Below are positions 1 to 64,000 of a DNA stretch of 64,000 nt, piece by piece. This stretch comes from an uncultured Eubacteriales bacterium (GTDB lineage Bacteria > Bacillota > Clostridia > Peptostreptococcales > Anaerovoracaceae). The notes beneath the pieces were generated by a model. The model saw only the letters and a program-made list of their open reading frames with translations. It was not told where the DNA came from and did not search any database. The first letter of the stretch is position 1, and each line of letters starts with the position of its first letter. The translations under genes and the position numbers were made by a program. The DNA is taken from positions 1-64,000 of the forward strand of contig CACYPK010000004.1 in NCBI GenBank assembly GCA_902776285.1, given 5' to 3'.

Positions 1-1
1 A

Positions 2-460
2 GATAAGTTCCAGCTGAACCCTGATGATATCACAATGATCCCGATCTACTGCGGCGTTGACGGCGAAGAAAATGCAGGACTGTGCTCTGGTACAGAGAAT
101 TGCCTCGCAGTAAATAGTCAGGCTTCCGAGGCTAATCAGCAGGCTACACTCGACTTCCTGAAATGGTGTGTAACATCCGAGAAGGGAATCGAGGTACTCA
201 GCTCGATCGGCGACATTCCGTTCAAGAAGGCTCCGGAATCCGCAAACGGATTCTCCAGAGCCGGCGCTGAGATGCTCGCAAACGGCAAGTACGCTTGCAC
301 ATGGGCATTCACCTTCACACCAAATGTAGATAGCTTCCGTGCAACACTCGTAACGGCTCTTGCGGCTTACTCCGCAGCTCCGTCCGATGCTACATGGGCA
401 GAAGTCCAGAAGGCATTCGTTGATGGCTGGGCTTATGAGTACGGCGTAGAAGGAAACTAA
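2..460 (+). CDS. Sugar ABC transporter substrate-binding protein (3' part only)
   Basis: This is the C-terminal 152 residues of an extracellular solute-binding protein. The reading frame is already open at the window edge, so the lipoprotein signal and N-lobe are missing. The visible part has the family's late pattern: the segment around LDFLKWCVTSEKG, where binding proteins of family 1 count the tail helices, followed by a short helical end. It precedes two MalF/MalG-type permeases, malQ and an MsmX-type ATPase, so a maltodextrin-like ligand is inferred from context; nothing in this fragment fixes the ligand. A terminator separates it from the permeases, as in the second ABC system at 18157. 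Confidence 0.85.
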   Translation, partial: DKFQLNPDDITMIPIYCGVDGEENAGLCSGTENCLAVNSQASEANQQATLDFLKWCVTSEKGIEVLSSIGDIPFKKAPESANGFSRAGAEMLANGKYACTWAFTFTPNVDSFRATLVTALAAYSAAPSDATWAEVQKAFVDGWAYEYGVEGN

Positions 461-471
461 TACTCACTCCT

Positions 472-488
472 TTTCGCTGATAGCGAAA
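472..488 (+). other. Small hairpin downstream of the binding-protein gene
   Basis: TTTCGCT and AGCGAAA form a 7-bp stem around a 3-nt loop, 11 nt after the stop codon and just before the main terminator. It could protect the upstream mRNA 3' end or act as a minor terminator; only the pairing is visible. Confidence 0.5.
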
Positions 489-492
489 GAAA

Positions 493-529
493 ACAAGGGG
501 CGGGCAGACTCGCCTGCCCCTGTTTTTTT
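493..529 (+). terminator. Rho-independent terminator / partial terminator
   Basis: A GC-rich stem (GGGGC, then GGC, opposed by GCC, then GCCCC, with one mismatch) closed by ACA/TGT is followed by seven T. It lies between the binding protein and the permeases. In a binding-protein-first operon this probably makes transcription of the permeases weaker than that of the binding protein. Confidence 0.85.
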
Positions 530-577
530 ATCAAAGCTTAAGGCTGAAAAAGAAAACTAAGAAAGGAGATGAGCAAG

Positions 578-1504
578 TTGCCTGAAAAGAAAAAGAAAAA
601 GAAAAAACACGATCATTCGACAGTGAACAGCGTGCTGATCCGCAGACCTATTCAGAAATGTTTCCCGCTGTTCATTGTACCGACTCTGGCATGCTTTGTT
701 ATCGGTTTTGTCTGGCCTTTCCTGCAGGGCATCTATCTGAGCTTCTGCAACTTCAATACTCCTAGAGATGCGAAGTGGGTCGGATTCCAAAACTATGTCA
801 AGACATTCACAGACGTCGGATTCCGCCATGCTTTCTGGAATACAGCGGCATTTGCTGTAGTATCGATCATACTCATAAATGTTCTGGCGTTCTTCATCGC
901 TTACGCGCTGACACAGAGCATTCGCGGAGCCAATCTTTTCCGTACGGTATTCTTCATGCCTAACCTTATCGGAGGCGTCGTACTCGGTTACATTTGGTCG
1001 ATGATCTTCGACGCTATACTGAAAGGTTACAACACATACCTTACGGCAAACGCTACATACGGATTCTGGGGTCTGGTCATACTGGTAGCGTGGCAGCAGA
1101 TAGGATACATGATGATCATCTACATCGCAGGACTCCAGGCTGTCCCTGGTGACATGCTCGAGGCTGCGAAGATAGACGGCGCTACAGGATGGCAGACTCT
1201 TACAAAGGTCATCATCCCGAACGTGATGCCGTCGATCACGATCTGCACGTTCCTGACGCTGACCAACTCATTCAAGCTGTTCGACCAGAACCTGGCTTTA
1301 ACAGGCGGTCTTCCTTCTGTCATGCTTGAAAACACAAAGGTGAACATGACAGAATTGCTTGCGCTGAATATCTTCTCGACATACAACATCAATAAGAATT
1401 TCCATGGAGTTGCACAGGCGAAAGCTGTCGTATTCTTCATTCTTGTTGCGGTTCTGGCCCTCGCACAGCAGAAGGCCACAAGGAGTAAGGAGGTGCAGCA
1501 ATGA
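578..1504 (+). CDS. Sugar ABC transporter permease (MalF/UgpA type)
   Basis: Inner-membrane permease with about six transmembrane helices and the EAA loop (EAAKIDGATGWQTLTKVIIPN) that docks on the ATPase. The N-terminus is very lysine rich before the first helix. An ATG at 569 directly abuts the ribosome site AAAGGAG (562-568), leaving no spacer, whereas the in-frame TTG at 578 has 9 nt of spacing; I therefore choose TTG. The protein is then 308 aa, usual for the family. Its stop overlaps the next start (ATGA), so the two permeases are translationally coupled. The ligand is inferred as maltodextrin from the neighbouring malQ. Confidence 0.9.
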   Translation: MPEKKKKKKKHDHSTVNSVLIRRPIQKCFPLFIVPTLACFVIGFVWPFLQGIYLSFCNFNTPRDAKWVGFQNYVKTFTDVGFRHAFWNTAAFAVVSIILINVLAFFIAYALTQSIRGANLFRTVFFMPNLIGGVVLGYIWSMIFDAILKGYNTYLTANATYGFWGLVILVAWQQIGYMMIIYIAGLQAVPGDMLEAAKIDGATGWQTLTKVIIPNVMPSITICTFLTLTNSFKLFDQNLALTGGLPSVMLENTKVNMTELLALNIFSTYNINKNFHGVAQAKAVVFFILVAVLALAQQKATRSKEVQQ

Positions 1505-2358
1505 AAAAGAAACATGTACAGAAGTTTACTCCGCTCGGCAATGTGGTATCGGTCGTATTTGTGTTACTCAGCATCGTATGGATAATGCCGATTTTCGAAG
1601 TCATTATCAACTCGTTCAAATCGAATGCGTCGATCAACACAAACGCGTTCTCGCTGCCTACTGCTGAAACCTTTGTAGGGTGGGCAAACTATATCAAGGG
1701 CATGACTTTCGGTAACTATCCGTTCATGAAGTCCGTCGGATATTCATTCTGGATCACGATCGCTTCGGTATTCCTGATCCTGCTGTTTACTTCGATGACT
1801 GCATGGTACATAGCCCGAGTAAATTCAAAGTTTGCGAATGCGTTCTACTATCTCTGCCTGTTCAGCATGATCGTACCGTTCCAGATGGTAATGTTCACAC
1901 TGACGTTCACGGCAGACAACCTCAAGCTGAATACACCTTGGACCATCCCGATCGTTTATCTGGGATTCGGAGCCGGACTTGCCATATTCATGTTTGTCGG
2001 CTTCGTAAAGGGCTTGCCGCTTGAGATAGAGGAAGCTGCCTCAATTGACGGCTGCGGCCCGATACGCACATATTTCAACGTAGTTCTTCCGATGCTCAAG
2101 CCGACACTTATTTCCGTCGGTATCCTTGAGACCATGTGGGTGTGGAACGACTACCTGCTCCCATACCTCGTACTCGACAGGACCAAATACATGACGATCC
2201 CTATCCACGTACAGTATCTCAAGGGAAGCTATGGCTCGGTAGACCTCGGCGCAACGATGGCTGTAATCATGCTTTCGATGCTGCCGATCATCATCTTCTA
2301 TATGGCGCTGCAGAAGCACATCATCAAGGGTGTGGCTGCCGGCGCGGTAAAGGGTTAG
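1501..2358 (+). CDS. Sugar ABC transporter permease (MalG/UgpE type)
   Basis: Second permease subunit, 285 aa, about six transmembrane helices. The EAA motif reads EEAASIDGCGPIRTYFNVVLPMLKP in pieces near residues 175-200, and the C-terminus ends in GAVKG, a typical MalG-like end that inserts in the transporter. The start ATG overlaps the upstream stop by 4 nt and is preceded by TAAGGAGGT at 1486. It pairs with the upstream permease; the ATPase is probably the MsmX/MalK-type gene at 4035. Confidence 0.93.
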   Translation: MKKKHVQKFTPLGNVVSVVFVLLSIVWIMPIFEVIINSFKSNASINTNAFSLPTAETFVGWANYIKGMTFGNYPFMKSVGYSFWITIASVFLILLFTSMTAWYIARVNSKFANAFYYLCLFSMIVPFQMVMFTLTFTADNLKLNTPWTIPIVYLGFGAGLAIFMFVGFVKGLPLEIEEAASIDGCGPIRTYFNVVLPMLKPTLISVGILETMWVWNDYLLPYLVLDRTKYMTIPIHVQYLKGSYGSVDLGATMAVIMLSMLPIIIFYMALQKHIIKGVAAGAVKG

Positions 2359-2361
2359 TCT

Positions 2362-3855
2362 ATGGAAAAAGCAGCGCGCTCAGCAGGTATATTGATGCCT
2401 TTGTTCTCGATTCCGTCACCGTACGGGATAGGAACCATGGGGTCTGCGGCAAGGGAGTTTGTCGACTTTCTGTGTTCCGCGGGACAGAAGTACTGGCAGA
2501 TGCTGCCGGTATGTCCTATCAGTTACGGAGATTCGCCGTATCAGAGTTTTTCGTCTTTTGCCGGAAATCCGTATTACGTGGATCTTGAGATACTCATAAG
2601 AAACGGGCTTCTGACAAAGAAAGAGGCGGATGCCGCCGATTTCGGAGATGATCCTGACAAGGTGGATTACGGCAAACTGTATGAGAACCGGCTGGGATTG
2701 CTGAAAAAAGCTGCCGAAAGAGGTATCCCAAGGGACAGGGAGGCGCTTGACGCTTTCATCAGGGATAAAGCATGGCTTCCGGATTACGCGCTGTTCATGG
2801 CGCTCAAACAGAATTTTGACATGCGCCCGTGGACCGAATGGCCTGATGAAGATATAAGATATCATCAGCCTGAAGCCTGCGCCAGATGGCGTGAGTCGCT
2901 CTCTGAAGATGTGGAAGCGTTCGAATACATACAGTACCTTTTTTATCAGCAGTGGAAGGATCTTAAGGCTTACGCTAATGACACGGGCATAAGTATAATA
3001 GGGGATATCCCGATTTACATCGCTCTCGATTCGGCAGAGGTCTGGGCGGAACCGCACTGGTTCCAGCTTGATAAAAACAGCATTCCGAGGGAAGTTGCCG
3101 GAGTGCCTCCTGACTTGTTCAGCGATGACGGGCAGCTCTGGGGCAATCCGCTGTATGACTGGGACGCGATGAAAGAGGACGGTTTTGGCTGGTGGATCCG
3201 AAGGATCGCCGGGTCGGCAGAACTGTTCGACGTGATACGCATTGATCATTTCAGAGGTTTTGAGAGCTATTTCGCCGTTCCTTACGGGGATAAGACCGCC
3301 CGGCGCGGCCATTGGGTCAAAGGTCCGGGCATTACGCTCGTAGATACTCTGAAGGACAACTTTCCGGATCTTGATTTCATCGCAGAAGATCTCGGGTATT
3401 CGACTCCTGAGGTCAGAAAACTCCTTGCGGATTCGGGCTTCCCGGGCATGAGACTGCTGCAGTGCGCTTTTGACGTACAGAAGCTCGAGGCTTTTCTGCC
3501 TCACAACTACATCAGCAACTGCATCTGCTATACCGGCACGCATGACAATCACACGCTTGAGGGTTGGCTTGAGATAGCGGATGAAGAAGAACTGTCTGAG
3601 GCAAAACGCTACTTCGGTCTGAATGAAGAAGAAGGTTTTACCAGAGGGGTGATTCGTGGTGGCATGAGTTCCGTCGCGGGACTATTCGTCGCGCAGATGC
3701 AGGACTGGCTTGGGCTCGGTGACGAGGCGAGGATAAACGCTCCGGGAATACCTGAAGGCAACTGGACCTGGCGCATGAGGCCCGGCGCTGCTACTGAAGA
3801 ACTCGCGGAAGAAATATTAAGCATTACCCGGCTGTACGGCCGGACAACAAAGTGA
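2362..3855 (+). CDS. malQ: 4-alpha-glucanotransferase (amylomaltase, GH77)
   Basis: Cytoplasmic disproportionating enzyme that moves alpha-1,4-glucan segments between maltodextrins and releases glucose. The 497-aa length is standard. GH77 catalytic residues are visible: nucleophile Asp295 (IRIDHFRG), acid/base Glu342 (IAEDLG) and Asp395 (GTHDNHT). The 250s loop (AGVPPDLFSDDGQLWGNP) is also intact. The gene starts 3 nt after the permease stop, so import and processing of maltodextrins are co-expressed. No maltodextrin phosphorylase or amylase is seen nearby. Confidence 0.97.
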   Translation: MEKAARSAGILMPLFSIPSPYGIGTMGSAAREFVDFLCSAGQKYWQMLPVCPISYGDSPYQSFSSFAGNPYYVDLEILIRNGLLTKKEADAADFGDDPDKVDYGKLYENRLGLLKKAAERGIPRDREALDAFIRDKAWLPDYALFMALKQNFDMRPWTEWPDEDIRYHQPEACARWRESLSEDVEAFEYIQYLFYQQWKDLKAYANDTGISIIGDIPIYIALDSAEVWAEPHWFQLDKNSIPREVAGVPPDLFSDDGQLWGNPLYDWDAMKEDGFGWWIRRIAGSAELFDVIRIDHFRGFESYFAVPYGDKTARRGHWVKGPGITLVDTLKDNFPDLDFIAEDLGYSTPEVRKLLADSGFPGMRLLQCAFDVQKLEAFLPHNYISNCICYTGTHDNHTLEGWLEIADEEELSEAKRYFGLNEEEGFTRGVIRGGMSSVAGLFVAQMQDWLGLGDEARINAPGIPEGNWTWRMRPGAATEELAEEILSITRLYGRTTK

Positions 3856-3874
3856 TAACTACCCACTAAAGGCC

Positions 3875-3904
3875 GCATGATCACTCCACGATCTGATCAA
3901 TGCG
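3875..3904 (+). other. Hairpin after malQ
   Basis: GCATGATCA (3875-3883) pairs with TGATCAATGC (3894-3903) with a single bulged A around a 10-nt loop. There is no T run after it, so it is unlikely to be an intrinsic terminator; it may be an RNA-processing or stability element between malQ and the ATPase leader. Confidence 0.45.
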
Positions 3905-3929
3905 TCCTAAAGAAAGGAGGAATCAACCG

Positions 3930-4031
3930 TTAAACTCACGGTGCGGCAGTGTGGAGACCTGTCGTAATGCGGCGCGTCCCTCGCGGGCGGTCGCGAGGTA
4001 TCCGGGAGGAGTCCCGTATACTAGAGTTAAC
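3930..4031 (+). promoter_or_regulatory. Structured multibranch leader upstream of the ABC ATPase
   Basis: A closing stem (GTTAAACTC at 3930 with GAGTTAAC ending 4031, one bulged A) encloses three hairpins: CGGCAG/CTGTCG, CCTCGCG/CGCGAGG (3979-3998) and CGGGA/TCCCG around the loop GGAG. The only strong Shine-Dalgarno-like stretch, GGGAGGAG at 4004, sits inside the last hairpin and is 23 nt from the ATG. The base pairing is read by eye. It matches no riboswitch class whose core I know, so the role in controlling translation is inference. Confidence 0.5.
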
Positions 4032-4034
4032 AAT

Positions 4035-5189
4035 ATGGCAGAAGTAATCATCAAAGGATTAAAGAAGGTGTATGACAACGAGGTGACCGCGGTCCACGAC
4101 GTCAACATTGACATCAAGGACAAGGAATTCATCGTTCTGGTAGGTCCTTCCGGCTGCGGAAAGTCCACAACACTCAGAATGGTTGCGGGTCTCGAAGACA
4201 TCAGCGGCGGCGAGCTTTACATCGACGGCAAACTCATGAACGACGTATCGCCTAAGGACAGAGATATTGCAATGGTATTCCAGAGCTACGCTCTATATCC
4301 GCACATGACGGTCCGTGAAAACATGGCTTTCGCCCTCAAGCTTAAGAAAGCTCCTCAGGCTGAGATCGACGCCAAGGTAAAAGAAGTAGCCGAGATCCTC
4401 GATATCACGCAGTACCTCGAAAGAAGGCCTAAGGCACTGTCAGGCGGCCAGCGTCAGCGTGTGGCCATCGGCAGGGCGATGGTGCGTGACCCTAAGGTGT
4501 TCCTCATGGACGAACCTCTCTCGAACCTCGACGCCAAGCTGAGAAACCAGATGAGAGCAGAGATCATCAAACTTCGCTCCAGAATCAACACCACGTTCAT
4601 GTATGTAACTCACGATCAGACAGAGGCCATGACCCTCGGCGACCGTATCGTCATAATGAAAGACGGCTATGTGAACCAGATAGGCACACCTGTTGAAGTT
4701 TACAACAAACCTGTCAATCTGTTCGTAGCCGGATTCATCGGAATGCCGGTAATGAACTTCTTTGACGGCTGCAAACTGCTGCTCGAGGGCGGCAAGTACT
4801 ACGCTGAGATCCGCGGCGCAAAGTTTGAACTTTCCGAGTTCCAGCAGAAAGCGCTCAAGCAGAACGGCGCGAAGCCGTGCGACATAATCGCCGGCATCCG
4901 TCCTCAGCACATCAACGTCGGAGAAGGCGATCTGACAGCGGTCATCGAAGTTTCCGAGATGCTCGGATCCGAGTACAACCTGCATGCCAGAAGCGGTGAT
5001 GACGAGGTCGTCATGGTGATCCCTACTGTCGGATTGGCAGAAGATGTCTCGATGGGCAGCACGGTGCATTTCAACGCTGCGCCTGAACTCATCCAGCTCT
5101 TCGACAAGGAGACCGGAAGGAACCTTATCTGGTTCGATGAGGAATCCGCGGCCATCGACGCTCCTGTCTGCAAATCGTACGATTTCTGA
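4035..5189 (+). CDS. Sugar ABC transporter ATP-binding protein (MsmX/UgpC/MalK family)
   Basis: Cytoplasmic ATPase, 384 aa, that drives sugar importers of the CUT1 class. Walker A GPSGCGKST lies at residues 37-45, the Q-loop in VFQSYAL, the signature LSGGQ at 135-139, Walker B VFLMDE at 155-160 and the switch His in VTHDQTE. A C-terminal regulatory domain follows (about 240-384). The start MAEVIIKGLKKVY matches the family; the frame continues upstream to 3900 but that stretch is the structured leader, not protein. The ATPase is very similar to the one at 21292, so the two may be interchangeable between transporters. Confidence 0.95.
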   Translation: MAEVIIKGLKKVYDNEVTAVHDVNIDIKDKEFIVLVGPSGCGKSTTLRMVAGLEDISGGELYIDGKLMNDVSPKDRDIAMVFQSYALYPHMTVRENMAFALKLKKAPQAEIDAKVKEVAEILDITQYLERRPKALSGGQRQRVAIGRAMVRDPKVFLMDEPLSNLDAKLRNQMRAEIIKLRSRINTTFMYVTHDQTEAMTLGDRIVIMKDGYVNQIGTPVEVYNKPVNLFVAGFIGMPVMNFFDGCKLLLEGGKYYAEIRGAKFELSEFQQKALKQNGAKPCDIIAGIRPQHINVGEGDLTAVIEVSEMLGSEYNLHARSGDDEVVMVIPTVGLAEDVSMGSTVHFNAAPELIQLFDKETGRNLIWFDEESAAIDAPVCKSYDF

Positions 5190-5217
5190 CATATCTGACG
5201 AGAAGTCATATAATACG

Positions 5218-5247
5218 AAAAACTGTTGGGCGACCAGCAGTTTTTTG
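5218..5247 (+). terminator. Rho-independent terminator
   Basis: AAAACTGTTGG pairs with CCAGCAGTTTT around a short CGA-containing loop, followed by a T run. It ends the maltodextrin operon after the ATPase. Confidence 0.85.
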
Positions 5248-5304
5248 TTATTATAAAAGTTGGGATTAGGGGGAAATCAATGCACAACAAAGGAGTAAAA
5301 CTTT

Positions 5305-6693
5305 ATGCAGAAGAAACCCATCACCAATAAGCTTTTGTGGATATTCGCTGTAGGGCAGTTCGGATGGAGCCTGCTCGCGGGCATAGTGTCCAACTGGATG
5401 GTCTACTACTACACGGGCACGCCTAATGAACAGAATCCTCTGACGGGCATCTTTGCCTCGGGCATCACGCAGGATCATATTTTCCTGAAACTGACCCTTT
5501 TCGGTCTGGTGCTCGCTGTCGGCCGCATATTTGACGCCATAACAGATCCTCTGATCGCGGGCTGGTCTGACAGAGCCAAATTCAAGGGCGGACGGCGCAT
5601 CCCGTTCATGAAAGCGATAGCGATACCGTTCGCTCTTCTGACGATCGGTCTGTTCACCCTGCCTCAGACGGCAAACATAGCTGTCAATGATACGATAGTC
5701 TTTGTGCTGATGATCTCGTTCTATCTGTTCATGACTATATACTGCACGCCGTACAATGCTCTGATCGCGGAGCTCGGCGATACGCAGGAACACCGCATCA
5801 ACGTATCTACATACATTTCATTCACATACATTGCCGGTCTTTCGATCTCTTACATGCTGCCTAACGTTGCGGGCATGATACAGGGAGCGGTAGGACCGGA
5901 GAACTCCATCCGCTTTGCAGTCGCCATAATGTCGACAGTCGCCTGCATCGCGATGCTGATACCGTCGTTTTATATCAAGGAGCGTGATTATCTTGATGCC
6001 AGGCCGAGCGAGACAAAGGCTTTCGCCTCGCTGCTCAAGACCTTCCAGAACGGCATGTTCCGCCGCTTCGTATACAGCGACGTGATATACTTCTTTGCGC
6101 TGACGCTCTTCCAGACTGGCCTCGCGTTCTATGAGACAAAACTGATGAAGATAGAGGACACATGGACATTCGTACTGACTGCTACCATGACTTTCCTCAG
6201 CGTATGTCAGTATCCGATAGTCAACAAGCTGGCTCCTAAGATCGGCAAAAAGAAGATGATAATTACAGGGTTCTTCGCGTATTCAGCGGTGTTCCTCATC
6301 ACTTTCCTGTGCGGAGAGGGACTTGTATGGGGATTCATTGTTGCCGTGTGCGCTTCAGTGCCTATGGCCATCCTCGGCATCCTGCCTCAGGCCTGTGTCG
6401 CTGATGTCGCTGAACTGAGCCGTCTGGAGACAGGCGAGGACAGGAGCGGAATGTTCTTCGCGGCGCGTACATTCGCGTTCAAGATGGGCCAGGCTATCGC
6501 CCTCGCGGTATTCACTTCGATGACCGCTATCGCGAATGTTCCCGGAACGACCGAGGCAGTCGCGGCAGCCGCTTACCGCAGGACCGCGCTGGTCGCGTTC
6601 ATCTGCTGTGTCATAGGAGCGTGCCTGTTCTTCCTGTTTAAGGAGAAGGAGATCCTTGCAAAGATCGAGAAGCTTAAGGGAGAAGAGAAATAG
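5305..6693 (+). CDS. GPH-family sugar:cation symporter (MelB/XynP-like MFS)
   Basis: Membrane carrier of 462 aa with about twelve transmembrane helices. The N-terminal segment GRIFDAITDPLIAGWSD holds the GPH-family cation-site signature (D-x-x-x-D-P-x-x-G), and YCTPYNALIAEL is the conserved helix-5 motif of glycoside-pentoside-hexuronide symporters. The substrate is probably a glycoside or pentoside; it cannot be read from sequence. Ribosome site AAAGGAG at 5289 with 9-nt spacing supports the ATG. Its TAG stop touches the start region of the following MATE gene. Confidence 0.9.
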   Translation: MQKKPITNKLLWIFAVGQFGWSLLAGIVSNWMVYYYTGTPNEQNPLTGIFASGITQDHIFLKLTLFGLVLAVGRIFDAITDPLIAGWSDRAKFKGGRRIPFMKAIAIPFALLTIGLFTLPQTANIAVNDTIVFVLMISFYLFMTIYCTPYNALIAELGDTQEHRINVSTYISFTYIAGLSISYMLPNVAGMIQGAVGPENSIRFAVAIMSTVACIAMLIPSFYIKERDYLDARPSETKAFASLLKTFQNGMFRRFVYSDVIYFFALTLFQTGLAFYETKLMKIEDTWTFVLTATMTFLSVCQYPIVNKLAPKIGKKKMIITGFFAYSAVFLITFLCGEGLVWGFIVAVCASVPMAILGILPQACVADVAELSRLETGEDRSGMFFAARTFAFKMGQAIALAVFTSMTAIANVPGTTEAVAAAAYRRTALVAFICCVIGACLFFLFKEKEILAKIEKLKGEEK

Positions 6694-8084
6694 ATAAACA
6701 AGTCGCAGACAATCCGCTTGGCAGCGCGCCGCTGCTGCCGCTGATAGCAAGGTACGCCATACCTTCGATAATCAGCATGCTGGTAGGCGCCGTGTACAAT
6801 ATCACTGACCAGATTTTCATCGGCCACGTGGTTGGCATGCTCGGAAACGCGGCTACAAACATAGTATTCCCGACAGTGACGCTCACAACGGGCATAAGTA
6901 TGCTGTTCGGGATAGGCACTGCTTCAAACTTCAGCATCAATCAGGGAGCAGGAAGGATAGAAGAAGCAAAAAAATATGTCCACACCGGTATCACCGGCGC
7001 GGCGGCGGCAGGCATCGTTACGGGCCTGCTGCTTTTTGTGTTCAAGAGCGATATAGTGGCACTCTGCGGGGCGGACCCCGCCGGGACCGTATATCCGCTG
7101 GCGATAACATATTTATCCGTGACCATGTTCGGCCTGCCGTTCCATCTGTTCACCCAGGCGTCCGCGCCGCTCATCAGAGCGGACGGAAGCCCTGCGTACT
7201 CGATGCTGTGCATGGTAGAGGGAGCGGTACTGAACGTGTTCCTTGACTGGCTGTTCATGTTCCCCATGGGCATGGGGCTCAGGGGAGCGGCAATAGCCAC
7301 CGCTATATCACAGTTCTCCAGCTGCATGCTGGCGATCCTTTACTATCCGCGCTTTAAAGCTTTCAGAATACGGTTCAGGGATCTGGGGATCAGCGTGAAG
7401 CATCTTACCGGAAGCATGAAGACAGGCATTCCGAACTTCATCAACCATATGCTGATGATGTGCACCAATATAGTGCTCAACAACATGCTCGCGACATATG
7501 GCGCACTGTCGATATACGGGCCGGAGATACCCCTTGCCGTATCGGGCATCGCACAGAAGTGCAACATGATAATGATATCGTTCGCGGTGGGAATATCTCA
7601 AGGCTGCCAGCCTATATGGGGCTTCAATCTCGGCGCAAAAAACTACACGAGAGTCAAGAGCACGTACTGGAGAGCCTTCGGAGCGGCTTTTGGCGTAGGC
7701 GTGCTGTTCTTTTTCGCGCTGCAGACGTTCCCGAGGGAGATCATCTCTTTCTTCGGTACGGGAACGGACCTGTATTACGAGTTCGCGGAGAAATACCTTA
7801 AGATATACATGATGTTCGTATTCTTCCAGAACATACAGCCGGTCACTATCATGTACTTCTCGGCCACAGGCAACAACAAACAGGGGCTTCTGGTGTCGCT
7901 TTCGAGACAGGGGCTGTTCCTGATCCCGCTGCTTATAATACTGCCAAAGTTCTTTGGGATAAACGGCATACTCGCGGCGAGCCCTATATCTGACACAATG
8001 GCATTCACAATGTCTGTGTCGATGGTGCTTCTGAGTTTCAGGAGGCTGTCGGGACTGGGACCGCAGGGAACAGAAGAGCAGTAA
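6690..8084 (+). CDS. MATE family efflux transporter, apparent AUA start
   Basis: Multidrug/toxin-extrusion type carrier with about twelve transmembrane helices. The first ATG in frame (6777) lies inside helix 1, yet the frame upstream encodes the usual MATE N-terminus (NPLGSAPLLPLIARYAIPSI) back to an in-frame TAA at 6675. No ATG, GTG or TTG occurs between 6678 and 6777. The most likely start is ATA at 6690, 8 nt after AAGGGA and overlapping the upstream TAG as ATAG; this gives 464 aa, the normal family length. Alternatives are a CTG start, inefficient initiation at 6777, or a sequence error. The family call itself is secure; the start is not. Confidence 0.85.
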   Translation: MDKQVADNPLGSAPLLPLIARYAIPSIISMLVGAVYNITDQIFIGHVVGMLGNAATNIVFPTVTLTTGISMLFGIGTASNFSINQGAGRIEEAKKYVHTGITGAAAAGIVTGLLLFVFKSDIVALCGADPAGTVYPLAITYLSVTMFGLPFHLFTQASAPLIRADGSPAYSMLCMVEGAVLNVFLDWLFMFPMGMGLRGAAIATAISQFSSCMLAILYYPRFKAFRIRFRDLGISVKHLTGSMKTGIPNFINHMLMMCTNIVLNNMLATYGALSIYGPEIPLAVSGIAQKCNMIMISFAVGISQGCQPIWGFNLGAKNYTRVKSTYWRAFGAAFGVGVLFFFALQTFPREIISFFGTGTDLYYEFAEKYLKIYMMFVFFQNIQPVTIMYFSATGNNKQGLLVSLSRQGLFLIPLLIILPKFFGINGILAASPISDTMAFTMSVSMVLLSFRRLSGLGPQGTEEQ

Positions 8085-8101
8085 AAGAAAAAGAGTAAAA
8101 C

Positions 8102-8139
8102 AAAAACCGCAGCGCATGTGCATACGCTGCGGTTCTTTT
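8102..8139. terminator. Bidirectional terminator between convergent genes
   Basis: ACCGCAGCG (8106-8114) pairs perfectly with CGCTGCGGT (8125-8133). An A run precedes and a T run follows, so the hairpin can stop transcription from the MATE gene on plus and from pepT on minus. Confidence 0.85.
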
Positions 8140-8159
8140 ATTGAGTTTTAATTTACAGG

Positions 8160-9371
8160 TCACTTGACGCTTACGAGTTCCAGAAGAACGTCCACCATTT
8201 TCTCAAGCGACTGCACCGGCATGTATTCAGTGTTGGAATGGAAGTTCATTCCGCCTGTCGAGAGGTTAGGGCAAGGGATGCCCCTGTAGGTGAGATCCGC
8301 TCCGTCCGTACCGCCTCTGATAGGCTGTATTATCGGTTCGACTCCGCATGCCCTGAAAGCAGCCTTGGCATTGTCGATAAGAAACATATGCGGTACTATG
8401 AGCTCTTTCATGTTGCGGTACTGGTCGCGTATTTCGAGGGTTATGACATTGCCGTACTTGCCGTTGAGGAAATCGACGCATTTCTGCATCACCATCTTTT
8501 TTTCTTCAAAAGCGAGCAGGTCGTGATCCCTTATGATATAGCGGGATTCCGCCTCCGCGCTTGTTCCCTCCATCCAGGTCATGTGGAAGAACCCCTCGTA
8601 ATCATTTGTATATTCGGGCCGCTGGCTGTGCGGCAGCATCCCGTCCAGTTCCGCTGCGATCCGTACCGCGTTCACCATTATGTTGAAGGCATATCCCGGG
8701 TGGATGTCACGTCCCTTGAAATAGAGGCGTGCTTCGGCAGCGTTGAAGCATTCATACTCCAGTTCTCCGATAGGACCGCCGTCTACCGTATACGCGTAGT
8801 CCACTCCAAAGCCTTCTACGTCGAAGAATTCCGTGCCCTTGCCGATCTCCTCGTCGCGTGTGAAGGCTATGCCTATTTTGCCGTGTGGGATGGAAGGGTC
8901 GTTGATCAGTGTCTCTGCCAGTGTCATGATCTCGGCTATGCCGCCCTTGTCGTCTCCGCCAAGCAGCGACACACCGTCGGTGACTATCAGATCGCAGCCA
9001 ACATATTTCTTCAGATCCGGATAGATAGCCGGGTCGAGTTTGACCGATTCGTTCAGTTTCACTATGCCGCCGTCGTAATTCCTGTGGATCCTCGCGTTGC
9101 TGGCATCGCCCGGCGTTCTCGGAGCGGTATCCATGTGCGCTATGAATCCAAGAGAAGGGACGTCTTTATCCGTATTTGAAGGTATGGTCCCGTATACATA
9201 GCAGTTGCGGTCATCGAGTCTTACATCCGATACGCCTATATCTATCATTTCTTCTGCCAGGAGTCTCGCCAGCCTGAACTGCTTGTAGGTGCTCGGAGAA
9301 GTAGTGCTGTCCTCGTCGGACTGCGTATCTATGGAGATATATCTCATGAACCTGTCAACGATCTTGCTCAT
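8160..9371 (-). CDS. pepT: Peptidase T (tripeptidase, M20B)
   Basis: Cytoplasmic zinc aminotripeptidase that removes the N-terminal residue of tripeptides. The start MSKIVDRFMRYISIDTQSDE is the family N-terminus, and 403 aa is the usual length. Metal-site motifs are present: HMDTAP, then GGDDKGGIAE, then DEEIGKGTEFFD. The late motif IRGGTDGADLTYRGIPCPN also matches. The frame extends 16 codons further upstream but without a family match. The gene is transcribed alone and convergent with the MATE gene. Confidence 0.95.
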   Translation of the reverse strand: MSKIVDRFMRYISIDTQSDEDSTTSPSTYKQFRLARLLAEEMIDIGVSDVRLDDRNCYVYGTIPSNTDKDVPSLGFIAHMDTAPRTPGDASNARIHRNYDGGIVKLNESVKLDPAIYPDLKKYVGCDLIVTDGVSLLGGDDKGGIAEIMTLAETLINDPSIPHGKIGIAFTRDEEIGKGTEFFDVEGFGVDYAYTVDGGPIGELEYECFNAAEARLYFKGRDIHPGYAFNIMVNAVRIAAELDGMLPHSQRPEYTNDYEGFFHMTWMEGTSAEAESRYIIRDHDLLAFEEKKMVMQKCVDFLNGKYGNVITLEIRDQYRNMKELIVPHMFLIDNAKAAFRACGVEPIIQPIRGGTDGADLTYRGIPCPNLSTGGMNFHSNTEYMPVQSLEKMVDVLLELVSVK

Positions 9372-9397
9372 TATCAAAAAACCTCTGTATTTGTAAT

Positions 9398-9428
9398 TTG
9401 CGGAAAAGGCCCGCAGCACAATTATAAT
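9398..9428 (+). promoter_or_regulatory. Possible promoter for the nitroreductase
   Basis: A perfect TATAAT at 9423-9428 has TTGCGG 19 nt upstream. The -10 is strong, the -35 and spacing are weak. It lies in the divergent gap between pepT and the nitroreductase. Confidence 0.4.
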
Positions 9429-9503
9429 TATTTCGTGGTAAAATCACAAACAGGAAAAGGATATTTGTCACTGAACAGGGCCGTATTACCGGAAGGGACC
9501 GAC

Positions 9504-10232
9504 ATGAATGATGTTATTAAGCAATTGACGGAAAGAAAGTCCGTGCGCGCCTTTACGGACAGGGAGATCGATGAGAACATAGTCCGGGAAATCCTGCTGG
9601 CGGCGGTAAACGCTCCGACGGCGGGCAACCAGCAGCTGTACACGATATTGAGGATCAGCGATCCTGAGATACTAGCCGCGCTTGTGGAATCATGCGATCA
9701 TCAGCCGTTCATAGCTAAGGGAAAGCTTGTGCTGCTGTTCTGCGCCGACTGTCTCAAGTGGTACGAGGCGTTCAGGCACGCGGGCTGCGAACCAAGGGAG
9801 CCCGGCGCGGGAGATCTTCTTCTGGCGGTAGATGACGCACTGATAGCCGCGCAGAACGCCGTGGTCGCCGCGCATTCGTACGGCATAGGCTCATGCTACA
9901 TAGGGGATATCATGGAGAACATGGAGACTCAGAGAGAGATACTCGGACTGCCCGAATATGTATTCCCTGCTGCGCTTCTTGTGTTCGGATACCCGACGGA
10001 GCAGCAGAAGAACAGAAAAAAACCGGAGCGGGCCGATCTGAAACATATCGTTCACATCGACCGCTACCGGCATATGGATGAAGATGAACTCAGGGAGATG
10101 CTCCGCAAGAGCATGCCCGATGAAGAGTTCGACGCCTGGATCAAGGCGTTTTTCAAGAGAAAGTACGATTCTGACTTTTCCAGGGAAATGACCCGGTCGG
10201 TAGAAAAGTACCTAGAGCAATTCAGAAAATGA
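9504..10232 (+). CDS. Nitroreductase family protein
   Basis: FMN-dependent oxidoreductase of the NfsA/FRP-like superfamily, 242 aa. The N-terminus LTERKSVRAFTDREID carries the flavin-phosphate-binding basic motif of the family. NAPTAGNQQ and the later GSCYIGD segment are also typical. The start at 9504 is chosen because GGAAGGGA lies 5 nt upstream and family members begin just before this basic motif; a GTG at 9435 in frame lacks a good site. The physiological substrate is unknown. The C-terminal 60 residues are highly charged and extend beyond the core fold. Confidence 0.88.
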   Translation: MNDVIKQLTERKSVRAFTDREIDENIVREILLAAVNAPTAGNQQLYTILRISDPEILAALVESCDHQPFIAKGKLVLLFCADCLKWYEAFRHAGCEPREPGAGDLLLAVDDALIAAQNAVVAAHSYGIGSCYIGDIMENMETQREILGLPEYVFPAALLVFGYPTEQQKNRKKPERADLKHIVHIDRYRHMDEDELREMLRKSMPDEEFDAWIKAFFKRKYDSDFSREMTRSVEKYLEQFRK

Positions 10233-10239
10233 TCCCTGC

Positions 10240-11274
10240 TTAATTGTTTACGGTCACATTGCCTGCGAGGACTTGTTTATAGTCCTCGTAGTTCTTTTTG
10301 AGAAGGTTAGGGGTATCGAGCTCATATGGGCAGTGAGCCGAACACTGACCGCATTCTATGCAGTCCTCGATCTTTTTCATCTCGTTCTGCCAGTGCTCAG
10401 TAAGCCACGCGTCTGAAGGCGCGCGCCTCAGCATGAGCGACATCCTTGCGCAGTTATTGATGGCTATGCCGACAGGGCAGGTAGCAAGGCAGTAGCCGCA
10501 TCCCCTGCAGAAATCGCCCGCCAGCTCGGCTTTTTCCTTTTCTATGTATGCCCGCATCTCGTCCGTAAGGACAGGCGTATCATCCATGTATGAGAGCCAT
10601 TCATCCAGCTCGTGTTCTCTCTGGACTCCCCAGATAGGCAGCACGTTCGGATAGTCTTCAAGGTAGGCCATGGCGACGTCAGACCTCGATATAAGGCCAC
10701 CGGCAAGTCCTTTCATGGCGATGAATCCCATGTTCTTATCCGCGCAGAGTTTCGCGAGGCGTATCTCCTGGTCTCCGGAAAGATAGCTGAACGGGAACTG
10801 CATGGTCTCATAGAGCCCTGACTCGACCAGATCGAAGGCTACGCCTATCCTGTGAGCGGTCACTCCGATGTGGCGGATCTTTCCGGCTTCTTTGGCTTCC
10901 AGAAGAGCCTCATAGACTCCCGTGCCGTCACCCGGCTGATAGACTCTGTCGACCATGTGCAGCTGATAAACATCGATATAGTCAGTGCGGAGTTCGCGCA
11001 AAGATGTTGCCAGGTCTTCTCTGACCTTGTCTCCGGTCGTACCGGTCGTCTTTGTGGCGATATAGACCTTGTCGCGCATGCCTTCAAAGGCGATGCCGAG
11101 CTTGGTCTCGCTGTCTGTGTATGCTCTCGCGGTATCAAAATAGCGCATTCCGCCTTCATATGCCTTGCGAAGCAGGGCGACCGCGTCTTCAGTTGAGCGT
11201 CTCTGTATCGGAAGAGCTCCGAACGCGTTCTGCGGCACCGTGATGCCTGTGCTGCCGAGTGTAAGTTTTCTCAT
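10240..11274 (-). CDS. Aldo/keto reductase with ferredoxin-type 4Fe-4S domain
   Basis: 344-aa oxidoreductase. The AKR barrel occupies about residues 1-245 with the catalytic tetrad Asp47, Tyr52, Lys75 and His106. It is followed by two cysteine clusters, Cys256/259/262/266 and Cys305/308/311/315, arranged as in bacterial 2x4Fe-4S domains. This combination is common in anaerobes and suggests electron exchange with ferredoxin rather than only NADPH. AAAGGAGG with 8-nt spacing supports the start. The substrate is unknown. The gene is convergent with the nitroreductase (7 nt apart) with no clear terminator between. Confidence 0.92.
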   Translation of the reverse strand: MRKLTLGSTGITVPQNAFGALPIQRRSTEDAVALLRKAYEGGMRYFDTARAYTDSETKLGIAFEGMRDKVYIATKTTGTTGDKVREDLATSLRELRTDYIDVYQLHMVDRVYQPGDGTGVYEALLEAKEAGKIRHIGVTAHRIGVAFDLVESGLYETMQFPFSYLSGDQEIRLAKLCADKNMGFIAMKGLAGGLISRSDVAMAYLEDYPNVLPIWGVQREHELDEWLSYMDDTPVLTDEMRAYIEKEKAELAGDFCRGCGYCLATCPVGIAINNCARMSLMLRRAPSDAWLTEHWQNEMKKIEDCIECGQCSAHCPYELDTPNLLKKNYEDYKQVLAGNVTVNN

Positions 11275-11413
11275 TTAAAGAGCCTCCTTTCTCCCTCAGA
11301 CCAATTTTAACAATCTGAGCCGCGGGATGTCTACATTTTGTTCTCGGAAGGGCGTAATTATGATAGTATTTACACATAAGAGTAAACAATTGGATCGGAA
11401 AGGAGACCGGGAG

Positions 11414-12082
11414 ATGTTTCAATTCTGGGGTGACGGTTCTCAGCTTTCGATGGACCTTGTGAATGCCATTCAGGTCCGCAGCACAGAGAACTTCAACTGG
11501 ACGTTCATATTCATTCTTGCTGTCGTGTTCTACGTGTACTGGACTGAAATCCACAACAAGAACTACGACATGATTTACGCCGGGCTGGCGCTCTACGGAG
11601 TGCACTGGCTGTACGAGATCGGCAACGCCGTCATCGCGCACTTCGCGGGATATCCGCTGTGGTCGGTCAGCAACGCGTCGACGACCTTCATTCTGCTGAT
11701 CGGCGTGAGCTGGGAACTCTCAATGATGTTCTCGCTGGCAGGCATGATATCACTCAAAATGCTGCCGGAAGACCGAAGCGCACGGTACTTCGCGAAGAAC
11801 GGAAAGAAGGGCATAGACTGCAAGCTGGCGGGAGCCATAAGCATGGCGCTGCTGTTCGCTCTTGTAGAATCCTTCCTCGCGGCTACATCGAACCACTCGT
11901 TCATCTGGGTGTACAAATGGTGGGGAGTGCTTCCGGTATTCATCACCACATACATTCCGTTCTTCCTGGCATCAAACTACGTTCCTGACATGGAACCGGC
12001 AAAGAGAAAGAGATTCCTCATTATAGTATGGGGCCTTGTGGCTCTGCTGCTGGTGACACTCATACCTCTGGGCATCATCTGA
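11414..12082 (+). CDS. Unknown multi-pass membrane protein
   Basis: 222-aa protein with about six hydrophobic segments; I do not recognise a family. A soluble N-terminal stretch of about 30 residues is followed by FIFILAVVFYVYWTEI and further helices rich in Trp and Tyr (WLYEIGNAVIAHF, WVYKWWGVL). A basic loop (FAKNGKKGIDCK) lies between helices. The start is fixed by AAAGGAG at 11399 with 8-nt spacing; the frame extends 29 codons upstream without support. It is flanked by a divergent reductase and a strong terminator, so it is a single-gene unit. Confidence 0.75.
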   Translation: MFQFWGDGSQLSMDLVNAIQVRSTENFNWTFIFILAVVFYVYWTEIHNKNYDMIYAGLALYGVHWLYEIGNAVIAHFAGYPLWSVSNASTTFILLIGVSWELSMMFSLAGMISLKMLPEDRSARYFAKNGKKGIDCKLAGAISMALLFALVESFLAATSNHSFIWVYKWWGVLPVFITTYIPFFLASNYVPDMEPAKRKRFLIIVWGLVALLLVTLIPLGII

Positions 12083-12105
12083 TCAATCAGAATAATATAC
12101 GCAAA

Positions 12106-12155
12106 AAGATCACGCGGTCCTTCGCCTCGCTGCCGGCGAAAGACCGCGTGATCTT
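12106..12155. terminator. Very strong bidirectional terminator
   Basis: AAGATCACGCGGTC (12106-12119) pairs perfectly with its complement at 12142-12155. After one C/A mismatch a further 6 bp (TTCGCC/GGCGAA) closes around an 8-nt loop. Five A precede it. It separates the membrane-protein gene from the convergent cellobiose phosphorylase. Confidence 0.85.
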
Positions 12156-12183
12156 ATGTATTTAGGAGTTAATGAAGAAAAAA

Positions 12184-14619
12184 CTATCTTATGTTGATGC
12201 GGACGTCAATGTCCGACGGTGTATCCGGCACCGGTATAAGGTTGCCGGCGGCAGCCTCTCCGTTCACCGTTATCGATGCGCTGCCTTTTTCCGTACCGCC
12301 GCTGTTTTCGACACTTATATGATATGTCGATCCGCGGAATCTGCGTACGCAGCTGTATGATCCGATCTCAGGAGGCAGGCAAGGGTCGACGCGAAGTCCG
12401 TCCAGTTCCGGTCTTATTCCCAGGATGTACTGGCTCACGCAGACAAACGACCATGCGGCGGTACCTGTCAGCCAGCTGTTCTTGCCCTCGCCGTGAGTCG
12501 CGGCGTCTCTGCCCGCGATCGTCTGGCAATACGCGTAAGGTTCGGTGCGGTGCACCTCGCTTATGTCTTCAAGGAATACCGGGTTTGTCTTGCGGTACAC
12601 TTCGAACGCGCGACTGCCGTGCCCGAGCATTGCTTCTGAAATGGCTATCCACGGGTTGCAGTGACAGAATATGCTCGCGTTTTCCTTGTAACCCGGAGGA
12701 TATGATGTGATCTCACCGAGCTCAAGGCGGTATCTCGTATAAGCAGGCTGAAGGACCATTATGCCGTATTCGGTATCAAGGTGCTTTTCTACGCTCCTGA
12801 GCGCTGCTTCCGCTTCGCCCGTGTCTTTTCCGATTTCGGCCATGACGCACATTCCCTGCGGCTCTATAAATATGCGGCCCTCATCACAGACCTTGCTGCC
12901 GACAGGGGCTCCGAACGCGTCATACGCTCTTACGAACCATTCTCCGTCCCATCCCGCGTCGAGCACTGCGTCGCGCATCCTCTTGACCTTGGTAAGGACA
13001 TCAGCCGCTTCTTCCTTGAGACCGATGCGTATCAGGATGTCTGCGAATTCCTTGCCGTACTTTACATACATACCGGCTATGAACACGCTCTCGGCGACCG
13101 GTCCTTCGCTCGGCCCGGTGATCTGGAAACTTTCGCCCGGGTGCTTTGAAAAGCAGTTGAGGTTCAGGCAGTCATTCCAGTCCGCGCGTCCTATGAGCGG
13201 AAGGGAATGAGGGCCAAGATGTGTCGTCGTATAATCAAAGCTTCTTCTGAGGTGTTCCAGAAGGGAAGCCTTGTCATCTTCGTTGCTGTCAAACGTGCAC
13301 TGCTCATCAAGGATGCTGAGATCGCCGGTCTCTTTCAGATAGGCAGAGACGCATGCGATCAGCCAGAGAGGGTCATCGTTGAAACCGCTCCCGACTTCCA
13401 TGTTGCCTCGCTTGGTCAGAGGCTGATACTGGTGATAAGTGCTTCCGTCAGGGAACTGAGTGTTCGCTATATCGATAATTCTTTCGCGGGCCCTTTCCGG
13501 TATCAGGTGGACGAATCCGAGGAGATCCTGGCAGGAGTCGCGGAATCCCATACCGCGTCCGAGGCCGCTCTCATAGTAGCTGGCGGACCTGCTCATGTTG
13601 AACGTGACCATGCACTGATACTGGTTCCAGATGTTTACAGCCCTGTCGAGCTTCTCGTTGCCCGAATCGACCTTATATCCGGAAAGAAGATCCTTCCAGT
13701 AGTTCCTGAGTTCATGCAGCGCGGAGTCGAACTGATCGTCAGTGCTGAAAAGGGAGATCAGTCTGTCCGCGGGATCTTTATTGATGATTCCCGGAGCTTT
13801 GAATTTCTTTTCAGCAGGGTTGCTGCAGTATCCGAGAATGAATATGCACGAATACAGTTTTCCCGGAGCAAGTGTGATCTTCAGATGGTGGCTGCCGACA
13901 GGAGCCCATCCGTGGGCGATGCTGTCATAGCTGACCCCGGCTTCCACAGCGCGAGGGTTGCCTGCGCCGTTATAAAGGCCGACGAATTCATCGCGGCTCG
14001 TATCAAATCCACAGATATCCTTATTCACATGGAATACTGCGTAGTGATCTCTGCGCTCACGGTATTCGGTCTTATGGTAAATAGTGCTTCCTTCGACTTC
14101 CACCTCGCCGATGGAAAAGTTCCTCTGGAAATTGGATGCGTCATCCTGAGCGTTCCAGAGACAGAACTCCACATAACTGTAGAGATCGATCTCCTTTGGC
14201 TCCGCTGAACGGTTCATAAGCGTCAGCCGTGTAAGCTCGCAGTTCTCATGAAGAGGGACGAACACTTCCTGAACGACATCAAGGCCGTTCTTTGAGGCTT
14301 CGAATACGGTGTATCCGAGCCCGTGTCTGCATTTGTAGGAGTCGAGAGGAGTCTTTACCGGCTGCCATCCCGGATTCCAGATGCAGTTCCCATCCTTTAT
14401 ATAGTAGTAATGACCGCCGCAGTCCATGGGACTGTTGTTGTAGCGGTAGCGGGTGAGCCTCAGGAGCTTTGCGTCCTTATAGAAACAGTAGCCGCCGGAT
14501 GTATTTGAGATCAGCCTGAAAAAATCCTGTGATCCGAGATAGTTGATCCACGGAAGGGGAGTCTCAGGCGTAGTTATCACATATTCACTGTTGATATCAT
14601 CGAAGTATCCGTATTTCAT
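12184..14619 (-). CDS. Cellobiose phosphorylase (GH94)
   Basis: Cytoplasmic inverting phosphorylase that converts cellobiose and phosphate to glucose 1-phosphate and glucose, saving one ATP. It has 811 aa, the length of characterised cellobiose phosphorylases and shorter than cellodextrin or laminaribiose phosphorylases. The N-terminus ([28 protein letters not shown]) and the catalytic motif [10 protein letters not shown] are typical; Asp483 is the expected general acid. AGGAGC lies 6 nt before the ATG. It diverges from a LacI regulator with operator copies on both sides, so it is probably repressed by it. Cellobiose as substrate is a family inference. Confidence 0.93.
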
Positions 14620-14634
14620 GTTTTGCTCCTGCTA

Positions 14635-14650
14635 GCGAATACGTTTTCGC
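14635..14650. promoter_or_regulatory. LacI-type operator at the cellobiose phosphorylase promoter
   Basis: GCGAATACGTTTTCGC is the exact reverse complement of the operator at 14818. It lies 12 bp downstream of the minus-strand -10, over the expected transcription start, so binding would block initiation. Confidence 0.75.
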
Positions 14651-14662
14651 ATATCTAAGGTC

Positions 14663-14692
14663 ATTATACGGGCGACAGGTGTTATTTGTAAA
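14663..14692 (-). promoter_or_regulatory. Promoter of the cellobiose phosphorylase gene
   Basis: On the minus strand, TTTACA (14692-14687) and a perfect TATAAT (14668-14663) are 18 nt apart; TTACAA with 17-nt spacing is the alternative -35. The operator lies immediately downstream. Confidence 0.75.
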
Positions 14693-14782
14693 GAAAAAAG
14701 TGAAAAAAGCCTGAAAAAAGACGAAAACTGAAAACGGGCAGAGAGTTTCCAAGCGAAAAAACTCAAAAAAACAAAAACGCTA

Positions 14783-14811
14783 TTGACTAAAACGATTTCG
14801 CAAATTACAAT
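14783..14811 (+). promoter_or_regulatory. Promoter of the lacI-family gene
   Basis: TTGACT (14783-14788) and TACAAT (14806-14811) are separated by exactly 17 nt. A degenerate operator-like sequence (AAAACGATTTCGC) fills the spacer and a perfect operator begins 6 nt after the -10, so the regulator probably represses itself. Confidence 0.8.
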
Positions 14812-14817
14812 AAAGTT

Positions 14818-14833
14818 GCGAAAACGTATTCGC
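14818..14833. promoter_or_regulatory. LacI-type operator at the regulator's own promoter
   Basis: GCGAAAACGTATTCGC is a near-palindrome with the central CG of LacI-family sites. It is identical, inverted, to the site at 14635, giving two matched operators about 180 bp apart that could also support looping. Confidence 0.75.
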
Positions 14834-14878
14834 ATTTTTAGCCGAAAACACCCCGAAACACCGCAAAAAGGAGGGAAA

Positions 14879-15886
14879 ATGGTCACAATCAAAGATATTT
14901 CCAAAAAATGCGGCGTTTCCCCTGCAACTGTTTCGAAGGCGCTGAACGGATATGACGACATACGCCCGGAGACAGTAGAGCTGGTTCAGCGGACGGCAAG
15001 AGAACTCAACTATACACCGAACGCCGCGGCCAGACTGCTCAAGACCAACAGATCCCATAACATAGGAGTTCTGTTCATCGATGACAGCATGAGCGGTCTG
15101 ACACACGAATACTTCTCACACATCCTCAACAGCGTGAAGGAGGAAGCCGAGGCGAACGGATACGATATAACATTCATCAGCAACAACATTGGCAAGCAGA
15201 AGACATCATTCCTTCAGCACTGCAGATACCGCAACTGCGACGGCGTCGTGATAGCCAACGTTGACTTCCTTAACACAGAGGTCATTGAACTCGTAAACAG
15301 CGAGTATCCTGTAGTGACCATCGACTATTCATTCGACAAAGCAAGTTCGGTGAACTCAGATAACCAGGAGGGAGCCTACGCGCTTGCTTCTTACATGATC
15401 GACCGGGGGCACACGAGGATAGCGTTCATACACGGTGAACACACTCTGGTCACACAGAAACGTATCAACGGCTACAAGAGAGCCATGGAAGAACACGGCA
15501 TAGAAGTGCCTCCTGAATATATATCCGAAGCGATATACCACGATGTTAAATCGGTAAGGAAGGAGACAGCAGCATTGCTCGACCTTCCGGAACCTCCGAC
15601 AGCGATCATGTTCCCTGACGACTATGCTTACATGGGAGGCCAGGCGGAGATACTCGAAAGAGGGCTTAACATACCGGGCGATATAAGCGTCTGCGGATAT
15701 GACGGCGTAAACCTCGCGAAGATACTCGATCCCAAACTCACCACATGGGAGCAGGATACGGATCAACTGGGAAGGATCGCTGTAAAAAAGCTGATCGACC
15801 GGATAGAAAAACCGCGCACGGCGATACCTGAATACATCGTCGTCAAAGGCAAACTGTTTGCAGGCGAGACTGTCAAACAGATCTGA
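14879..15886 (+). CDS. LacI-family transcriptional regulator
   Basis: 335-aa DNA-binding repressor. The helix-turn-helix is at residues 4-23 (IKDISKKCGVSPATVSKALNG), followed by the hinge helix NAAARLLKTN and a periplasmic-binding-protein-like ligand domain (about 60-335). The start is set by AAAGGAGGG just upstream; the longer frame from 14783 is promoter sequence. It heads the unit leading to the GH3 gene 30 nt downstream and diverges from cellobiose phosphorylase. The inducer is probably a beta-glucoside or related sugar; this is inferred from neighbours only. Confidence 0.95.
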   Translation: MVTIKDISKKCGVSPATVSKALNGYDDIRPETVELVQRTARELNYTPNAAARLLKTNRSHNIGVLFIDDSMSGLTHEYFSHILNSVKEEAEANGYDITFISNNIGKQKTSFLQHCRYRNCDGVVIANVDFLNTEVIELVNSEYPVVTIDYSFDKASSVNSDNQEGAYALASYMIDRGHTRIAFIHGEHTLVTQKRINGYKRAMEEHGIEVPPEYISEAIYHDVKSVRKETAALLDLPEPPTAIMFPDDYAYMGGQAEILERGLNIPGDISVCGYDGVNLAKILDPKLTTWEQDTDQLGRIAVKKLIDRIEKPRTAIPEYIVVKGKLFAGETVKQI

Positions 15887-15916
15887 TAATAAGAAAGTAC
15901 AGAAAGACTCACATCA

Positions 15917-18010
15917 ATGACGCGCGAACAGGCAAGAAAAGCAGCAGAAGAACTGGTAAGCCGTATGACGGTTGAAGAGATGGCCGGACAGCTGCGCTTC
16001 GATGCGGGCGCGGTAGAAAGACTCGGCGTTCCGGAATACAACTGGTGGAACGAAGCGCTTCACGGTGTAGCCCGCGGAGGCACGGCAACTGTTTTCCCTC
16101 AGGCAATAGGGATGGCCGCTATGTTCGATGATGAGTTTCTTGAAAAAGTCGCCGACACGATCGCGACGGAGGCCAGGGCCAAGTACAACGCTTTCTCTGC
16201 AGAAGGCGACAGGGACATATATCACGGCCTGACAATGTGGTCGCCGAACATCAACATCTTTCGCGACCCAAGGTGGGGCCGGGGCCACGAGACATACGGT
16301 GAGGATCCTTATCTTACCTCACGCATGGGCAAGGCCTTTGTCCGCGGCCTGCAGGGCACGGGTGAAACAATGAAAACATCTGCCTGCGCCAAGCACTTCG
16401 CGGTCCACAGCGGACCGGAGGCCCTGCGCCACGAGTTCAACGCCATAGCTTCCGGGAAGGACATGACGGAGACTTATCTGCCGGCGTTCAAGGCGCTGGT
16501 GTGCGAAGCCGGTGTCGAGTCCGTAATGGGAGCTTACAACCGCACAAACGGCGAGCCGTGCTGCGCAAGCCCCGCTCTGATGAAACTGCTCAGAGAGGAT
16601 TGGGGATTTGAAGGCCACTTCGTTTCGGATTGCTGGGCGATCCGGGACTTCCATGAGAACCACAGATTGACTTCAGGACCGACGGAATCCGTCGCCATGG
16701 CGCTCAAGGCGGGCTGCGACCTCAACTGCGGCTGCACCTATGAATACATCATGGAGGCCTACGAAGAGGGAAAGATAACCGAAGAGGACATCCGCCGCAG
16801 CGCGGTCAGAGTATTCACAACACGCTTCCTGCTCGGAATACTCGGAGACGAGGGCAGTGAATACGATACCATCCCTTACGAAGTCGTTGAATGCAAGGAA
16901 CATCAGACAATGGCATATCAGGCCGCTCTGAAATCCTGTGTACTTCTGAAAAATAACGGGATGCTGCCGTTGGACATAGAAAAATGCGGCACTATCGGGG
17001 TCATCGGACCGAACGCGAACAGCCGCGCCGCTCTGATCGGAAACTACCACGGCGTACCGTCAAGATTCGTAACGGTCCTTGAGGGCATACAGGCTGTGGC
17101 GGCCGGAAAGAACCGGGTGATCTATTCTCAGGGCTGCGATCTGTTCATGGACTTCGTAGAAGCGCTGGCAAAGCCGGATGACCGCATCGCCGAGGCTGTA
17201 ACGGTCGCTAAAAGAAGCGATACCGTCATACTCGTTCTGGGACTGGATGAGACGCTTGAGGGAGAAGAGGGAGACACCGGAAACAGCTACAATTCCGGAG
17301 ACAAGGAAGACCTGCTTCTTCCGGCATCACAGAGAAGGCTCCTTAAGAAAGTGCTCGAAGTCGGGAAGCCTACGGTGGTGATCCTGATGGCCGGAAGCTC
17401 GATCGATCTGACAGAGGCCGAGGAGAACGCGGACGCGATCCTCCTCACGTGGTATCCGGGAGCGCTCGGCGGCAAGGCAGCAGCCGATCTCCTTTTCGGA
17501 AAGGAATCCCCATCCGGGAAACTGCCGGTGACGTTCTACCGCAACGAGGCGCTGGATGAAATGTCTGACTTCACAGACTACTCGATGGCCGGCCGCACTT
17601 ACAGATACTATCAGGGAACTCCGCTTTATCCTTTCGGTTACGGACTGAGCTACGGAAAGTGCAGTATCCTCGATGTCAGGGCAGACGGCAGCACCGCCTG
17701 TGTGAAAGTCAGAAACGACGGTGAAGTTGAGACAGATGAAGTCATAGAACTTTATCTGCACGACGAAGACTCGCCGGACGCGACGCCTAATCCGGTACTC
17801 TGCGGATTCAAAAGGATACGTCTGAAGGCAAAAGAAGAAGAAGAGTTTTCACTCACGATCGATCCAAACGCGTTTACCGTTGTTGACGATGAGGGAAAGC
17901 GCATTCCGGGAAGCGGTAAGTGGAAGCTGTTTGCCGGATTCGGAGCGCCGGATGAAAGAACTGAAGAGCTGACGGGCCGCAAGCCGGTCTGCACAGCGAT
18001 AACCGGGTAA
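15917..18010 (+). CDS. GH3 beta-glycosidase (beta-glucosidase/beta-xylosidase type)
   Basis: 697-aa enzyme with classical GH3 order: TIM barrel (1-300), alpha/beta sandwich (about 330-570) and FnIII-like C-domain (about 585-690). The nucleophile is Asp238 in VSDCWAI, and Lys159-His160 (AKHFAVHSGPE) is a substrate-site pair. The early motif NWWNEALHGVARGG resembles GH3 enzymes acting on xylosides as well as glucosides, so xylosidase activity is possible; the xylulokinase downstream makes this attractive. No signal peptide, so it acts on imported oligosaccharides. The ribosome site is weak. Confidence 0.92.
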   Translation: MTREQARKAAEELVSRMTVEEMAGQLRFDAGAVERLGVPEYNWWNEALHGVARGGTATVFPQAIGMAAMFDDEFLEKVADTIATEARAKYNAFSAEGDRDIYHGLTMWSPNINIFRDPRWGRGHETYGEDPYLTSRMGKAFVRGLQGTGETMKTSACAKHFAVHSGPEALRHEFNAIASGKDMTETYLPAFKALVCEAGVESVMGAYNRTNGEPCCASPALMKLLREDWGFEGHFVSDCWAIRDFHENHRLTSGPTESVAMALKAGCDLNCGCTYEYIMEAYEEGKITEEDIRRSAVRVFTTRFLLGILGDEGSEYDTIPYEVVECKEHQTMAYQAALKSCVLLKNNGMLPLDIEKCGTIGVIGPNANSRAALIGNYHGVPSRFVTVLEGIQAVAAGKNRVIYSQGCDLFMDFVEALAKPDDRIAEAVTVAKRSDTVILVLGLDETLEGEEGDTGNSYNSGDKEDLLLPASQRRLLKKVLEVGKPTVVILMAGSSIDLTEAEENADAILLTWYPGALGGKAAADLLFGKESPSGKLPVTFYRNEALDEMSDFTDYSMAGRTYRYYQGTPLYPFGYGLSYGKCSILDVRADGSTACVKVRNDGEVETDEVIELYLHDEDSPDATPNPVLCGFKRIRLKAKEEEEFSLTIDPNAFTVVDDEGKRIPGSGKWKLFAGFGAPDERTEELTGRKPVCTAITG

Positions 18011-18027
18011 AGACCTGAAAAACATAG

Positions 18028-18101
18028 TTATTAATTTTAGGAAAGAGGCTCGCCTCCCGCCTGGATAGGGAAGGCCGAAGGCTCGTCCTGAATCTTAATA
18101 A
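18028..18101 (+). promoter_or_regulatory. Structured leader before the second ABC binding protein
   Basis: TTATTAA and TTTAGGA (18028-18042, with one unpaired T between them) pair with TCCTGAA (18086-18092) and TTAATAA (18095-18101), giving a 14-bp stem with one small internal loop. Inside, CCTCCC (18053) pairs with GGGAAGG (18068). There is no T run, so it looks like an mRNA 5' element or a processing stem between the GH3 gene and the binding protein rather than a terminator. Function unknown. Confidence 0.5.
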
Positions 18102-18156
18102 AAAAGTAAAGAATAGTAGTAAGAGTTTATGCTTTATTAAGTAAGGAGGTTACCAA

Positions 18157-19437
18157 ATGAAAAAGATTCTTGCTCTTATCCTTGCTCTGTGCATGGTGCC
18201 GTTCATGGCTGCGTGCGGCGGAGGCGGCGGTGAAGACCAGGGAGCTGCTGACGGTGAAGAAGTTACACTGAAGCTCTGGTGCATCGCTACAGAGAGTGAC
18301 GCTAACCGTCCTGCGTATGAGCAGGCTATCGCGGACTATGAAGCCGCACACCCTGGCGTCAAGATCGAAATGGAAGCTTTCGAGAATGAGTCCTACAAGA
18401 CAAAGATCAAAGCCGCTATGACAGGCGGATCCTCGGATGATCTTCCGGACATTTTCTTCACATGGGGCGGCGCGTTCCTCGGTGACTTCGTAGATGCCGG
18501 CAAAGTATATTGCCTTGACGATATCTACGCGAACAACTACACAGAGGATCAGATCCCTGCAGTCATGCTCAACAACTCGTCCTATGACGGCAAGCACTAC
18601 GGCGTTCCTACAACATTCAACATCGTAGCTATGTACGCTAATATGGACCTGCTTGCTCAGGCCGGCTGGGACAAGGTTCCTGAAACTTATGAAGAGCTGA
18701 CACAGTGCTGCGACGATCTGCTTGCTGCTGGCATCATCCCGTTCGGATGCGCCGGAAGTGAGACATGGTGCGTAACTGAGTACCTCGAGCCAATCATCCT
18801 CAAGTCGATCGGATATGAAGATCTCAACAAGATCTTTGCCGGTGAGGCAACATGGAATGATCCGGACATTGCAAAATCCGTTGACGTTCTGCAGGAAATG
18901 ATCGACAAGGGATACTTCGATCCATCCGGCGTTGCGCTCGGCAATGACGAAGTAAAGGCTAACTTCCTTGCTGGAAAGACTGCTTTCTATCAGAATGGTT
19001 CATGGAACACAGGCGAAGTTGCTGCTGCTGATTTCAAGTCCGCTGTTGCTATGTTCCCTGTAATGAACGAAGAGCGCTCCACAGCTAACTGCGCTATCGG
19101 CGGTCCGTCCGACCACCTCGCAGTATGCTCTGAGAGCCCTAACGCTGATCTTGCTGCTGAGGTCGCTGTTGAACTCGGTAAAGAGATCTGCCACTACAAC
19201 TATCTCAACGCTGTCGGACTCCCGGCTTGGACACCTGACTATGACACAAGCTCGCTCGAGCCGCTGATGGTAGATATCGGAAACATCGTAAATCAGTGCG
19301 AGGGCATGGTACTCTTCGGCGACACAGCCATGAGCGCAGACCCTGCTCAGATCTACCTCGACTACGTTGCTAAGGTATACGGCAAGGAGATCGACGGTCA
19401 GGGCTTCATCGATGGCCTGACAAAGGATCTTCAGTAG
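18157..19437 (+). CDS. Sugar ABC transporter substrate-binding lipoprotein
   Basis: 426-aa extracellular lipoprotein that captures sugar for the permeases downstream. A type II signal ends at lipobox FMAAC with Cys20, followed by a Gly/Asp/Glu linker. The mature part starts with VTLKLWCIATESD and is a family-1 solute-binding protein. TAAGGAGG precedes the ATG. A terminator directly after the gene separates it from the permeases, the same layout as at 460-578. The ligand is unknown; the operon points to a beta-linked gluco- or xylo-oligosaccharide. Confidence 0.95.
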   Translation: MKKILALILALCMVPFMAACGGGGGEDQGAADGEEVTLKLWCIATESDANRPAYEQAIADYEAAHPGVKIEMEAFENESYKTKIKAAMTGGSSDDLPDIFFTWGGAFLGDFVDAGKVYCLDDIYANNYTEDQIPAVMLNNSSYDGKHYGVPTTFNIVAMYANMDLLAQAGWDKVPETYEELTQCCDDLLAAGIIPFGCAGSETWCVTEYLEPIILKSIGYEDLNKIFAGEATWNDPDIAKSVDVLQEMIDKGYFDPSGVALGNDEVKANFLAGKTAFYQNGSWNTGEVAAADFKSAVAMFPVMNEERSTANCAIGGPSDHLAVCSESPNADLAAEVAVELGKEICHYNYLNAVGLPAWTPDYDTSSLEPLMVDIGNIVNQCEGMVLFGDTAMSADPAQIYLDYVAKVYGKEIDGQGFIDGLTKDLQ

Positions 19438-19491
19438 TATCGGGTAAGCGATATCAGAAAAACACAAGATTCTGTTGATTAGTTGACACAT

Positions 19492-19537
19492 GCAGTCTCC
19501 CCGGTCTGTCCAGGGATTCGGGGAGGCTGCTTTTTCT
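19492..19537 (+). terminator. Terminator between binding protein and permeases
   Basis: GCAGTCTCCCCG (19492-19503) pairs with CGGGGAGGCTGC (19519-19530) with one mismatch, followed by five T. It likely lets only a fraction of transcripts reach the permeases. Confidence 0.85.
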
Positions 19538-19556
19538 TAAGAGAGGGCTGCTGAAT

Positions 19557-20435
19557 ATGAATAAAATGTACAGCAATAAATGGTATATTATCATTTTCCT
19601 GTTGCCGGCGCTGATCCTCTTCTGCGGCGTTCTTATCGCTCCGATCGGGGCCTCGGGCTATTACAGCTTCTTTGACTGGAATGGCTTTACCGAGAAAACA
19701 TTTATCGGGCTTTCGAACTACAAAGAGTTATTTACCAGTGATTCCATCGGTTTCATGAAAGCGCTGGGCAATTCGCTGCTGCTTGCAGCATTATCCGTCT
19801 TTTTGCAGCTGCCGCTTGCCCTTGGGCTCGCACTGGTGCTCGGCAAAAAGATAAAAGGCGAAAGAGCCTTCCTTTCGGTATTTTTTATGCCGGTCCTTAT
19901 TTCTACAGTAGTTATCGGCCAGCTCTGGCTGAAGATCTACAACCCGGACTACGGTGTCCTGAATGTCGCGCTTCGCGCTGTCGGCCTTGGCAATCTTGCG
20001 CATATCTGGCTGGGCGATAAAGCAACTGCTCTGGGCGCTGTGTTCGTACCGATATTATGGCAGTATGTCGGATATCACATGCTGCTCCTTTACGCGGGAG
20101 TCAAGAGCGTTCCGCCTGAACTCAGGGAAGCCGCCATGCTTGACGGCGCTACTGACGGTCAGGTCAACCGCTACATCGTCCTGCCTTACATCAAACCTAT
20201 TTTAAAAATCAGCGTTATATTCGCTGTTACCGGTTCTTTGAAATCATTTGACCTTATCTATGTTCTGACAAACGGCGGACCGCTTCACGCAACTGAAGTG
20301 CCTAGTACGCTGATGATAAGCATGCTGTTCCTCCGCAACCGATACGGCATGGGAAGCACGATCGCTGTCCTGCTGATCATTCTCTGCTTCGCCTTCGCGT
20401 TGCTGATCAATTTTGTATTCAAGGAGGAGGAATGA
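19557..20435 (+). CDS. Sugar ABC transporter permease (MalF/LacF type)
   Basis: 292-aa permease with about six transmembrane helices and the EAA loop at REAAMLDGATDGQVNRYIVLP. It starts 20 nt after the terminator with a weak AGAGGG site. Its stop lies 4 nt before the next permease start, with AGGAGGAGG inside its 3' end serving the downstream gene. Confidence 0.93.
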   Translation: MNKMYSNKWYIIIFLLPALILFCGVLIAPIGASGYYSFFDWNGFTEKTFIGLSNYKELFTSDSIGFMKALGNSLLLAALSVFLQLPLALGLALVLGKKIKGERAFLSVFFMPVLISTVVIGQLWLKIYNPDYGVLNVALRAVGLGNLAHIWLGDKATALGAVFVPILWQYVGYHMLLLYAGVKSVPPELREAAMLDGATDGQVNRYIVLPYIKPILKISVIFAVTGSLKSFDLIYVLTNGGPLHATEVPSTLMISMLFLRNRYGMGSTIAVLLIILCFAFALLINFVFKEEE

Positions 20436-20439
20436 GACC

Positions 20440-21273
20440 ATGAGAAATTCAAGCAAAACAAAAGAGGTCTTGATATATATAGGACTAATCATCTGGATGA
20501 TAGTCAACCTGTTCCCTGTATACTGGATGTTCACATTCTCCCTGAAGAGCAATCCTGAGATCTTCGGAGAAAACGTGATAGGGCTGCCTAAGGAATGGCT
20601 GTGGTCCAACTACAGCACCGCGCTGAGCACGGGCAATATGGGACTTTACTTCATGAACAGTGCCATCGTGGCGATCTCGACGATCCTTATCACTCTGATC
20701 GTCGCGCTGATGGCCACATTCGCTCTGACGCGTCTTATCTGGAAGAAGCGCAAGACACTGAACAAGTTCTTCATGCTGGGACTTACCATCCCGATCCACG
20801 CGTCGATCGTACCGGTATACGTAACACTTTCGAAACTGAACATGCTCAATACATACTGGGCTCTGATAATTCCGTACTCCGCGTTCTCCTTGGCAATGGC
20901 CATCCTGGTCTGCACGGGATTCATGAACGAGATACCGCGTGAACTCGACGAGTCAGCATGTATCGACGGATGCGGCGTATTCGGGATCTTCTTCCGCATC
21001 ATCGTTCCGCTGATGAAACCGGCTGTCGCAACGGTAGGCATCTACACGTTCCTGCAGTGCTGGAACGAGCTGATGTTCGCGAACGTCTTTATCAGCAAGA
21101 ACGCGTACAGGACGCTGCCTGTAGGTGTACAGGCTCTTTCAGGACAGTATACGACTGAATGGGGACCTATCGGAGCGGCTCTGGTACTGGCGACATTCCC
21201 GACGCTTTTCGTCTACATCTTCCTCAGCAAGAAGATACAGGAAAGCTTCATCGCCGGTGCAGTCAAAGGTTAA
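20440..21273 (+). CDS. Sugar ABC transporter permease (MalG/LacG type)
   Basis: 277-aa permease, about six transmembrane helices, with the EAA loop ESACIDGCGVFGIFFRIIVPL and C-terminal GAVKG. The ATG at 20440 (MRNSSKTKEV) is preceded by AGGAGGAGG; the upstream extension to 20413 overlaps the previous gene and is not needed. It forms a pair with the gene at 19557. Confidence 0.93.
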   Translation: MRNSSKTKEVLIYIGLIIWMIVNLFPVYWMFTFSLKSNPEIFGENVIGLPKEWLWSNYSTALSTGNMGLYFMNSAIVAISTILITLIVALMATFALTRLIWKKRKTLNKFFMLGLTIPIHASIVPVYVTLSKLNMLNTYWALIIPYSAFSLAMAILVCTGFMNEIPRELDESACIDGCGVFGIFFRIIVPLMKPAVATVGIYTFLQCWNELMFANVFISKNAYRTLPVGVQALSGQYTTEWGPIGAALVLATFPTLFVYIFLSKKIQESFIAGAVKG

Positions 21274-21291
21274 TCAAAGGAGAAAAGCGGT

Positions 21292-22403
<1,112 letters not shown>

Positions 22404-22407
<4 letters not shown>

Positions 22408-23891
22408 CAGGAACAAAAAAGTTCATCGGGATCGATCTGGGGACTTCCTCGGTAAAGATCCTGCTTGTCGATGAGACAGGAGCCATTCTTAAGGCTGTAA
22501 CAAAGGATTATCCGCTGGCTTTCCCTAATCCGGGATGGAGCGAGCAGGAGCCTGCCGACTGGTGGGAGGCCTGCTGCACGGGCATCAGAGAGCTTCTCGC
22601 GGATCAGGACGCGGCTGATGTCAAGGGCATAGGCTGCGGCGGTCAGATGCACGGCCTTGTGGCGCTTGACGCGAATGATGAGGTCATCAGACCGGCGATC
22701 CTCTGGAACGACGGAAGGACCGCTGAAGAGACCGCATGGCTCAACGAGAAGATCGGCAAGGAGAAACTGTCGAAACTGACAGCGAATATCGCATTCGCGG
22801 GGTTCACGGCTCCGAAGATCCTCTGGATGAAGAATAAAGAGCCTGACAACTTCAAGCGCATAGCGAAGATCATGCTTCCGAAGGACTATATCAACTACAA
22901 GCTGACGGGAGTCCATTCGTGCGATTATTCGGACGCCAGCGGCATGCTGCTTCTGGATGTCGAGCACAAGTGCTGGTCAGACGAGATGCTGGATATCTGC
23001 GGCATAGACAAAGCTGTCATGCCGGGACTGTATGAGAGCTATGAATGCGTCGGAACGGTCAGACCTGAGATCGCTGAGGCGCTGGGCTTGCCTGAAGGCG
23101 TCAAAGTGGCAGCCGGAGCAGGCGACAACGCCGCGGCAGCGGTTGGCACGGGCACTGTCGGAGACGGTGACTGCAATATCTCGCTCGGAACATCCGGCAC
23201 CATATTCATCTCGTCGGACAAGTTCGGAGTGGATCCTAACAACGCCCTACACTCGTTCGCGCACGCTGACGGCAAGTATCACCTGATGGGATGCATGCTT
23301 TCGGCCGCGAGCTGCAACAAGTGGCTGTGCGATGAGATCCTTAAGACGCAGGACTACGCTGCCGAGCAGACGGACATCACGGATGACAAAATGGGCAGAA
23401 ACCGCGTGTTCTTCCTGCCTTATCTTATGGGCGAGAGAAGCCCTATAAACGACACGGACGCGAGAGGAACTTTCACGGGACTGTCCATGGACACCACCAG
23501 ATCGGATATGGTGCAGGCCGTTCTTGAGGGCGTTGCGTTCGCTATCAGGGATTCATTTGAAGTCGCAAGATCGCTCGGCATCGACATAAAAAGGTCGAAG
23601 ATCTGCGGAGGCGGAGCGAAATCACCGCTCTGGCGCAAGATGATCGCCAACGTACTGGGCATCAGCCTGGACATCCCTAAGACCGAAGAAGGTCCGGGAT
23701 ACGGAGGAGCCATGCTGGCCATGGTCTGCTGCGGCGAGTTTGAGAGCGTGGACGCGTGCGCTGAAGCTCTGCTCTCGGTCACGGAGACCATAGAGCCGGA
23801 TCCTGAGATCGCGGCACGTTACGAGGAACAGTATCAGAAATTCAGCAGGATATATCCTGCTCTTAAAGGCGTATTCCCGCAGCTGCGTTAG
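22404..23891 (+). CDS. xylB: Xylulokinase (FGGY family)
   Basis: Cytoplasmic sugar kinase that phosphorylates D-xylulose to xylulose 5-phosphate for the pentose phosphate pathway. It has 495 aa. The phosphate loop IGIDLGTSSVK, the xylulose-contacting QMHG (81-84) and catalytic Asp241 (GAGDNAAAAVGTG) are all present. It is translationally coupled to the ABC ATPase and followed 8 nt later by the DUF4867 gene. Related FGGY kinases act on ribulose or other ketoses; QMHG favours xylulose. No xylose isomerase gene of the XylA family is in the window. Confidence 0.93.
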
Positions 23892-23899
23892 GAGGACAC

Positions 23900-24529
23900 A
23901 TGAAGATCTATTCTGTATATGACAAGGAGTTCAAACCTTACGGAAAAGTTCTGGACGGCTATGATACGGCAGAGCTGATCGACGCGATGAACAGGATCGC
24001 GCTGCCTGAGTCAGGCGTTGCGTATGAACCTGCGATCCAGAGCCTTGAAGACTGCTCTATATTCGGAGAACTGTCGGACCGCGCGTACGGAGGCATGCCT
24101 GTAGAACTCGGAATGTGCTGGGGAAGGAACACCAAACTGAACTGTCTCGAATACCACAAGGACAGCGAGATCAACATCGGAGCGGGAGACTTCGTGCTTC
24201 TGCTCGCGCTCATGAGCGATATTGAAGACGGCAAGCTGGACACGGCTAAGGTAAAGGCGTTCAGGGCGCCTGCCGGCGTCGCGGTAGAAGTATATGAGAC
24301 CGCGCTCCATTACGCGCCTTGCCATGTCGACGCAGAGGAAGGCTTCCGCGTAGCGGTAGTCCTGCCTCGCGGCACCAATACGGACGCGCCTTCAATAAAA
24401 GCCGCAAATGAAGAGGATAAAATGCTGTGGGCGCGCAACAAATGGCTGCTTGCTCATCCGGAATCGGCTGAGGCGGCTGACGGCGCGTACATAGGTCTCA
24501 CCGGAGAAAACATAGATATCGCTAAATAG
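23900..24529 (+). CDS. DUF4867 family protein
   Basis: 209-aa soluble protein of a Firmicutes family that I recognise as DUF4867; the function is not established. The central part (EYHKDSEINIGAGDFVLLLA, then FRAPAGVAVEVYETALHYAPCHV) looks like a cupin-type double-stranded beta-helix of the ureidoglycolate-lyase kind, with His and Glu that could hold a metal. It sits between xylulokinase and a fucose/arabinose-isomerase-like gene, with AGGAGG 5 nt before the ATG. A role in sugar epimerisation, mutarotation or isomerase support is inference. Confidence 0.8.
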   Translation: MKIYSVYDKEFKPYGKVLDGYDTAELIDAMNRIALPESGVAYEPAIQSLEDCSIFGELSDRAYGGMPVELGMCWGRNTKLNCLEYHKDSEINIGAGDFVLLLALMSDIEDGKLDTAKVKAFRAPAGVAVEVYETALHYAPCHVDAEEGFRVAVVLPRGTNTDAPSIKAANEEDKMLWARNKWLLAHPESAEAADGAYIGLTGENIDIAK

Positions 24530-24556
24530 AACAGAAGCACTTAAGGAGGCGCATAC

Positions 24557-26032
24557 ATGAAAAACATTCCTGAAGTCAAACTGGGGATCATAGCAGTTTC
24601 AAGAGACTGTTTTATCATTTCCTTATCTGAAAGCAGAAGAGCCGCGATCAAGGCGGCATATAAGGGCGACCTTTATGAGTGCCCTGTTACCATCGAAAAC
24701 GAGAAGGACATGCTGGCTGCGGTAGCCGACGTCAAGGCTGCGGGCTGCAACGCCCTTGTCGTATTCCTGGGCAATTTCGGTCCTGAAACACCTGAGACGC
24801 TGATAGCCAAGTACTTCGACGGACCATGCATGTTCGTGGCGGCAGCCGAAGGTGACGGCAATCTCATCGACGGCAGAGGAGACGCTTACTGCGGAATGCT
24901 CAACTGCTCATACAATCTGGGCATGAGACATCTGAACGGATACATCCCTGAATATCCTGTCGGCACAGCCGAGGATATCGCGGGCATGATAGGAGACTTC
25001 GTTCCGGTAGCGAGAGCTATCATCGGCGTAAAGAACCTGAAGATCATCACTTTCGGACCTCGTCCGCAGGACTTCTTTGCCTGCAACGCTCCTATCAAGG
25101 GGCTTTATGAACTTGGCGTAGAAGTCGAAGAGAATTCAGAACTCGACCTCTTCGTAAGCTATAAACAGCATGCGGGAGACAAGAGGATCCCTGAGGTCTG
25201 CGAAGACATGAAGGCAGAGATGGGAGAAGGCAAGTATTATCCTGATATGCTGGAGAGAATGGCGCAGTTCGAACTGACACTGCTCGACTGGGCTGAGGCG
25301 CACAAGGGCGCGCGCGAGTATGTCGCTTTCGCCGACAAGTGCTGGCCTGCGTTCCCTGAGACATTCGGATTCGAGCCTTGCTATGTAAACTCGAGACTCG
25401 CGAGCCGCGGCATCCCTGTATCCTGCGAGGTGGATATCTACGGAGCTCTTTCGGAGTACATCGGAGCCTGTGTATCGGAAGACGCGATAACGCTTCTCGA
25501 CATAAACAACTCAGTGCCTAAGAGCATGTGGGAAAAGAGCATCAAGGGCAAGTTCGACTATGAACTGACTGATACGTTCATGGGATTCCACTGCGGCAAT
25601 ACACCTTCGTGCAAGATGTGCGCGGATCGCGCTGTCAAGTATCAGCTGATCCAGCACAGACTGCTTGAGCCGGAAGGGAGCGACCCTGATTTCACAAGAG
25701 GTACGCTTGAAGGCGATATCGCACCGGGAGAGATCACATTCTACAGACTGCAGTGCGACAGCGAAGGCAATCTCAGATCCTACATCGCTGAAGGTGAGGT
25801 TCTGCCTGTAGCGACAGAATCGTTCGGCGGCATCGGCATCTTCGCCATCCCTGAGATGGGAAGATTCTACCGTTATGTACTTCTCGAGAAGAGATATCCG
25901 CATCACGGAGCGGTCGCGTTCGGCCACTTCGGAAAGGCTCTCTTCGAGGTGTTCAGATTCCTCGGCGTGAAGGATATCGCGTACAATCAGCCTAAGGCGC
26001 TGCCTTATCCTACAGAGAATCCATTCAAGTAA
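24557..26032 (+). CDS. L-fucose/L-arabinose isomerase family protein
   Basis: 491-aa aldose-ketose isomerase of the FucI/AraA fold. Likely metal ligands are Glu291 (SCEVDIYGA), Asp315 (LLDINN) and a His near 449-457 (PHHGAVAFGH). The late HCGNTP motif (345-350) is typical of the superfamily. It is too divergent from FucI or AraA for me to assign the substrate. As it ends an operon with xylulokinase, a pentose whose ketose is xylulose (D-xylose or D-lyxose), or a related sugar, is plausible. TTAAGGAGG precedes the start and a strong terminator follows. Confidence 0.85.
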   Translation: MKNIPEVKLGIIAVSRDCFIISLSESRRAAIKAAYKGDLYECPVTIENEKDMLAAVADVKAAGCNALVVFLGNFGPETPETLIAKYFDGPCMFVAAAEGDGNLIDGRGDAYCGMLNCSYNLGMRHLNGYIPEYPVGTAEDIAGMIGDFVPVARAIIGVKNLKIITFGPRPQDFFACNAPIKGLYELGVEVEENSELDLFVSYKQHAGDKRIPEVCEDMKAEMGEGKYYPDMLERMAQFELTLLDWAEAHKGAREYVAFADKCWPAFPETFGFEPCYVNSRLASRGIPVSCEVDIYGALSEYIGACVSEDAITLLDINNSVPKSMWEKSIKGKFDYELTDTFMGFHCGNTPSCKMCADRAVKYQLIQHRLLEPEGSDPDFTRGTLEGDIAPGEITFYRLQCDSEGNLRSYIAEGEVLPVATESFGGIGIFAIPEMGRFYRYVLLEKRYPHHGAVAFGHFGKALFEVFRFLGVKDIAYNQPKALPYPTENPFK

Positions 26033-26060
26033 AACATGAACTAAAAAAGGGTATAGATAC

Positions 26061-26096
26061 AGCACGGCCGGAGAGCCTCTCCGGCCGTGTTTTTTC
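26061..26096 (+). terminator. Rho-independent terminator of the pentose operon
   Basis: CACGGCCGGAGAG is complementary to CTCTCCGGCCGTG (26063-26089), followed by six T. It closes the operon running from the lacI/GH3 genes. Confidence 0.9.
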
Positions 26097-26126
26097 TTGT
26101 CGGAAATAGATATTGAATGGTAAAAT
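26097..26126 (+). promoter_or_regulatory. Probable promoter for the small gene and glmS
   Basis: TTGTCG (26097-26102) and TAAAAT (26121-26126) are 18 nt apart, directly after the terminator. A start near 26133 would leave a leader of only about 13 nt before the small gene. Confidence 0.5.
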
Positions 26127-26145
26127 ATTTACATTGTAATTCAAT

Positions 26146-26298
26146 ATGAAAGGATATGGGGAAAGGCGGAGGACAGGTGAGCCTTTTGATACACGACTCA
26201 GCCCTGAAGAGTGGGCGAGGGTCAGCCGTGAATACGACGGCTGGGACATAGTCTCAGATAACGGCATAGATCCGAAAGAACTATACAGGCAGTTATAA
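26146..26298 (+). CDS. Small conserved-looking protein upstream of glmS (50 aa)
   Basis: A short frame encodes 50 aa. The second half (LSPEEWARVSREYDGWDI, then NGIDPKELYRQL) has the amphipathic, charged composition of a real helical protein rather than noise, and the frame ends in TAA. The ATG at 26146 has no Shine-Dalgarno site; an in-frame stop at 26137 excludes a longer form, so initiation may be near-leaderless. It lies 58 nt before glmS and probably shares its transcript. No family recognised. Confidence 0.5.
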   Translation: MKGYGERRRTGEPFDTRLSPEEWARVSREYDGWDIVSDNGIDPKELYRQL

Positions 26299-26356
26299 AA
26301 GATATATTTAAAGGACAAGTGTAAAGGATAGGAAAAGAAGGGAGCAAAAGGACTAT

Positions 26357-28225
26357 ATGTGCGGAATAGTAGGATTTACGGGAAGACAGCAGGCAGCGCC
26401 GGTACTTCTGGACGGTCTGTCAAAACTGGAATACAGAGGGTATGATTCGGCGGGCATCGCGGTCCGCGACGGCGAGTCGCTGGCCGAGGTCGTAAAAGCG
26501 ACCGGAAAACTGAAGAATCTGGCTGAGAAGATCAACGGCGGAGCAGACCTCCCGGGAAGCTGCGGCATAGGCCACACAAGATGGGCCACTCATGGCGAGC
26601 CGACACAGGTGAACGCGCACCCGCATGTCAGCGGAAACGCGAAGGTCTCCGGATCGGGCCCTGTCGAATCCGAAGTTGTAGGCGTGCACAACGGGATCAT
26701 AGAGAACTACGAGGAACTCAAAGCCAAACTCATAGGCAACGGCTACACATTCTACAGCTCGACCGATACCGAGGTCGTCATAAAGCTGGTCGACTACTAC
26801 TACAATAAATACAAGATCGGACCTATTGACGCCATCAACAGGATGATGGTACGCGTACGCGGTTCATATGCCTTGGCGCTGATGTTCAAGGACTATCCGG
26901 GAGAGATATACGCCGCCAGAAAGGACAGCCCTATGGTAATAGGAGTTGCCGACGGAGAGACATTCCTTGCTTCAGACGTGCCGGCGGTGCTCAAATACAC
27001 AAGGGACATCTACTATATAGATAACCTGCAGTCAGTCAGACTGCTTCCGGGCGAGGCGCATTTCTTTGACCTCAACGGAGACGAAGTCGAAGTGGAATGC
27101 ACGCATATCGAATGGGACGCTGAGGCTGCCGAAAAGGGCGGTTACGAGCACTTCATGATCAAAGAGATCCACGAACAGCCGAGAGCCGTACAGGACACCC
27201 TTGCCAGCGTGATAAAGGACGGCAAGATAGATCTTTCCGGCGCCGGCCTTTCGGACGATATCCTTAAGGGAGTGAGCGAGGTGCGCATAGTCGCCTGCGG
27301 CTCGGCATGGCACGCCGGAATGGTGGGAACATACGTAATAGAAGATCTGGCCGAGATCCCGGTCAGGGCAGAGATAGCGTCAGAGTTCAGATATAAGAAG
27401 ATGCTGATCGACAAGGACGCGCTGGTCGTCATCATATCGCAGTCGGGCGAGACGGCAGATACGCTGGCGGCTCTAAGGGCAGCTAAGGCCAATGGTATAA
27501 GGACGCTCGCTATAGTCAACGTAGTAGGCTCCACCATAGCCAGAGAAGCCGACAATGTGCTGTATACTCTGGCGGGACCTGAGATAGCCGTTGCTACCAC
27601 AAAAGCCTACAGCGCACAGCTGGCGGCGATGTACGCCCTGGCTGTCGAACTTGCTTTCGTAAAGGGAAAGATCGGCAAAAATGATTATAAGTATTACATC
27701 GAAGAACTGCAGGCCCTGCCTGAAAAGATCGATTCAGCCATAGCGAACAAGGAGCGCATCCAGTGGTTCGCTTCGAAGCACTCCAACGCCAACGACATCT
27801 TCTACCTCGGCAGAGGCCTCGATTACGCCATCAGTCTTGAGGGCAGCCTCAAGATGAAAGAGATCAGCTACATCCACAGCGAGGCTTACGCGGCAGGAGA
27901 ACTAAAGCACGGTACCATCAGCCTTATCGAAGACGGCATGCTGGTGATAGGAATACTGACCCAGGGAGAACTCATGGAGAAGACCGTCAGCAACATGGCC
28001 GAATGCAAGGCACGCGGAGCTTATCTCATGGGCGTGACCGCTGACGGCAATTACGGGATCGAAGATTCCGTGAATTTCGCGATATACGTGCCGCGGGCAG
28101 ATGAGCACTTCATCGGAAGCATCGCGGTGGTACCGCTGCAGCTCCTGGGCTATTATACGAGCGTAGCCAAGGGCCTCGATGTAGATAAGCCGAGAAACCT
28201 CGCGAAATCAGTAACGGTTGAATGA
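26357..28225 (+). CDS. glmS: Glutamine--fructose-6-phosphate aminotransferase (isomerising)
   Basis: First enzyme of UDP-GlcNAc synthesis: makes glucosamine 6-phosphate from fructose 6-phosphate and glutamine. The N-terminal glutaminase starts with the required Cys2 (MCGIVGFTG) and contains RWATHGEPTQVNAHPH. Two SIS domains follow (CGSAWHAG and SQSGETADT; YLGRGLDYAISLEGSLKMKE), and the end is KPRNLAKSVTVE, the usual C-tail. At 622 aa it is slightly long because of short insertions after NAHPH. The small upstream gene leaves no room for a glmS ribozyme. Confidence 0.98.
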   Translation: MCGIVGFTGRQQAAPVLLDGLSKLEYRGYDSAGIAVRDGESLAEVVKATGKLKNLAEKINGGADLPGSCGIGHTRWATHGEPTQVNAHPHVSGNAKVSGSGPVESEVVGVHNGIIENYEELKAKLIGNGYTFYSSTDTEVVIKLVDYYYNKYKIGPIDAINRMMVRVRGSYALALMFKDYPGEIYAARKDSPMVIGVADGETFLASDVPAVLKYTRDIYYIDNLQSVRLLPGEAHFFDLNGDEVEVECTHIEWDAEAAEKGGYEHFMIKEIHEQPRAVQDTLASVIKDGKIDLSGAGLSDDILKGVSEVRIVACGSAWHAGMVGTYVIEDLAEIPVRAEIASEFRYKKMLIDKDALVVIISQSGETADTLAALRAAKANGIRTLAIVNVVGSTIAREADNVLYTLAGPEIAVATTKAYSAQLAAMYALAVELAFVKGKIGKNDYKYYIEELQALPEKIDSAIANKERIQWFASKHSNANDIFYLGRGLDYAISLEGSLKMKEISYIHSEAYAAGELKHGTISLIEDGMLVIGILTQGELMEKTVSNMAECKARGAYLMGVTADGNYGIEDSVNFAIYVPRADEHFIGSIAVVPLQLLGYYTSVAKGLDVDKPRNLAKSVTVE

Positions 28226-28246
28226 TCAGCAGGGACGGAGGAAAGA

Positions 28247-29836
28247 ATGAAAACACTATTCAAGGGCGGCACTGTCTATGACGGCAGCGGAAGAAGACCT
28301 TATGTGGGCGATGTGCTCATCGAGGATGACAGGATAGTCAAGGTCGCTGAGAAGATAAGGGCAAAGGCCGACAGGACCATAGATATAAGCGGAAAGCAGA
28401 TATGCCCTGGCTTCATAGACGCGCACTCTCACAACGACTTTTTCTATGACAGGGATAACGCCGAGAAGTTCTACAAACCGTTCATAGAGCAGGGCATAAC
28501 GACACAGATCACCGGAAACTGCAGCTTCTCGCCGTTCGGAGTCGACCCTGACACGCCTTATAAGGACAAGATAGGCGGCGGCCTCTTTGATACCGTTCAT
28601 CCCTGCAGCTTCGCTGAGTTCAGGAAGCGCGCCGAGGGCAGGCTGTATGTCAACATAGCCCCGCTGATAGGACAGGGATCGGTAAGAGCGGGTATGACAG
28701 GCTATGATCCGGCCCCTTACACAAAAGAACAGATAGAGAAGGAGCTTGAGCATGTGCGCGAAGCCATGGAGGGCGGCGCTTTCGGAGGCTCGTTCGGCTT
28801 CATGTATGAGCCTGACCGCTACGCTCAGGAGGATGAGATCATCGCTTTCGCTAAGGAGATAGCTAAATACGACGGCATAGTCACCATCCATCCGAGGGCG
28901 TGCTCCATAGTCAGCGCGGATTATCCTCTTATCACAAAGAAGTCCCACCTTGAGATGGGACTCGACGAAGCAGTGGACATCATGCATAAGTCCGGCTGCA
29001 GGCTCGAGTACAGCCATCTTATCTTCACCGGCCAGAGGAGCTGGAAATTGCTGGATAAGATGCTCAAGACGTTCGATCGCGAGTACTTCAACGGAAATCC
29101 GATCGCGTTCGATAACTACGCCTTCCATTACGGAGCGTCGGTCATCACAGTCGTCTTCCCTGAGTGGTACGCTCAGCTAAGCAAGGAAGAAGCCGCCAAG
29201 CCGGCAAACCGCCGCAAGCTCGAGCTGACTATACTCATGTACCGCAAGGTGCTCGGCATCGACTGGGACGACATGGTGGTCGCGTATATCTCTGATGATC
29301 ATCCTGAGTACGAAGGCAAGACGATACCGCAGTGCGCTGATGAAGAGGGACTTTCGTATCTCGATATGTACCTCAAGCTGGTCGACCTTTCGAACAGAGC
29401 CGGCAGCATCTATCTCGGCAAGTACTATAACGATGAGATAGTGCGACGCCTCATGAACGATGAACTGTCAGTGTTCATGACTGACGCGTGGGTCGAGGAG
29501 AAGGGCTTGCAGAACATCGCGGCTTTCCAGACCTTCCCGCAGTTCTTCCTTCTCGCTAAAAAGAACAACATTCCTATTGAAAAAGTCGTCCATAAGATGA
29601 CGGGCAAGACGGCAGACCGCTATAAGATACCGGAAAGAGGATATCTGCGAGAGGGATATAAGGCGGATATCACAGTCATCGACCTCGACAATATAAAGGT
29701 CGACGAATCAAAGCCGGATTTCCGTCCCGAGGGCATCATCCACGTGTATGTGAACGGCCATCCTGTGATGGAAGATGGCGAATACAAAGGCGGCAGGGCC
29801 GGAAAGGTGCTGCTCAAAAAAATAAAAAAGACATAA
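28247..29836 (+). CDS. N-acyl-D-amino-acid deacylase family amidohydrolase
   Basis: 529-aa metal-dependent hydrolase of the D-aminoacylase branch. The amidohydrolase signature PGFIDAHSHND is followed by QGITTQITGNCSFSPFG, which contains the Cys/Ser zinc-site region typical of D-aminoacylases, and later by EYSHL and the C-terminal GYLREGYKADITVIDLD. It probably removes acyl groups from N-acyl-D-amino acids or related D-dipeptide pieces, but many members are uncharacterised. It lies 21 nt after glmS, so amino-sugar or peptidoglycan salvage is a possible link. Confidence 0.88.
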   Translation: MKTLFKGGTVYDGSGRRPYVGDVLIEDDRIVKVAEKIRAKADRTIDISGKQICPGFIDAHSHNDFFYDRDNAEKFYKPFIEQGITTQITGNCSFSPFGVDPDTPYKDKIGGGLFDTVHPCSFAEFRKRAEGRLYVNIAPLIGQGSVRAGMTGYDPAPYTKEQIEKELEHVREAMEGGAFGGSFGFMYEPDRYAQEDEIIAFAKEIAKYDGIVTIHPRACSIVSADYPLITKKSHLEMGLDEAVDIMHKSGCRLEYSHLIFTGQRSWKLLDKMLKTFDREYFNGNPIAFDNYAFHYGASVITVVFPEWYAQLSKEEAAKPANRRKLELTILMYRKVLGIDWDDMVVAYISDDHPEYEGKTIPQCADEEGLSYLDMYLKLVDLSNRAGSIYLGKYYNDEIVRRLMNDELSVFMTDAWVEEKGLQNIAAFQTFPQFFLLAKKNNIPIEKVVHKMTGKTADRYKIPERGYLREGYKADITVIDLDNIKVDESKPDFRPEGIIHVYVNGHPVMEDGEYKGGRAGKVLLKKIKKT

Positions 29837-29840
29837 GAGA

Positions 29841-29874
29841 ACGGCCGCCGGTGACCCGGCGGCCGCTTTTATTG
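29841..29874. terminator. Terminator between amidohydrolase and aldehyde dehydrogenase
   Basis: CGGCCGCCGG pairs with CCGGCGGCCG around TGAC, followed by four T. It separates two convergent genes. Confidence 0.85.
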
Positions 29875-29880
29875 CTCAGT

Positions 29881-31308
29881 CTATCTTTCAAAGAATCGGA
29901 CTGCTTTTTCTTTATAGCGGTTTTTTATGCCTTCATACGGATGCTCACGGAGAGGCAGGTTGAACTTTGCATTGCCGTACAGGACTGTCTGCGGGTGTGT
30001 GAATTCCCTGAACCCCCATTCACTGTGATACGCTCCCATGCCGGAATGCCCCGTGCCGTTGAAAGGAGCGCCCTTTACCATCATGTGGATGCAGACTTCG
30101 TTGATGCAGCCGCCCCCGTACTGCTGGGTGCGCATCACTTTATCAGCCCACTTCACATCATTTGTAAAGATGTACATGGCAAGGCCGTGCTCTCTTGAAG
30201 CGATGATCTCAAGGACCTTGTCGATCTCCGCGTCCTTGTACGGAACGACCGGGAGGATAGGGCAGAAGAGCTCGTGCTGTACGATAGGCTCATCGATACC
30301 GACAGGATAGACGATCGTCGTATCGTATTTGCAGCTTTCTTCATCACCTGTGCCGCCAAAGACGATGCGGTCTCTGTACTGATCCGCTTCAGCGGCGCAT
30401 TTTTTATACGCGGCGCCGGTTATCATGCGCGGATATTCAGGATTATTATGAGGGACCTCTCCGATCTGCTTTATCACGGCAGCCTTCAGCTTTTCTACGA
30501 ATTTATCCGCGACTTCTTCGGCGACCGCGACCTGATTGATATTGATGCAGATCTGACCGCTGTTGCAGATCTTAAAGAAGGCGATCTTCCTTGCGGCATC
30601 ATCAAGATCGGCATCCTTTCTTACTACGCACCAGTTGCCTGTCTCGCCTCCGAGTTCCAGAGCCACTGGAGTGAGATTGACGGAAGCGCGCTCCATGACG
30701 TGCTTTGCCACCTTAGGCGAGCCGGTATAGAAGATCTTGTCAAAACGTTCGTCGAGACACATGTCGGCTACATCATGTCCGCCGTCTATGACTGTTACAT
30801 ACTCTGCGGGGAAGGTGTCACGTATGATCTCGCGCAGGACTGCCGTGCAGCTTTTGCTCTTTGAGCTTGCCTTTATAACGGCGGTATTTCCGCCTGCTAT
30901 TGCCGCGACAAGCACTCCGAGTGACAGATAGAATGGGAAGTTGAACGGACTGATTATAAGCGTTGTGCCATACGGCATCTTATATACTTTGGTCACTACG
31001 CTCGGGAAGCACAAAGGACCGCTGAGGCGCAGATCCGGTCTGGCCCATCTCCTGAGCCCGCGTATGGCTTCGTTTATCTCGATGATAACAGTGCCGATGT
31101 CGCAGAAATAGCCTTCGGTAGGATGCCTTCCGAGGTCTTCGTTGAGCGCGCGGACCATCCGCGCTTCGTGGGATCTGATCGACTCGCGCAGCTTCTTCAG
31201 CTGTTCGATCCGCCATGAAACTTCAAGCGTAGCGCCTGTCGCGAAGAATGCTTTCTGCTCTTCAACTACGCCATGTACCAGTTCTTTGTTCCACATGATT
31301 TCTGACAT
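29881..31308 (-). CDS. Aldehyde dehydrogenase (class-3-like)
   Basis: 475-aa NAD(P)-dependent dehydrogenase oxidising an aldehyde to an acid. It lacks the N-terminal arm of longer ALDHs, as in class-3 and fatty-aldehyde enzymes. Asn123 (SPFNFPF), Glu218 (ELGG) and catalytic Cys254 (NSGQICIN) are present. The motif normally reading ELGGKSP is ELGGETG here, an unusual Lys-to-Glu change next to the general base. AGAGGAAA precedes the start. Transcribed alone; substrate unknown. Confidence 0.92.
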   Translation of the reverse strand: MSEIMWNKELVHGVVEEQKAFFATGATLEVSWRIEQLKKLRESIRSHEARMVRALNEDLGRHPTEGYFCDIGTVIIEINEAIRGLRRWARPDLRLSGPLCFPSVVTKVYKMPYGTTLIISPFNFPFYLSLGVLVAAIAGGNTAVIKASSKSKSCTAVLREIIRDTFPAEYVTVIDGGHDVADMCLDERFDKIFYTGSPKVAKHVMERASVNLTPVALELGGETGNWCVVRKDADLDDAARKIAFFKICNSGQICININQVAVAEEVADKFVEKLKAAVIKQIGEVPHNNPEYPRMITGAAYKKCAAEADQYRDRIVFGGTGDEESCKYDTTIVYPVGIDEPIVQHELFCPILPVVPYKDAEIDKVLEIIASREHGLAMYIFTNDVKWADKVMRTQQYGGGCINEVCIHMMVKGAPFNGTGHSGMGAYHSEWGFREFTHPQTVLYGNAKFNLPLREHPYEGIKNRYKEKAVRFFER

Positions 31309-31437
31309 TACTGTTTCCTCTTAAAACAATGTTATTTTCCAGCACCTTGTTGTAAAATAATTCTAATTGAAACACTCTTTCAATACAACCGGCAGTCAGA
31401 AACACTGCTGCCAATAAGTTAAACAAGGAGCAAAGGA

Positions 31438-31911
31438 ATGAGCGATTTTACACATTTTGATGAATTGGGCAACGCGCGCATGGTAGATGTTTCGGATAAA
31501 CCGGTCACAAGAAGGACGGCGAAAGCCAAGGGGACCATGACGGTCAGCCGTGAACTCATGGATGCCATCATGTCCAAATCAGTGAAGAAGGGTGATGTGC
31601 TCACAGTCGCGCAGGTCGCGGGCATCATGAGCACCAGAAAGACCGCGGACCTCATACCTATGTGCCACCCTCTGGGGCTTTCTTACGCTACGGTGACATT
31701 CGAGGTCGATGAAGAGGCCTGCACCATCACCGCTATCTGCGACGCGACTACCGAAGGCAAGACGGGAGTCGAAATGGAGGCTCTCACGGGTGTATCGGTC
31801 GCGCTGCTCACAATTTACGATATGTGCAAGAGCGTCGACAGAAGAATGGTGATGAGCGATATCCACCTGGTCGAGAAGACCGGCGGAAAGAGCGGGGATT
31901 TCGTTTTTTAG
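31438..31911 (+). CDS. moaC: Cyclic pyranopterin monophosphate synthase
   Basis: 157-aa enzyme of molybdenum cofactor synthesis that rearranges the MoaA product to cyclic pyranopterin monophosphate. The substrate-site motif PMCHPLGLS and the helix GVEMEALTGVSVALLTIYDMCKS are characteristic. The gene starts the Moco cluster with AAGGA directly upstream and lies 3 nt before moaA. Confidence 0.98.
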   Translation: MSDFTHFDELGNARMVDVSDKPVTRRTAKAKGTMTVSRELMDAIMSKSVKKGDVLTVAQVAGIMSTRKTADLIPMCHPLGLSYATVTFEVDEEACTITAICDATTEGKTGVEMEALTGVSVALLTIYDMCKSVDRRMVMSDIHLVEKTGGKSGDFVF

Positions 31912-31914
31912 ATA

Positions 31915-32880
31915 ATGACAGACAATTACGGCAGAGAAATCAATTATATGCGTGTATCCATCACCGACAGATGCGATCTCCGGTGCATTTATTGCATGCC
32001 TGAAGGCTGTGAGAAGGTATCGATGGCGCAGATACTGACGTATGAAGAGATAGAACGCGTATGCAGGGCAGCTGCCGGACTCGGCATAAGCAGGATCAAG
32101 ATCACCGGCGGCGAACCTTTTGTCAGACTCGGCTGCACGGGCCTTATCCGCAGCATCAAGGAGATCACCGGGATAGAGGAGGTCACGGTCACTACAAACG
32201 GCCAGACCCTCGATAAATACATCGATGAACTGAAGGATATGGGGATAGACGGCATCAACATCAGCCTCGATACGCTGGATCCTGAGAAGTATGAACAAAT
32301 TACCGGAAGAGGCGAGCTCGCGAAAACCCTGAGATCGTTAGAACTGTCGGCAAATTCCGGGATCAGGACAAAGGTCAACTGCATACTTCAGAAGGGATGC
32401 AATGAAGATGAACTTTTCGATCTGGCAGGACTCGCCTTTAAGTACGGCATAGACGTGCGCTTCATCGAGGAGATGCCTGTGGGAGCGGGAAAGCTGAGAG
32501 CGGGCATTTCAAATGATGATGTTCTCAAAAAGCTGAAAGAAAGATGGCCGGATCTTGAGCCGGATGAAAGCATCCACGGGAATGGTCCCGCGGTTTATTA
32601 CAAACGCGGCGGCATTCCGGGAGCGATCGGGCTGATCAGTCCCATACACGGGGTCTTCTGCGCGGAATGCAACAGGATAAGACTTACATCTCAGGGGAAG
32701 ATAAGGCCGTGTCTTTGCTACGATACGGAGATCGATATCGTGCCCGCGCTGGCCGGAACGGACGCGGAACTTGAGGATGCCCTGCGCAAGGCGATACTTG
32801 CGAAGCCGGAGTCGCATTGCTTCAACGATAAGGGGTTTGAGGGGGCAGAAAGCCGCCTTATGTCACAGATAGGAGGATAG
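31915..32880 (+). CDS. moaA: GTP 3',8-cyclase (radical SAM)
   Basis: 321-aa radical SAM enzyme that converts GTP to 3',8-cyclo-GTP. The SAM cluster is Cys20, Cys24, Cys27 (CDLRCIYC). The SAM-binding KITGGEPFVR follows, and the second, GTP-binding cluster is in FCAECNRIRLTSQG...CLCY. The C-terminal Gly-Gly needed for activity is present. It works with MoaC immediately upstream. Confidence 0.98.
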   Translation: MTDNYGREINYMRVSITDRCDLRCIYCMPEGCEKVSMAQILTYEEIERVCRAAAGLGISRIKITGGEPFVRLGCTGLIRSIKEITGIEEVTVTTNGQTLDKYIDELKDMGIDGINISLDTLDPEKYEQITGRGELAKTLRSLELSANSGIRTKVNCILQKGCNEDELFDLAGLAFKYGIDVRFIEEMPVGAGKLRAGISNDDVLKKLKERWPDLEPDESIHGNGPAVYYKRGGIPGAIGLISPIHGVFCAECNRIRLTSQGKIRPCLCYDTEIDIVPALAGTDAELEDALRKAILAKPESHCFNDKGFEGAESRLMSQIGG

Positions 32881-32884
32881 GCAT

Positions 32885-33829
32885 ATGAGCAGCACGGGCA
32901 AGGTAGTTGCCGTATGCATAAGTGAAAAAAAGGGTACCCAGAAGACTGAGGTGCCGTCGATAACCCTCATCCCGGACTGGGGCATAGAGGGCGATGCTCA
33001 CGCGGGAAAATGGCACAGACAGGTGAGTTTGCTTTCCATTGAAAAGATAAACGACTTCCGCGCGAGAGGAGCCGAGGTAGATAACGGAGCCTTTGGCGAG
33101 AACATCATTGTCGAGGGATTCGACCTCAGAACGCTGCCGGTGGGCACGAGGTTCAGAATAGGGGACGCTCTTCTGGAACTCACTCAGATAGGCAAGGAAT
33201 GCCATGAACATTGCGCGATATATCATCAGGTAGGCGACTGCATCATGCCGAGAGAAGGAGTGTTCACAGTCGTTCTTGAAGGCGGAGCCGTAAAGGCGGG
33301 AGATACGATAGAAATGATAGAAGCAGACCCGAAAAGACGTTTTACAGCAGCCTGGATAACGCTATCGGACAAGGGAGCCGCGGGCGAACGCGAAGATAAG
33401 AGCGGCCCGCTGATAGGAGAGATACTGACAGAGGCGGGCTACGATGTGATCGAAGGCCTGCTGATACCAGACGATCCGGCTGTTCTCAGACTCGAACTGA
33501 TGAGACTTGCTGACCAGAGACAGGTAAATGTGATATTCACGACCGGGGGCACAGGCTTTTCAAAGAGAGACAGGACGCCGGAGGCAACGGAACAGGTATG
33601 CGAACGCATGACTCCGGGCATATCCGAAGCGATAAGAGCCTATTCGATGACAAAAACTCCGACAGCCATGCTTTCCAGAGCGACATCAGGCATAAGGAAT
33701 GAGACTCTCATAATCAATCTGCCGGGAAGCCCAAAGGCAGTGAAGGAATGTCTGGAATTCCTGCTCGGACCGCTTGAACACGGCCTTGAGATCATGCTGG
33801 GACGCACGGGAGAATGTGCAAGACAATAA
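32885..33829 (+). CDS. MOSC domain fused to MogA/MoaB molybdopterin adenylyltransferase
   Basis: 314-aa two-domain protein. Residues about 5-147 are a MOSC domain (EGDAHAG, GAFGENI, IGKECHEHC), a sulfur-carrier or Moco-binding fold. Residues 153-305 are a MogA/MoaB domain with TTGGTG (219-224), DRTPEAT (229-235) and LPGSPKA (279-285), which adenylates molybdopterin. Fusion suggests that adenylation and sulfur or Moco handling are coupled. The gene follows moaA by 4 nt. No moaD, moaE or moeA is in view. Confidence 0.93.
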   Translation: MSSTGKVVAVCISEKKGTQKTEVPSITLIPDWGIEGDAHAGKWHRQVSLLSIEKINDFRARGAEVDNGAFGENIIVEGFDLRTLPVGTRFRIGDALLELTQIGKECHEHCAIYHQVGDCIMPREGVFTVVLEGGAVKAGDTIEMIEADPKRRFTAAWITLSDKGAAGEREDKSGPLIGEILTEAGYDVIEGLLIPDDPAVLRLELMRLADQRQVNVIFTTGGTGFSKRDRTPEATEQVCERMTPGISEAIRAYSMTKTPTAMLSRATSGIRNETLIINLPGSPKAVKECLEFLLGPLEHGLEIMLGRTGECARQ

Positions 33830-33888
33830 ATGGTTATCGGTTATTTATTTTCGCACACTGATAATAAAGGGACAGGAGGCTGAACAAT

Positions 33889-34905
33889 ATGAAATGCGCG
33901 ATCTACGGTGCCGGTTCTCTCGGTACCATCATGGGTGCTTATCTTACAAAAAACGGGTTCCCGATAGAACTCGTTAACCGCAACGTAAAACACGTTGAGG
34001 CGCTTCAGAAAAAAGGGGCGCATATAACAGGCACAGTAGATTTTTCAACACCGGTAAACGCCATACTTCCGGATCAGATGCAGGGGCCTTATGACATCAT
34101 CTTTCTGATGACAAAGCAGCTCCACAATCCTGAGGTCGTCACGATGCTCAAGCCTAAACTGGCTGATGACGGCGTCATAGTCACGCTTCAGAACGGCATC
34201 CCTGAGCCGGGTATTGCCGAGATAGTCGGAGAAGACAGGACCATCGGATGCACGGTGGAGTGGGGAGCCACAATGACCGAGCCGGGAGTCTGCGAATTGA
34301 CCAGTGACCCTGACAGCCTGTCGTTCCACATGGGCGGCATGCAAGGCATATCCGGAGAGAGTCTGGAAAAGGTAAAAAAGGTCCTCGAATATATGTGTCC
34401 GGTCGATCTTGAAGACAATCTGATCGGCGCGCGCTGGTCGAAGCTTCTGATCAACGCGACATACTCAGGCCTCGGAACCGTAATAGGCGGCACGTTCGGC
34501 GACGTAGCGGGATGGAAGCCCGCGCGCAAGGTAGCCGTGAAGTGCATGAAGGAGTGTATCGACGTTGCTCACGCGGGCGGGATCGAGTTCGCGCCTGTAC
34601 AGGGCAAGGACATTACCAAACTCTTTTACTACAACAACAAGGCGAAGCAGAAATTTGCCGAGATACTGGTGCCGATCGCTATGAAAAAGCACTTCGGCAT
34701 CTTCCCGTCGATGCTGCAGGATCTGCTGAAGGGCAAGCCTTGCGAAGTGGACGCGATCAACGGGGTCGTCTGCGAGTGGGGCAGAAAGTACGGAGTACCG
34801 ACACCGGTAAATGACAAAATAGTTGAGATCATAAAGAAGGAGCAGAACGGGGAACTGAAACCGATGCTCGCTAATATACAGTATTTCGAAGAATTCTATA
34901 AATAA
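33889..34905 (+). CDS. Ketopantoate reductase family (PanE/ApbA) oxidoreductase
   Basis: 338-aa NAD(P)-dependent reductase. The Rossmann motif YGAGSLGTIMGAYL opens the protein, VTLQNGIPEP matches the substrate-site Asn segment and an all-alpha C-domain starts near WSKLLINATYSGL. It could be panE (ketopantoate to pantoate), but the family includes many 2-keto-acid reductases and the gene is coupled to a transporter rather than panBC. GGAGG precedes the ATG and the stop overlaps the next start by one base. Confidence 0.88.
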   Translation: MKCAIYGAGSLGTIMGAYLTKNGFPIELVNRNVKHVEALQKKGAHITGTVDFSTPVNAILPDQMQGPYDIIFLMTKQLHNPEVVTMLKPKLADDGVIVTLQNGIPEPGIAEIVGEDRTIGCTVEWGATMTEPGVCELTSDPDSLSFHMGGMQGISGESLEKVKKVLEYMCPVDLEDNLIGARWSKLLINATYSGLGTVIGGTFGDVAGWKPARKVAVKCMKECIDVAHAGGIEFAPVQGKDITKLFYYNNKAKQKFAEILVPIAMKKHFGIFPSMLQDLLKGKPCEVDAINGVVCEWGRKYGVPTPVNDKIVEIIKKEQNGELKPMLANIQYFEEFYK

Positions 34906-36713
34906 TGAATAACGGAACGTTCGAAAAACAAAACAGGATACTTGCTCATGATGACAGCGGTCTGGAAATCATACGCAAGACGATGTTCAGACTGCTGCCT
35001 ATACAGGTGCTGTTCGCGGCGGTAGGACAGGTGAACGGTCTGGTCTCCAGTTTCTTTGCCACGAACTACGTGGGCATAGACGCGATGACCGCCGTAGGTC
35101 TGTACAATCCTTTCACGCTGCTTATCGGCGCGATCTGCACAGTTTTTGCCGGAGGCTGCGCCATAATATGCGGCAAATATCTGGGACAGAACCGTATCGA
35201 TAAGATACAGGACATATTTTCCATGGATCTGCTTATCACAACGGCGGTGGCGCTGGTCATTACCCTTATCGTCGCGCTTATGGGAGCATTCAACCTGACG
35301 GGAATGTTTACGCACGATCCGGAGGCGGGGAAGGTCCTCAGCATCTACATGACCGGTCAGGCGATCGGCATAGTGCCGTTCATGCTGAGCACACAGCTCG
35401 CGCCGTTCCTGTCACTTGAAAGCATGAGCAAAAAGACGATGCAGGCAGGTCTCATCTACATAGCCGCGAACCTGATCCTTTGCTTCCTCTTTGTACAGGT
35501 GAAGTCAATGGGGGCTTTCGGACTCGCGCTTGCCTCATCGCTGGGTATGTGGGCGCTGTTTGCCGCCGAATTACAGTATTTCATATCAAAGAAATCGAAT
35601 ATTAAGGTGTTTGGCGGAAGCGCGAACCTGAAAGAACTGGCCGGAATCATAGCGGTCGGATTCCCGGGCGCCGCGAGCGCGCTTTACCTGACCATCAGGG
35701 GCCTGATACTCAACAATCTCCTCGACACTCATGTAGGGGGAGCGGGCATATCAGCGTTCGCCACAGCCAACAACCTGCTGGGTATCTTCTGGGCCATACA
35801 GGCGGGCATGCTGGTGGTATCAAGGCTGCTGATCAGCGTAAGTGTCGGCGAAGAGGACCGGAGCACTCTGATCAACATCATGAAGGTGATGACGCGATAT
35901 TTCATACCGCTTATGATAGCGGTCGATGTGCTCATATTTGCCTGCGCCGTGCCACTCACGCACATTTTCTACAAGGATCCTTCGCAGAGCGTATACGCAA
36001 TGACTGTGACGGGTATCCGCATGCTCTGCTTCTGCATGCCGTTCGAGGTGTTCGCCTGCATTTTCTCATGTTATGAACAGATCAGCGGAAAACAGCTGTA
36101 TGTAAACCTGCTGGCCCTGATAGACGGAGTTCTCTGCGTAGCGGGCTTCTCGGCCATCCTGATAGGCCCGATGGGATTCAACGGAGTCTGTGTGGCAAAC
36201 TTACTGAACGGCGCGGCATGCGTGCTCTTTGTCATAGTATTCGCGTGGGTATACCGTAAACAGATGCCGCGAAGCCTGGAAGATCTGATGATGATACCGG
36301 CCGACTTCGGAGTATCCGGGGATGAGCGCATAGACATCACTGTCCGCTCCTCAGAGGAAGCAGTAGTGGTCGCAGAGAAGATACAGGAGTTCTGCCTCGG
36401 CAAGGGCATAGATCAGAAGCGGGCCTACTATGCCGCTCTCGCCATGGAGGAGATGGCGGTAAACATAGTTGAGCACGGGTTCACCAAGGACAGCAAGGAG
36501 CATACCATCGACGTGCGAGTGACACACAAGGAAGGCAAGGTGATACTCCGTATAAAGGATGACTGCATCCCGTTCGATCCTAAGGAGAGAAGCGAGGTGT
36601 TCAACCCGGATGATCCCGCAAAGAACATGGGCATCAGGATGATCTACAGGATCATGGAGGACATAGAGTACCGCAACATGTTCGGACTGAACGTTCTGAC
36701 AGTCAGGATCTGA
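34905..36713 (+). CDS. MATE-type transporter fused to RsbW-like histidine-kinase ATPase domain
   Basis: 602-aa membrane protein. Residues about 25-455 form twelve helices of the MATE/PST-like flippase type. A linker of about 20 residues leads to a cytosolic GHKL ATPase domain (475-602) of the anti-sigma kinase class: N-box EEMAVNIVEHG (Glu515, Asn520), G1 motif DDCIPFDP (552-559) and G2 motif KNMGIRMI (573-580). All ATP-site boxes look intact. Serine kinases of this class phosphorylate anti-anti-sigma proteins; none is encoded nearby. The start overlaps the upstream reductase stop (TAATG). A bidirectional terminator follows. Confidence 0.88.
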   Translation: MNNGTFEKQNRILAHDDSGLEIIRKTMFRLLPIQVLFAAVGQVNGLVSSFFATNYVGIDAMTAVGLYNPFTLLIGAICTVFAGGCAIICGKYLGQNRIDKIQDIFSMDLLITTAVALVITLIVALMGAFNLTGMFTHDPEAGKVLSIYMTGQAIGIVPFMLSTQLAPFLSLESMSKKTMQAGLIYIAANLILCFLFVQVKSMGAFGLALASSLGMWALFAAELQYFISKKSNIKVFGGSANLKELAGIIAVGFPGAASALYLTIRGLILNNLLDTHVGGAGISAFATANNLLGIFWAIQAGMLVVSRLLISVSVGEEDRSTLINIMKVMTRYFIPLMIAVDVLIFACAVPLTHIFYKDPSQSVYAMTVTGIRMLCFCMPFEVFACIFSCYEQISGKQLYVNLLALIDGVLCVAGFSAILIGPMGFNGVCVANLLNGAACVLFVIVFAWVYRKQMPRSLEDLMMIPADFGVSGDERIDITVRSSEEAVVVAEKIQEFCLGKGIDQKRAYYAALAMEEMAVNIVEHGFTKDSKEHTIDVRVTHKEGKVILRIKDDCIPFDPKERSEVFNPDDPAKNMGIRMIYRIMEDIEYRNMFGLNVLTVRI

Positions 36714-36724
36714 AGAAAAAAACC

Positions 36725-36755
36725 AAGACCGCGGCATTTCAGCCGCGGTCTTTTG
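36725..36755. terminator. Bidirectional terminator
   Basis: AAGACCGCGGC (36725-36735) pairs perfectly with GCCGCGGTCTT (36742-36752), with an A run before and T residues after. It lies between the MATE-kinase fusion and the convergent carboxypeptidase. Confidence 0.88.
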
Positions 36756-36768
36756 TTGTGAGGATTTT

Positions 36769-38280
36769 TTACAGCCCGTATAGATCTGAGTACTTCTTTG
36801 TGAGGTAATCTATGTAGTACTGCGGGTCGAACGGCCCGCCGTATACGCGGTCAAGCAGTTCGGCAGGCTTGAATCTGCAGCCGTGCTGCCAGATGTGTTC
36901 GCGGTTCCACTCGTTGACAGGCCCAAAATCTCCTGCAGCGACGCAGGCGTCCACGTCCACTGTCTCTTTCATCTTTTCCAGGAACTGCGCCCCGTAGGCG
37001 TTGCCGAGCGCGTACGAAGGGAAGTATCCGATGGAGCCGTTGCCCCAGTGGCAATCCTGCAGCACTCCGCTTCTGTCATCCGGCACGTCTATGCCGAGAT
37101 ATTCCTTGTACAGGCGGTTCCACTCGGCAGGGAGATCCTCCACTTTAAGCTCGTCATGCATCACGCGCTTTTCCAGCTCATAGCGTATCATGATGTGCAG
37201 CGAGTATGTCAGCTCATCGGCTTCGGTCCTTATGAGCGAAGGCTCGACTTTGTTTATGCCGCGGTAGAGATCATCAGCAGTGTACCCGGCCATCTGTTCC
37301 GGAAGAATGCGCTCGAGCTCAGGGAATATCATGCCGCAGAAGGCTTTGCTCCTGCCTATGATATTCTCGTAGAATCTGCTCTGGCTCTCATGGATGCCCA
37401 TCGAGACACCGCAGTCAAGGGCCGTGAAGGCAAGCTCGCGCGCCGAACCCGTGTCATAGAGGGCATGACCGCCTTCGTGTATGACGCTGAACATTGAGCA
37501 GGCAAAATCGTCTTCGTAGTAGTGAGTGGTAATGCGCTCATCAAGGTGCGATCCGAAATTCGTGGTGAAAGGGTGCTCCGTCGTAGCCAGACCGACATGA
37601 CCGAGGTCGAGGCCGATCCTGTTCATCAGCAGATACGCAAGCTCTTCCTGCTTCTCCGGGGAGAAATAACCGTGCCTGATGCTGTCATCCAGCTGCGGCT
37701 TTTCCTTGATGCGCTTCAGAAGAGGAACGATCCCGGAACGAAGCTTGTCGAAGAACGCGTCGCAGGTCTTCATGTCAAGGCCTTCTTCATATACGTTCAG
37801 CCAGTGATCGTACGGATCCTTGTCAGGCTCGATGTATCTCGCGAATTTCTTGTGCGTATCGAAGATCTGCTCAAGATACGGACGGAATAGCTCAAAATCG
37901 GATTCTTCTTTCGCTTTGTGCCATACGTCGTCCGACATAATGAGAAGTTCCTGATAGGCGATGTATTCATCCGGCGGGATCTTCTTCATGTCGCGTATGT
38001 CCTTAAGAAGCAGGTATACCATGCGCTGCTCATCAGAGCTGAGTTCATCTTTGTGCGCGTCGAGGAACTCCAGGAGTTCTACAGTCTCTTCAGAGGTATT
38101 CTGTCTGTAGATCTCTTCTGAAAGGATGGCCATGGTCGTGGCTCTGTTCTCTGCCGTATTCTTTGGAGCGTACGTGCATCCGTCAAAATAAATGAGTCCT
38201 ACCGCGTGATCATAGGCAGCCATCTTACGCTGCAGAGCCATGAGTGCGTGGCGGGCCTCAGTAATTGTCATTTTTGTCAT
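36769..38280 (-). CDS. M32 family metallocarboxypeptidase (carboxypeptidase Taq)
   Basis: 503-aa zinc carboxypeptidase trimming C-terminal residues from peptides in the cytoplasm. The HEXXH site is His268-Glu-Gly-Gly-His272 (VIHEGGHALYD), and the family motif HESQSR begins at His297. The downstream Glu ligand lies in that second motif. GGAGGT precedes the start. It is a single gene, divergent from the next MATE transporter. Confidence 0.95.
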   Translation of the reverse strand: MTKMTITEARHALMALQRKMAAYDHAVGLIYFDGCTYAPKNTAENRATTMAILSEEIYRQNTSEETVELLEFLDAHKDELSSDEQRMVYLLLKDIRDMKKIPPDEYIAYQELLIMSDDVWHKAKEESDFELFRPYLEQIFDTHKKFARYIEPDKDPYDHWLNVYEEGLDMKTCDAFFDKLRSGIVPLLKRIKEKPQLDDSIRHGYFSPEKQEELAYLLMNRIGLDLGHVGLATTEHPFTTNFGSHLDERITTHYYEDDFACSMFSVIHEGGHALYDTGSARELAFTALDCGVSMGIHESQSRFYENIIGRSKAFCGMIFPELERILPEQMAGYTADDLYRGINKVEPSLIRTEADELTYSLHIMIRYELEKRVMHDELKVEDLPAEWNRLYKEYLGIDVPDDRSGVLQDCHWGNGSIGYFPSYALGNAYGAQFLEKMKETVDVDACVAAGDFGPVNEWNREHIWQHGCRFKPAELLDRVYGGPFDPQYYIDYLTKKYSDLYGL

Positions 38281-38359
38281 AAAAAAATACCTCCGGGGTG
38301 CTGTTTCTAATATAATAATACTAACTCAAATCGAAAGAATATGCCATAAGCAACTGAAC

Positions 38360-39712
38360 ATGGAATTTGATACCAAGCAGGTAAACAGAAAACTGGCAAG
38401 GATAGCCACGCCGATAGCCGTACAGGGAGTGGTATCGGCGACACTCATGATGATAGACAACATCATGGTGGGATTCCTCGGAGAGACAGAACTTGCCGCC
38501 GTTGGAGTGGGTTCCCAGCTGTTTACCGTGCACTATCTTGTGCTCTTTGGCATCCTGTCCGGATCCGCCACATTCATGGCGCAGTTCTACGGGACCAGGG
38601 ACATGGCCAACATCCGCAAGGTGATAGGTTTCGACTTCACTCTGCTTGCCGGACTCGGCGCGTTTTTCTTCATCATGACCATGGGGCTCACGGGCCCGAT
38701 AATATCTATATATACCGAAGATCCTGCCGTAAAAGTCCTCGCGATGCAGTACGTGAGGATCAATGCCATATCTTTCCTGCTGCTCGCTGTATCTGCGCCT
38801 CTTGAGATGGCGTTCAAGGCTACTCAGCAGGTGAAGATACCGATGATCGTGAGCGCGGCGGTGTTCATAACCAACATCACGGTCAATTACGTATTCATAT
38901 TCGGAAAATTCGGGGCGCCCGCGCTGGGTGTAGCGGGAGCCGCGATCGGCACTCTGTCGGCAAGGATAGTCGAAGTCGTATTGAACGGCTATTTCGGTTC
39001 CCGCAGAAGCAATGAGTTCCGGGGGAGCATACAGAGCTTCTTCGGCTGGGATCCCGAGCTTGTACGCCGTGTCATAAAGAACGCGACTCCGACGACTATA
39101 AACGAATTCTTCTGGGGCTTTGGCCAGTCCATGTATGTAGCGGCGTTCAGCCGCATCAGCACGACAGCCTACGCGGCATACCAGGCGGCCAACGCCATAT
39201 TCAACATATTCAACTTCGCGGCCTTCAGCATAGGCGACGCGTCTCTGATACTCGTCGGAGAAAAACTGGGAGAGGGCGACATGGATTATACATGGGAGCT
39301 CTCAAAACATCTGATAAAAGCGATCCTGACAGTCGGCACGGCAATAGGACTGCTCGCCATCGTCCTTTCCGGCCAGCTCTCACATGTCTTCAGACTCACT
39401 GAGGCGGGGCAGATGTATACAAAGTACATAATCATAGTATTTGGCGCTACGATGGCAGCTGACCTATATAACGGGTTGCAGATAGCGGGAATACTGAGAG
39501 CCGGAGGCGACACCAGATTCGCGATGATCGCGGAGATGACATGCATCTGGCTGATAGCCATCCCGCTTGCCTTCATTTCGGCTCTTGTGTGGCATCTGCC
39601 GGTGCATCTGGCGCTGCTGGTGACCAGGATCGAGATATTCATCAGAGCAGCAATAGTAACCAAAAGATTCGTTTCGAAGAAGTGGATGAATACTGTCATA
39701 ACTGATCTTTAA
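38360..39712 (+). CDS. MATE family efflux transporter
   Basis: 450-aa carrier with about twelve helices. MEFDTKQVNRKLARIATPIAV is a normal MATE N-terminus, so the start is placed at 38360, although no clear Shine-Dalgarno site is visible; the frame continues upstream to 38240 through the divergent promoter region. A TATAAT at 38311 could serve the gene. It is unrelated in detail to the other two MATE-like genes in the window. Substrate unknown. Confidence 0.9.
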   Translation: MEFDTKQVNRKLARIATPIAVQGVVSATLMMIDNIMVGFLGETELAAVGVGSQLFTVHYLVLFGILSGSATFMAQFYGTRDMANIRKVIGFDFTLLAGLGAFFFIMTMGLTGPIISIYTEDPAVKVLAMQYVRINAISFLLLAVSAPLEMAFKATQQVKIPMIVSAAVFITNITVNYVFIFGKFGAPALGVAGAAIGTLSARIVEVVLNGYFGSRRSNEFRGSIQSFFGWDPELVRRVIKNATPTTINEFFWGFGQSMYVAAFSRISTTAYAAYQAANAIFNIFNFAAFSIGDASLILVGEKLGEGDMDYTWELSKHLIKAILTVGTAIGLLAIVLSGQLSHVFRLTEAGQMYTKYIIIVFGATMAADLYNGLQIAGILRAGGDTRFAMIAEMTCIWLIAIPLAFISALVWHLPVHLALLVTRIEIFIRAAIVTKRFVSKKWMNTVITDL

Positions 39713-39742
39713 ATAACAGCACACAGAAAGGGGAGGTGCGTT

Positions 39743-41320
39743 TTGGATAACGAAAAAAGACGGAAAGCTTTGCCGCCGATATTGCTGTTTCTCATGGCAT
39801 ATATTGCCTTGCTGATGATCCTGACAGTTGCCGAAAGGGGCCAGCCGGGTTCACAGATACAAACATTTTCGGATGCGATATGGTTCTCGCTTGTTACCAT
39901 ATCGTCAGTAGGCTACGGTGACATGACGCCGGTCACGCCGCTTGGGCACGCCATAGGCGTCATATTCCTCATCATGTCAATGGGCGTATTGGTCGCGCTG
40001 TTTGGCTACGTAGTATCCGCTATCTCAAGTGAAGGACTGCCGATGTTCAGACTGGGACTCAGGAGGAGTAAAAACTGGTACTATTTTGCCGAGTTCACTG
40101 CCGAGGCTGATGTGCTCGCAAGAGACGTGCTTCGCGAGGATCCCGATGGTGTCATCATATTCGGCATCAACAGGGAGAAGGAGATCGAAGTGCCTGACTA
40201 TCAGTGCTTATTCATCAATGTTTCTCCCGCGAGGATAGTTGCCCACAAAAAAGGAAAAGGGCAGAGATGCAAGCTTTTCTTTCTCGATGAGAACGACATA
40301 GGACGCAGCCTGAAAGCAGCCAATGTACAGGAACTGGACGCCGATGTCTATGCCCGTACTACAAGCGGTCAGGAGAAGATGGCAGGCAACCTTAACTTTT
40401 TTCAAAGCTATGACTGCTGCGCAAGAAGCTACTGGAGAGACAATCCGCTCTTTGCCTGGGAGAACATCGTAGTGATAATAGGTTTCGGCAACTACGGTAT
40501 GGCCCTGCTGGAGCGCGCGATACTTATGAATATAAATGACTCGGATTTTGATGTTTCGTATCATGTGTTCGGCGACAGCGAGCATTTCCGGAAGATACAC
40601 GTAAACCTCGGCGCCGCGATGGGTATAAACGAGGTACATCCCGGTCATGACAGCATCTTTTTCCATGATGAAGACTGGACATCCGCGCATGATCTTATCA
40701 GCAAAGCCGACCGTATAATCATATGCGAAGACAGGGAAGATACCGGATGGGATGATTACTGGAAGCTGAAGCGCTATTATGAACATGACTGCAAGGTGCA
40801 TCTGAGAACCAATCTCAAGGCGCAGGGAGTGGATATATTCGGCACGAATGAGCAGATATATACCGTCAATCAGATAGTGCGGACAAGACTCAATGACGCG
40901 GCGAGGATCATGAACGATCTGTACCGCAGGAGCGTGGAGGAAAGCCTTGACTGGGATGAACTAAGCGATCAGCTGAAGCAGTCAAAGATAGCCGTGGCTG
41001 ACCATCTTATGATGAAGGTCAGAGTACTGCTGCGCGACAGGACGATATCGACCTTTGACCGCAAGACTTTCCTTGCGGCTTATGAAGCCCTTCAGGAAGC
41101 CGTTAAGGACCCTGAAAAGCTTGATATGCTGAGAAGGATAGAACATGCGCGCTGGGTGCGTTTTTACGCTTACTGCAACTGGAAGTACGGTAAGGTCAAG
41201 AATCCGAAAAAGCATGAGAATCCGATGATATGCGAATATGAGGACCTGAGCGAAGAACAGAAGGCACATCACGATAATGCGTGGGAGCTTATAGGAGAGA
41301 TAGCAAGACAGCTCAGCTGA
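39743..41320 (+). CDS. Two-helix K+ channel / RCK-like / RyR-domain fusion protein
   Basis: 525-aa protein. Two N-terminal helices (about 11-29 and 67-93) flank a pore loop with the K+ selectivity filter TISSVGYGD (52-60). A cytosolic part follows, with a degenerate Rossmann unit (about 110-220) and a second one starting at VIIGFGNYG (244-252), like the RCK/TrkA-N gating ring. The C-terminus (463-520) matches the RyR domain: EHARWVRFYAYCNWKYG, then PMICEYEDLSEEQK. The start is TTG with AAAGGGGAGGT 5 nt upstream. It ends against trkH, transcribed toward it. The gating ligand is unknown. Confidence 0.85.
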   Translation: MDNEKRRKALPPILLFLMAYIALLMILTVAERGQPGSQIQTFSDAIWFSLVTISSVGYGDMTPVTPLGHAIGVIFLIMSMGVLVALFGYVVSAISSEGLPMFRLGLRRSKNWYYFAEFTAEADVLARDVLREDPDGVIIFGINREKEIEVPDYQCLFINVSPARIVAHKKGKGQRCKLFFLDENDIGRSLKAANVQELDADVYARTTSGQEKMAGNLNFFQSYDCCARSYWRDNPLFAWENIVVIIGFGNYGMALLERAILMNINDSDFDVSYHVFGDSEHFRKIHVNLGAAMGINEVHPGHDSIFFHDEDWTSAHDLISKADRIIICEDREDTGWDDYWKLKRYYEHDCKVHLRTNLKAQGVDIFGTNEQIYTVNQIVRTRLNDAARIMNDLYRRSVEESLDWDELSDQLKQSKIAVADHLMMKVRVLLRDRTISTFDRKTFLAAYEALQEAVKDPEKLDMLRRIEHARWVRFYAYCNWKYGKVKNPKKHENPMICEYEDLSEEQKAHHDNAWELIGEIARQLS

Positions 41321-42766
41321 TTATCCTCGCTTCCAGGTAGAAGGATAGAACAGCAGCAGAACAGGGAATAGTTCGAGCCTGCCGGCAAGCATGTCGAATG
41401 AGAGCACAAGCTTGGATAACATTGAGAACGATGCGTAATTGCCCGCGGGACCTACCATTCCGAGTCCCGGACCTATGTTGTTGATACATGCTATTACGCC
41501 GGTAACATTCGTCTCTAAAGGGAAGTTGTTCAGAGACACGAGGATCACGCTGGCTACTGAGATCATGCAGTAGACAGCCAGATAATTAAGGCAGGCGTTT
41601 ATGGTATCCTCTTCCATCATGCGGCCTTCGAAGCGGACGCTTCCGACAGATCTGGAGTGGATCATCCTGCGCATGCCTCTTTTGACGGTACGCTGTAAAA
41701 GTATCACCCTGGACACCTTGAGACCGCCGCCTGTGCTCCCCGCGCACGCTCCGACGAACATAAGGAACACGAGCAGAGTGCGTGAGTACTGCGGCCAGGT
41801 ATCGAAGTCCATGGTGCCGAAGCCGGTGGTCGTGATGATCGATGAGACTGCAAAGAATGAATGACGGACAGCCTGGTGGACACTGCCATACAGGCTGTTT
41901 ATATTTGCGGCGATCGTGATGACCGCAAAGGCGACAAAACCGAAATACCAGTGAAGCTCCTCACTGCTTAACGCGGTCCTGAAGCGTTTCAGCAGCATAA
42001 GGAAGTACAGGTTGAAGTTCACTCCGAAGAGCAGCATGAATACTCCAATGACCACTTCGAAGTATTCGCTGTCATAGAAGCCTATGCTTGCGCCGTGATT
42101 GGAGAAACCGCCTGTGCCGGCTGTTCCGAATACGTTGATAAAGCAGTCATATAGAGGCATTCCTCCGGCCAGCAGAAGGACCAGCATGAGAGCGGACATA
42201 GTGATATATATCCCGTAAAGGATACCGGCTGTGTCACGCATATGCGGTACCAGCTTGCCCGATGAAGGTCCCGGAGATTCTGCCCTCAGAAGGTGCATGC
42301 TTCGCTTGCCCCCGAGCGGGACTATGATCATGCCGAATACGAGTATGCCCATACCACCGATCCAGTGAGTGAAGCTGCGCCAGAACAGCATCGACTTGTC
42401 GAGAGCCTCTATATCCGTCAGGATGCTTGCTCCTGTCGTAGTGAAACCGGAGACGGTCTCAAAAAACGCGTCTACAGGGTTCGGGATCTGACCGCTGATG
42501 ATAAAAGGCAGACTTCCGAAAAGACTCAGCATGATCCAGGACAGGCCGGTTATGACAAATCCTTCGCGCGCGTAAATAGTGTTTGCGGCGGGCTTCACAA
42601 GGAGAAGCAGTCCGCCGGCAGCCGCGGTGACGCAGACTGTTATAAGAAACGCGCGAACAGAAGCCTGCTCATGAAAAATCAGCCCTACGACGAGGGGGAT
42701 AAGAAGCAGGCCTGCTTCTATCAGCATTATCAATCCGACTGTATGTAGTACTACCTTTGTTTTCAT
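41321..42766 (-). CDS. trkH: Trk-type potassium uptake transmembrane protein
   Basis: 481-aa K+ transporter subunit with four pore repeats. Filter-like loops are visible at SGFTTTGASIL, GTAGTGGFSNHG, ITTTGFGTMDF and INNIGPGLG, each following a membrane segment. It forms the membrane pore with TrkA as cytosolic regulator, encoded 3 nt upstream on the same strand. Its stop directly abuts that of the K+ channel gene. Confidence 0.95.
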   Translation of the reverse strand: MKTKVVLHTVGLIMLIEAGLLLIPLVVGLIFHEQASVRAFLITVCVTAAAGGLLLLVKPAANTIYAREGFVITGLSWIMLSLFGSLPFIISGQIPNPVDAFFETVSGFTTTGASILTDIEALDKSMLFWRSFTHWIGGMGILVFGMIIVPLGGKRSMHLLRAESPGPSSGKLVPHMRDTAGILYGIYITMSALMLVLLLAGGMPLYDCFINVFGTAGTGGFSNHGASIGFYDSEYFEVVIGVFMLLFGVNFNLYFLMLLKRFRTALSSEELHWYFGFVAFAVITIAANINSLYGSVHQAVRHSFFAVSSIITTTGFGTMDFDTWPQYSRTLLVFLMFVGACAGSTGGGLKVSRVILLQRTVKRGMRRMIHSRSVGSVRFEGRMMEEDTINACLNYLAVYCMISVASVILVSLNNFPLETNVTGVIACINNIGPGLGMVGPAGNYASFSMLSKLVLSFDMLAGRLELFPVLLLFYPSTWKRG

Positions 42767-42769
42767 ATG

Positions 42770-44128
42770 TTAGTGAAGGATCATCGAAAGATCCGACAGC
42801 TGCTTTATCGTTGTCGCTATGACTACATGGTCACCTTGCTCGATAGTATCGTCGCCGCGCGGGATTATTACGGCGCCCTTGCGCAGTATCGCGCAGATAA
42901 TAACTCCGTCTCTTGTCTTCAGATCCTTGAGAGGAGTGCCGGTAATGGACCCATGCTCCTCATATACGACGAATTCAAGCGCCTCGGCCGTGCCCTGGGC
43001 TATGCGGTAGAGTGTCTCCACATCGCTGCCTCCGGCGTTTTCCTTTGCGCGTACGTAGCTGATGATACGCGAAGCCACTATGTCACGCGGACATACGACA
43101 CTGCCTACGCGGTCCATGTCTATGAGATCGAGCATGCTGCTTTTGGAGACTTTTGTAACGACTTTAGGCACACCTTCGCGGAAAGCGTACATGCCCATCA
43201 GCATGTTGATCTCATCCGTTCCGGTAAGAGCAATGAAGGCATCCGCGCTATCCAGACCTTCTTCGCCCAGAATGTCGCGGTCAGTCCCGTCGGCATTGAT
43301 GATGAGGACCTTAGGTATCGCCTGATTCAGTGTTTCCGCGTTCGCCTGATTATTCTCTATCACGACAGGCTTCATGCCGACTTCACGCATCATGCGTATC
43401 AGGTAATACGCGATCATCCCGGCTCCGATGATTATCACATGCTTCGGCATACGGCTCTTGATGCCGCACAGTTTAAGGAAATGCTCGGTTTCCTTTGGCT
43501 CCGCGGCAAAACTGATAAAGTCGCCGGCCCTGAGAGTAGCATTGCCGTCAGGAATAACAGTGTTTCCGTCACGCCTTATGGCGCAGACCAGAGCTTTTGA
43601 ATTGTATTTCCTGGACAGTTCGTTAAGCGTCATCGATGTGGCAGGGCCTTCTTCAGACAGGCGGAATTCCACCATCTGGAACAGGCCGTGACCGAAGGAT
43701 TCCACGGACATGAGCCCCGGGAAACGAAGCACCGAAAAAATCTCCTGCGCCGCGTACAGCTCAGGATTTATGGTCATGGAAAGACCCATGTCTTCTGCGA
43801 ACATGTCGATCTCATCCGCGAGTTCGTGCTTGCGCACACGGGCGATCGTATGTGAGGTGCCCAGCTTCTTTGCCAGCAGGCAGCAAAGCATATTGACCTC
43901 GTCACTGTTCGTGGCGGCGATCACAAGGTCCGCTGTTCCGACGCCCGCCTCAAGCAGCACCTTGCGGTCCGCCGCGTTACCTGCAAGGCACAGCACATCA
44001 AAACTGTTCTGCAGATCCATGAGTTTTTTCTCGTTACGGTCTATGGCGACGATCTGGTGTCCTTCCTGTGTCAGCTGCTCTATGAGCACGCTTCCCACCT
44101 TGCCGGTGCCGATCACGACTATCTTCAT
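42770..44128 (-). CDS. trkA: Trk system potassium uptake regulatory protein
   Basis: 452-aa cytosolic NAD(H)-binding regulator. It has two tandem RCK units: TrkA-N domains starting at GTGKVG (7-12) and at VIIGAGMIAYYL (about 230), each followed by a TrkA-C domain (the second containing DLKTRDGVIICAILRKG). It gates TrkH. It is the first gene of the trkA-trkH unit and diverges from the GTPase-nuclease gene. Confidence 0.95.
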   Translation of the reverse strand: MKIVVIGTGKVGSVLIEQLTQEGHQIVAIDRNEKKLMDLQNSFDVLCLAGNAADRKVLLEAGVGTADLVIAATNSDEVNMLCCLLAKKLGTSHTIARVRKHELADEIDMFAEDMGLSMTINPELYAAQEIFSVLRFPGLMSVESFGHGLFQMVEFRLSEEGPATSMTLNELSRKYNSKALVCAIRRDGNTVIPDGNATLRAGDFISFAAEPKETEHFLKLCGIKSRMPKHVIIIGAGMIAYYLIRMMREVGMKPVVIENNQANAETLNQAIPKVLIINADGTDRDILGEEGLDSADAFIALTGTDEINMLMGMYAFREGVPKVVTKVSKSSMLDLIDMDRVGSVVCPRDIVASRIISYVRAKENAGGSDVETLYRIAQGTAEALEFVVYEEHGSITGTPLKDLKTRDGVIICAILRKGAVIIPRGDDTIEQGDHVVIATTIKQLSDLSMILH

Positions 44129-44230
44129 ATAAATGCCTCACAATCCGGGAATATCCGTTATAATGTGTATATGATAATACTTTCTGAATGATTAAACCAT
44201 ATAAGAAGCGTAAAAGATACATATAAAATT

Positions 44231-46906
44231 ATGCCCGATAAAAGGTTGACATTGGGAATACTCGCTCACGTCGATGCCGGCAAAACTACACTGTCGGAAG
44301 CTTTGCTCTATACGACCGGAGAGATAAGGAAACCCGGAAGGGTGGACCACGGAGATTCATTCCTCGATGATGATTCGATAGAGAGAAACCGCGGAATCAC
44401 CATTTTTTCCAGACAGGCAAGGTTCAGGGCCGGCGATACAGAAGTGACTCTTATAGATACACCGGGCCACGTGGATTTCGCGGCCGAGATGGAGAGGTCT
44501 CTTTCCGTACTGGATTACGCCCTGCTGGTTGTGAGCGGATCCGAGGGGGTGCAGGCACATACAAAGACCCTTTTCAGGCTTCTGAAAGAGAGGGGCATAC
44601 CGGTCTTCGTATTTGTCAACAAGATGGATATTGCCGTGAGACCCAAAGAGGACATACTGGCGCAGATGGCTTCTGAGCTTGAAGCGGGCATGGTCGATTT
44701 CAGCGAAGCCGCGGCCGGGACGGAGGCGTTCACGGACGCAGTGACTCTGTACTCGCCTGAACTGGCGGAGATCGTTCTTGAAGGCGGCATGCCTTCCGAT
44801 GATCAGATAGCGGATGCAGTGCTGAAGGCTGAGATCGTACCTTGCATGTTCGGATCGGCTCTGAAGATAGAAGGTATCGAAGAACTCATAGAAGTGATCG
44901 GAAGATACACGAAAGCGCCGGAATACGGCAGTGAGTTCGGCGCCAGAGTGTTCAAGATCGCTGACGCGGAGGACGGGGAGAGGCTGTGCTTCATCAAGGT
45001 GACCGGAGGAGAACTGAAGGTCAGGGACAGGGTGAAGGTGAACAGCGCATCCGGTGAAGAGCGGGAGGAGAAAGTCAATCAGATAAGGCTTTACTCCGGC
45101 AGCCGCTGCGTCGCCGCAGACTCCGCAGCGGCCGGCACGGTCTGCGCCGTGACGGGGCTCGGACGAGCCCTGCCGGGTGACGGACTGGGATCTGAAAAAC
45201 CGCTGAAAGACAGTGTTATCAAGCCTTTCATGGCATATACCGTGAGCGGACCGGAAGGCCTGGATCCTTATATTCTGCTAAGAGATCTCAATAAGCTTAC
45301 TGAAGAAGACCCGATGCTGAGCGCTTCCCGGAGGGCGGATGGCAGTTTAGAGATAAGGCTTATGGGTCAAGTACAGCTCGAGGTCCTGCAGACAGTTATC
45401 AGGGACAGATTCGGTTATGAAGTAAGCTTCGGATCGGGCAGCGTGCTGTATCTCGAGACCGTGAGCGGCACCTACGAGGGCATGGGACACTTCGAACCTC
45501 TGAGGCATTACGCGGAGGTGCACCTTATTGTCGAACCTGCCGAGCGGGGCAGCGGCATTGTCATAACTAGTATCGTCCCGGAAGACGAGTTGGCGCTCAA
45601 CTGGCAGCGCCTCATATTGACACACCTAGAGGAAAAGGAACATGCCGGCGTACTGACCGGCGCTCCTCTTACTGATGTGAAGATAAGCCTTGCCGCGGGC
45701 AGGGCTCATGACAAGCACACTACGGGAGGAGATTTCCGTGAGGCCACATACCGGGCGGTAAGGCACGCGCTGATGCAGGCAGGAGCGGACGGCAAGGCGG
45801 TCCTTCTGGAGCCGTGGTGCGAATACGAGATAGAACTGCCGGCGCAGAGTGTGGGACGCGCCATGACGGATATAAGACAGATGGGCGGCAGTCAGGACGG
45901 TCTTGAGCAGTCAGGCGACATCGCGAGGATAAAGGGCCGTGTTCCCGCAAATGAGATATCCGATTACCAGCTGACACTGGCGGGATATACATCAGGCGAG
46001 GGAAGGCTGTCCGTTACACCGTGCGGATACGACGTCTGCCATGACGCCGCGAAGGTCATCGAAGAAAAGGCGTATGAGCCTGAAAGAGATACGGACAACC
46101 CGGCGGATTCGGTCTTTGTGAACCACGGCGGCAGCGACATAGTGAAGTGGGACGAGGCCGCGGAACACATGCATCTCGGCAGTGTACTTAAGCGAAGAGC
46201 GCAGACGACGGCTGATCCTGCGGGATACGCGCCTAGGTCAAACACCGCGGCTGATGAGAACATCGACGTAAAGGAAGCGGCGCGCCGGAGGGCAGCCGCA
46301 GAGAAGGAGCTCCGCAAAATATTCGAGCGTACTTACGGCGCTTCAAAAGAGACGCGCCGCAGGGAGGTAAGCGAGGCGGACTACAGAAAAAAGCCGCGCA
46401 TTTCAGATGAAGAAGCCGCCCGCAACGAGGCGCGCAATCAGGAGATAAAGGCCCGTCACGAGAAAAAGACTGAAAAACCTGACGACAGACCGGTCCTGAT
46501 CCTTATAGACGGCTACAATCTCATATTCGCGGACGGGTATCTTAAGGATCTGTCGGCCCGCGACATGGGGTCCGCAAGAGACCAGCTGATCGACAGGATA
46601 TGCAATTACGCCGGCTATACCGGCTGTGAGACAGTCGTGCTGTTTGACGCTTACAATGTCCCGTACGGAACGGGCCATGAGGAAGTCATCAACGGCGTAA
46701 GAGTGATGTTCACCGCAGAGGACGAGCCTGCTGACATACGAATGGGCATGATGGCTGCTGAAAGCAGGGGCAGGCAGGTCTACGTGGTAACTTCGGACAA
46801 TCTGGTACAGACGGACGCGTGGGCGCACGGAGCTCTCCGCATATCATCGAGGGAGTTCCTTGACATGCTGGCCCGTACTGAAGAAGAGATACGATCTCAT
46901 CTGTGA
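44231..46906 (+). CDS. TetM/EF-G-like translational GTPase fused to Rae1/YacP-type NYN nuclease
   Basis: 891-aa cytoplasmic protein. The N-terminal 650 residues are an EF-G-like GTPase of the ribosomal-protection branch: G1 AHVDAGKTT (12-20), RGITI switch I, G3 DTPGH (76-80), G4 NKMD (130-133), then domains II-V. A charged linker (about 690-750) joins a C-terminal NYN domain (753-891) with acidic residues Asp760 (LIDGYN), Asp806 (LFDAYN) and Asp856 (TSDN), as in the ribosome-associated endonuclease Rae1/YacP. This suggests GTP-dependent delivery of an RNase to the ribosome (inference). No clear ribosome site is visible. It should not be called a tetracycline-resistance gene on similarity alone. 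Confidence 0.9.
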   Translation: MPDKRLTLGILAHVDAGKTTLSEALLYTTGEIRKPGRVDHGDSFLDDDSIERNRGITIFSRQARFRAGDTEVTLIDTPGHVDFAAEMERSLSVLDYALLVVSGSEGVQAHTKTLFRLLKERGIPVFVFVNKMDIAVRPKEDILAQMASELEAGMVDFSEAAAGTEAFTDAVTLYSPELAEIVLEGGMPSDDQIADAVLKAEIVPCMFGSALKIEGIEELIEVIGRYTKAPEYGSEFGARVFKIADAEDGERLCFIKVTGGELKVRDRVKVNSASGEEREEKVNQIRLYSGSRCVAADSAAAGTVCAVTGLGRALPGDGLGSEKPLKDSVIKPFMAYTVSGPEGLDPYILLRDLNKLTEEDPMLSASRRADGSLEIRLMGQVQLEVLQTVIRDRFGYEVSFGSGSVLYLETVSGTYEGMGHFEPLRHYAEVHLIVEPAERGSGIVITSIVPEDELALNWQRLILTHLEEKEHAGVLTGAPLTDVKISLAAGRAHDKHTTGGDFREATYRAVRHALMQAGADGKAVLLEPWCEYEIELPAQSVGRAMTDIRQMGGSQDGLEQSGDIARIKGRVPANEISDYQLTLAGYTSGEGRLSVTPCGYDVCHDAAKVIEEKAYEPERDTDNPADSVFVNHGGSDIVKWDEAAEHMHLGSVLKRRAQTTADPAGYAPRSNTAADENIDVKEAARRRAAAEKELRKIFERTYGASKETRRREVSEADYRKKPRISDEEAARNEARNQEIKARHEKKTEKPDDRPVLILIDGYNLIFADGYLKDLSARDMGSARDQLIDRICNYAGYTGCETVVLFDAYNVPYGTGHEEVINGVRVMFTAEDEPADIRMGMMAAESRGRQVYVVTSDNLVQTDAWAHGALRISSREFLDMLARTEEEIRSHL

Positions 46907-46911
46907 CGGCA

Positions 46912-46940
46912 TTGATTTGTGCTCCGCGGGGTGCTATCTT
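46912..46940 (+). promoter_or_regulatory. Promoter of the cyclophilin lipoprotein gene
   Basis: TTGATT (46912-46917) and TATCTT (46935-46940) are exactly 17 nt apart in the gap after the GTPase gene. Confidence 0.55.
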
Positions 46941-46990
46941 TTTGGTATGCATGACAGGCAAAAAATGATATTGAAAGGACATATCAGGCA

Positions 46991-47608
46991 ATGAAAGGAA
47001 AACTCAAATATTTATTAGTGATGATGATCTCCGTATCGCTCATGGCTCTCGCGGCCTGCGGTGGAGGACAGGCAGAGCCGTCCGAACCGGAAACACCTGA
47101 GAAGGAGGGCATAGGCATCCACCATGCGGAGATAGAAATAGCCGATTACGGTACGGTCACTGTCGAACTCGACGGGGATACGGCTCCTATCACCGTGCAG
47201 AACTTCATGGACCTCGCGAACAGCGGATTCTATGACGGGCTCACGTTCCACCGCATAATAGATGGATTCATGATCCAGGGCGGAGACCCGAACGGGAACG
47301 GTACGGGAGGCTCGGACAAGAATATCGTCGGAGAATTCGCATCGAACGGTTACGAAAATAACATAGCTCACGTGAAGGGAGTAATATCGATGGCAAGATC
47401 GCAGGATCCTGACAGCGCCAGCTCGCAGTTCTTCATCATGGTGGCGGACGCTCCGCACCTTGACGGCGAATACGCGGCTTTCGGCCATGTTACTTCCGGA
47501 CAGGAGATAGTGGATAAGGTAGCTGCAGACGCTCAGCCGTTGGACAGCAACGGCACCATGGCGCCTGAAGACCAGCCGGTGATTACCGCTATACGGATCA
47601 TCGACTGA
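46991..47608 (+). CDS. Cyclophilin-type peptidyl-prolyl isomerase lipoprotein
   Basis: 205-aa surface lipoprotein. The signal ends at ALAAC with Cys23, followed by an acidic Pro/Glu linker. The cyclophilin domain (about 45-205) contains FHRIIDGFMIQGGDPNGNGTGG with the catalytic Arg, and SSQFFIMVADAPHLDGEYAAFGHV. It probably assists folding of exported proteins at the cell surface. AAAGGA precedes the ATG. Confidence 0.95.
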   Translation: MKGKLKYLLVMMISVSLMALAACGGGQAEPSEPETPEKEGIGIHHAEIEIADYGTVTVELDGDTAPITVQNFMDLANSGFYDGLTFHRIIDGFMIQGGDPNGNGTGGSDKNIVGEFASNGYENNIAHVKGVISMARSQDPDSASSQFFIMVADAPHLDGEYAAFGHVTSGQEIVDKVAADAQPLDSNGTMAPEDQPVITAIRIID

Positions 47609-47676
47609 AATATAAAACGTTAAATCCAATATGAAAGGCGGGCCGTGATGACCGCGGCTCAGAAAAGGAGAAAGAA

Positions 47677-48066
47677 ATGATCAAGGAATTTAAGGAATTC
47701 ATCAGCAAGGGCAATGTAATGGACATGGCAGTAGGCATCATCATCGGCGGAGCGTTCACGGCTATCGTTAATGCTCTGGTCGAGTTCATCCTGATGCCTA
47801 TCATCGGTATCATCAGCGGTGGAAAGAGCCTTGCCGACATGGCTTTTAAGGTAGGCAACGCTGCGATAGGCTACGGCGCTTTCATTCAGGCGATAATCGA
47901 CTTTCTGCTGATCGCCCTCGTGCTGTTCTTCATCATCAAGGCTCTCAACAAGGCAAAAGCAATGACAGAAAAGGCAGAAGAGGAAGCTCCTGCAGAACCG
48001 GAACCAGTACCGGCTGACATCGAGCTGCTGACAGAGATCCGCGACCTGCTCAAGAAGAACAAATAG
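47677..48066 (+). CDS. mscL: Large-conductance mechanosensitive channel
   Basis: 129-aa membrane channel that opens under hypo-osmotic tension. The N-terminus MIKEFKEFISKGNVMDMAVGIIIGGAFTAIVNALV is diagnostic, TM2 lies near 65-90 and the C-terminal helix (LLTEIRDLLKK) forms the cytosolic bundle. AAAGGAG precedes the start. Confidence 0.97.
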   Translation: MIKEFKEFISKGNVMDMAVGIIIGGAFTAIVNALVEFILMPIIGIISGGKSLADMAFKVGNAAIGYGAFIQAIIDFLLIALVLFFIIKALNKAKAMTEKAEEEAPAEPEPVPADIELLTEIRDLLKKNK

Positions 48067-48094
48067 ACAATCCAAAAGACAAAAAGGGGACTAA

Positions 48095-49423
48095 ATGGAC
48101 GATCAAAGACAGGAGAGATACATAGAGAACTTCCGCAAGCTGATCAGGTGCGAGACTGTCTCAGATCCCGATTGCGGCAGCCCTCAGGAGAACTTTGACA
48201 AGTTCCGCGAACTTCTGTGGGAAATGTTCCCGAATATCCGCAGCGCATGTGAGTTCGAACTGATCGACGGCGCCATGCTTCTCAGATGGAAGGGCAGCGA
48301 TGTTACCAAGATGCCGGTGATGTTCATGAACCACCATGACGTTGTTCCGGCAAGGGCTGAGGACTGGAAGTACCCTCCGTTCAGCGCGGAGATCGCTGAC
48401 GGAAAGATATGGGGACGCGGCACTCTTGATGATAAGGGCGGTACCTGGGCGATGTTCCAGGCAGCCGACGAACTCGCCGCGGAGAGATTCGTTCCGGAGC
48501 GCGACATTTACTTTGAAAGCAACTGCAATGAAGAGACCTTCGGAGCAGGCGCCCGTGCCATAGCGGAAAAACTCAGGGATCAGGGTATGAGATTTGAGAT
48601 GATCTTCGACGAGGGCGGAGACATAGTCCGTGAACCGATCAGCGGAGCCAAGGGAACCTTCGCGATGATAGGTGTGGGAGAAAAGAGCGTTGTCAATATG
48701 AAGTTCACGGCGAGATCCACCGGAGGACACGCTTCAACGCCCGAAAAGAACACGCCGATCGCAAGGCTCGCCAAATTCATCGCCTATGTCGAGAGACATC
48801 AGGTGTTTGACGTCGAGCTGGCCCCGGCCCTGGCGGAGATGCTCAAGATCATAGCGCCGCACATGGGAAGAGCCGGAAAGCTCATGGAGAAGGCCGACAA
48901 GTACAGAAAACAGCTCGGAAGGCTGATGCCGGTGCTCGGATCGGCTACGGGAGCGATGGTCTCGACCACCATTGCCTTCACGATGACAGGCGGAGGAGAA
49001 GCCGTGAACGTGATACCGTCCGAAGCCTGGGTGGTAGGTGACATGAGATGCTCACACCATCAGGGTCAGGACGATTCGATCAGGGCGATCAGCAAGATCG
49101 CGAAAAAATTCGGCGTTGAGGTCGAGATAGTTCAGAAAGAGCCGGAATCGAGGCTCGCGGACTTCAGGGGAGAGGCCTTCAGGCTGGTAAAACAGGCTGT
49201 CACGAATACAGTGCCGGGCGTCGACGCCTGCGCGCCGTACATAATGACAGGAGGCTCGGACGCGAGGTTCTTCGACATCGTCTGCGATCAGTGCATAAGA
49301 TTCCTGCCGTTTACCATTGACAGGGAGCAGCTGGATTCGATACACGGGATCAACGAGTGCGTAAGCATCGATACTCTGGTTCCCGCGGTCGATTATTACA
49401 GATACATGTATCAGCATCTCTGA
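48095..49423 (+). CDS. M20 family metallopeptidase
   Basis: 442-aa zinc exopeptidase or deacylase. Metal-site motifs: MNHHDVVPA, GRGTLDDKGG, then NEETFGAGA and DEGGDI. The dimerisation insert contains the conserved RSTGGHAS. The late motif MTGGSDARFF holds the last His-equivalent region. It starts a five-gene chain with a YfcC carrier 18 nt downstream, so it may act on a peptide or acyl-amino acid brought in by that carrier. Confidence 0.9.
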   Translation: MDDQRQERYIENFRKLIRCETVSDPDCGSPQENFDKFRELLWEMFPNIRSACEFELIDGAMLLRWKGSDVTKMPVMFMNHHDVVPARAEDWKYPPFSAEIADGKIWGRGTLDDKGGTWAMFQAADELAAERFVPERDIYFESNCNEETFGAGARAIAEKLRDQGMRFEMIFDEGGDIVREPISGAKGTFAMIGVGEKSVVNMKFTARSTGGHASTPEKNTPIARLAKFIAYVERHQVFDVELAPALAEMLKIIAPHMGRAGKLMEKADKYRKQLGRLMPVLGSATGAMVSTTIAFTMTGGGEAVNVIPSEAWVVGDMRCSHHQGQDDSIRAISKIAKKFGVEVEIVQKEPESRLADFRGEAFRLVKQAVTNTVPGVDACAPYIMTGGSDARFFDIVCDQCIRFLPFTIDREQLDSIHGINECVSIDTLVPAVDYYRYMYQHL

Positions 49424-49441
49424 TCTGAGAGGAACTGACAG

Positions 49442-50857
49442 ATGGCGGGCAAGGGCAAGAGAGACAACAGCGACGGCATAAACATAGGCGCGAGGTCGTT
49501 CCTTATAGCGATCGGGATAATCTTCATCCTGATGGTGGCCACTTACGTGCTTACTCTGGTGATACCGGGCGGAGAATACGCCAGGATCACAGACGAGGCA
49601 GGACATTCGGTCATAGACACCGAGTCGGGGTTCCATTATGTTGAAGGCGGGATCCCGTTCTGGAAGTGGCTGCTCTCGCCGTTTCTGGTGCTGGGAGCGG
49701 AAGGCTCCGGCACCATCATTGCCGTGCTCATATTCCTTCTGGTCATAGGAGGAGTATTCAATTCGCTCACGGCGTGCGGCATGATGAATTACATGCTGGG
49801 CAAGATAGTGGACAGGTTCGGAGACGTCAAGTACAGGCTGATGGCCGTACTTATATTCTTCTTCATGGCTCTGGGTTCACTGGTCGGATCGTTCGAGGAG
49901 GTCATACCTATGGCGCCTATAGTGGTGGCGCTTGCGGTGGCTCTCGGATGGGACTCGGTGACAGGCGTCGGAATGTCTCTTCTGGCGACAGGCTGCGGAT
50001 TCGCGGCCGGCATCGCAAACCCGTTCACCATAGGAGTCGCGCAGAGCCTGGCGGGGCTTCCGATGTTCAGCGGCATGTGGCTCAGGGCGCTTTCGTTCGT
50101 CCTGATATACGCGCTTCTGCTGTGGTTCATAAGGCGCCACGCACTTAAGATCGAGAGACCCGCGGCTGAGGCAAGCGGCAGCATAGAGTATCTGCAGGAT
50201 GACCGCATGGACAGGGGCCTCAGGGTGTTCGCTGTAATTCTCGGCGTCGGCATCGCCATCGTTCTGAGTTCGGGATTCATAAAGGCGCTTCAGGACTACA
50301 CCATGATAATCGTGGCCCTGATGTTCCTTTCAGCCGGCATCGCGTCGGTACTTATTTCCGGCACGAGCCTCAAGGAACTCGGAAGGACCTTCCTGAACGG
50401 CATGATCGCCATAGCGCCGTCCATACTCATGATACTCATGGCCTCGTCCATCAAGTACACGATGGTCGAGGGCAAGATACTCGATACTATACTTTACAGG
50501 GCCGCCGGTATGGCGGACAGCATGTCGAAGGCGGGAGTGGTGCTCTTTATCTACGCGATATGCCTGGTGATGAACTTCTTTATATCGTCGGGCTCGGCAA
50601 AAGCGTTCCTGCTTATTCCGATAATAGCGCCGCTCGCCCAGCTATTCGGCATCAACATGCAGCTGGCGATAGTCGCCTTCGCGTTCGGCGACGGCTTCAG
50701 TAACGTTATCTATCCGACCAACGCGGGACTGCTCATCACGCTCGGACTGTCCGATGTGAGCTACGGAGACTGGTTCAAGTACTCCTGGAAGTTCCAGGCG
50801 CTGAATCTCGTTCTTACTTCAGCTATCCTGATGTTCGGACTCGCGGTCGGTTATTAG
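49442..50857 (+). CDS. YfcC family transporter (DcuC-like superfamily)
   Basis: 471-aa membrane protein with about twelve helices of the anaerobic C4-dicarboxylate/basic amino acid carrier superfamily. VIPGGEYAR near the N-terminus, the helix SLVGSFEEVIPMAPIVVALAVALG and the C-terminal GDGFSNVIYPTNAGLL match YfcC proteins. The substrate is unproven; a peptide or amino acid is plausible next to the M20 peptidase. Confidence 0.9.
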   Translation: MAGKGKRDNSDGINIGARSFLIAIGIIFILMVATYVLTLVIPGGEYARITDEAGHSVIDTESGFHYVEGGIPFWKWLLSPFLVLGAEGSGTIIAVLIFLLVIGGVFNSLTACGMMNYMLGKIVDRFGDVKYRLMAVLIFFFMALGSLVGSFEEVIPMAPIVVALAVALGWDSVTGVGMSLLATGCGFAAGIANPFTIGVAQSLAGLPMFSGMWLRALSFVLIYALLLWFIRRHALKIERPAAEASGSIEYLQDDRMDRGLRVFAVILGVGIAIVLSSGFIKALQDYTMIIVALMFLSAGIASVLISGTSLKELGRTFLNGMIAIAPSILMILMASSIKYTMVEGKILDTILYRAAGMADSMSKAGVVLFIYAICLVMNFFISSGSAKAFLLIPIIAPLAQLFGINMQLAIVAFAFGDGFSNVIYPTNAGLLITLGLSDVSYGDWFKYSWKFQALNLVLTSAILMFGLAVGY

Positions 50858-50866
50858 AGGTTCTAT

Positions 50867-53296
50867 ATGAATAAATACGAAAAAGACAATATAGAAAGGC
50901 TGAGGCCTTATCTGGGGGAATGCACCGTGCTGCTAAAAAAGAACGACGCTTTTCCGCTTGACGGGCCTTGCAGCATAGTCGCCTGCGGAAGCGGCGTAAG
51001 AGACACCATAAAGGGCGGTACCGGATCTGGAGAGGTCAACTCGCGTTATTTCGTGAGCATAGAACAGGGGCTTAAGGACGCGGGCTTTACCATAAAGAAC
51101 CCGTTCTGGCCGGACATGTTCAAACCTTTCAGCGAGTGGGAAAAGGACAAGCGCCGCGCCGAAATACGCAGAAAGGCGCGCAGGGAGGGGGTCAATATCA
51201 TGGCGGCGTCGATGGGCGCGGTAGTGAAGCAGCCTGAATACATCATCCCGCTCGACTACACGGCCGACGCGGCTGTTTACGTCGTGTCGCGCATATCCGG
51301 AGAGGGCAACGACAGGCTGGCGGAGAAGGGCGACCTGCTCCTGACTGACAGTGAGGTGAGGGATATCCTCAATCTCAACGCGCGATACAAAAGGTTCATG
51401 CTCGTCATAAACTCGGGCGGACCGGTCGATCTTTCTCCTGTGATGGGAGTTGGCAACATACTTGTCCTGTCACAGCTCGGAGTCGAGACAGGCGCCGCGC
51501 TCGCGGACATACTCCTAGGCAAGGCTTATCCTTCGGGCAAACTCACCACCACATGGGCCGCGACAGAGGACCTCTGCACCGCCGGAGACTTCGGCAAAAG
51601 GGACGACTCGCGCTACAGAGAGGGCATATTCGTCGGATACAGGTATTACGACTCATTCGGCCTTGAACCTCTGTTCCCGTTCGGATATGGGCTCGGATAT
51701 ACGGAATTTGAGATCGGAAATGCGGATGTCAGAACCGACGGGCCTCTGGTCGAGGTATCCGCAAAAATAGAAAACACAGGCAGACTGGAAGGCAAGGAGA
51801 CTCTTCAGGTATATGTTTCATGTCCTCAGGGAAGGCTTGGCAGGGAAAACAAGAGCCTGGCAGGCTTCGCGAAGACAGAAGGACTGGCGCCGGGAAAGAG
51901 TCAGACGATCACGGTCAGCTTTGACATAAGAGAACTCGCCGCGTTCGATACGAGGGTGGCTGCTTATATACTTGAAAAAGGCGAGTACATCGTTCTGGCA
52001 GGCGCGGACAGCAGGAACGCTGAACCGGCGGCCGTGCTCAGACTCAATGAAGATTTCATAGTAAGGCGATCGGCAAGACTTTTTGAGGGCGCTGACTTTG
52101 ACGATCTTAGGAGCCCGGGCATAAGGGACTTCAGCACGGTGGGCCTGCCGGTCCTGGATCTCGATCTGTCGGAGTGCGAGACCATGCTCCCGGGTGAATG
52201 GGGCGCCGCGAAGGCGGATGACAGTCTGCTGGATGGATTCACGGCAGAGGAACTTGCGTATCTGAACGTCGGCAATTTCGACCCATCCAAAATGAGTATA
52301 GCTACTGTCATAGGAGATTCAGCTCAGAGCGTCGTAGGCGCGGCGGGCGAGTCGACAGTCCTTTTCAAGGACAGAGGAATAGACAGCATTATAATGTCTG
52401 ACGGTCCGGCCGGAATAAGGATAGCCCGCCGCTACTTCGAAGACGAAAAGGGCGCGCACGTCCTGGGCTCAGCCATACCGGAGTCGATGACCGAAATGCT
52501 GCCGAACGTTCTCAGAAACGCGCTTACAAGAGAAGCCAAAGTCAAAAAAGGCGCGCGGGTCATAGAGCAGTACTGCACCGCGATACCTATCGCCACCGCC
52601 ATAGCGCAGAGCTGGAACACGGACTTTGCCGAAATGTGCGGCGACATAGTCGGAAGCGAGATGGATATCTTCGGTATAGACCTCTGGCTGGCTCCTGCGC
52701 TCAACATACACAGAAACATCCTTTGCGGGCGCAACTTCGAGTACTTTTCGGAGGATCCGCTCATCAGCGGAAAATTCGCGGCCGCACTCACAAGGGGAGT
52801 GCAGAAGCATCCGGGACGCGGAGTGACGATAAAGCACTTTGCCGCAAACAATCAGGAGACCAACCGTTACGCGAGCAACAGCATCGTGAGCGAGAGGGCT
52901 CTACGCGAGATATACCTGAAGGGATTTGGCAAATGCGTGCGCGAGTCAGATCCTATGGCTCTGATGACCTCGTACAACCTGCTGAACGGCGTACACACTT
53001 CGGAAAGCAGGGCGCTGACAGAGATACTGAGGAGCGAATACGGATTCGACGGCCTCATCATGACCGATTGGGTCATTGGAGGAGATCTTCTGCTTGCAAA
53101 GGGCTCAAAATACGGTACTCCTGACGCCGCCAGAGTGGCCGCGGCGGGCTGCAGCCTGTTCATGCCGGGCGGAAAGAAGGACTACAGACAGATCATCGCC
53201 GGGCTTAAAAACGGCACCGTAACTGAGCGGCAGCTCAGAGAAAACGCCGGATGGACGCTGCACATCCTTGAAAGGCTCGGTAAAGGAAAGAAATGA
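50867..53296 (+). CDS. GH3 beta-glycosidase with swapped domain order
   Basis: 809-aa cytoplasmic glycosidase. The alpha/beta sandwich comes first (1-270, ending in PFGYGLGYTEF), then FnIII (about 280-395), then the catalytic TIM barrel (about 455-800). This reverses the usual order. The nucleophile is Asp734 (LIMTDWV); KHFAANNQETNR (about 656) and SDGPAGIR are substrate-site motifs. This arrangement is known from some rumen beta-glucosidases (Butyrivibrio, Ruminococcus). No signal peptide. Its stop overlaps galK by 4 nt, so the released sugar may be galactose; the specificity cannot be read. Confidence 0.9.
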   Translation: MNKYEKDNIERLRPYLGECTVLLKKNDAFPLDGPCSIVACGSGVRDTIKGGTGSGEVNSRYFVSIEQGLKDAGFTIKNPFWPDMFKPFSEWEKDKRRAEIRRKARREGVNIMAASMGAVVKQPEYIIPLDYTADAAVYVVSRISGEGNDRLAEKGDLLLTDSEVRDILNLNARYKRFMLVINSGGPVDLSPVMGVGNILVLSQLGVETGAALADILLGKAYPSGKLTTTWAATEDLCTAGDFGKRDDSRYREGIFVGYRYYDSFGLEPLFPFGYGLGYTEFEIGNADVRTDGPLVEVSAKIENTGRLEGKETLQVYVSCPQGRLGRENKSLAGFAKTEGLAPGKSQTITVSFDIRELAAFDTRVAAYILEKGEYIVLAGADSRNAEPAAVLRLNEDFIVRRSARLFEGADFDDLRSPGIRDFSTVGLPVLDLDLSECETMLPGEWGAAKADDSLLDGFTAEELAYLNVGNFDPSKMSIATVIGDSAQSVVGAAGESTVLFKDRGIDSIIMSDGPAGIRIARRYFEDEKGAHVLGSAIPESMTEMLPNVLRNALTREAKVKKGARVIEQYCTAIPIATAIAQSWNTDFAEMCGDIVGSEMDIFGIDLWLAPALNIHRNILCGRNFEYFSEDPLISGKFAAALTRGVQKHPGRGVTIKHFAANNQETNRYASNSIVSERALREIYLKGFGKCVRESDPMALMTSYNLLNGVHTSESRALTEILRSEYGFDGLIMTDWVIGGDLLLAKGSKYGTPDAARVAAAGCSLFMPGGKKDYRQIIAGLKNGTVTERQLRENAGWTLHILERLGKGKK

Positions 53297-54456
53297 AAGA
53301 GACAGTATCAAAGACGTTCAGAGAGATCTACGGCGCGGCGGATGATGTTCGCTCGTACTTCGCGCCGGGAAGGGTCAATCTCATAGGAGAGCATACAGAC
53401 TACAACGGAGGTCACGTTTTTCCGTGCGCTCTGTCATACGGCACATATGCCGCCGCTGCCAGAAGAAACGACAGAAAACTGCGCTTCTACTCTGTTAATT
53501 TTCCGGGAAACGGCGTGACCGAAAGCAGTGTGGGTGACTACAGACCGCTAAGAGACAAAAGCTGGACTTCTTACATGAAAGGAGTCATGTGGGCTTTAGC
53601 GGGGCGCGGCTTTGAGATGGACTGCGGACTGGACATCGTAATAGGCGGAGACATACCGGCAGGCGCGGGGCTTTCGTCATCAGCGGCTCTCGAGGTGCTT
53701 ACCGGGATCATGCTGAGAGACATGTTCGGCTTTGATATAAGCAATCAGGAGATCGCCCTTCTGGGGCAGAAGGCGGAGAACGAATACTGCGGTCTCAACT
53801 GCGGCATCATGGACCAGTTCGCGTCCGCGATGGGAAGAAAAGATCACGCGATATTCCTTGATACTTCGGATCTGTCGTTCCAGTATGTGCCTTTCGTTCT
53901 GCAGGACGAAGTCCTGATCATCACCAATACAAATAAAAAGCACTCACTGAAGGACAGCGCGTACAATGACAGAAGGAGAGAATGCGGAGAGGCGCTGGAA
54001 GCCCTCCGGAAGGTCACGGATGCCGAAGCTCTCTGCGATCTCAGTCCGGAAGACTTCGAAGGTAACAAGGACGCTATAAAGGATCCGGTATGCCTCAGAA
54101 GAGCCAGACATGCGGTATACGAGAACCGAAGGACCATAGAAGGCGTCAGGGCGCTCGAAGCCGGCGATCTTGAGGAGTTCGGAAGATTGATGAACGCTTC
54201 ACATGTTTCACTGCGAGATGATTACGAAGTATCCTGCAGGGAACTCGACATACTTGCGGAAACAGCATGGGAGATCCCGGGAGTCCTGGGGTCGAGAATG
54301 ACCGGCGGAGGCTTCGGAGGCTGTACGGTTTCGATCGTAAAAAAAGAGGCGGCTGATGAGTTCTGCCGCGTCGTAGGAGAGACTTATCGCGAAAAAGCCG
54401 GATTTGACTGCACGTTCTATGTGGTATCGCCGGGCGGCGGCCCGGAGGTGTTTTGA
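53293..54456 (+). CDS. galK: Galactokinase
   Basis: 387-aa GHMP kinase that makes galactose 1-phosphate from galactose and ATP. The galactokinase signature GRVNLIGEHTDYNGG (26-40), the ATP loop GAGLSSSAALE and the C-terminal TGGGFGGCTVSIV are all present. It overlaps the GH3 gene by ATGA and the next lipoprotein gene by TTGA. No galT or galE is nearby, so the rest of the Leloir pathway lies elsewhere. Confidence 0.97.
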   Translation: MKETVSKTFREIYGAADDVRSYFAPGRVNLIGEHTDYNGGHVFPCALSYGTYAAAARRNDRKLRFYSVNFPGNGVTESSVGDYRPLRDKSWTSYMKGVMWALAGRGFEMDCGLDIVIGGDIPAGAGLSSSAALEVLTGIMLRDMFGFDISNQEIALLGQKAENEYCGLNCGIMDQFASAMGRKDHAIFLDTSDLSFQYVPFVLQDEVLIITNTNKKHSLKDSAYNDRRRECGEALEALRKVTDAEALCDLSPEDFEGNKDAIKDPVCLRRARHAVYENRRTIEGVRALEAGDLEEFGRLMNASHVSLRDDYEVSCRELDILAETAWEIPGVLGSRMTGGGFGGCTVSIVKKEAADEFCRVVGETYREKAGFDCTFYVVSPGGGPEVF

Positions 54457-55844
54457 ACCGCCGGACAGAAATGTTGAAAAGACTTTTTATATCCATATTT
54501 GCAATAATGACCGCGGCAGTGATGCTTGCGGCCTGTTCGGGAACGGACGGCAAAAATGACAGCGCGAACGATGAGGGCAGACGGATACACGTTGCCGCAA
54601 ACGGAAGCGATGAGACCGGCGACGGCAGTGAGGATAAGCCTTACGCTACGCCGGCTTTTGCTGTGACAAAAGTATCGCCGGGCTGCGAAGTGGTGGTCCA
54701 TGAGGGCGCATACGGGCAGTTTGCGATAGATGAGAAAGCCTCCGGAACGGCAGCGGACCCTGTCGTGATAAGAGCGGCTGAAGGAGAGAAGGCTGTCATC
54801 GAGTCCGCGCCGGGAGAAGAGAGCGTCGGCATTTACTTGGTAAATGTCGACAACATAACTCTGGACGGATTTGAAGTGCGGGGCGGAACGCACGGCATCT
54901 ATTACGAAAGCACTCAAGACAGGGGAGAGCAGGTGCTTGAGAACATCACGATAAGCAATTGCGTGGTACACGGCATCCGCGGCATCCACGGCATCTGCGT
55001 ATATGCCGGAAACGACCTCGCTCCCGTTAAAAACCTTGCAATGAGCGGCTGTGAGGTGTATGACTGCGAATGCTATGACAGCGAGTCTGCCGTGTTCAAC
55101 GGTAACATAGACGGGTTTTTAATTAACGATAACGTTATACATGACAACAATAATATAGGCATAGACATGATTGGATTTGAGGGGACAGCCATGCATAACA
55201 ACCCCGGGTCTGATAATGCTTATGACAATGACTTTGTCAGGAACGGCGAATGCTGCGGAAATGTAGTGTACAACATCAGCTCGGACGGCAATGAGGCTTA
55301 CTTTGAGGATGGTGAGTACCAGCTGTGCGCTGACGGCATATATGTCGACGGCGGCCAGGATATAAAGATCCACGGTAATTTCGTCTTCAATTGCGACATA
55401 GGCATTGAAGTGGCGACTGAACACAGCCCTGATGACAATGAACTCTTCAGGGTGAGCGGAATAGAAGTCTATGATAATGTTGTAGCAGGATGCATGGGGT
55501 GGTGCGGCATGTGCTTCGGAGGCTACGATGCCGCTCTTGGCTTCACGGAGAACTGCAGCTTCCACAACAACACATTTGTCGATAACGATACGACCATAGG
55601 CGTTCAGCGGAGCAGAAACAATAAGATATTCGACAACATCTTTTCCGGAGAGGGCGAAGAGATAGAATACAATGAAGACATGGCAAAAGAGGACATGGAC
55701 AATGAATTCGACGGGAACGTTTCGACTCAGGACGGAGAAGGGGTCCTTGACGGATTCAGATCGCTCGTAGAGGGCAAGGGATCGGCGTTCGTGCCGGATG
55801 AAAAGTACGTGGAGATATACAGGGAGATATGCCTACAGGAATAA
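54453..55844 (+). CDS. Right-handed parallel beta-helix lipoprotein
   Basis: 463-aa secreted lipoprotein with a signal ending at LAAC (Cys28 from the TTG start). The mature protein opens with IHVAANGSDETGDGSEDKPYATPAFA, the N-cap typical of beta-helix proteins. Repeats of about 22 residues with Asn ladders follow (NITLDGFEVRGG, NITISNCVVHG, IDGFLINDNVIHDNNNIG). It resembles polysaccharide lyase or pectate-lyase-like folds; catalytic residues were not identified. The TTG start overlaps the galK stop but its GGAGGTG is only 2 nt away; ATG 54471 is the alternative. It may bind or cut a surface polysaccharide. Confidence 0.82.
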   Translation: MNRRTEMLKRLFISIFAIMTAAVMLAACSGTDGKNDSANDEGRRIHVAANGSDETGDGSEDKPYATPAFAVTKVSPGCEVVVHEGAYGQFAIDEKASGTAADPVVIRAAEGEKAVIESAPGEESVGIYLVNVDNITLDGFEVRGGTHGIYYESTQDRGEQVLENITISNCVVHGIRGIHGICVYAGNDLAPVKNLAMSGCEVYDCECYDSESAVFNGNIDGFLINDNVIHDNNNIGIDMIGFEGTAMHNNPGSDNAYDNDFVRNGECCGNVVYNISSDGNEAYFEDGEYQLCADGIYVDGGQDIKIHGNFVFNCDIGIEVATEHSPDDNELFRVSGIEVYDNVVAGCMGWCGMCFGGYDAALGFTENCSFHNNTFVDNDTTIGVQRSRNNKIFDNIFSGEGEEIEYNEDMAKEDMDNEFDGNVSTQDGEGVLDGFRSLVEGKGSAFVPDEKYVEIYREICLQE

Positions 55845-56138
55845 TTCGAATATGAGTACGGTAAGGCAGCCCAGGACGGCCACTGTAAAGAGTCCCTGAC
55901 CGAACCAGGCCGCGGCGATGCACACGACAAGAGCGGCGGCGCCCGCGAGGGGCGACTGGGTCGCTTCCACGATGGCAGGGAATGTCATGACCGCGAGAGT
56001 CACATAAGGAACGTAATAAAGAAATGACTGGAAGAACCGATTCTGTATCGGTTTTTTCATTATGAGCGAAGCCGCGACCCTCATGAGCCATGTGGCGAAC
56101 GCCATTACGAAGATGTACAGATAAATGTTAGTCTTCAT
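55833..56138 (-). CDS. azlD: Branched-chain amino acid transport protein AzlD
   Basis: 101-aa small subunit with about three to four helices (LYIFVMAFATWLMRVAASLI, YVPYVTLAVMTFPAIV). The start MKTNIYLY overlaps the end of azlC; the longer frame to 56201 lies inside azlC. With AzlC it exports branched-chain amino acids. Its 3' end overlaps the end of the beta-helix gene by 12 nt on the other strand. Confidence 0.92.
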   Translation of the reverse strand: MKTNIYLYIFVMAFATWLMRVAASLIMKKPIQNRFFQSFLYYVPYVTLAVMTFPAIVEATQSPLAGAAALVVCIAAAWFGQGLFTVAVLGCLTVLIFELFL

Positions 56139-56862
56139 CGGCCGCGCCTCCTTCCGATCCTTCGGTCTTTCTCGGGAAGAGAACCGCGAAAACAGCGGCA
56201 ATGACCACTGTGAGGAGTATGGTGCGGTTGCCCTGTGAAAGATCTGAAATATATGGAAGCTTCACTGCCGCGTACGAGCAGGCGAAGCTTACGGCGACCG
56301 CGCCGAGGACTGCCTTGTCCTTGCGCGCCGGCGGTATGATTACGGCTATGAACATGCCGAAAAGGGCAACGCTGAGGGCGCTGACTATCCTTGCGGGCAG
56401 TATGTTTCCCATCGATATGCCGCAGGCCGTACCGAGTGCCCACAGAGGTACCGCGGCTATGAGAGCTCCGAATGTGTAGTAAGGAGTAGGCGCGCCCGGT
56501 CTCGCGATGGTGATACCGAATATCTCATCGGTTATGCAGCTCCCCACAAGAAGACGGGTGCTGAGAGGGGTCCCTTCAGGCATCCTCTGATTGAGCGCGA
56601 ATCCCATAAGGATATATCTGGCGTTGATGATGAACGTCAGAAGGATGAGTTCGGCGAGGGTTGTATTGGTTGCGTAAAGAGCGAATCCCATGTATTGCCC
56701 GGCCGACGCATAGGTGATAAGGCTGGATATGAATCCCTGTACGGCGCTGAAGCCGTAGTCGCGGGCGGCTATCCCCAAAGAAAAAGCCACGGCAAAATAA
56801 CCGAGTCCGATCGGTATGCCGTGCCTGTATCCCTGCATGAAGACATCGCGTCCTTTTTCCAT
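56128..56862 (-). CDS. azlC: Branched-chain amino acid exporter AzlC
   Basis: 244-aa membrane protein with about seven helices. GIPIGLGYFAVAFSLGIAARDYGFSAVQG and FIINARYILMG are signatures of the AzlC family. The start at 56862 (MEKGRDVFMQG) has GAAAGGG 8 nt upstream; the frame extends 20 codons further without support. The start of azlD lies within its last codons, so the two subunits are coupled. Confidence 0.93.
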   Translation of the reverse strand: MEKGRDVFMQGYRHGIPIGLGYFAVAFSLGIAARDYGFSAVQGFISSLITYASAGQYMGFALYATNTTLAELILLTFIINARYILMGFALNQRMPEGTPLSTRLLVGSCITDEIFGITIARPGAPTPYYTFGALIAAVPLWALGTACGISMGNILPARIVSALSVALFGMFIAVIIPPARKDKAVLGAVAVSFACSYAAVKLPYISDLSQGNRTILLTVVIAAVFAVLFPRKTEGSEGGAADED

Positions 56863-57004
56863 ACTGCAGCCCTTTCTTTGTTTGATGCATTTTACTTTAG
56901 CACGATGAGAGAAAGCATGCAATCACGGTCTAATTGCTTATCGATAAAGATGCCGTGATGTGATAATATTATTATGTATGATTATGTGACGGAGGTAGTT
57001 CGCC

Positions 57005-57823
57005 ATGTGGGATAGAAAAGAATTAAAGGCAAAGGGCAAGGCGGCGTACACAGCAAACCGCGTAACGTGTATCATAGCGTCTTTCCTGCTTTTGATAGCG
57101 ACCGGCGCGGCAGGCGGAGGAGCGTCCGCCGGGAGCGGCGTGAACAATATACAGGAATCATCGCAGTCTTTGGACGGCTCTCTGAATTCTATGAGCGGTT
57201 CTTTTGACGGATCGTTTATGACACCGGCGATAATCGCCCTGATTCTCGTGGTCGTTGTCATAGCGATAGCGATAGGCGTGTCGCTCGGAGTATTCCTTCT
57301 GAACCCTCTGCAGGTGGGACTGCAGAAGTTCTTCATAGACAACGCCACAGACCACACGACAGGCCTCAACCGTAACAACATCGGCGTGGCGTTCAATGAG
57401 AATTACATGAAAGTAGTGGGATCCATGTTCACCACCGGCCTGTTCACGGCGTTGTGGTGCCTGCTGCTCATATTTCCGGGCATATACAAGGCGTATTGCT
57501 GGCGGCTCGTGCCGTATATCATAAGCGAGAACCCGGGCATCACGGGCGCTGAGGCCAGAGACCGGTCTGCCATGATGATGAACGGCAGCAAGTGGGATTC
57601 GTTCGTGCTCGATCTTTCGTTCCTCGGATGGAAGATACTCGGAGCGTTCACTCTGGGAATACTGAATATCGTATTCACGAATCCGTATCAGGACGCTACC
57701 AACGCCGAACTCTATCTGACTCTGAGCGGCAGACCGTCGGAGATCGCGGCTCCGGTCAAGTTCACGGAGGAATCCGCGCCTGAAGTTGAGTTTGAATTTG
57801 ATCAGGAGGGCATGAATGACTAA
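57005..57823 (+). CDS. DUF975 family membrane protein
   Basis: 272-aa membrane protein with about five to six helices. The N-terminal segment DRKELKAKGKAAYTANR is the usual DUF975 start, a Ser/Gly-rich loop (about 40-70) follows helix 1, and FPGIYKAYCWRLVPYIISENP is the conserved core. Function unknown; the family may be involved in envelope or export processes. It overlaps the downstream MFS gene by 8 nt. Confidence 0.88.
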   Translation: MWDRKELKAKGKAAYTANRVTCIIASFLLLIATGAAGGGASAGSGVNNIQESSQSLDGSLNSMSGSFDGSFMTPAIIALILVVVVIAIAIGVSLGVFLLNPLQVGLQKFFIDNATDHTTGLNRNNIGVAFNENYMKVVGSMFTTGLFTALWCLLLIFPGIYKAYCWRLVPYIISENPGITGAEARDRSAMMMNGSKWDSFVLDLSFLGWKILGAFTLGILNIVFTNPYQDATNAELYLTLSGRPSEIAAPVKFTEESAPEVEFEFDQEGMND

Positions 57824-59060
57824 CAAGAGATGGCTTTATCTGGGTATGGGGACACTAACGCTGCTGTTTCTTGGGCTGATCTACGCGTGGTCTATTTTCA
57901 GAACGCCATTCGGTGAGATGTTTCCTGACTGGAGCATCTCGCAGCTCTCACTGACATTTACGATATCCATGATATTCTTCTGCCTCGGAGGTTTCGCGGG
58001 CGGCGTGCTCAGCAAGAAACTGAGCATCAGGGCAAGGATGCTCATATCCGCCGCCATGCTGCTGGTTGGCTTCTTCGTTGTTTCAATGATAAAGACCGAC
58101 GCGCCGGGACAGAGTCTGACGTTGCTGTACATCTTCTACGGAGTATTCGGAGGCGGCGGAGTCGGCATCGCGTATAACGGTGTTATCGGCACGCTCAACA
58201 AGTGGTTTCCTGATAAGGTCGGGCTCGCGTCCGGCATAATGCTCATGGGATTCGGGCTCGGAGGCCTTGTTCTGGGCTCTGTAGTCAACAGCATGATAGG
58301 GTCCATGGGACTGCTCCCGGTATTCAGGATACTCGGCATCGCGATCTGCGTGGTATGCGCGCTCGCGGCTGTTATAATAAAAACACCGGGTCCTGAAGAA
58401 GCTGAATCTCTTGCGGCAATGACCGTGAAGCCAGCGGGGGACGCGAAGTCATCCGGCAGCGAAGGGGCAAAAACGGATTACAGCGCGGGCGAAATGCTCA
58501 GGACATCGAAGTTCTGGTTCTTCACGATATGGGCGATACTGCTCAACTCGGCAGGCCTTCTGGTGATCAACAGCGCCGCGAACATATCTGTCGCGTTCGG
58601 AGGAGCCGCGATACTCGGCATGATAGTCTCGCTGTTCAACGGCGCGGGACGAATAATCGCCGGCAACAACTTCGATAAATTCGGAAGGTTCACCGCGACG
58701 CTCGTAAACAACGCCTTCATGCTGGCGGCAGGCATTCTTCTGACGTTCGGAGGCATGAGCGGCAAATACATATTTATACTATGCGGTCTGGTGTTTGTAG
58801 GGCTGGCTTACGGAGGCTGCCCGACCATCACGTCGGCGTACATCAACAAGGCCTTCGGCCCTGCCAACTTCCCGACCAACTTCAGCATAGCGAACTTCAG
58901 CCTGATCCCGGCCGCTACCATAGGGCCTATGATCTCTTCGGCGCTTCTGGAGTCGGCAGGAGGCAGTTACGACACGAACTTTTACGCGATAGTAGGCTTT
59001 TCCGCAGCGGCAGCCGTATTCTGGCTGCTTCTGAACAGGGCAAGCGGGGATGAGAGATAG
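57816..59060 (+). CDS. OFA family MFS transporter (oxalate/formate antiporter-like)
   Basis: 414-aa carrier with twelve helices. The start LGMGTLTLLFLGLIYAWSIFRTPFGEMF and the helix-4 region GVGIAYNGVIGTLNKWFPDKVGLASG are typical of the OFA family, which exchanges monocarboxylates or dicarboxylates. The central loop (about 195-225) is hydrophilic. Substrate unknown. AGGAGG lies within the DUF975 3' end, so the two are coupled. Confidence 0.92.
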   Translation: MTNKRWLYLGMGTLTLLFLGLIYAWSIFRTPFGEMFPDWSISQLSLTFTISMIFFCLGGFAGGVLSKKLSIRARMLISAAMLLVGFFVVSMIKTDAPGQSLTLLYIFYGVFGGGGVGIAYNGVIGTLNKWFPDKVGLASGIMLMGFGLGGLVLGSVVNSMIGSMGLLPVFRILGIAICVVCALAAVIIKTPGPEEAESLAAMTVKPAGDAKSSGSEGAKTDYSAGEMLRTSKFWFFTIWAILLNSAGLLVINSAANISVAFGGAAILGMIVSLFNGAGRIIAGNNFDKFGRFTATLVNNAFMLAAGILLTFGGMSGKYIFILCGLVFVGLAYGGCPTITSAYINKAFGPANFPTNFSIANFSLIPAATIGPMISSALLESAGGSYDTNFYAIVGFSAAAAVFWLLLNRASGDER

Positions 59061-59079
59061 GAGAGAGAAAGGAACTGAC

Positions 59080-60456
59080 ATGGATTATGATGTGATAATA
59101 GTCGGCGCGGGTCCGGGCGGCATCTACGCTGCCTATGAACTCACCAAGGACGGCGCGGGACTTAAGACCGCGGTCTTCGAAGCGGGCAAAAAGCTCGAAG
59201 AAAGGAAGTGCCCTATAGACGGAGATAAGATAAAGTCCTGCATCAACTGCGAGAGCTGCTCCATCATGAGCGGATTCGGCGGCGCGGGAGCTTTTTCCGA
59301 CGGCAAATACAACATAACTAATGACTTCGGCGGCACTCTGCACGAGTACATAGGCAAGGAGGAAGCGATACGCCTCATGGAGTACGTAGATTCCATCAAC
59401 GTGTCGCACGGCGGAGCGGGCACCAGGCTTTACACTACCGCGAATTCGTCCTTCAAGAAACTGTGCCGTCAGAATGATCTCATCCTTCTTGACGCGTCCG
59501 TCAGGCATCTGGGAACGGATATCAACTACATCGTGCTGGGCAAGCTGTATGACGAACTCAAAGAGAAGGTGGACTTCCGGTTCCGTACCCCTGTCGAGGG
59601 TATCGAAGTGATCGACGGCGGATACAAGGTCGTGACGGGAAGCGGCAGTTATACATGCTCAAGGTGCATAGTCTCCGTAGGCAGGAGCGGAAGCAAGTGG
59701 ATCGAAACAGTCTGCCGCGATCTCGACATCCCTACGGAGTCAAACAGGGTGGACCTGGGCGTAAGAGTTGAACTCCCGGCTGAGCTGTTTTCACATATCA
59801 CCGACGAGCTTTACGAGAGCAAGATCGTTTACAAGACTGAAAAGTTTGAAGACAAGGTGCGCACGTTCTGCATGAATCCGCGCGGAAGCGTCGTGACCGA
59901 GAACACCAACGGCATAGTTACCGTGAACGGCCACAGCTATGAGGATCCCGCCAAGCAGACCAACATGACCAATTTCGCGCTGCTTGTTTCCAAACATTTC
60001 TCACATCCTTTCAAGGACAGCAACGGATACGGTGAGAGCATTGCCAGGCTTTCCAATATGCTCGGAGGCGGAGTCATAGTGCAGAGGTTCGGCGACCTTA
60101 TCAGAGGCAGACGCACCAATTACAAGCGACTGGCAGACTGCTTCGTAGTACCGACACTGAAGGCGGAGCCGGGCGATCTCAGCCTCGTGCTCCCAAAGAG
60201 GATACTCGACGGGATCATCGAGATGATATACGCGCTCGACAAGATAGCGCCGGGCACGGCAAACGACGATACTCTTCTCTACGGCGTTGAGGTCAAGTTC
60301 TACAACATGGAAGTGAAACTGAACGAGCGCCTTGAGACGAAATACAGCGGTCTCTACATGATAGGAGACGGCAGCGGCGTCACGCATTCACTGTCTCACG
60401 CGTCCGCGAGCGGTGTATTCGTGGCAAGGGATATCTTAAAGTCAATGCAGGCATGA
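59080..60456 (+). CDS. FAD-dependent dehydrogenase (COG2509 type)
   Basis: 458-aa flavoprotein. The FAD motif GAGPGG is at residues 9-14. A Cys-rich stretch CINCESCSIMSGFGGAGAFSDGKYN follows, and the C-terminus closes with YMIGDGSGVTHSLSHASASG. These features match the uncharacterised dehydrogenases of COG2509, long assigned only as NAD(FAD)-dependent. AAAGGA before 59080 and the motif position set the start. It follows the MFS gene by 19 nt and precedes threonine synthase by 22 nt. Confidence 0.9.
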   Translation: MDYDVIIVGAGPGGIYAAYELTKDGAGLKTAVFEAGKKLEERKCPIDGDKIKSCINCESCSIMSGFGGAGAFSDGKYNITNDFGGTLHEYIGKEEAIRLMEYVDSINVSHGGAGTRLYTTANSSFKKLCRQNDLILLDASVRHLGTDINYIVLGKLYDELKEKVDFRFRTPVEGIEVIDGGYKVVTGSGSYTCSRCIVSVGRSGSKWIETVCRDLDIPTESNRVDLGVRVELPAELFSHITDELYESKIVYKTEKFEDKVRTFCMNPRGSVVTENTNGIVTVNGHSYEDPAKQTNMTNFALLVSKHFSHPFKDSNGYGESIARLSNMLGGGVIVQRFGDLIRGRRTNYKRLADCFVVPTLKAEPGDLSLVLPKRILDGIIEMIYALDKIAPGTANDDTLLYGVEVKFYNMEVKLNERLETKYSGLYMIGDGSGVTHSLSHASASGVFVARDILKSMQA

Positions 60457-60478
60457 AAGCGAAAGGAGCAGAGCATCC

Positions 60479-61711
60479 ATGAAGAACGTAAAATGTCTTA
60501 AATGCATAAAGTGCGGCAAGGAGTACGAAGCGCTCCCTGACGCCACCACGTGCGAGTGCGGGGGCATACTCGACGTCGTATATGATTACGACTACATCAG
60601 AGAGAATTTCACCCCTGCGGACATAGAAGCGAGCGACAATTACACCATGTGGCGCTACCGTCCGTTCCTCCCGGTAGAAGAGGACACGGTACAGCCGCCT
60701 CTCAGAGTGGGCTGGTCGCCGCTCTATGAAGAGCCGAGAATGGCAGAGAAACTGGGCATACGCAAGTTCTGGCTGAAGGACGACGGACTCAACCCGACAG
60801 CGTCTCTTAAAGACAGAGCAAGTTCGATGGGAGTCGCCAAGGCGATAGAGGCGGGCTATGACACCATAGCGTGCTCCTCGACAGGAAACGCGGCAAGCTC
60901 GCTTGCGGGAAACGCAGCCGCTGCGGGACTCAAGACTTACATCTTTGTTCCGGAAAGAGCTCCGATCGGCAAGGTCGCCCAGCTCCTGATCTTCGGAGCC
61001 ACGGTCATCTCGGTAAAGGGCAACTACGAGGAGACATTCGAACTATCTAAGGACGCCATCGATGAGTACGGCTGGTATAACAGGAACGCCGCCATCAACT
61101 GCTATCTTATGGAGGGCAAAAAGACTGTCGCGCTTGAGATAGCCGAGCAGCTGGGATGGGAGGTCCCTGACTACGTGGCTCTTTCGGTCGGCGATGGATG
61201 CACCATCGGCGGAGTCTGGAAGGGATTCAAAGACCTTTACAATGCCGGATTCACAAACAAGCTGCCGAAGATCATTTCGGTACAGTCCGTCAACACATGT
61301 CCTATCAACAGGGCAGCCCGCACCGGCGAGCCATGGGAACCAATGGAGGAGAACACTCTTGCCGATTCCATCTCGGTAGGTGTACCGCGCAATCCTGACA
61401 AGGCCATCAACGCGATACTGGAGTCAGGCGGCATCCCTGTGGAAGTAACCGATGATGAGATCCTCGAAGCAATGAGAGTCACGGGCAGGGAGTGCGGAGT
61501 ATTCGGCGAACCTGCCGGAGTTACCGGAATGGCGGGACTTACAAAGCTCTGCAAGGAAGGTAAGATCCCTGCTGATGCGAGCGTAGTAGCCATAGTTACG
61601 GGCAACGGCCTCAAAGATACAGCGAACGGTATCAAGGCGGCAGGAGAGCCAATCAAGCTGGAGCCGGATATTGCTAAATTCCGCAAGGTATATGAAGAAC
61701 TCAACAAGTAA
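60479..61711 (+). CDS. thrC: Threonine synthase
   Basis: 410-aa PLP enzyme (fold type II) converting O-phosphohomoserine to threonine. A small zinc ribbon precedes it (Cys9, Cys12, Cys25, Cys27), as in the archaeal-type/short threonine synthases. The PLP lysine is Lys111 in SLKDRAS; CSSTGNAASSLAG is the phosphate/substrate loop and TGNGLKDT the late motif. AAAGGAG with 10-nt spacing supports the start. No hom or thrB is adjacent. Confidence 0.92.
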   Translation: MKNVKCLKCIKCGKEYEALPDATTCECGGILDVVYDYDYIRENFTPADIEASDNYTMWRYRPFLPVEEDTVQPPLRVGWSPLYEEPRMAEKLGIRKFWLKDDGLNPTASLKDRASSMGVAKAIEAGYDTIACSSTGNAASSLAGNAAAAGLKTYIFVPERAPIGKVAQLLIFGATVISVKGNYEETFELSKDAIDEYGWYNRNAAINCYLMEGKKTVALEIAEQLGWEVPDYVALSVGDGCTIGGVWKGFKDLYNAGFTNKLPKIISVQSVNTCPINRAARTGEPWEPMEENTLADSISVGVPRNPDKAINAILESGGIPVEVTDDEILEAMRVTGRECGVFGEPAGVTGMAGLTKLCKEGKIPADASVVAIVTGNGLKDTANGIKAAGEPIKLEPDIAKFRKVYEELNK

Positions 61712-61716
61712 CAACC

Positions 61717-61876
61717 GGAAGGCTTTCCGCATTTATCCGTCCGGACCGTACGGCTCTCGCCTCGTTGCGGCGACGCAGCGGTACTAAGCTCTGACTTCGC
61801 AGCGATGCTGCTTGTCAATCGCCGGGTACCTGCTGCCGCAAAGCCGATCCTGCCGGACAAATGCTTGCGGCCTTTC
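61717..61876. repeat. 160-nt rod-like imperfect inverted repeat (possible structured RNA)
   Basis: Successive complementary segments nest about one centre. They are GGAAGGC (61717)/GCCTTTC (61870); GCATTT (61729)/AAATGC (61859); GTCCGG (61739)/CCGGAC (61853); CGGCT (61751)/AGCCG (61842); TTGCGGC (61765)/GCCGCAA (61835); GCAG (61775)/CTGC (61830); and GTAC (61781)/GTAC (61826). A terminal hairpin GCAGC/GCTGC (61799-61811) lies inside. The strand and function are unknown. It could be an intergenic RNA, an attenuator-like element of thrC, or a remnant of a palindromic mobile repeat. Confidence 0.6.
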
Positions 61877-61989
61877 AGAAATAGATTGTTGACATATAAA
61901 AAAGTTTTTGGCATCATAAAAATATACGAGATAACTATTTCCAATTTCAGATAAATATTTTCATAAGCATAATTTACGGAGGTGTGAAA

Positions 61990-63462
61990 ATGCTTGATCT
62001 TACTATCAATGAAAAGGGATTGAAAAATAATATCGAGCGCGCCAAGGCCCAGAATATCATCCTGCCGACATATGAGCAGATGATGCATCCTGAGAAGGTG
62101 CCTCAGAAGATCCTCGACAAACTTGCTAAAACGGGTCTTTGGGACGTGGATCCTGTCAACCTCTTCCGAATCACATGGAAGAACGAGCAGAAGGAATCCG
62201 GAGGACTCTTCCATGGTCCTAACTACATCGTTATCCCGCCTGAACTCTCCGGCGTAAAGTGCAAGATCATCTGCATGATCGGCAAGTGGTTCCCTACAGG
62301 CTGCCACAAGGTAGGAGCTTCCTACGGCTGCCTCGTTCCTGAACTGGTAACAGGTCAGTTTGACTCGGGCTATCACAAGGCTGTATGGCCTTCCACAGGC
62401 AACTACTGCAGAGGCGGAGCGTTTGACAGCGCGCTTCTCGGAGTTTATTCCGTAGCTATCCTCCCTGAAGGAATGAGCAAGGAAAGATTCGACTGGCTCA
62501 AGAACATCGCCAGCGAAGTGATCGCAACACCTGGAACAGAGTCCAACGTAAAGGAGATCTTCGATAAGACTCACGAGCTGAGAGAGACAAGAGAAGACGT
62601 ATGGATCCTCAACCAGTTCGAGCAGATGGGCAACTATATGTGGCATTACAACGTAACAGGTAATGCCATCGCTGAAGCGTTCGAAGAGATGAAGGGTGAG
62701 AATGACAGACTCTTCGGTATGGCGTTCACATCCGGTTCCGCAGGCACAATGGCTTCCGGCGACAGATTGAAAGAGCTCTATCCTGGCGCTAAGCTGGCTG
62801 TAGGTGAAGCACTCCAGTGCCCGACACTTCTCGACAATGGATTTGGCGCACACAGGATCGAAGGTATCGGCGACAAGCACGTTCCATGGATCCACAACAT
62901 CAAAAATACTGACATGGTCATCGCCATTGACGATGAGGATTCGCAGAACCTCCTCAGACTCTTTAATGAAAAGGTCGGACGCGATTACCTCAAAGAGCAG
63001 GGTGTCGATCCTGAACTCGTCGATCTTCTCGGATACTTCGGCATCAGCGGCATAGCCAACCTGCTCTGCTGCATCAAGATGGCCAAGTACTATGAGCTGA
63101 CAGAGAACGACGTACTGGCAACAGTAATGACCGACTCCTCAGACATGTATCAGTCAAGGATCAAGGAACTTCAGGATGAGCAGGGTGAGTACACACACGA
63201 GAAGGCTGCGCTCCACTACAATAAGCACATCCTCGACGAGAAGGCAGACAACCTCATGGAGCTGCGTTATGTTGACCGCAAGAGGATCCACAACCTCAAG
63301 TACTACACATGGGTCGAGCAGCAGGGCAAGACAGTTGACGAGATCAATGCTCTCTGGTACGACGAAGAGAACACATGGGGTGCTCTCCGCAAGGAAGCAA
63401 GCAAGGTGGACGAGCTCATCAACGAATTCAACGAGGCTACAGGTCTGCTCAAGAATCTGTAA
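61990..63462 (+). CDS. PLP-dependent enzyme of fold type II (cysteine-synthase-like, about 490 aa)
   Basis: 490-aa soluble PLP enzyme; similar proteins are often named pyridoxal-phosphate-dependent protein subunit beta. Lys107 in GCHKVGASYG is the likely Schiff-base residue, and WPSTGNYCRGGA is the phosphate/substrate loop of the tryptophan-synthase-beta superfamily. It is longer than cysteine synthase (about 310 aa) with extra N- and C-terminal helices. ATG 61990 is chosen over GTG 61984 because CGGAGGT then has 6-nt spacing. The 110 nt upstream are AT rich and probably hold the promoter. Substrate unknown. Confidence 0.85.
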   Translation: MLDLTINEKGLKNNIERAKAQNIILPTYEQMMHPEKVPQKILDKLAKTGLWDVDPVNLFRITWKNEQKESGGLFHGPNYIVIPPELSGVKCKIICMIGKWFPTGCHKVGASYGCLVPELVTGQFDSGYHKAVWPSTGNYCRGGAFDSALLGVYSVAILPEGMSKERFDWLKNIASEVIATPGTESNVKEIFDKTHELRETREDVWILNQFEQMGNYMWHYNVTGNAIAEAFEEMKGENDRLFGMAFTSGSAGTMASGDRLKELYPGAKLAVGEALQCPTLLDNGFGAHRIEGIGDKHVPWIHNIKNTDMVIAIDDEDSQNLLRLFNEKVGRDYLKEQGVDPELVDLLGYFGISGIANLLCCIKMAKYYELTENDVLATVMTDSSDMYQSRIKELQDEQGEYTHEKAALHYNKHILDEKADNLMELRYVDRKRIHNLKYYTWVEQQGKTVDEINALWYDEENTWGALRKEASKVDELINEFNEATGLLKNL

Positions 63463-63474
63463 AACTGTGTTAAA

Positions 63475-63516
63475 GAACAAAGGAGACTGCATGCGCGCAG
63501 TCTCCTTTGTTCGTTT
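63475..63516. terminator. Perfect 16-bp terminator hairpin
   Basis: GAACAAAGGAGACTGC (63475-63490) pairs without mismatch with 63497-63512 around a 6-nt loop. The T-rich part lies inside the stem and another TTT follows. It ends the PLP-enzyme transcript. Confidence 0.8.
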
Positions 63517-63568
63517 ATGACAAGCCGTGGTTTTATGCTGAAACATAAAACCATTTTGCCACTTTTTC

Positions 63569-63597
63569 TTGTCTTTAAGAATGTTAGGAATTATAAT
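63569..63597 (+). promoter_or_regulatory. Strong promoter of the BMP-family lipoprotein gene
   Basis: TTGTCT (63569-63574) and a perfect TATAAT (63592-63597) have exactly 17-nt spacing. Transcription would start near 63604, giving a leader of about 87 nt. Confidence 0.8.
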
Positions 63598-63608
63598 TAG
63601 TCCATCAT

Positions 63609-63660
63609 AAACTTTCTGCTGATATGCTCGGCTAACTTTTAGCTGAACGCGGCAGAGTTT
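63609..63660 (+). promoter_or_regulatory. Folded leader RNA upstream of the BMP lipoprotein
   Basis: AAAC and TCTGC (63609-63619, with a 2-nt bulge) pair with GCAGA-GTTT (63652-63660). An inner hairpin CGGCTAA/TTAGCTG (63629-63645) has a 3-nt loop. Unpaired strands of 9 and 6 nt lie between. The element lies inside the leader and ends 15 nt before the Shine-Dalgarno site, so a ligand- or protein-responsive role is possible. It lacks the conserved purine-riboswitch core. Confidence 0.45.
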
Positions 63661-63690
63661 CTATCCATGTTTAAACAGGAGGATGTATTT

Positions 63691-64000
63691 ATGAAGAAGA
63701 AACTTGTTGCTTTTATCGTTTGCCTGGTAATGGTAATGATGCCAATGCTGGCAGCCTGCGGTGGCGGCGGCGGCGGAGAAGAAGAACCGGCAGCTGAAGC
63801 TGCAATGAAGGTCGGTCTGATCTGCCTTCACGATGAGAACTCCACTTATGACCTCAACTTCATCAACGCTTTCAATGAGAGTTGCAAGAAGCTCGGAGTC
63901 GAGGGTATCGTAAAGACAAACGTACCTGAAGGACAGGAGTGCTACGATACAGCAGGAGAACTCGTAGATGAGGGTTGTACAGTCATCTTCGCGGACTCGT
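63691..64000 (+). CDS. BMP family ABC transporter substrate-binding lipoprotein (5' part)
   Basis: The first 103 residues of a basic-membrane-protein/PnrA-type lipoprotein, cut by the window end. The signal ends at MLAAC with Cys23, followed by a Gly/Glu/Ala linker. The mature start KVGLICLHDENSTYDLNFINAF and CYDTAGELVDEGCTVIFADS match BMP-family binding proteins, which mostly capture nucleosides for an ABC importer. ACAGGAGG precedes the ATG. The permease and ATPase genes would be expected beyond the window. Confidence 0.9.
   Translation, partial: MKKKLVAFIVCLVMVMMPMLAACGGGGGGEEEPAAEAAMKVGLICLHDENSTYDLNFINAFNESCKKLGVEGIVKTNVPEGQECYDTAGELVDEGCTVIFADS

Follow-up and report, generated by a model that had tools for sequence, protein, structure and literature searches.

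The window, that is, the whole 64,000-nucleotide stretch of DNA that we analyzed, carries a single uninterrupted reading frame of 891 codons on its forward strand, opening with ATG at position 44231 and running to 46906, as the sequence-only reading had claimed. The frame encodes a GTPase of the EF-G family joined to a nuclease domain of the Rae1/YacP type. Its parts are as follows, with residues numbered along the protein.

44231 to 46906, forward strand: whole gene, encoding 891 residues in which an EF-G-family GTPase is fused to a NYN nuclease of the Rae1 type
44231 to 44911, forward strand: G domain, residues 1-227, with motifs AHVDAGKTT, RGIT, DTPGH80, NKMD, and GSAL (Pfam GTP_EFTU)
44936 to 45187, forward strand: domain II, residues 236-319 (Pfam EF-G_D2)
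45236 to 45433, forward strand: domain III, residues 336-401 (Pfam EFG_III below cutoff, plus a structural match to EF-G)
45443 to 45781, forward strand: domain IV, residues 405-517 (Pfam EFG_IV)
45695 to 45763, forward strand: domain IV tip, residues 489-511, GRAHDKHTTGGDFREATYRAVRH, near-invariant in the family
45800 to 46045, forward strand: domain V, residues 524-605 (Pfam EFG_C)
46070 to 46174, forward strand: family-specific extension, residues 614-648, consensus gY..erD..NpaDSVFc.HGaG..v.W.eV...MH
46307 to 46339, forward strand: fusion-specific helix ELRKIFERTYG, residues 693-703, conserved within an otherwise disordered linker
46340 to 46498, forward strand: linker, residues 704-756, model confidence low in parts
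46499 to 46897, forward strand: Rae1/YacP-type NYN domain, residues 757-889 (Pfam, PDB match, and model)
46508 to 46510, forward strand: D760, equivalent to Rae1 D7, invariant
46646 to 46648, forward strand: D806, equivalent to Rae1 D53, invariant
46733 to 46735, forward strand: D835, equivalent to Rae1 D81, invariant and absent from the sequence-only list
46796 to 46798, forward strand: D856, equivalent to Rae1 D104, invariant

The GTPase half is complete. Pfam placed GTP_EFTU at residues 6-227, EFG_IV at 405-517, and EFG_C at 524-605, with E-values (for the whole protein) of 2.5e-51, 4.9e-16, and 4.7e-17, respectively; the score for EFG_III (21.9) fell below its cutoff of 27. The sequence-only reading had described an EF-G/TetM-like GTPase with all of its G motifs, which agrees with the five domains that we find in order and with motifs that, apart from G5, are nearly universal. 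Specifically, among 78 full-length relatives, G1 and G3 were present in every one, G4 in 77, G2 in 75, and the GSAL motif of G5 in 68. The catalytic histidine of EF-G-type GTPases is also in place, as His80 of the DTPGH motif. We obtained an AlphaFold2 model of the 891-residue protein from 58 window and locus sequences (mean pLDDT, 84.5) and a second model of residues 686-891 alone. In the full-length model, the family-specific extension forms a confident beta-hairpin followed by a helix, and it is at this extension that related GTPases lacking a nuclease come to an end. In and next to the extension, residues C603, H604, H632, and H648 (window positions 46037-46174) form a candidate metal site, beside which the unfused GTPases have two further cysteines, at positions 630 and 649.

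The sequence-only reading had proposed a domain-architecture search, and this recovered the same arrangement in dozens of independent genomes, so the fusion is neither a product of chance nor an assembly error. It is also not new. In 2015, Atkinson and colleagues described, from ten species of Clostridiales, a Tet-NYN fusion of the same architecture and length as the window protein and classed it among the tetracycline resistance proteins, suggesting that the protein protects the ribosome in the manner of TetM and that the nuclease adds to resistance (PMC4342817). That classification predates the work on Rae1. It has some basis: among proteins of solved structure, the nearest by sequence to the first 600 residues are TetO and TetM, which share with the fusion the order of domains from G to V, about 30% identity, and the overall fold. 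When the model was superimposed on TetM (3j9y), 610 residues aligned with a Z score of 32.0 and an rmsd of 10.7 Å; the match to EF-G reached a Z score of about 41, and the high rmsd to both reflects the movement of domains against each other. EF-G itself shares all five domains but lacks the nuclease and has another domain IV tip, and the window's genome encodes a separate, canonical EF-G.

Several observations nevertheless contradict the label of ribosomal protection, which the sequence-only reading had also applied. Against the NCBIfam profile for these proteins (NF012153, tet_protect), the window protein scored 417.5 bits, far from the cutoff of 775. A tree of 28 fused and 16 unfused GTPases together with TetM, TetO, Tet36, and the EF-G of the window's own genome, built by a quick method with SH-aLRT support only, placed the fused proteins on one side of a branch with a support of 99. 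With the exception of one distant sequence, the unfused GTPases of about 650 residues were their nearest kin, and fused and unfused proteins together stood apart from TetM, TetO, and Tet36, the only three ribosomal protection proteins in the tree, with a support of 100 on both branches. The fused GTPases thus form a separate clade whose sister is the unfused GTPase. The distant sequence (L114) represents a third EF-G-like GTPase, 636 residues long with the tip EDHVMHSNPGDF and 34% identity in domain IV, that belongs neither to the ribosomal protection proteins nor to the fusion family.

The tip of domain IV sets the clade apart as well. It reads GRAHxKHTxGGDFR in the fused proteins, compared to YYSPVSTPADFR in TetM and FHEVDSSEMAFK in EF-G. 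The H.KHT pattern was present in 75 of the 78 full-length relatives, the stretch H.KHTxGGDFR is near-invariant in the fused proteins and in most unfused ones, and the Ser-Pro-Val of loop III is missing. In TetM, Pro509 of this Ser-Pro-Val tip overlaps tetracycline (PMC7456112). Yet, a TetM variant in which the tip was replaced by alanines (S508A/P509A/V510A) was reported to be still active (PMC4750697), so the changed tip alone does not exclude ribosomal protection. Further evidence against a resistance function comes from the distribution of the gene, which is widespread, mostly single-copy, and chromosomal in commensals, and from three congeners of the window's organism in which domain IV has been lost altogether. 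In view of this evidence, tetracycline protection by the fused protein appears unlikely, and we give the suggestion of a resistance-enhancing nuclease little credence.

The relationship between the two halves can be followed in genomes where they are separate. When 297 order-level genomes were queried with domain IV, about 40 of them proved to encode the unfused GTPase. In 39, this was the only form, and by hand count 38 of these also had a stand-alone rae1, the exception being a genome that is 85% complete (G232). At the class level, five genomes with the unfused GTPase had rae1 and four did not. In G357, G321, G318, and G344 (loci L102, L103, and L108), the unfused GTPase is encoded with no NYN_YacP match at all, from which it follows that the GTPase has a Rae1-independent job in these four genomes. 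The pairing of unfused GTPase and rae1 is therefore common, not obligatory. The two genes were not found next to each other in the unfused genomes, and in G101 they lie about 1 Mb apart. Genome G277 has both forms at once, side by side: a fused GTPase and an unfused one, in open frames of 882 and 649 codons, respectively.

Between the GTPase and the nuclease lies a linker that holds one conserved stretch. The pattern ELxxIFERTYG was strictly kept in 76 of the 78 full-length relatives, with minor variants in the other two, and it is absent from the unfused GTPases, which end before that point. It is modeled as a helix between poorly modeled stretches, with pLDDT below 50 at residues 705-723 and 743-750; among the relatives, the linker has a median length of 38 residues and a net charge of +4. 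A docking role for this helix is likely. We also considered whether the nuclease had been hung on the tail helix of TetM, an idea prompted by a MAFFT alignment of "DKVRYMF" in TetM and "DKLMYMFE" in Tet36 with "DKELxxIFE" in the fusions; it was dropped because the unfused orthologs stop before the helix and the motif is short. In one metagenome-assembled genome (L012, positions 6001-8709), an in-frame stop at residue 749 separates GTPase from nuclease, either because the gene is split or because the assembly is wrong there.

Within the window's genus, we found natural variants that reveal which parts of the fusion stay together.

L170, 3860 to 5767, reverse strand: short fusion without domain IV, domain V, and the extension
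L184, 3063 to 4988, reverse strand: short fusion without domain IV, domain V, and the extension
L185, 1057 to 3390, forward strand: short fusion without domain IV, domain V, and the extension

The frames have 635 codons in G136 (99% complete) and 641 codons in G445 and are partly masked in G460. All three retain domains G, II, and III, the helix ELxxIFERTYG, and a NYN domain in which all four aspartates are present; they have also lost R870 of the GALR motif. In G120, the domain IV tip is degenerate and the helix and nuclease are kept. Together, these deletions and the decay of the tip argue that GTPase, helix, and nuclease make up the conserved core and that the domain that inserts into the A site is dispensable. 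This pattern bears on a further explanation, namely, that the GTPase is a distinct translation factor to which the NYN domain is merely tethered, raising its local concentration at ribosomes while GTP hydrolysis is uncoupled from cleavage. Such an arrangement would account for the unfused GTPase in genomes without rae1, for a linker that is largely disordered in the model, and for the conservation of the whole of domain IV in nearly all fused GTPases. It fits less well with the persistence of the fusion, with its own linker helix, across many families after an apparently single origin, or with short variants that drop domains IV and V and still keep GTPase and nuclease joined. We regard mere tethering as a fairly unlikely alternative.

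The nuclease half is of the Rae1/YacP type. The NYN_YacP profile (PF05991) matched residues 757-889 with an E-value of 2.1e-33 and 116 bits, well above the cutoff of 24.6, and the C-terminal 139 residues matched Bacillus subtilis YacP/Rae1 in the PDB (5mq8; E-value, 8.5e-21). When the model of residues 686-891 was compared with Rae1 (5mq9), 128 residues aligned with a Z score of 19.1 and an rmsd of 1.8 Å; the next fold scored about 8. The YacP/Rae1-type domain that the sequence-only reading recognized is thus borne out by the profile, and the comparison with Rae1 that it proposed returned the NYN fold in the model. The three acidic residues named there (760, 806, and 856) were correct, but the set was incomplete: D835 is a fourth aspartate, and all four are invariant in the NYN domains compared, about 80 of them fused and 25 stand-alone. 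In addition to fold and aspartates, the domain has the DGYN, FDAY, and TSD motifs in common with B. subtilis Rae1. The B. subtilis protein differs in being a stand-alone enzyme of about 170 residues whose gene adjoins rlmB, as opposed to the C-terminal part of an 891-residue chain.

In B. subtilis, Rae1 has been described as an endoribonuclease that cuts mRNA in the ribosomal A site, to which its access may rise upon stalling (PMC6613710). The same source reports that R166P, a substitution in the C-terminal tail, inactivates the enzyme (PMC6613710). The NYN domain of the window aligns to residues 1-139 of Rae1 only, in the model of residues 686-891, and lacks the last 30 or so residues of the B. 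subtilis protein. Many other fusions match the NYN_YacP profile to about position 165 of 166, and the missing tail is therefore a trait of the window's lineage. Since this tail holds R166, activity of the window protein on ribosomes is not certain.

A separate rae1 is missing from nearly all genomes that carry the fusion. A check for stand-alone yacP in the window's genome, which the sequence-only reading had also proposed, found none: the single NYN_YacP match in a profile search of the genome was the fusion itself. Among 156 class-level genomes, 58 had a fused NYN domain (including five in broken or contig-edge frames), 47 had a stand-alone one, and none had both above the cutoff, in hand counts that do not represent independent events, as the sampled genomes are related. 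Two NYN matches were found in five of the 297 order-level genomes. Three of these are explained otherwise, by a fragment in G255, by an insertion that splits one gene in G285, and by a broken stand-alone gene in G057; a real pair of fused and stand-alone Rae1 occurs only in G112 (L153 and L166) and G213 (L152 and L165). G112 has kept its stand-alone copy, a diverged one, in the slot between rlmB and sigH (L175).

This slot is where stand-alone rae1 belongs. The gene lies between rlmB and sigH in all 11 unfused genomes that we read. By comparison, no NYN gene followed rlmB in any of 23 readable fusion genomes, including that of the window, and in 12 of them rlmB was followed directly by sigH; the counts leave out L145, a locus that was not parsed. 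In the window's own genome (contig C12, near 36210; L119), the genes after rlmB are secE and nusG, and neither yacP nor sigH is in the slot. The empty slot indicates that rae1 was lost from its old place in carriers of the fusion, although the order of fusion and loss cannot be told from these data. Taken together, the near-total absence of a separate rae1 from fusion genomes suggests that the nuclease now reaches the ribosome as part of a single factor.

The neighborhood of stand-alone rae1 also invites another interpretation, in which the fusion matures rRNA or tRNA, with the GTPase helping to assemble ribosomes, a role proposed for LepA or BipA, and the NYN domain trimming precursor rRNA. 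The adjoining gene, rlmB, encodes an rRNA methylase. Trimming of precursor rRNA was the first guess for NYN domains, made by Anantharaman and Aravind (as cited in PMC4342817), and translational GTPases such as LepA are discussed in connection with 30S biogenesis in the abstract of PMC12787274. However, the sole characterized member of the family, B. subtilis Rae1, is described as a cutter of mRNA in the A site (PMC6613710), and some near-complete genomes within the window's genus (G208 and G220) do without the fusion gene, which sets it apart from a core maturation enzyme. We therefore view a maturation role as unlikely.

The fusion is broadly distributed. It is present in Mogibacterium-like genomes, Gemmiger, Fournierella, Faecalibacterium, Ruminococcus, Pseudoflavonifractor, Monoglobus, and others, and a phylum-level sample added several further families. 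No conserved operon partner was found; the neighbors, which encode TrkA, TrkH, cyclophilin, and MscL, are conserved only within the genus, which leaves the fusion without an evident partner gene. The opposite strand immediately upstream (41321-44128) carries a divergent trkH-trkA pair for potassium uptake, likewise conserved only within the genus. Nucleases of the NYN/PIN type occur in toxin and antiphage systems, and the fusion could be imagined as an RNase toxin or antiphage effector that is held in check by its GTPase domain. Yet, there was no PADLOC match to a defense system and no conserved partner gene, and a mostly single-copy chromosomal gene that replaces a housekeeping gene makes a role of this kind highly improbable. 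A mobile origin was considered and rejected: phage records yielded two full-length matches and a 518-kb Monoglobus replicon yielded one, and there was no other sign.

Ribosome-directed cleavage of mRNA is the best-supported idea, given that by sequence and predicted fold the nuclease belongs to the Rae1 family, that it has replaced stand-alone Rae1, and that its aspartates and the GTPase motifs are strongly conserved. The GTP-driven role in ribosome rescue or stress that the sequence-only reading suggested is a hypothesis. More specifically, we think it reasonably probable that Rae1 has been moved onto an EF-G-family GTPase, which delivers it to ribosomes with an open A site, where it cuts the mRNA. 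In its GTP form, the GTPase half would bind the factor site of ribosomes whose A site lacks aminoacyl-tRNA, for example, those that are paused or stalled. The tethered NYN domain would then cut the mRNA in or beside the A-site codon, and GTP hydrolysis would release the factor. The 3' fragment of the mRNA would be degraded, and the ribosome left on the truncated mRNA could be freed by tmRNA, which is present in the window's genome. Because domain IV of an EF-G-type protein and the nuclease cannot share the A site at once, the chain would have to act in steps. We infer that the protein binds ribosomes, that it cuts at the A site, and that GTP hydrolysis is linked to the cut or to release, and the trigger in the living cell is likewise inferred.

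The proposed cycle resembles a process known from eukaryotes. There, Hbs1-Dom34 and the endonucleases of no-go decay link a translational GTPase at the A site of stalled ribosomes to cleavage of the mRNA. The fusion may, more tentatively, be a one-chain bacterial counterpart, in which a dedicated translational GTPase would recognize ribosomes whose A site is open and deliver an endonuclease to the mRNA at that codon under the control of GTP; in some species, this factor would be reduced to RF3-like domains G, II, and III plus the nuclease. The likeness to Hbs1-Dom34 is an analogy in outline only, as the nucleases are unrelated and several proteins are involved as opposed to one chain. RF3, which works on ribosomes, is made up of domains G, II, and III without IV and V, the same set that is left in the short congeners; RF3 (4v85) was also among the structural matches, and it differs in carrying no nuclease.

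The fusion, considered together with relatives in which both halves are separate, strongly hints that Rae1 has a specific GTPase as its partner. This cooperation becomes testable in a single purified protein. Our analysis also assigns a likely role to a family of EF-G paralogs that is common in gut Clostridia, including Faecalibacterium, Gemmiger, and Ruminococcus. As far as the papers that we surveyed show, the relocation of rae1, the separate GTPase clade, and the short variants have no earlier description. Filing these fused paralogs with tetracycline resistance proteins could mislead surveys of resistance. In RefSeq, an ortholog goes by the name "translation factor GTPase family protein" (e.g., WP_320690501.1), and a Monoglobus protein in that collection aligns with the window protein from end to end at 44% identity.
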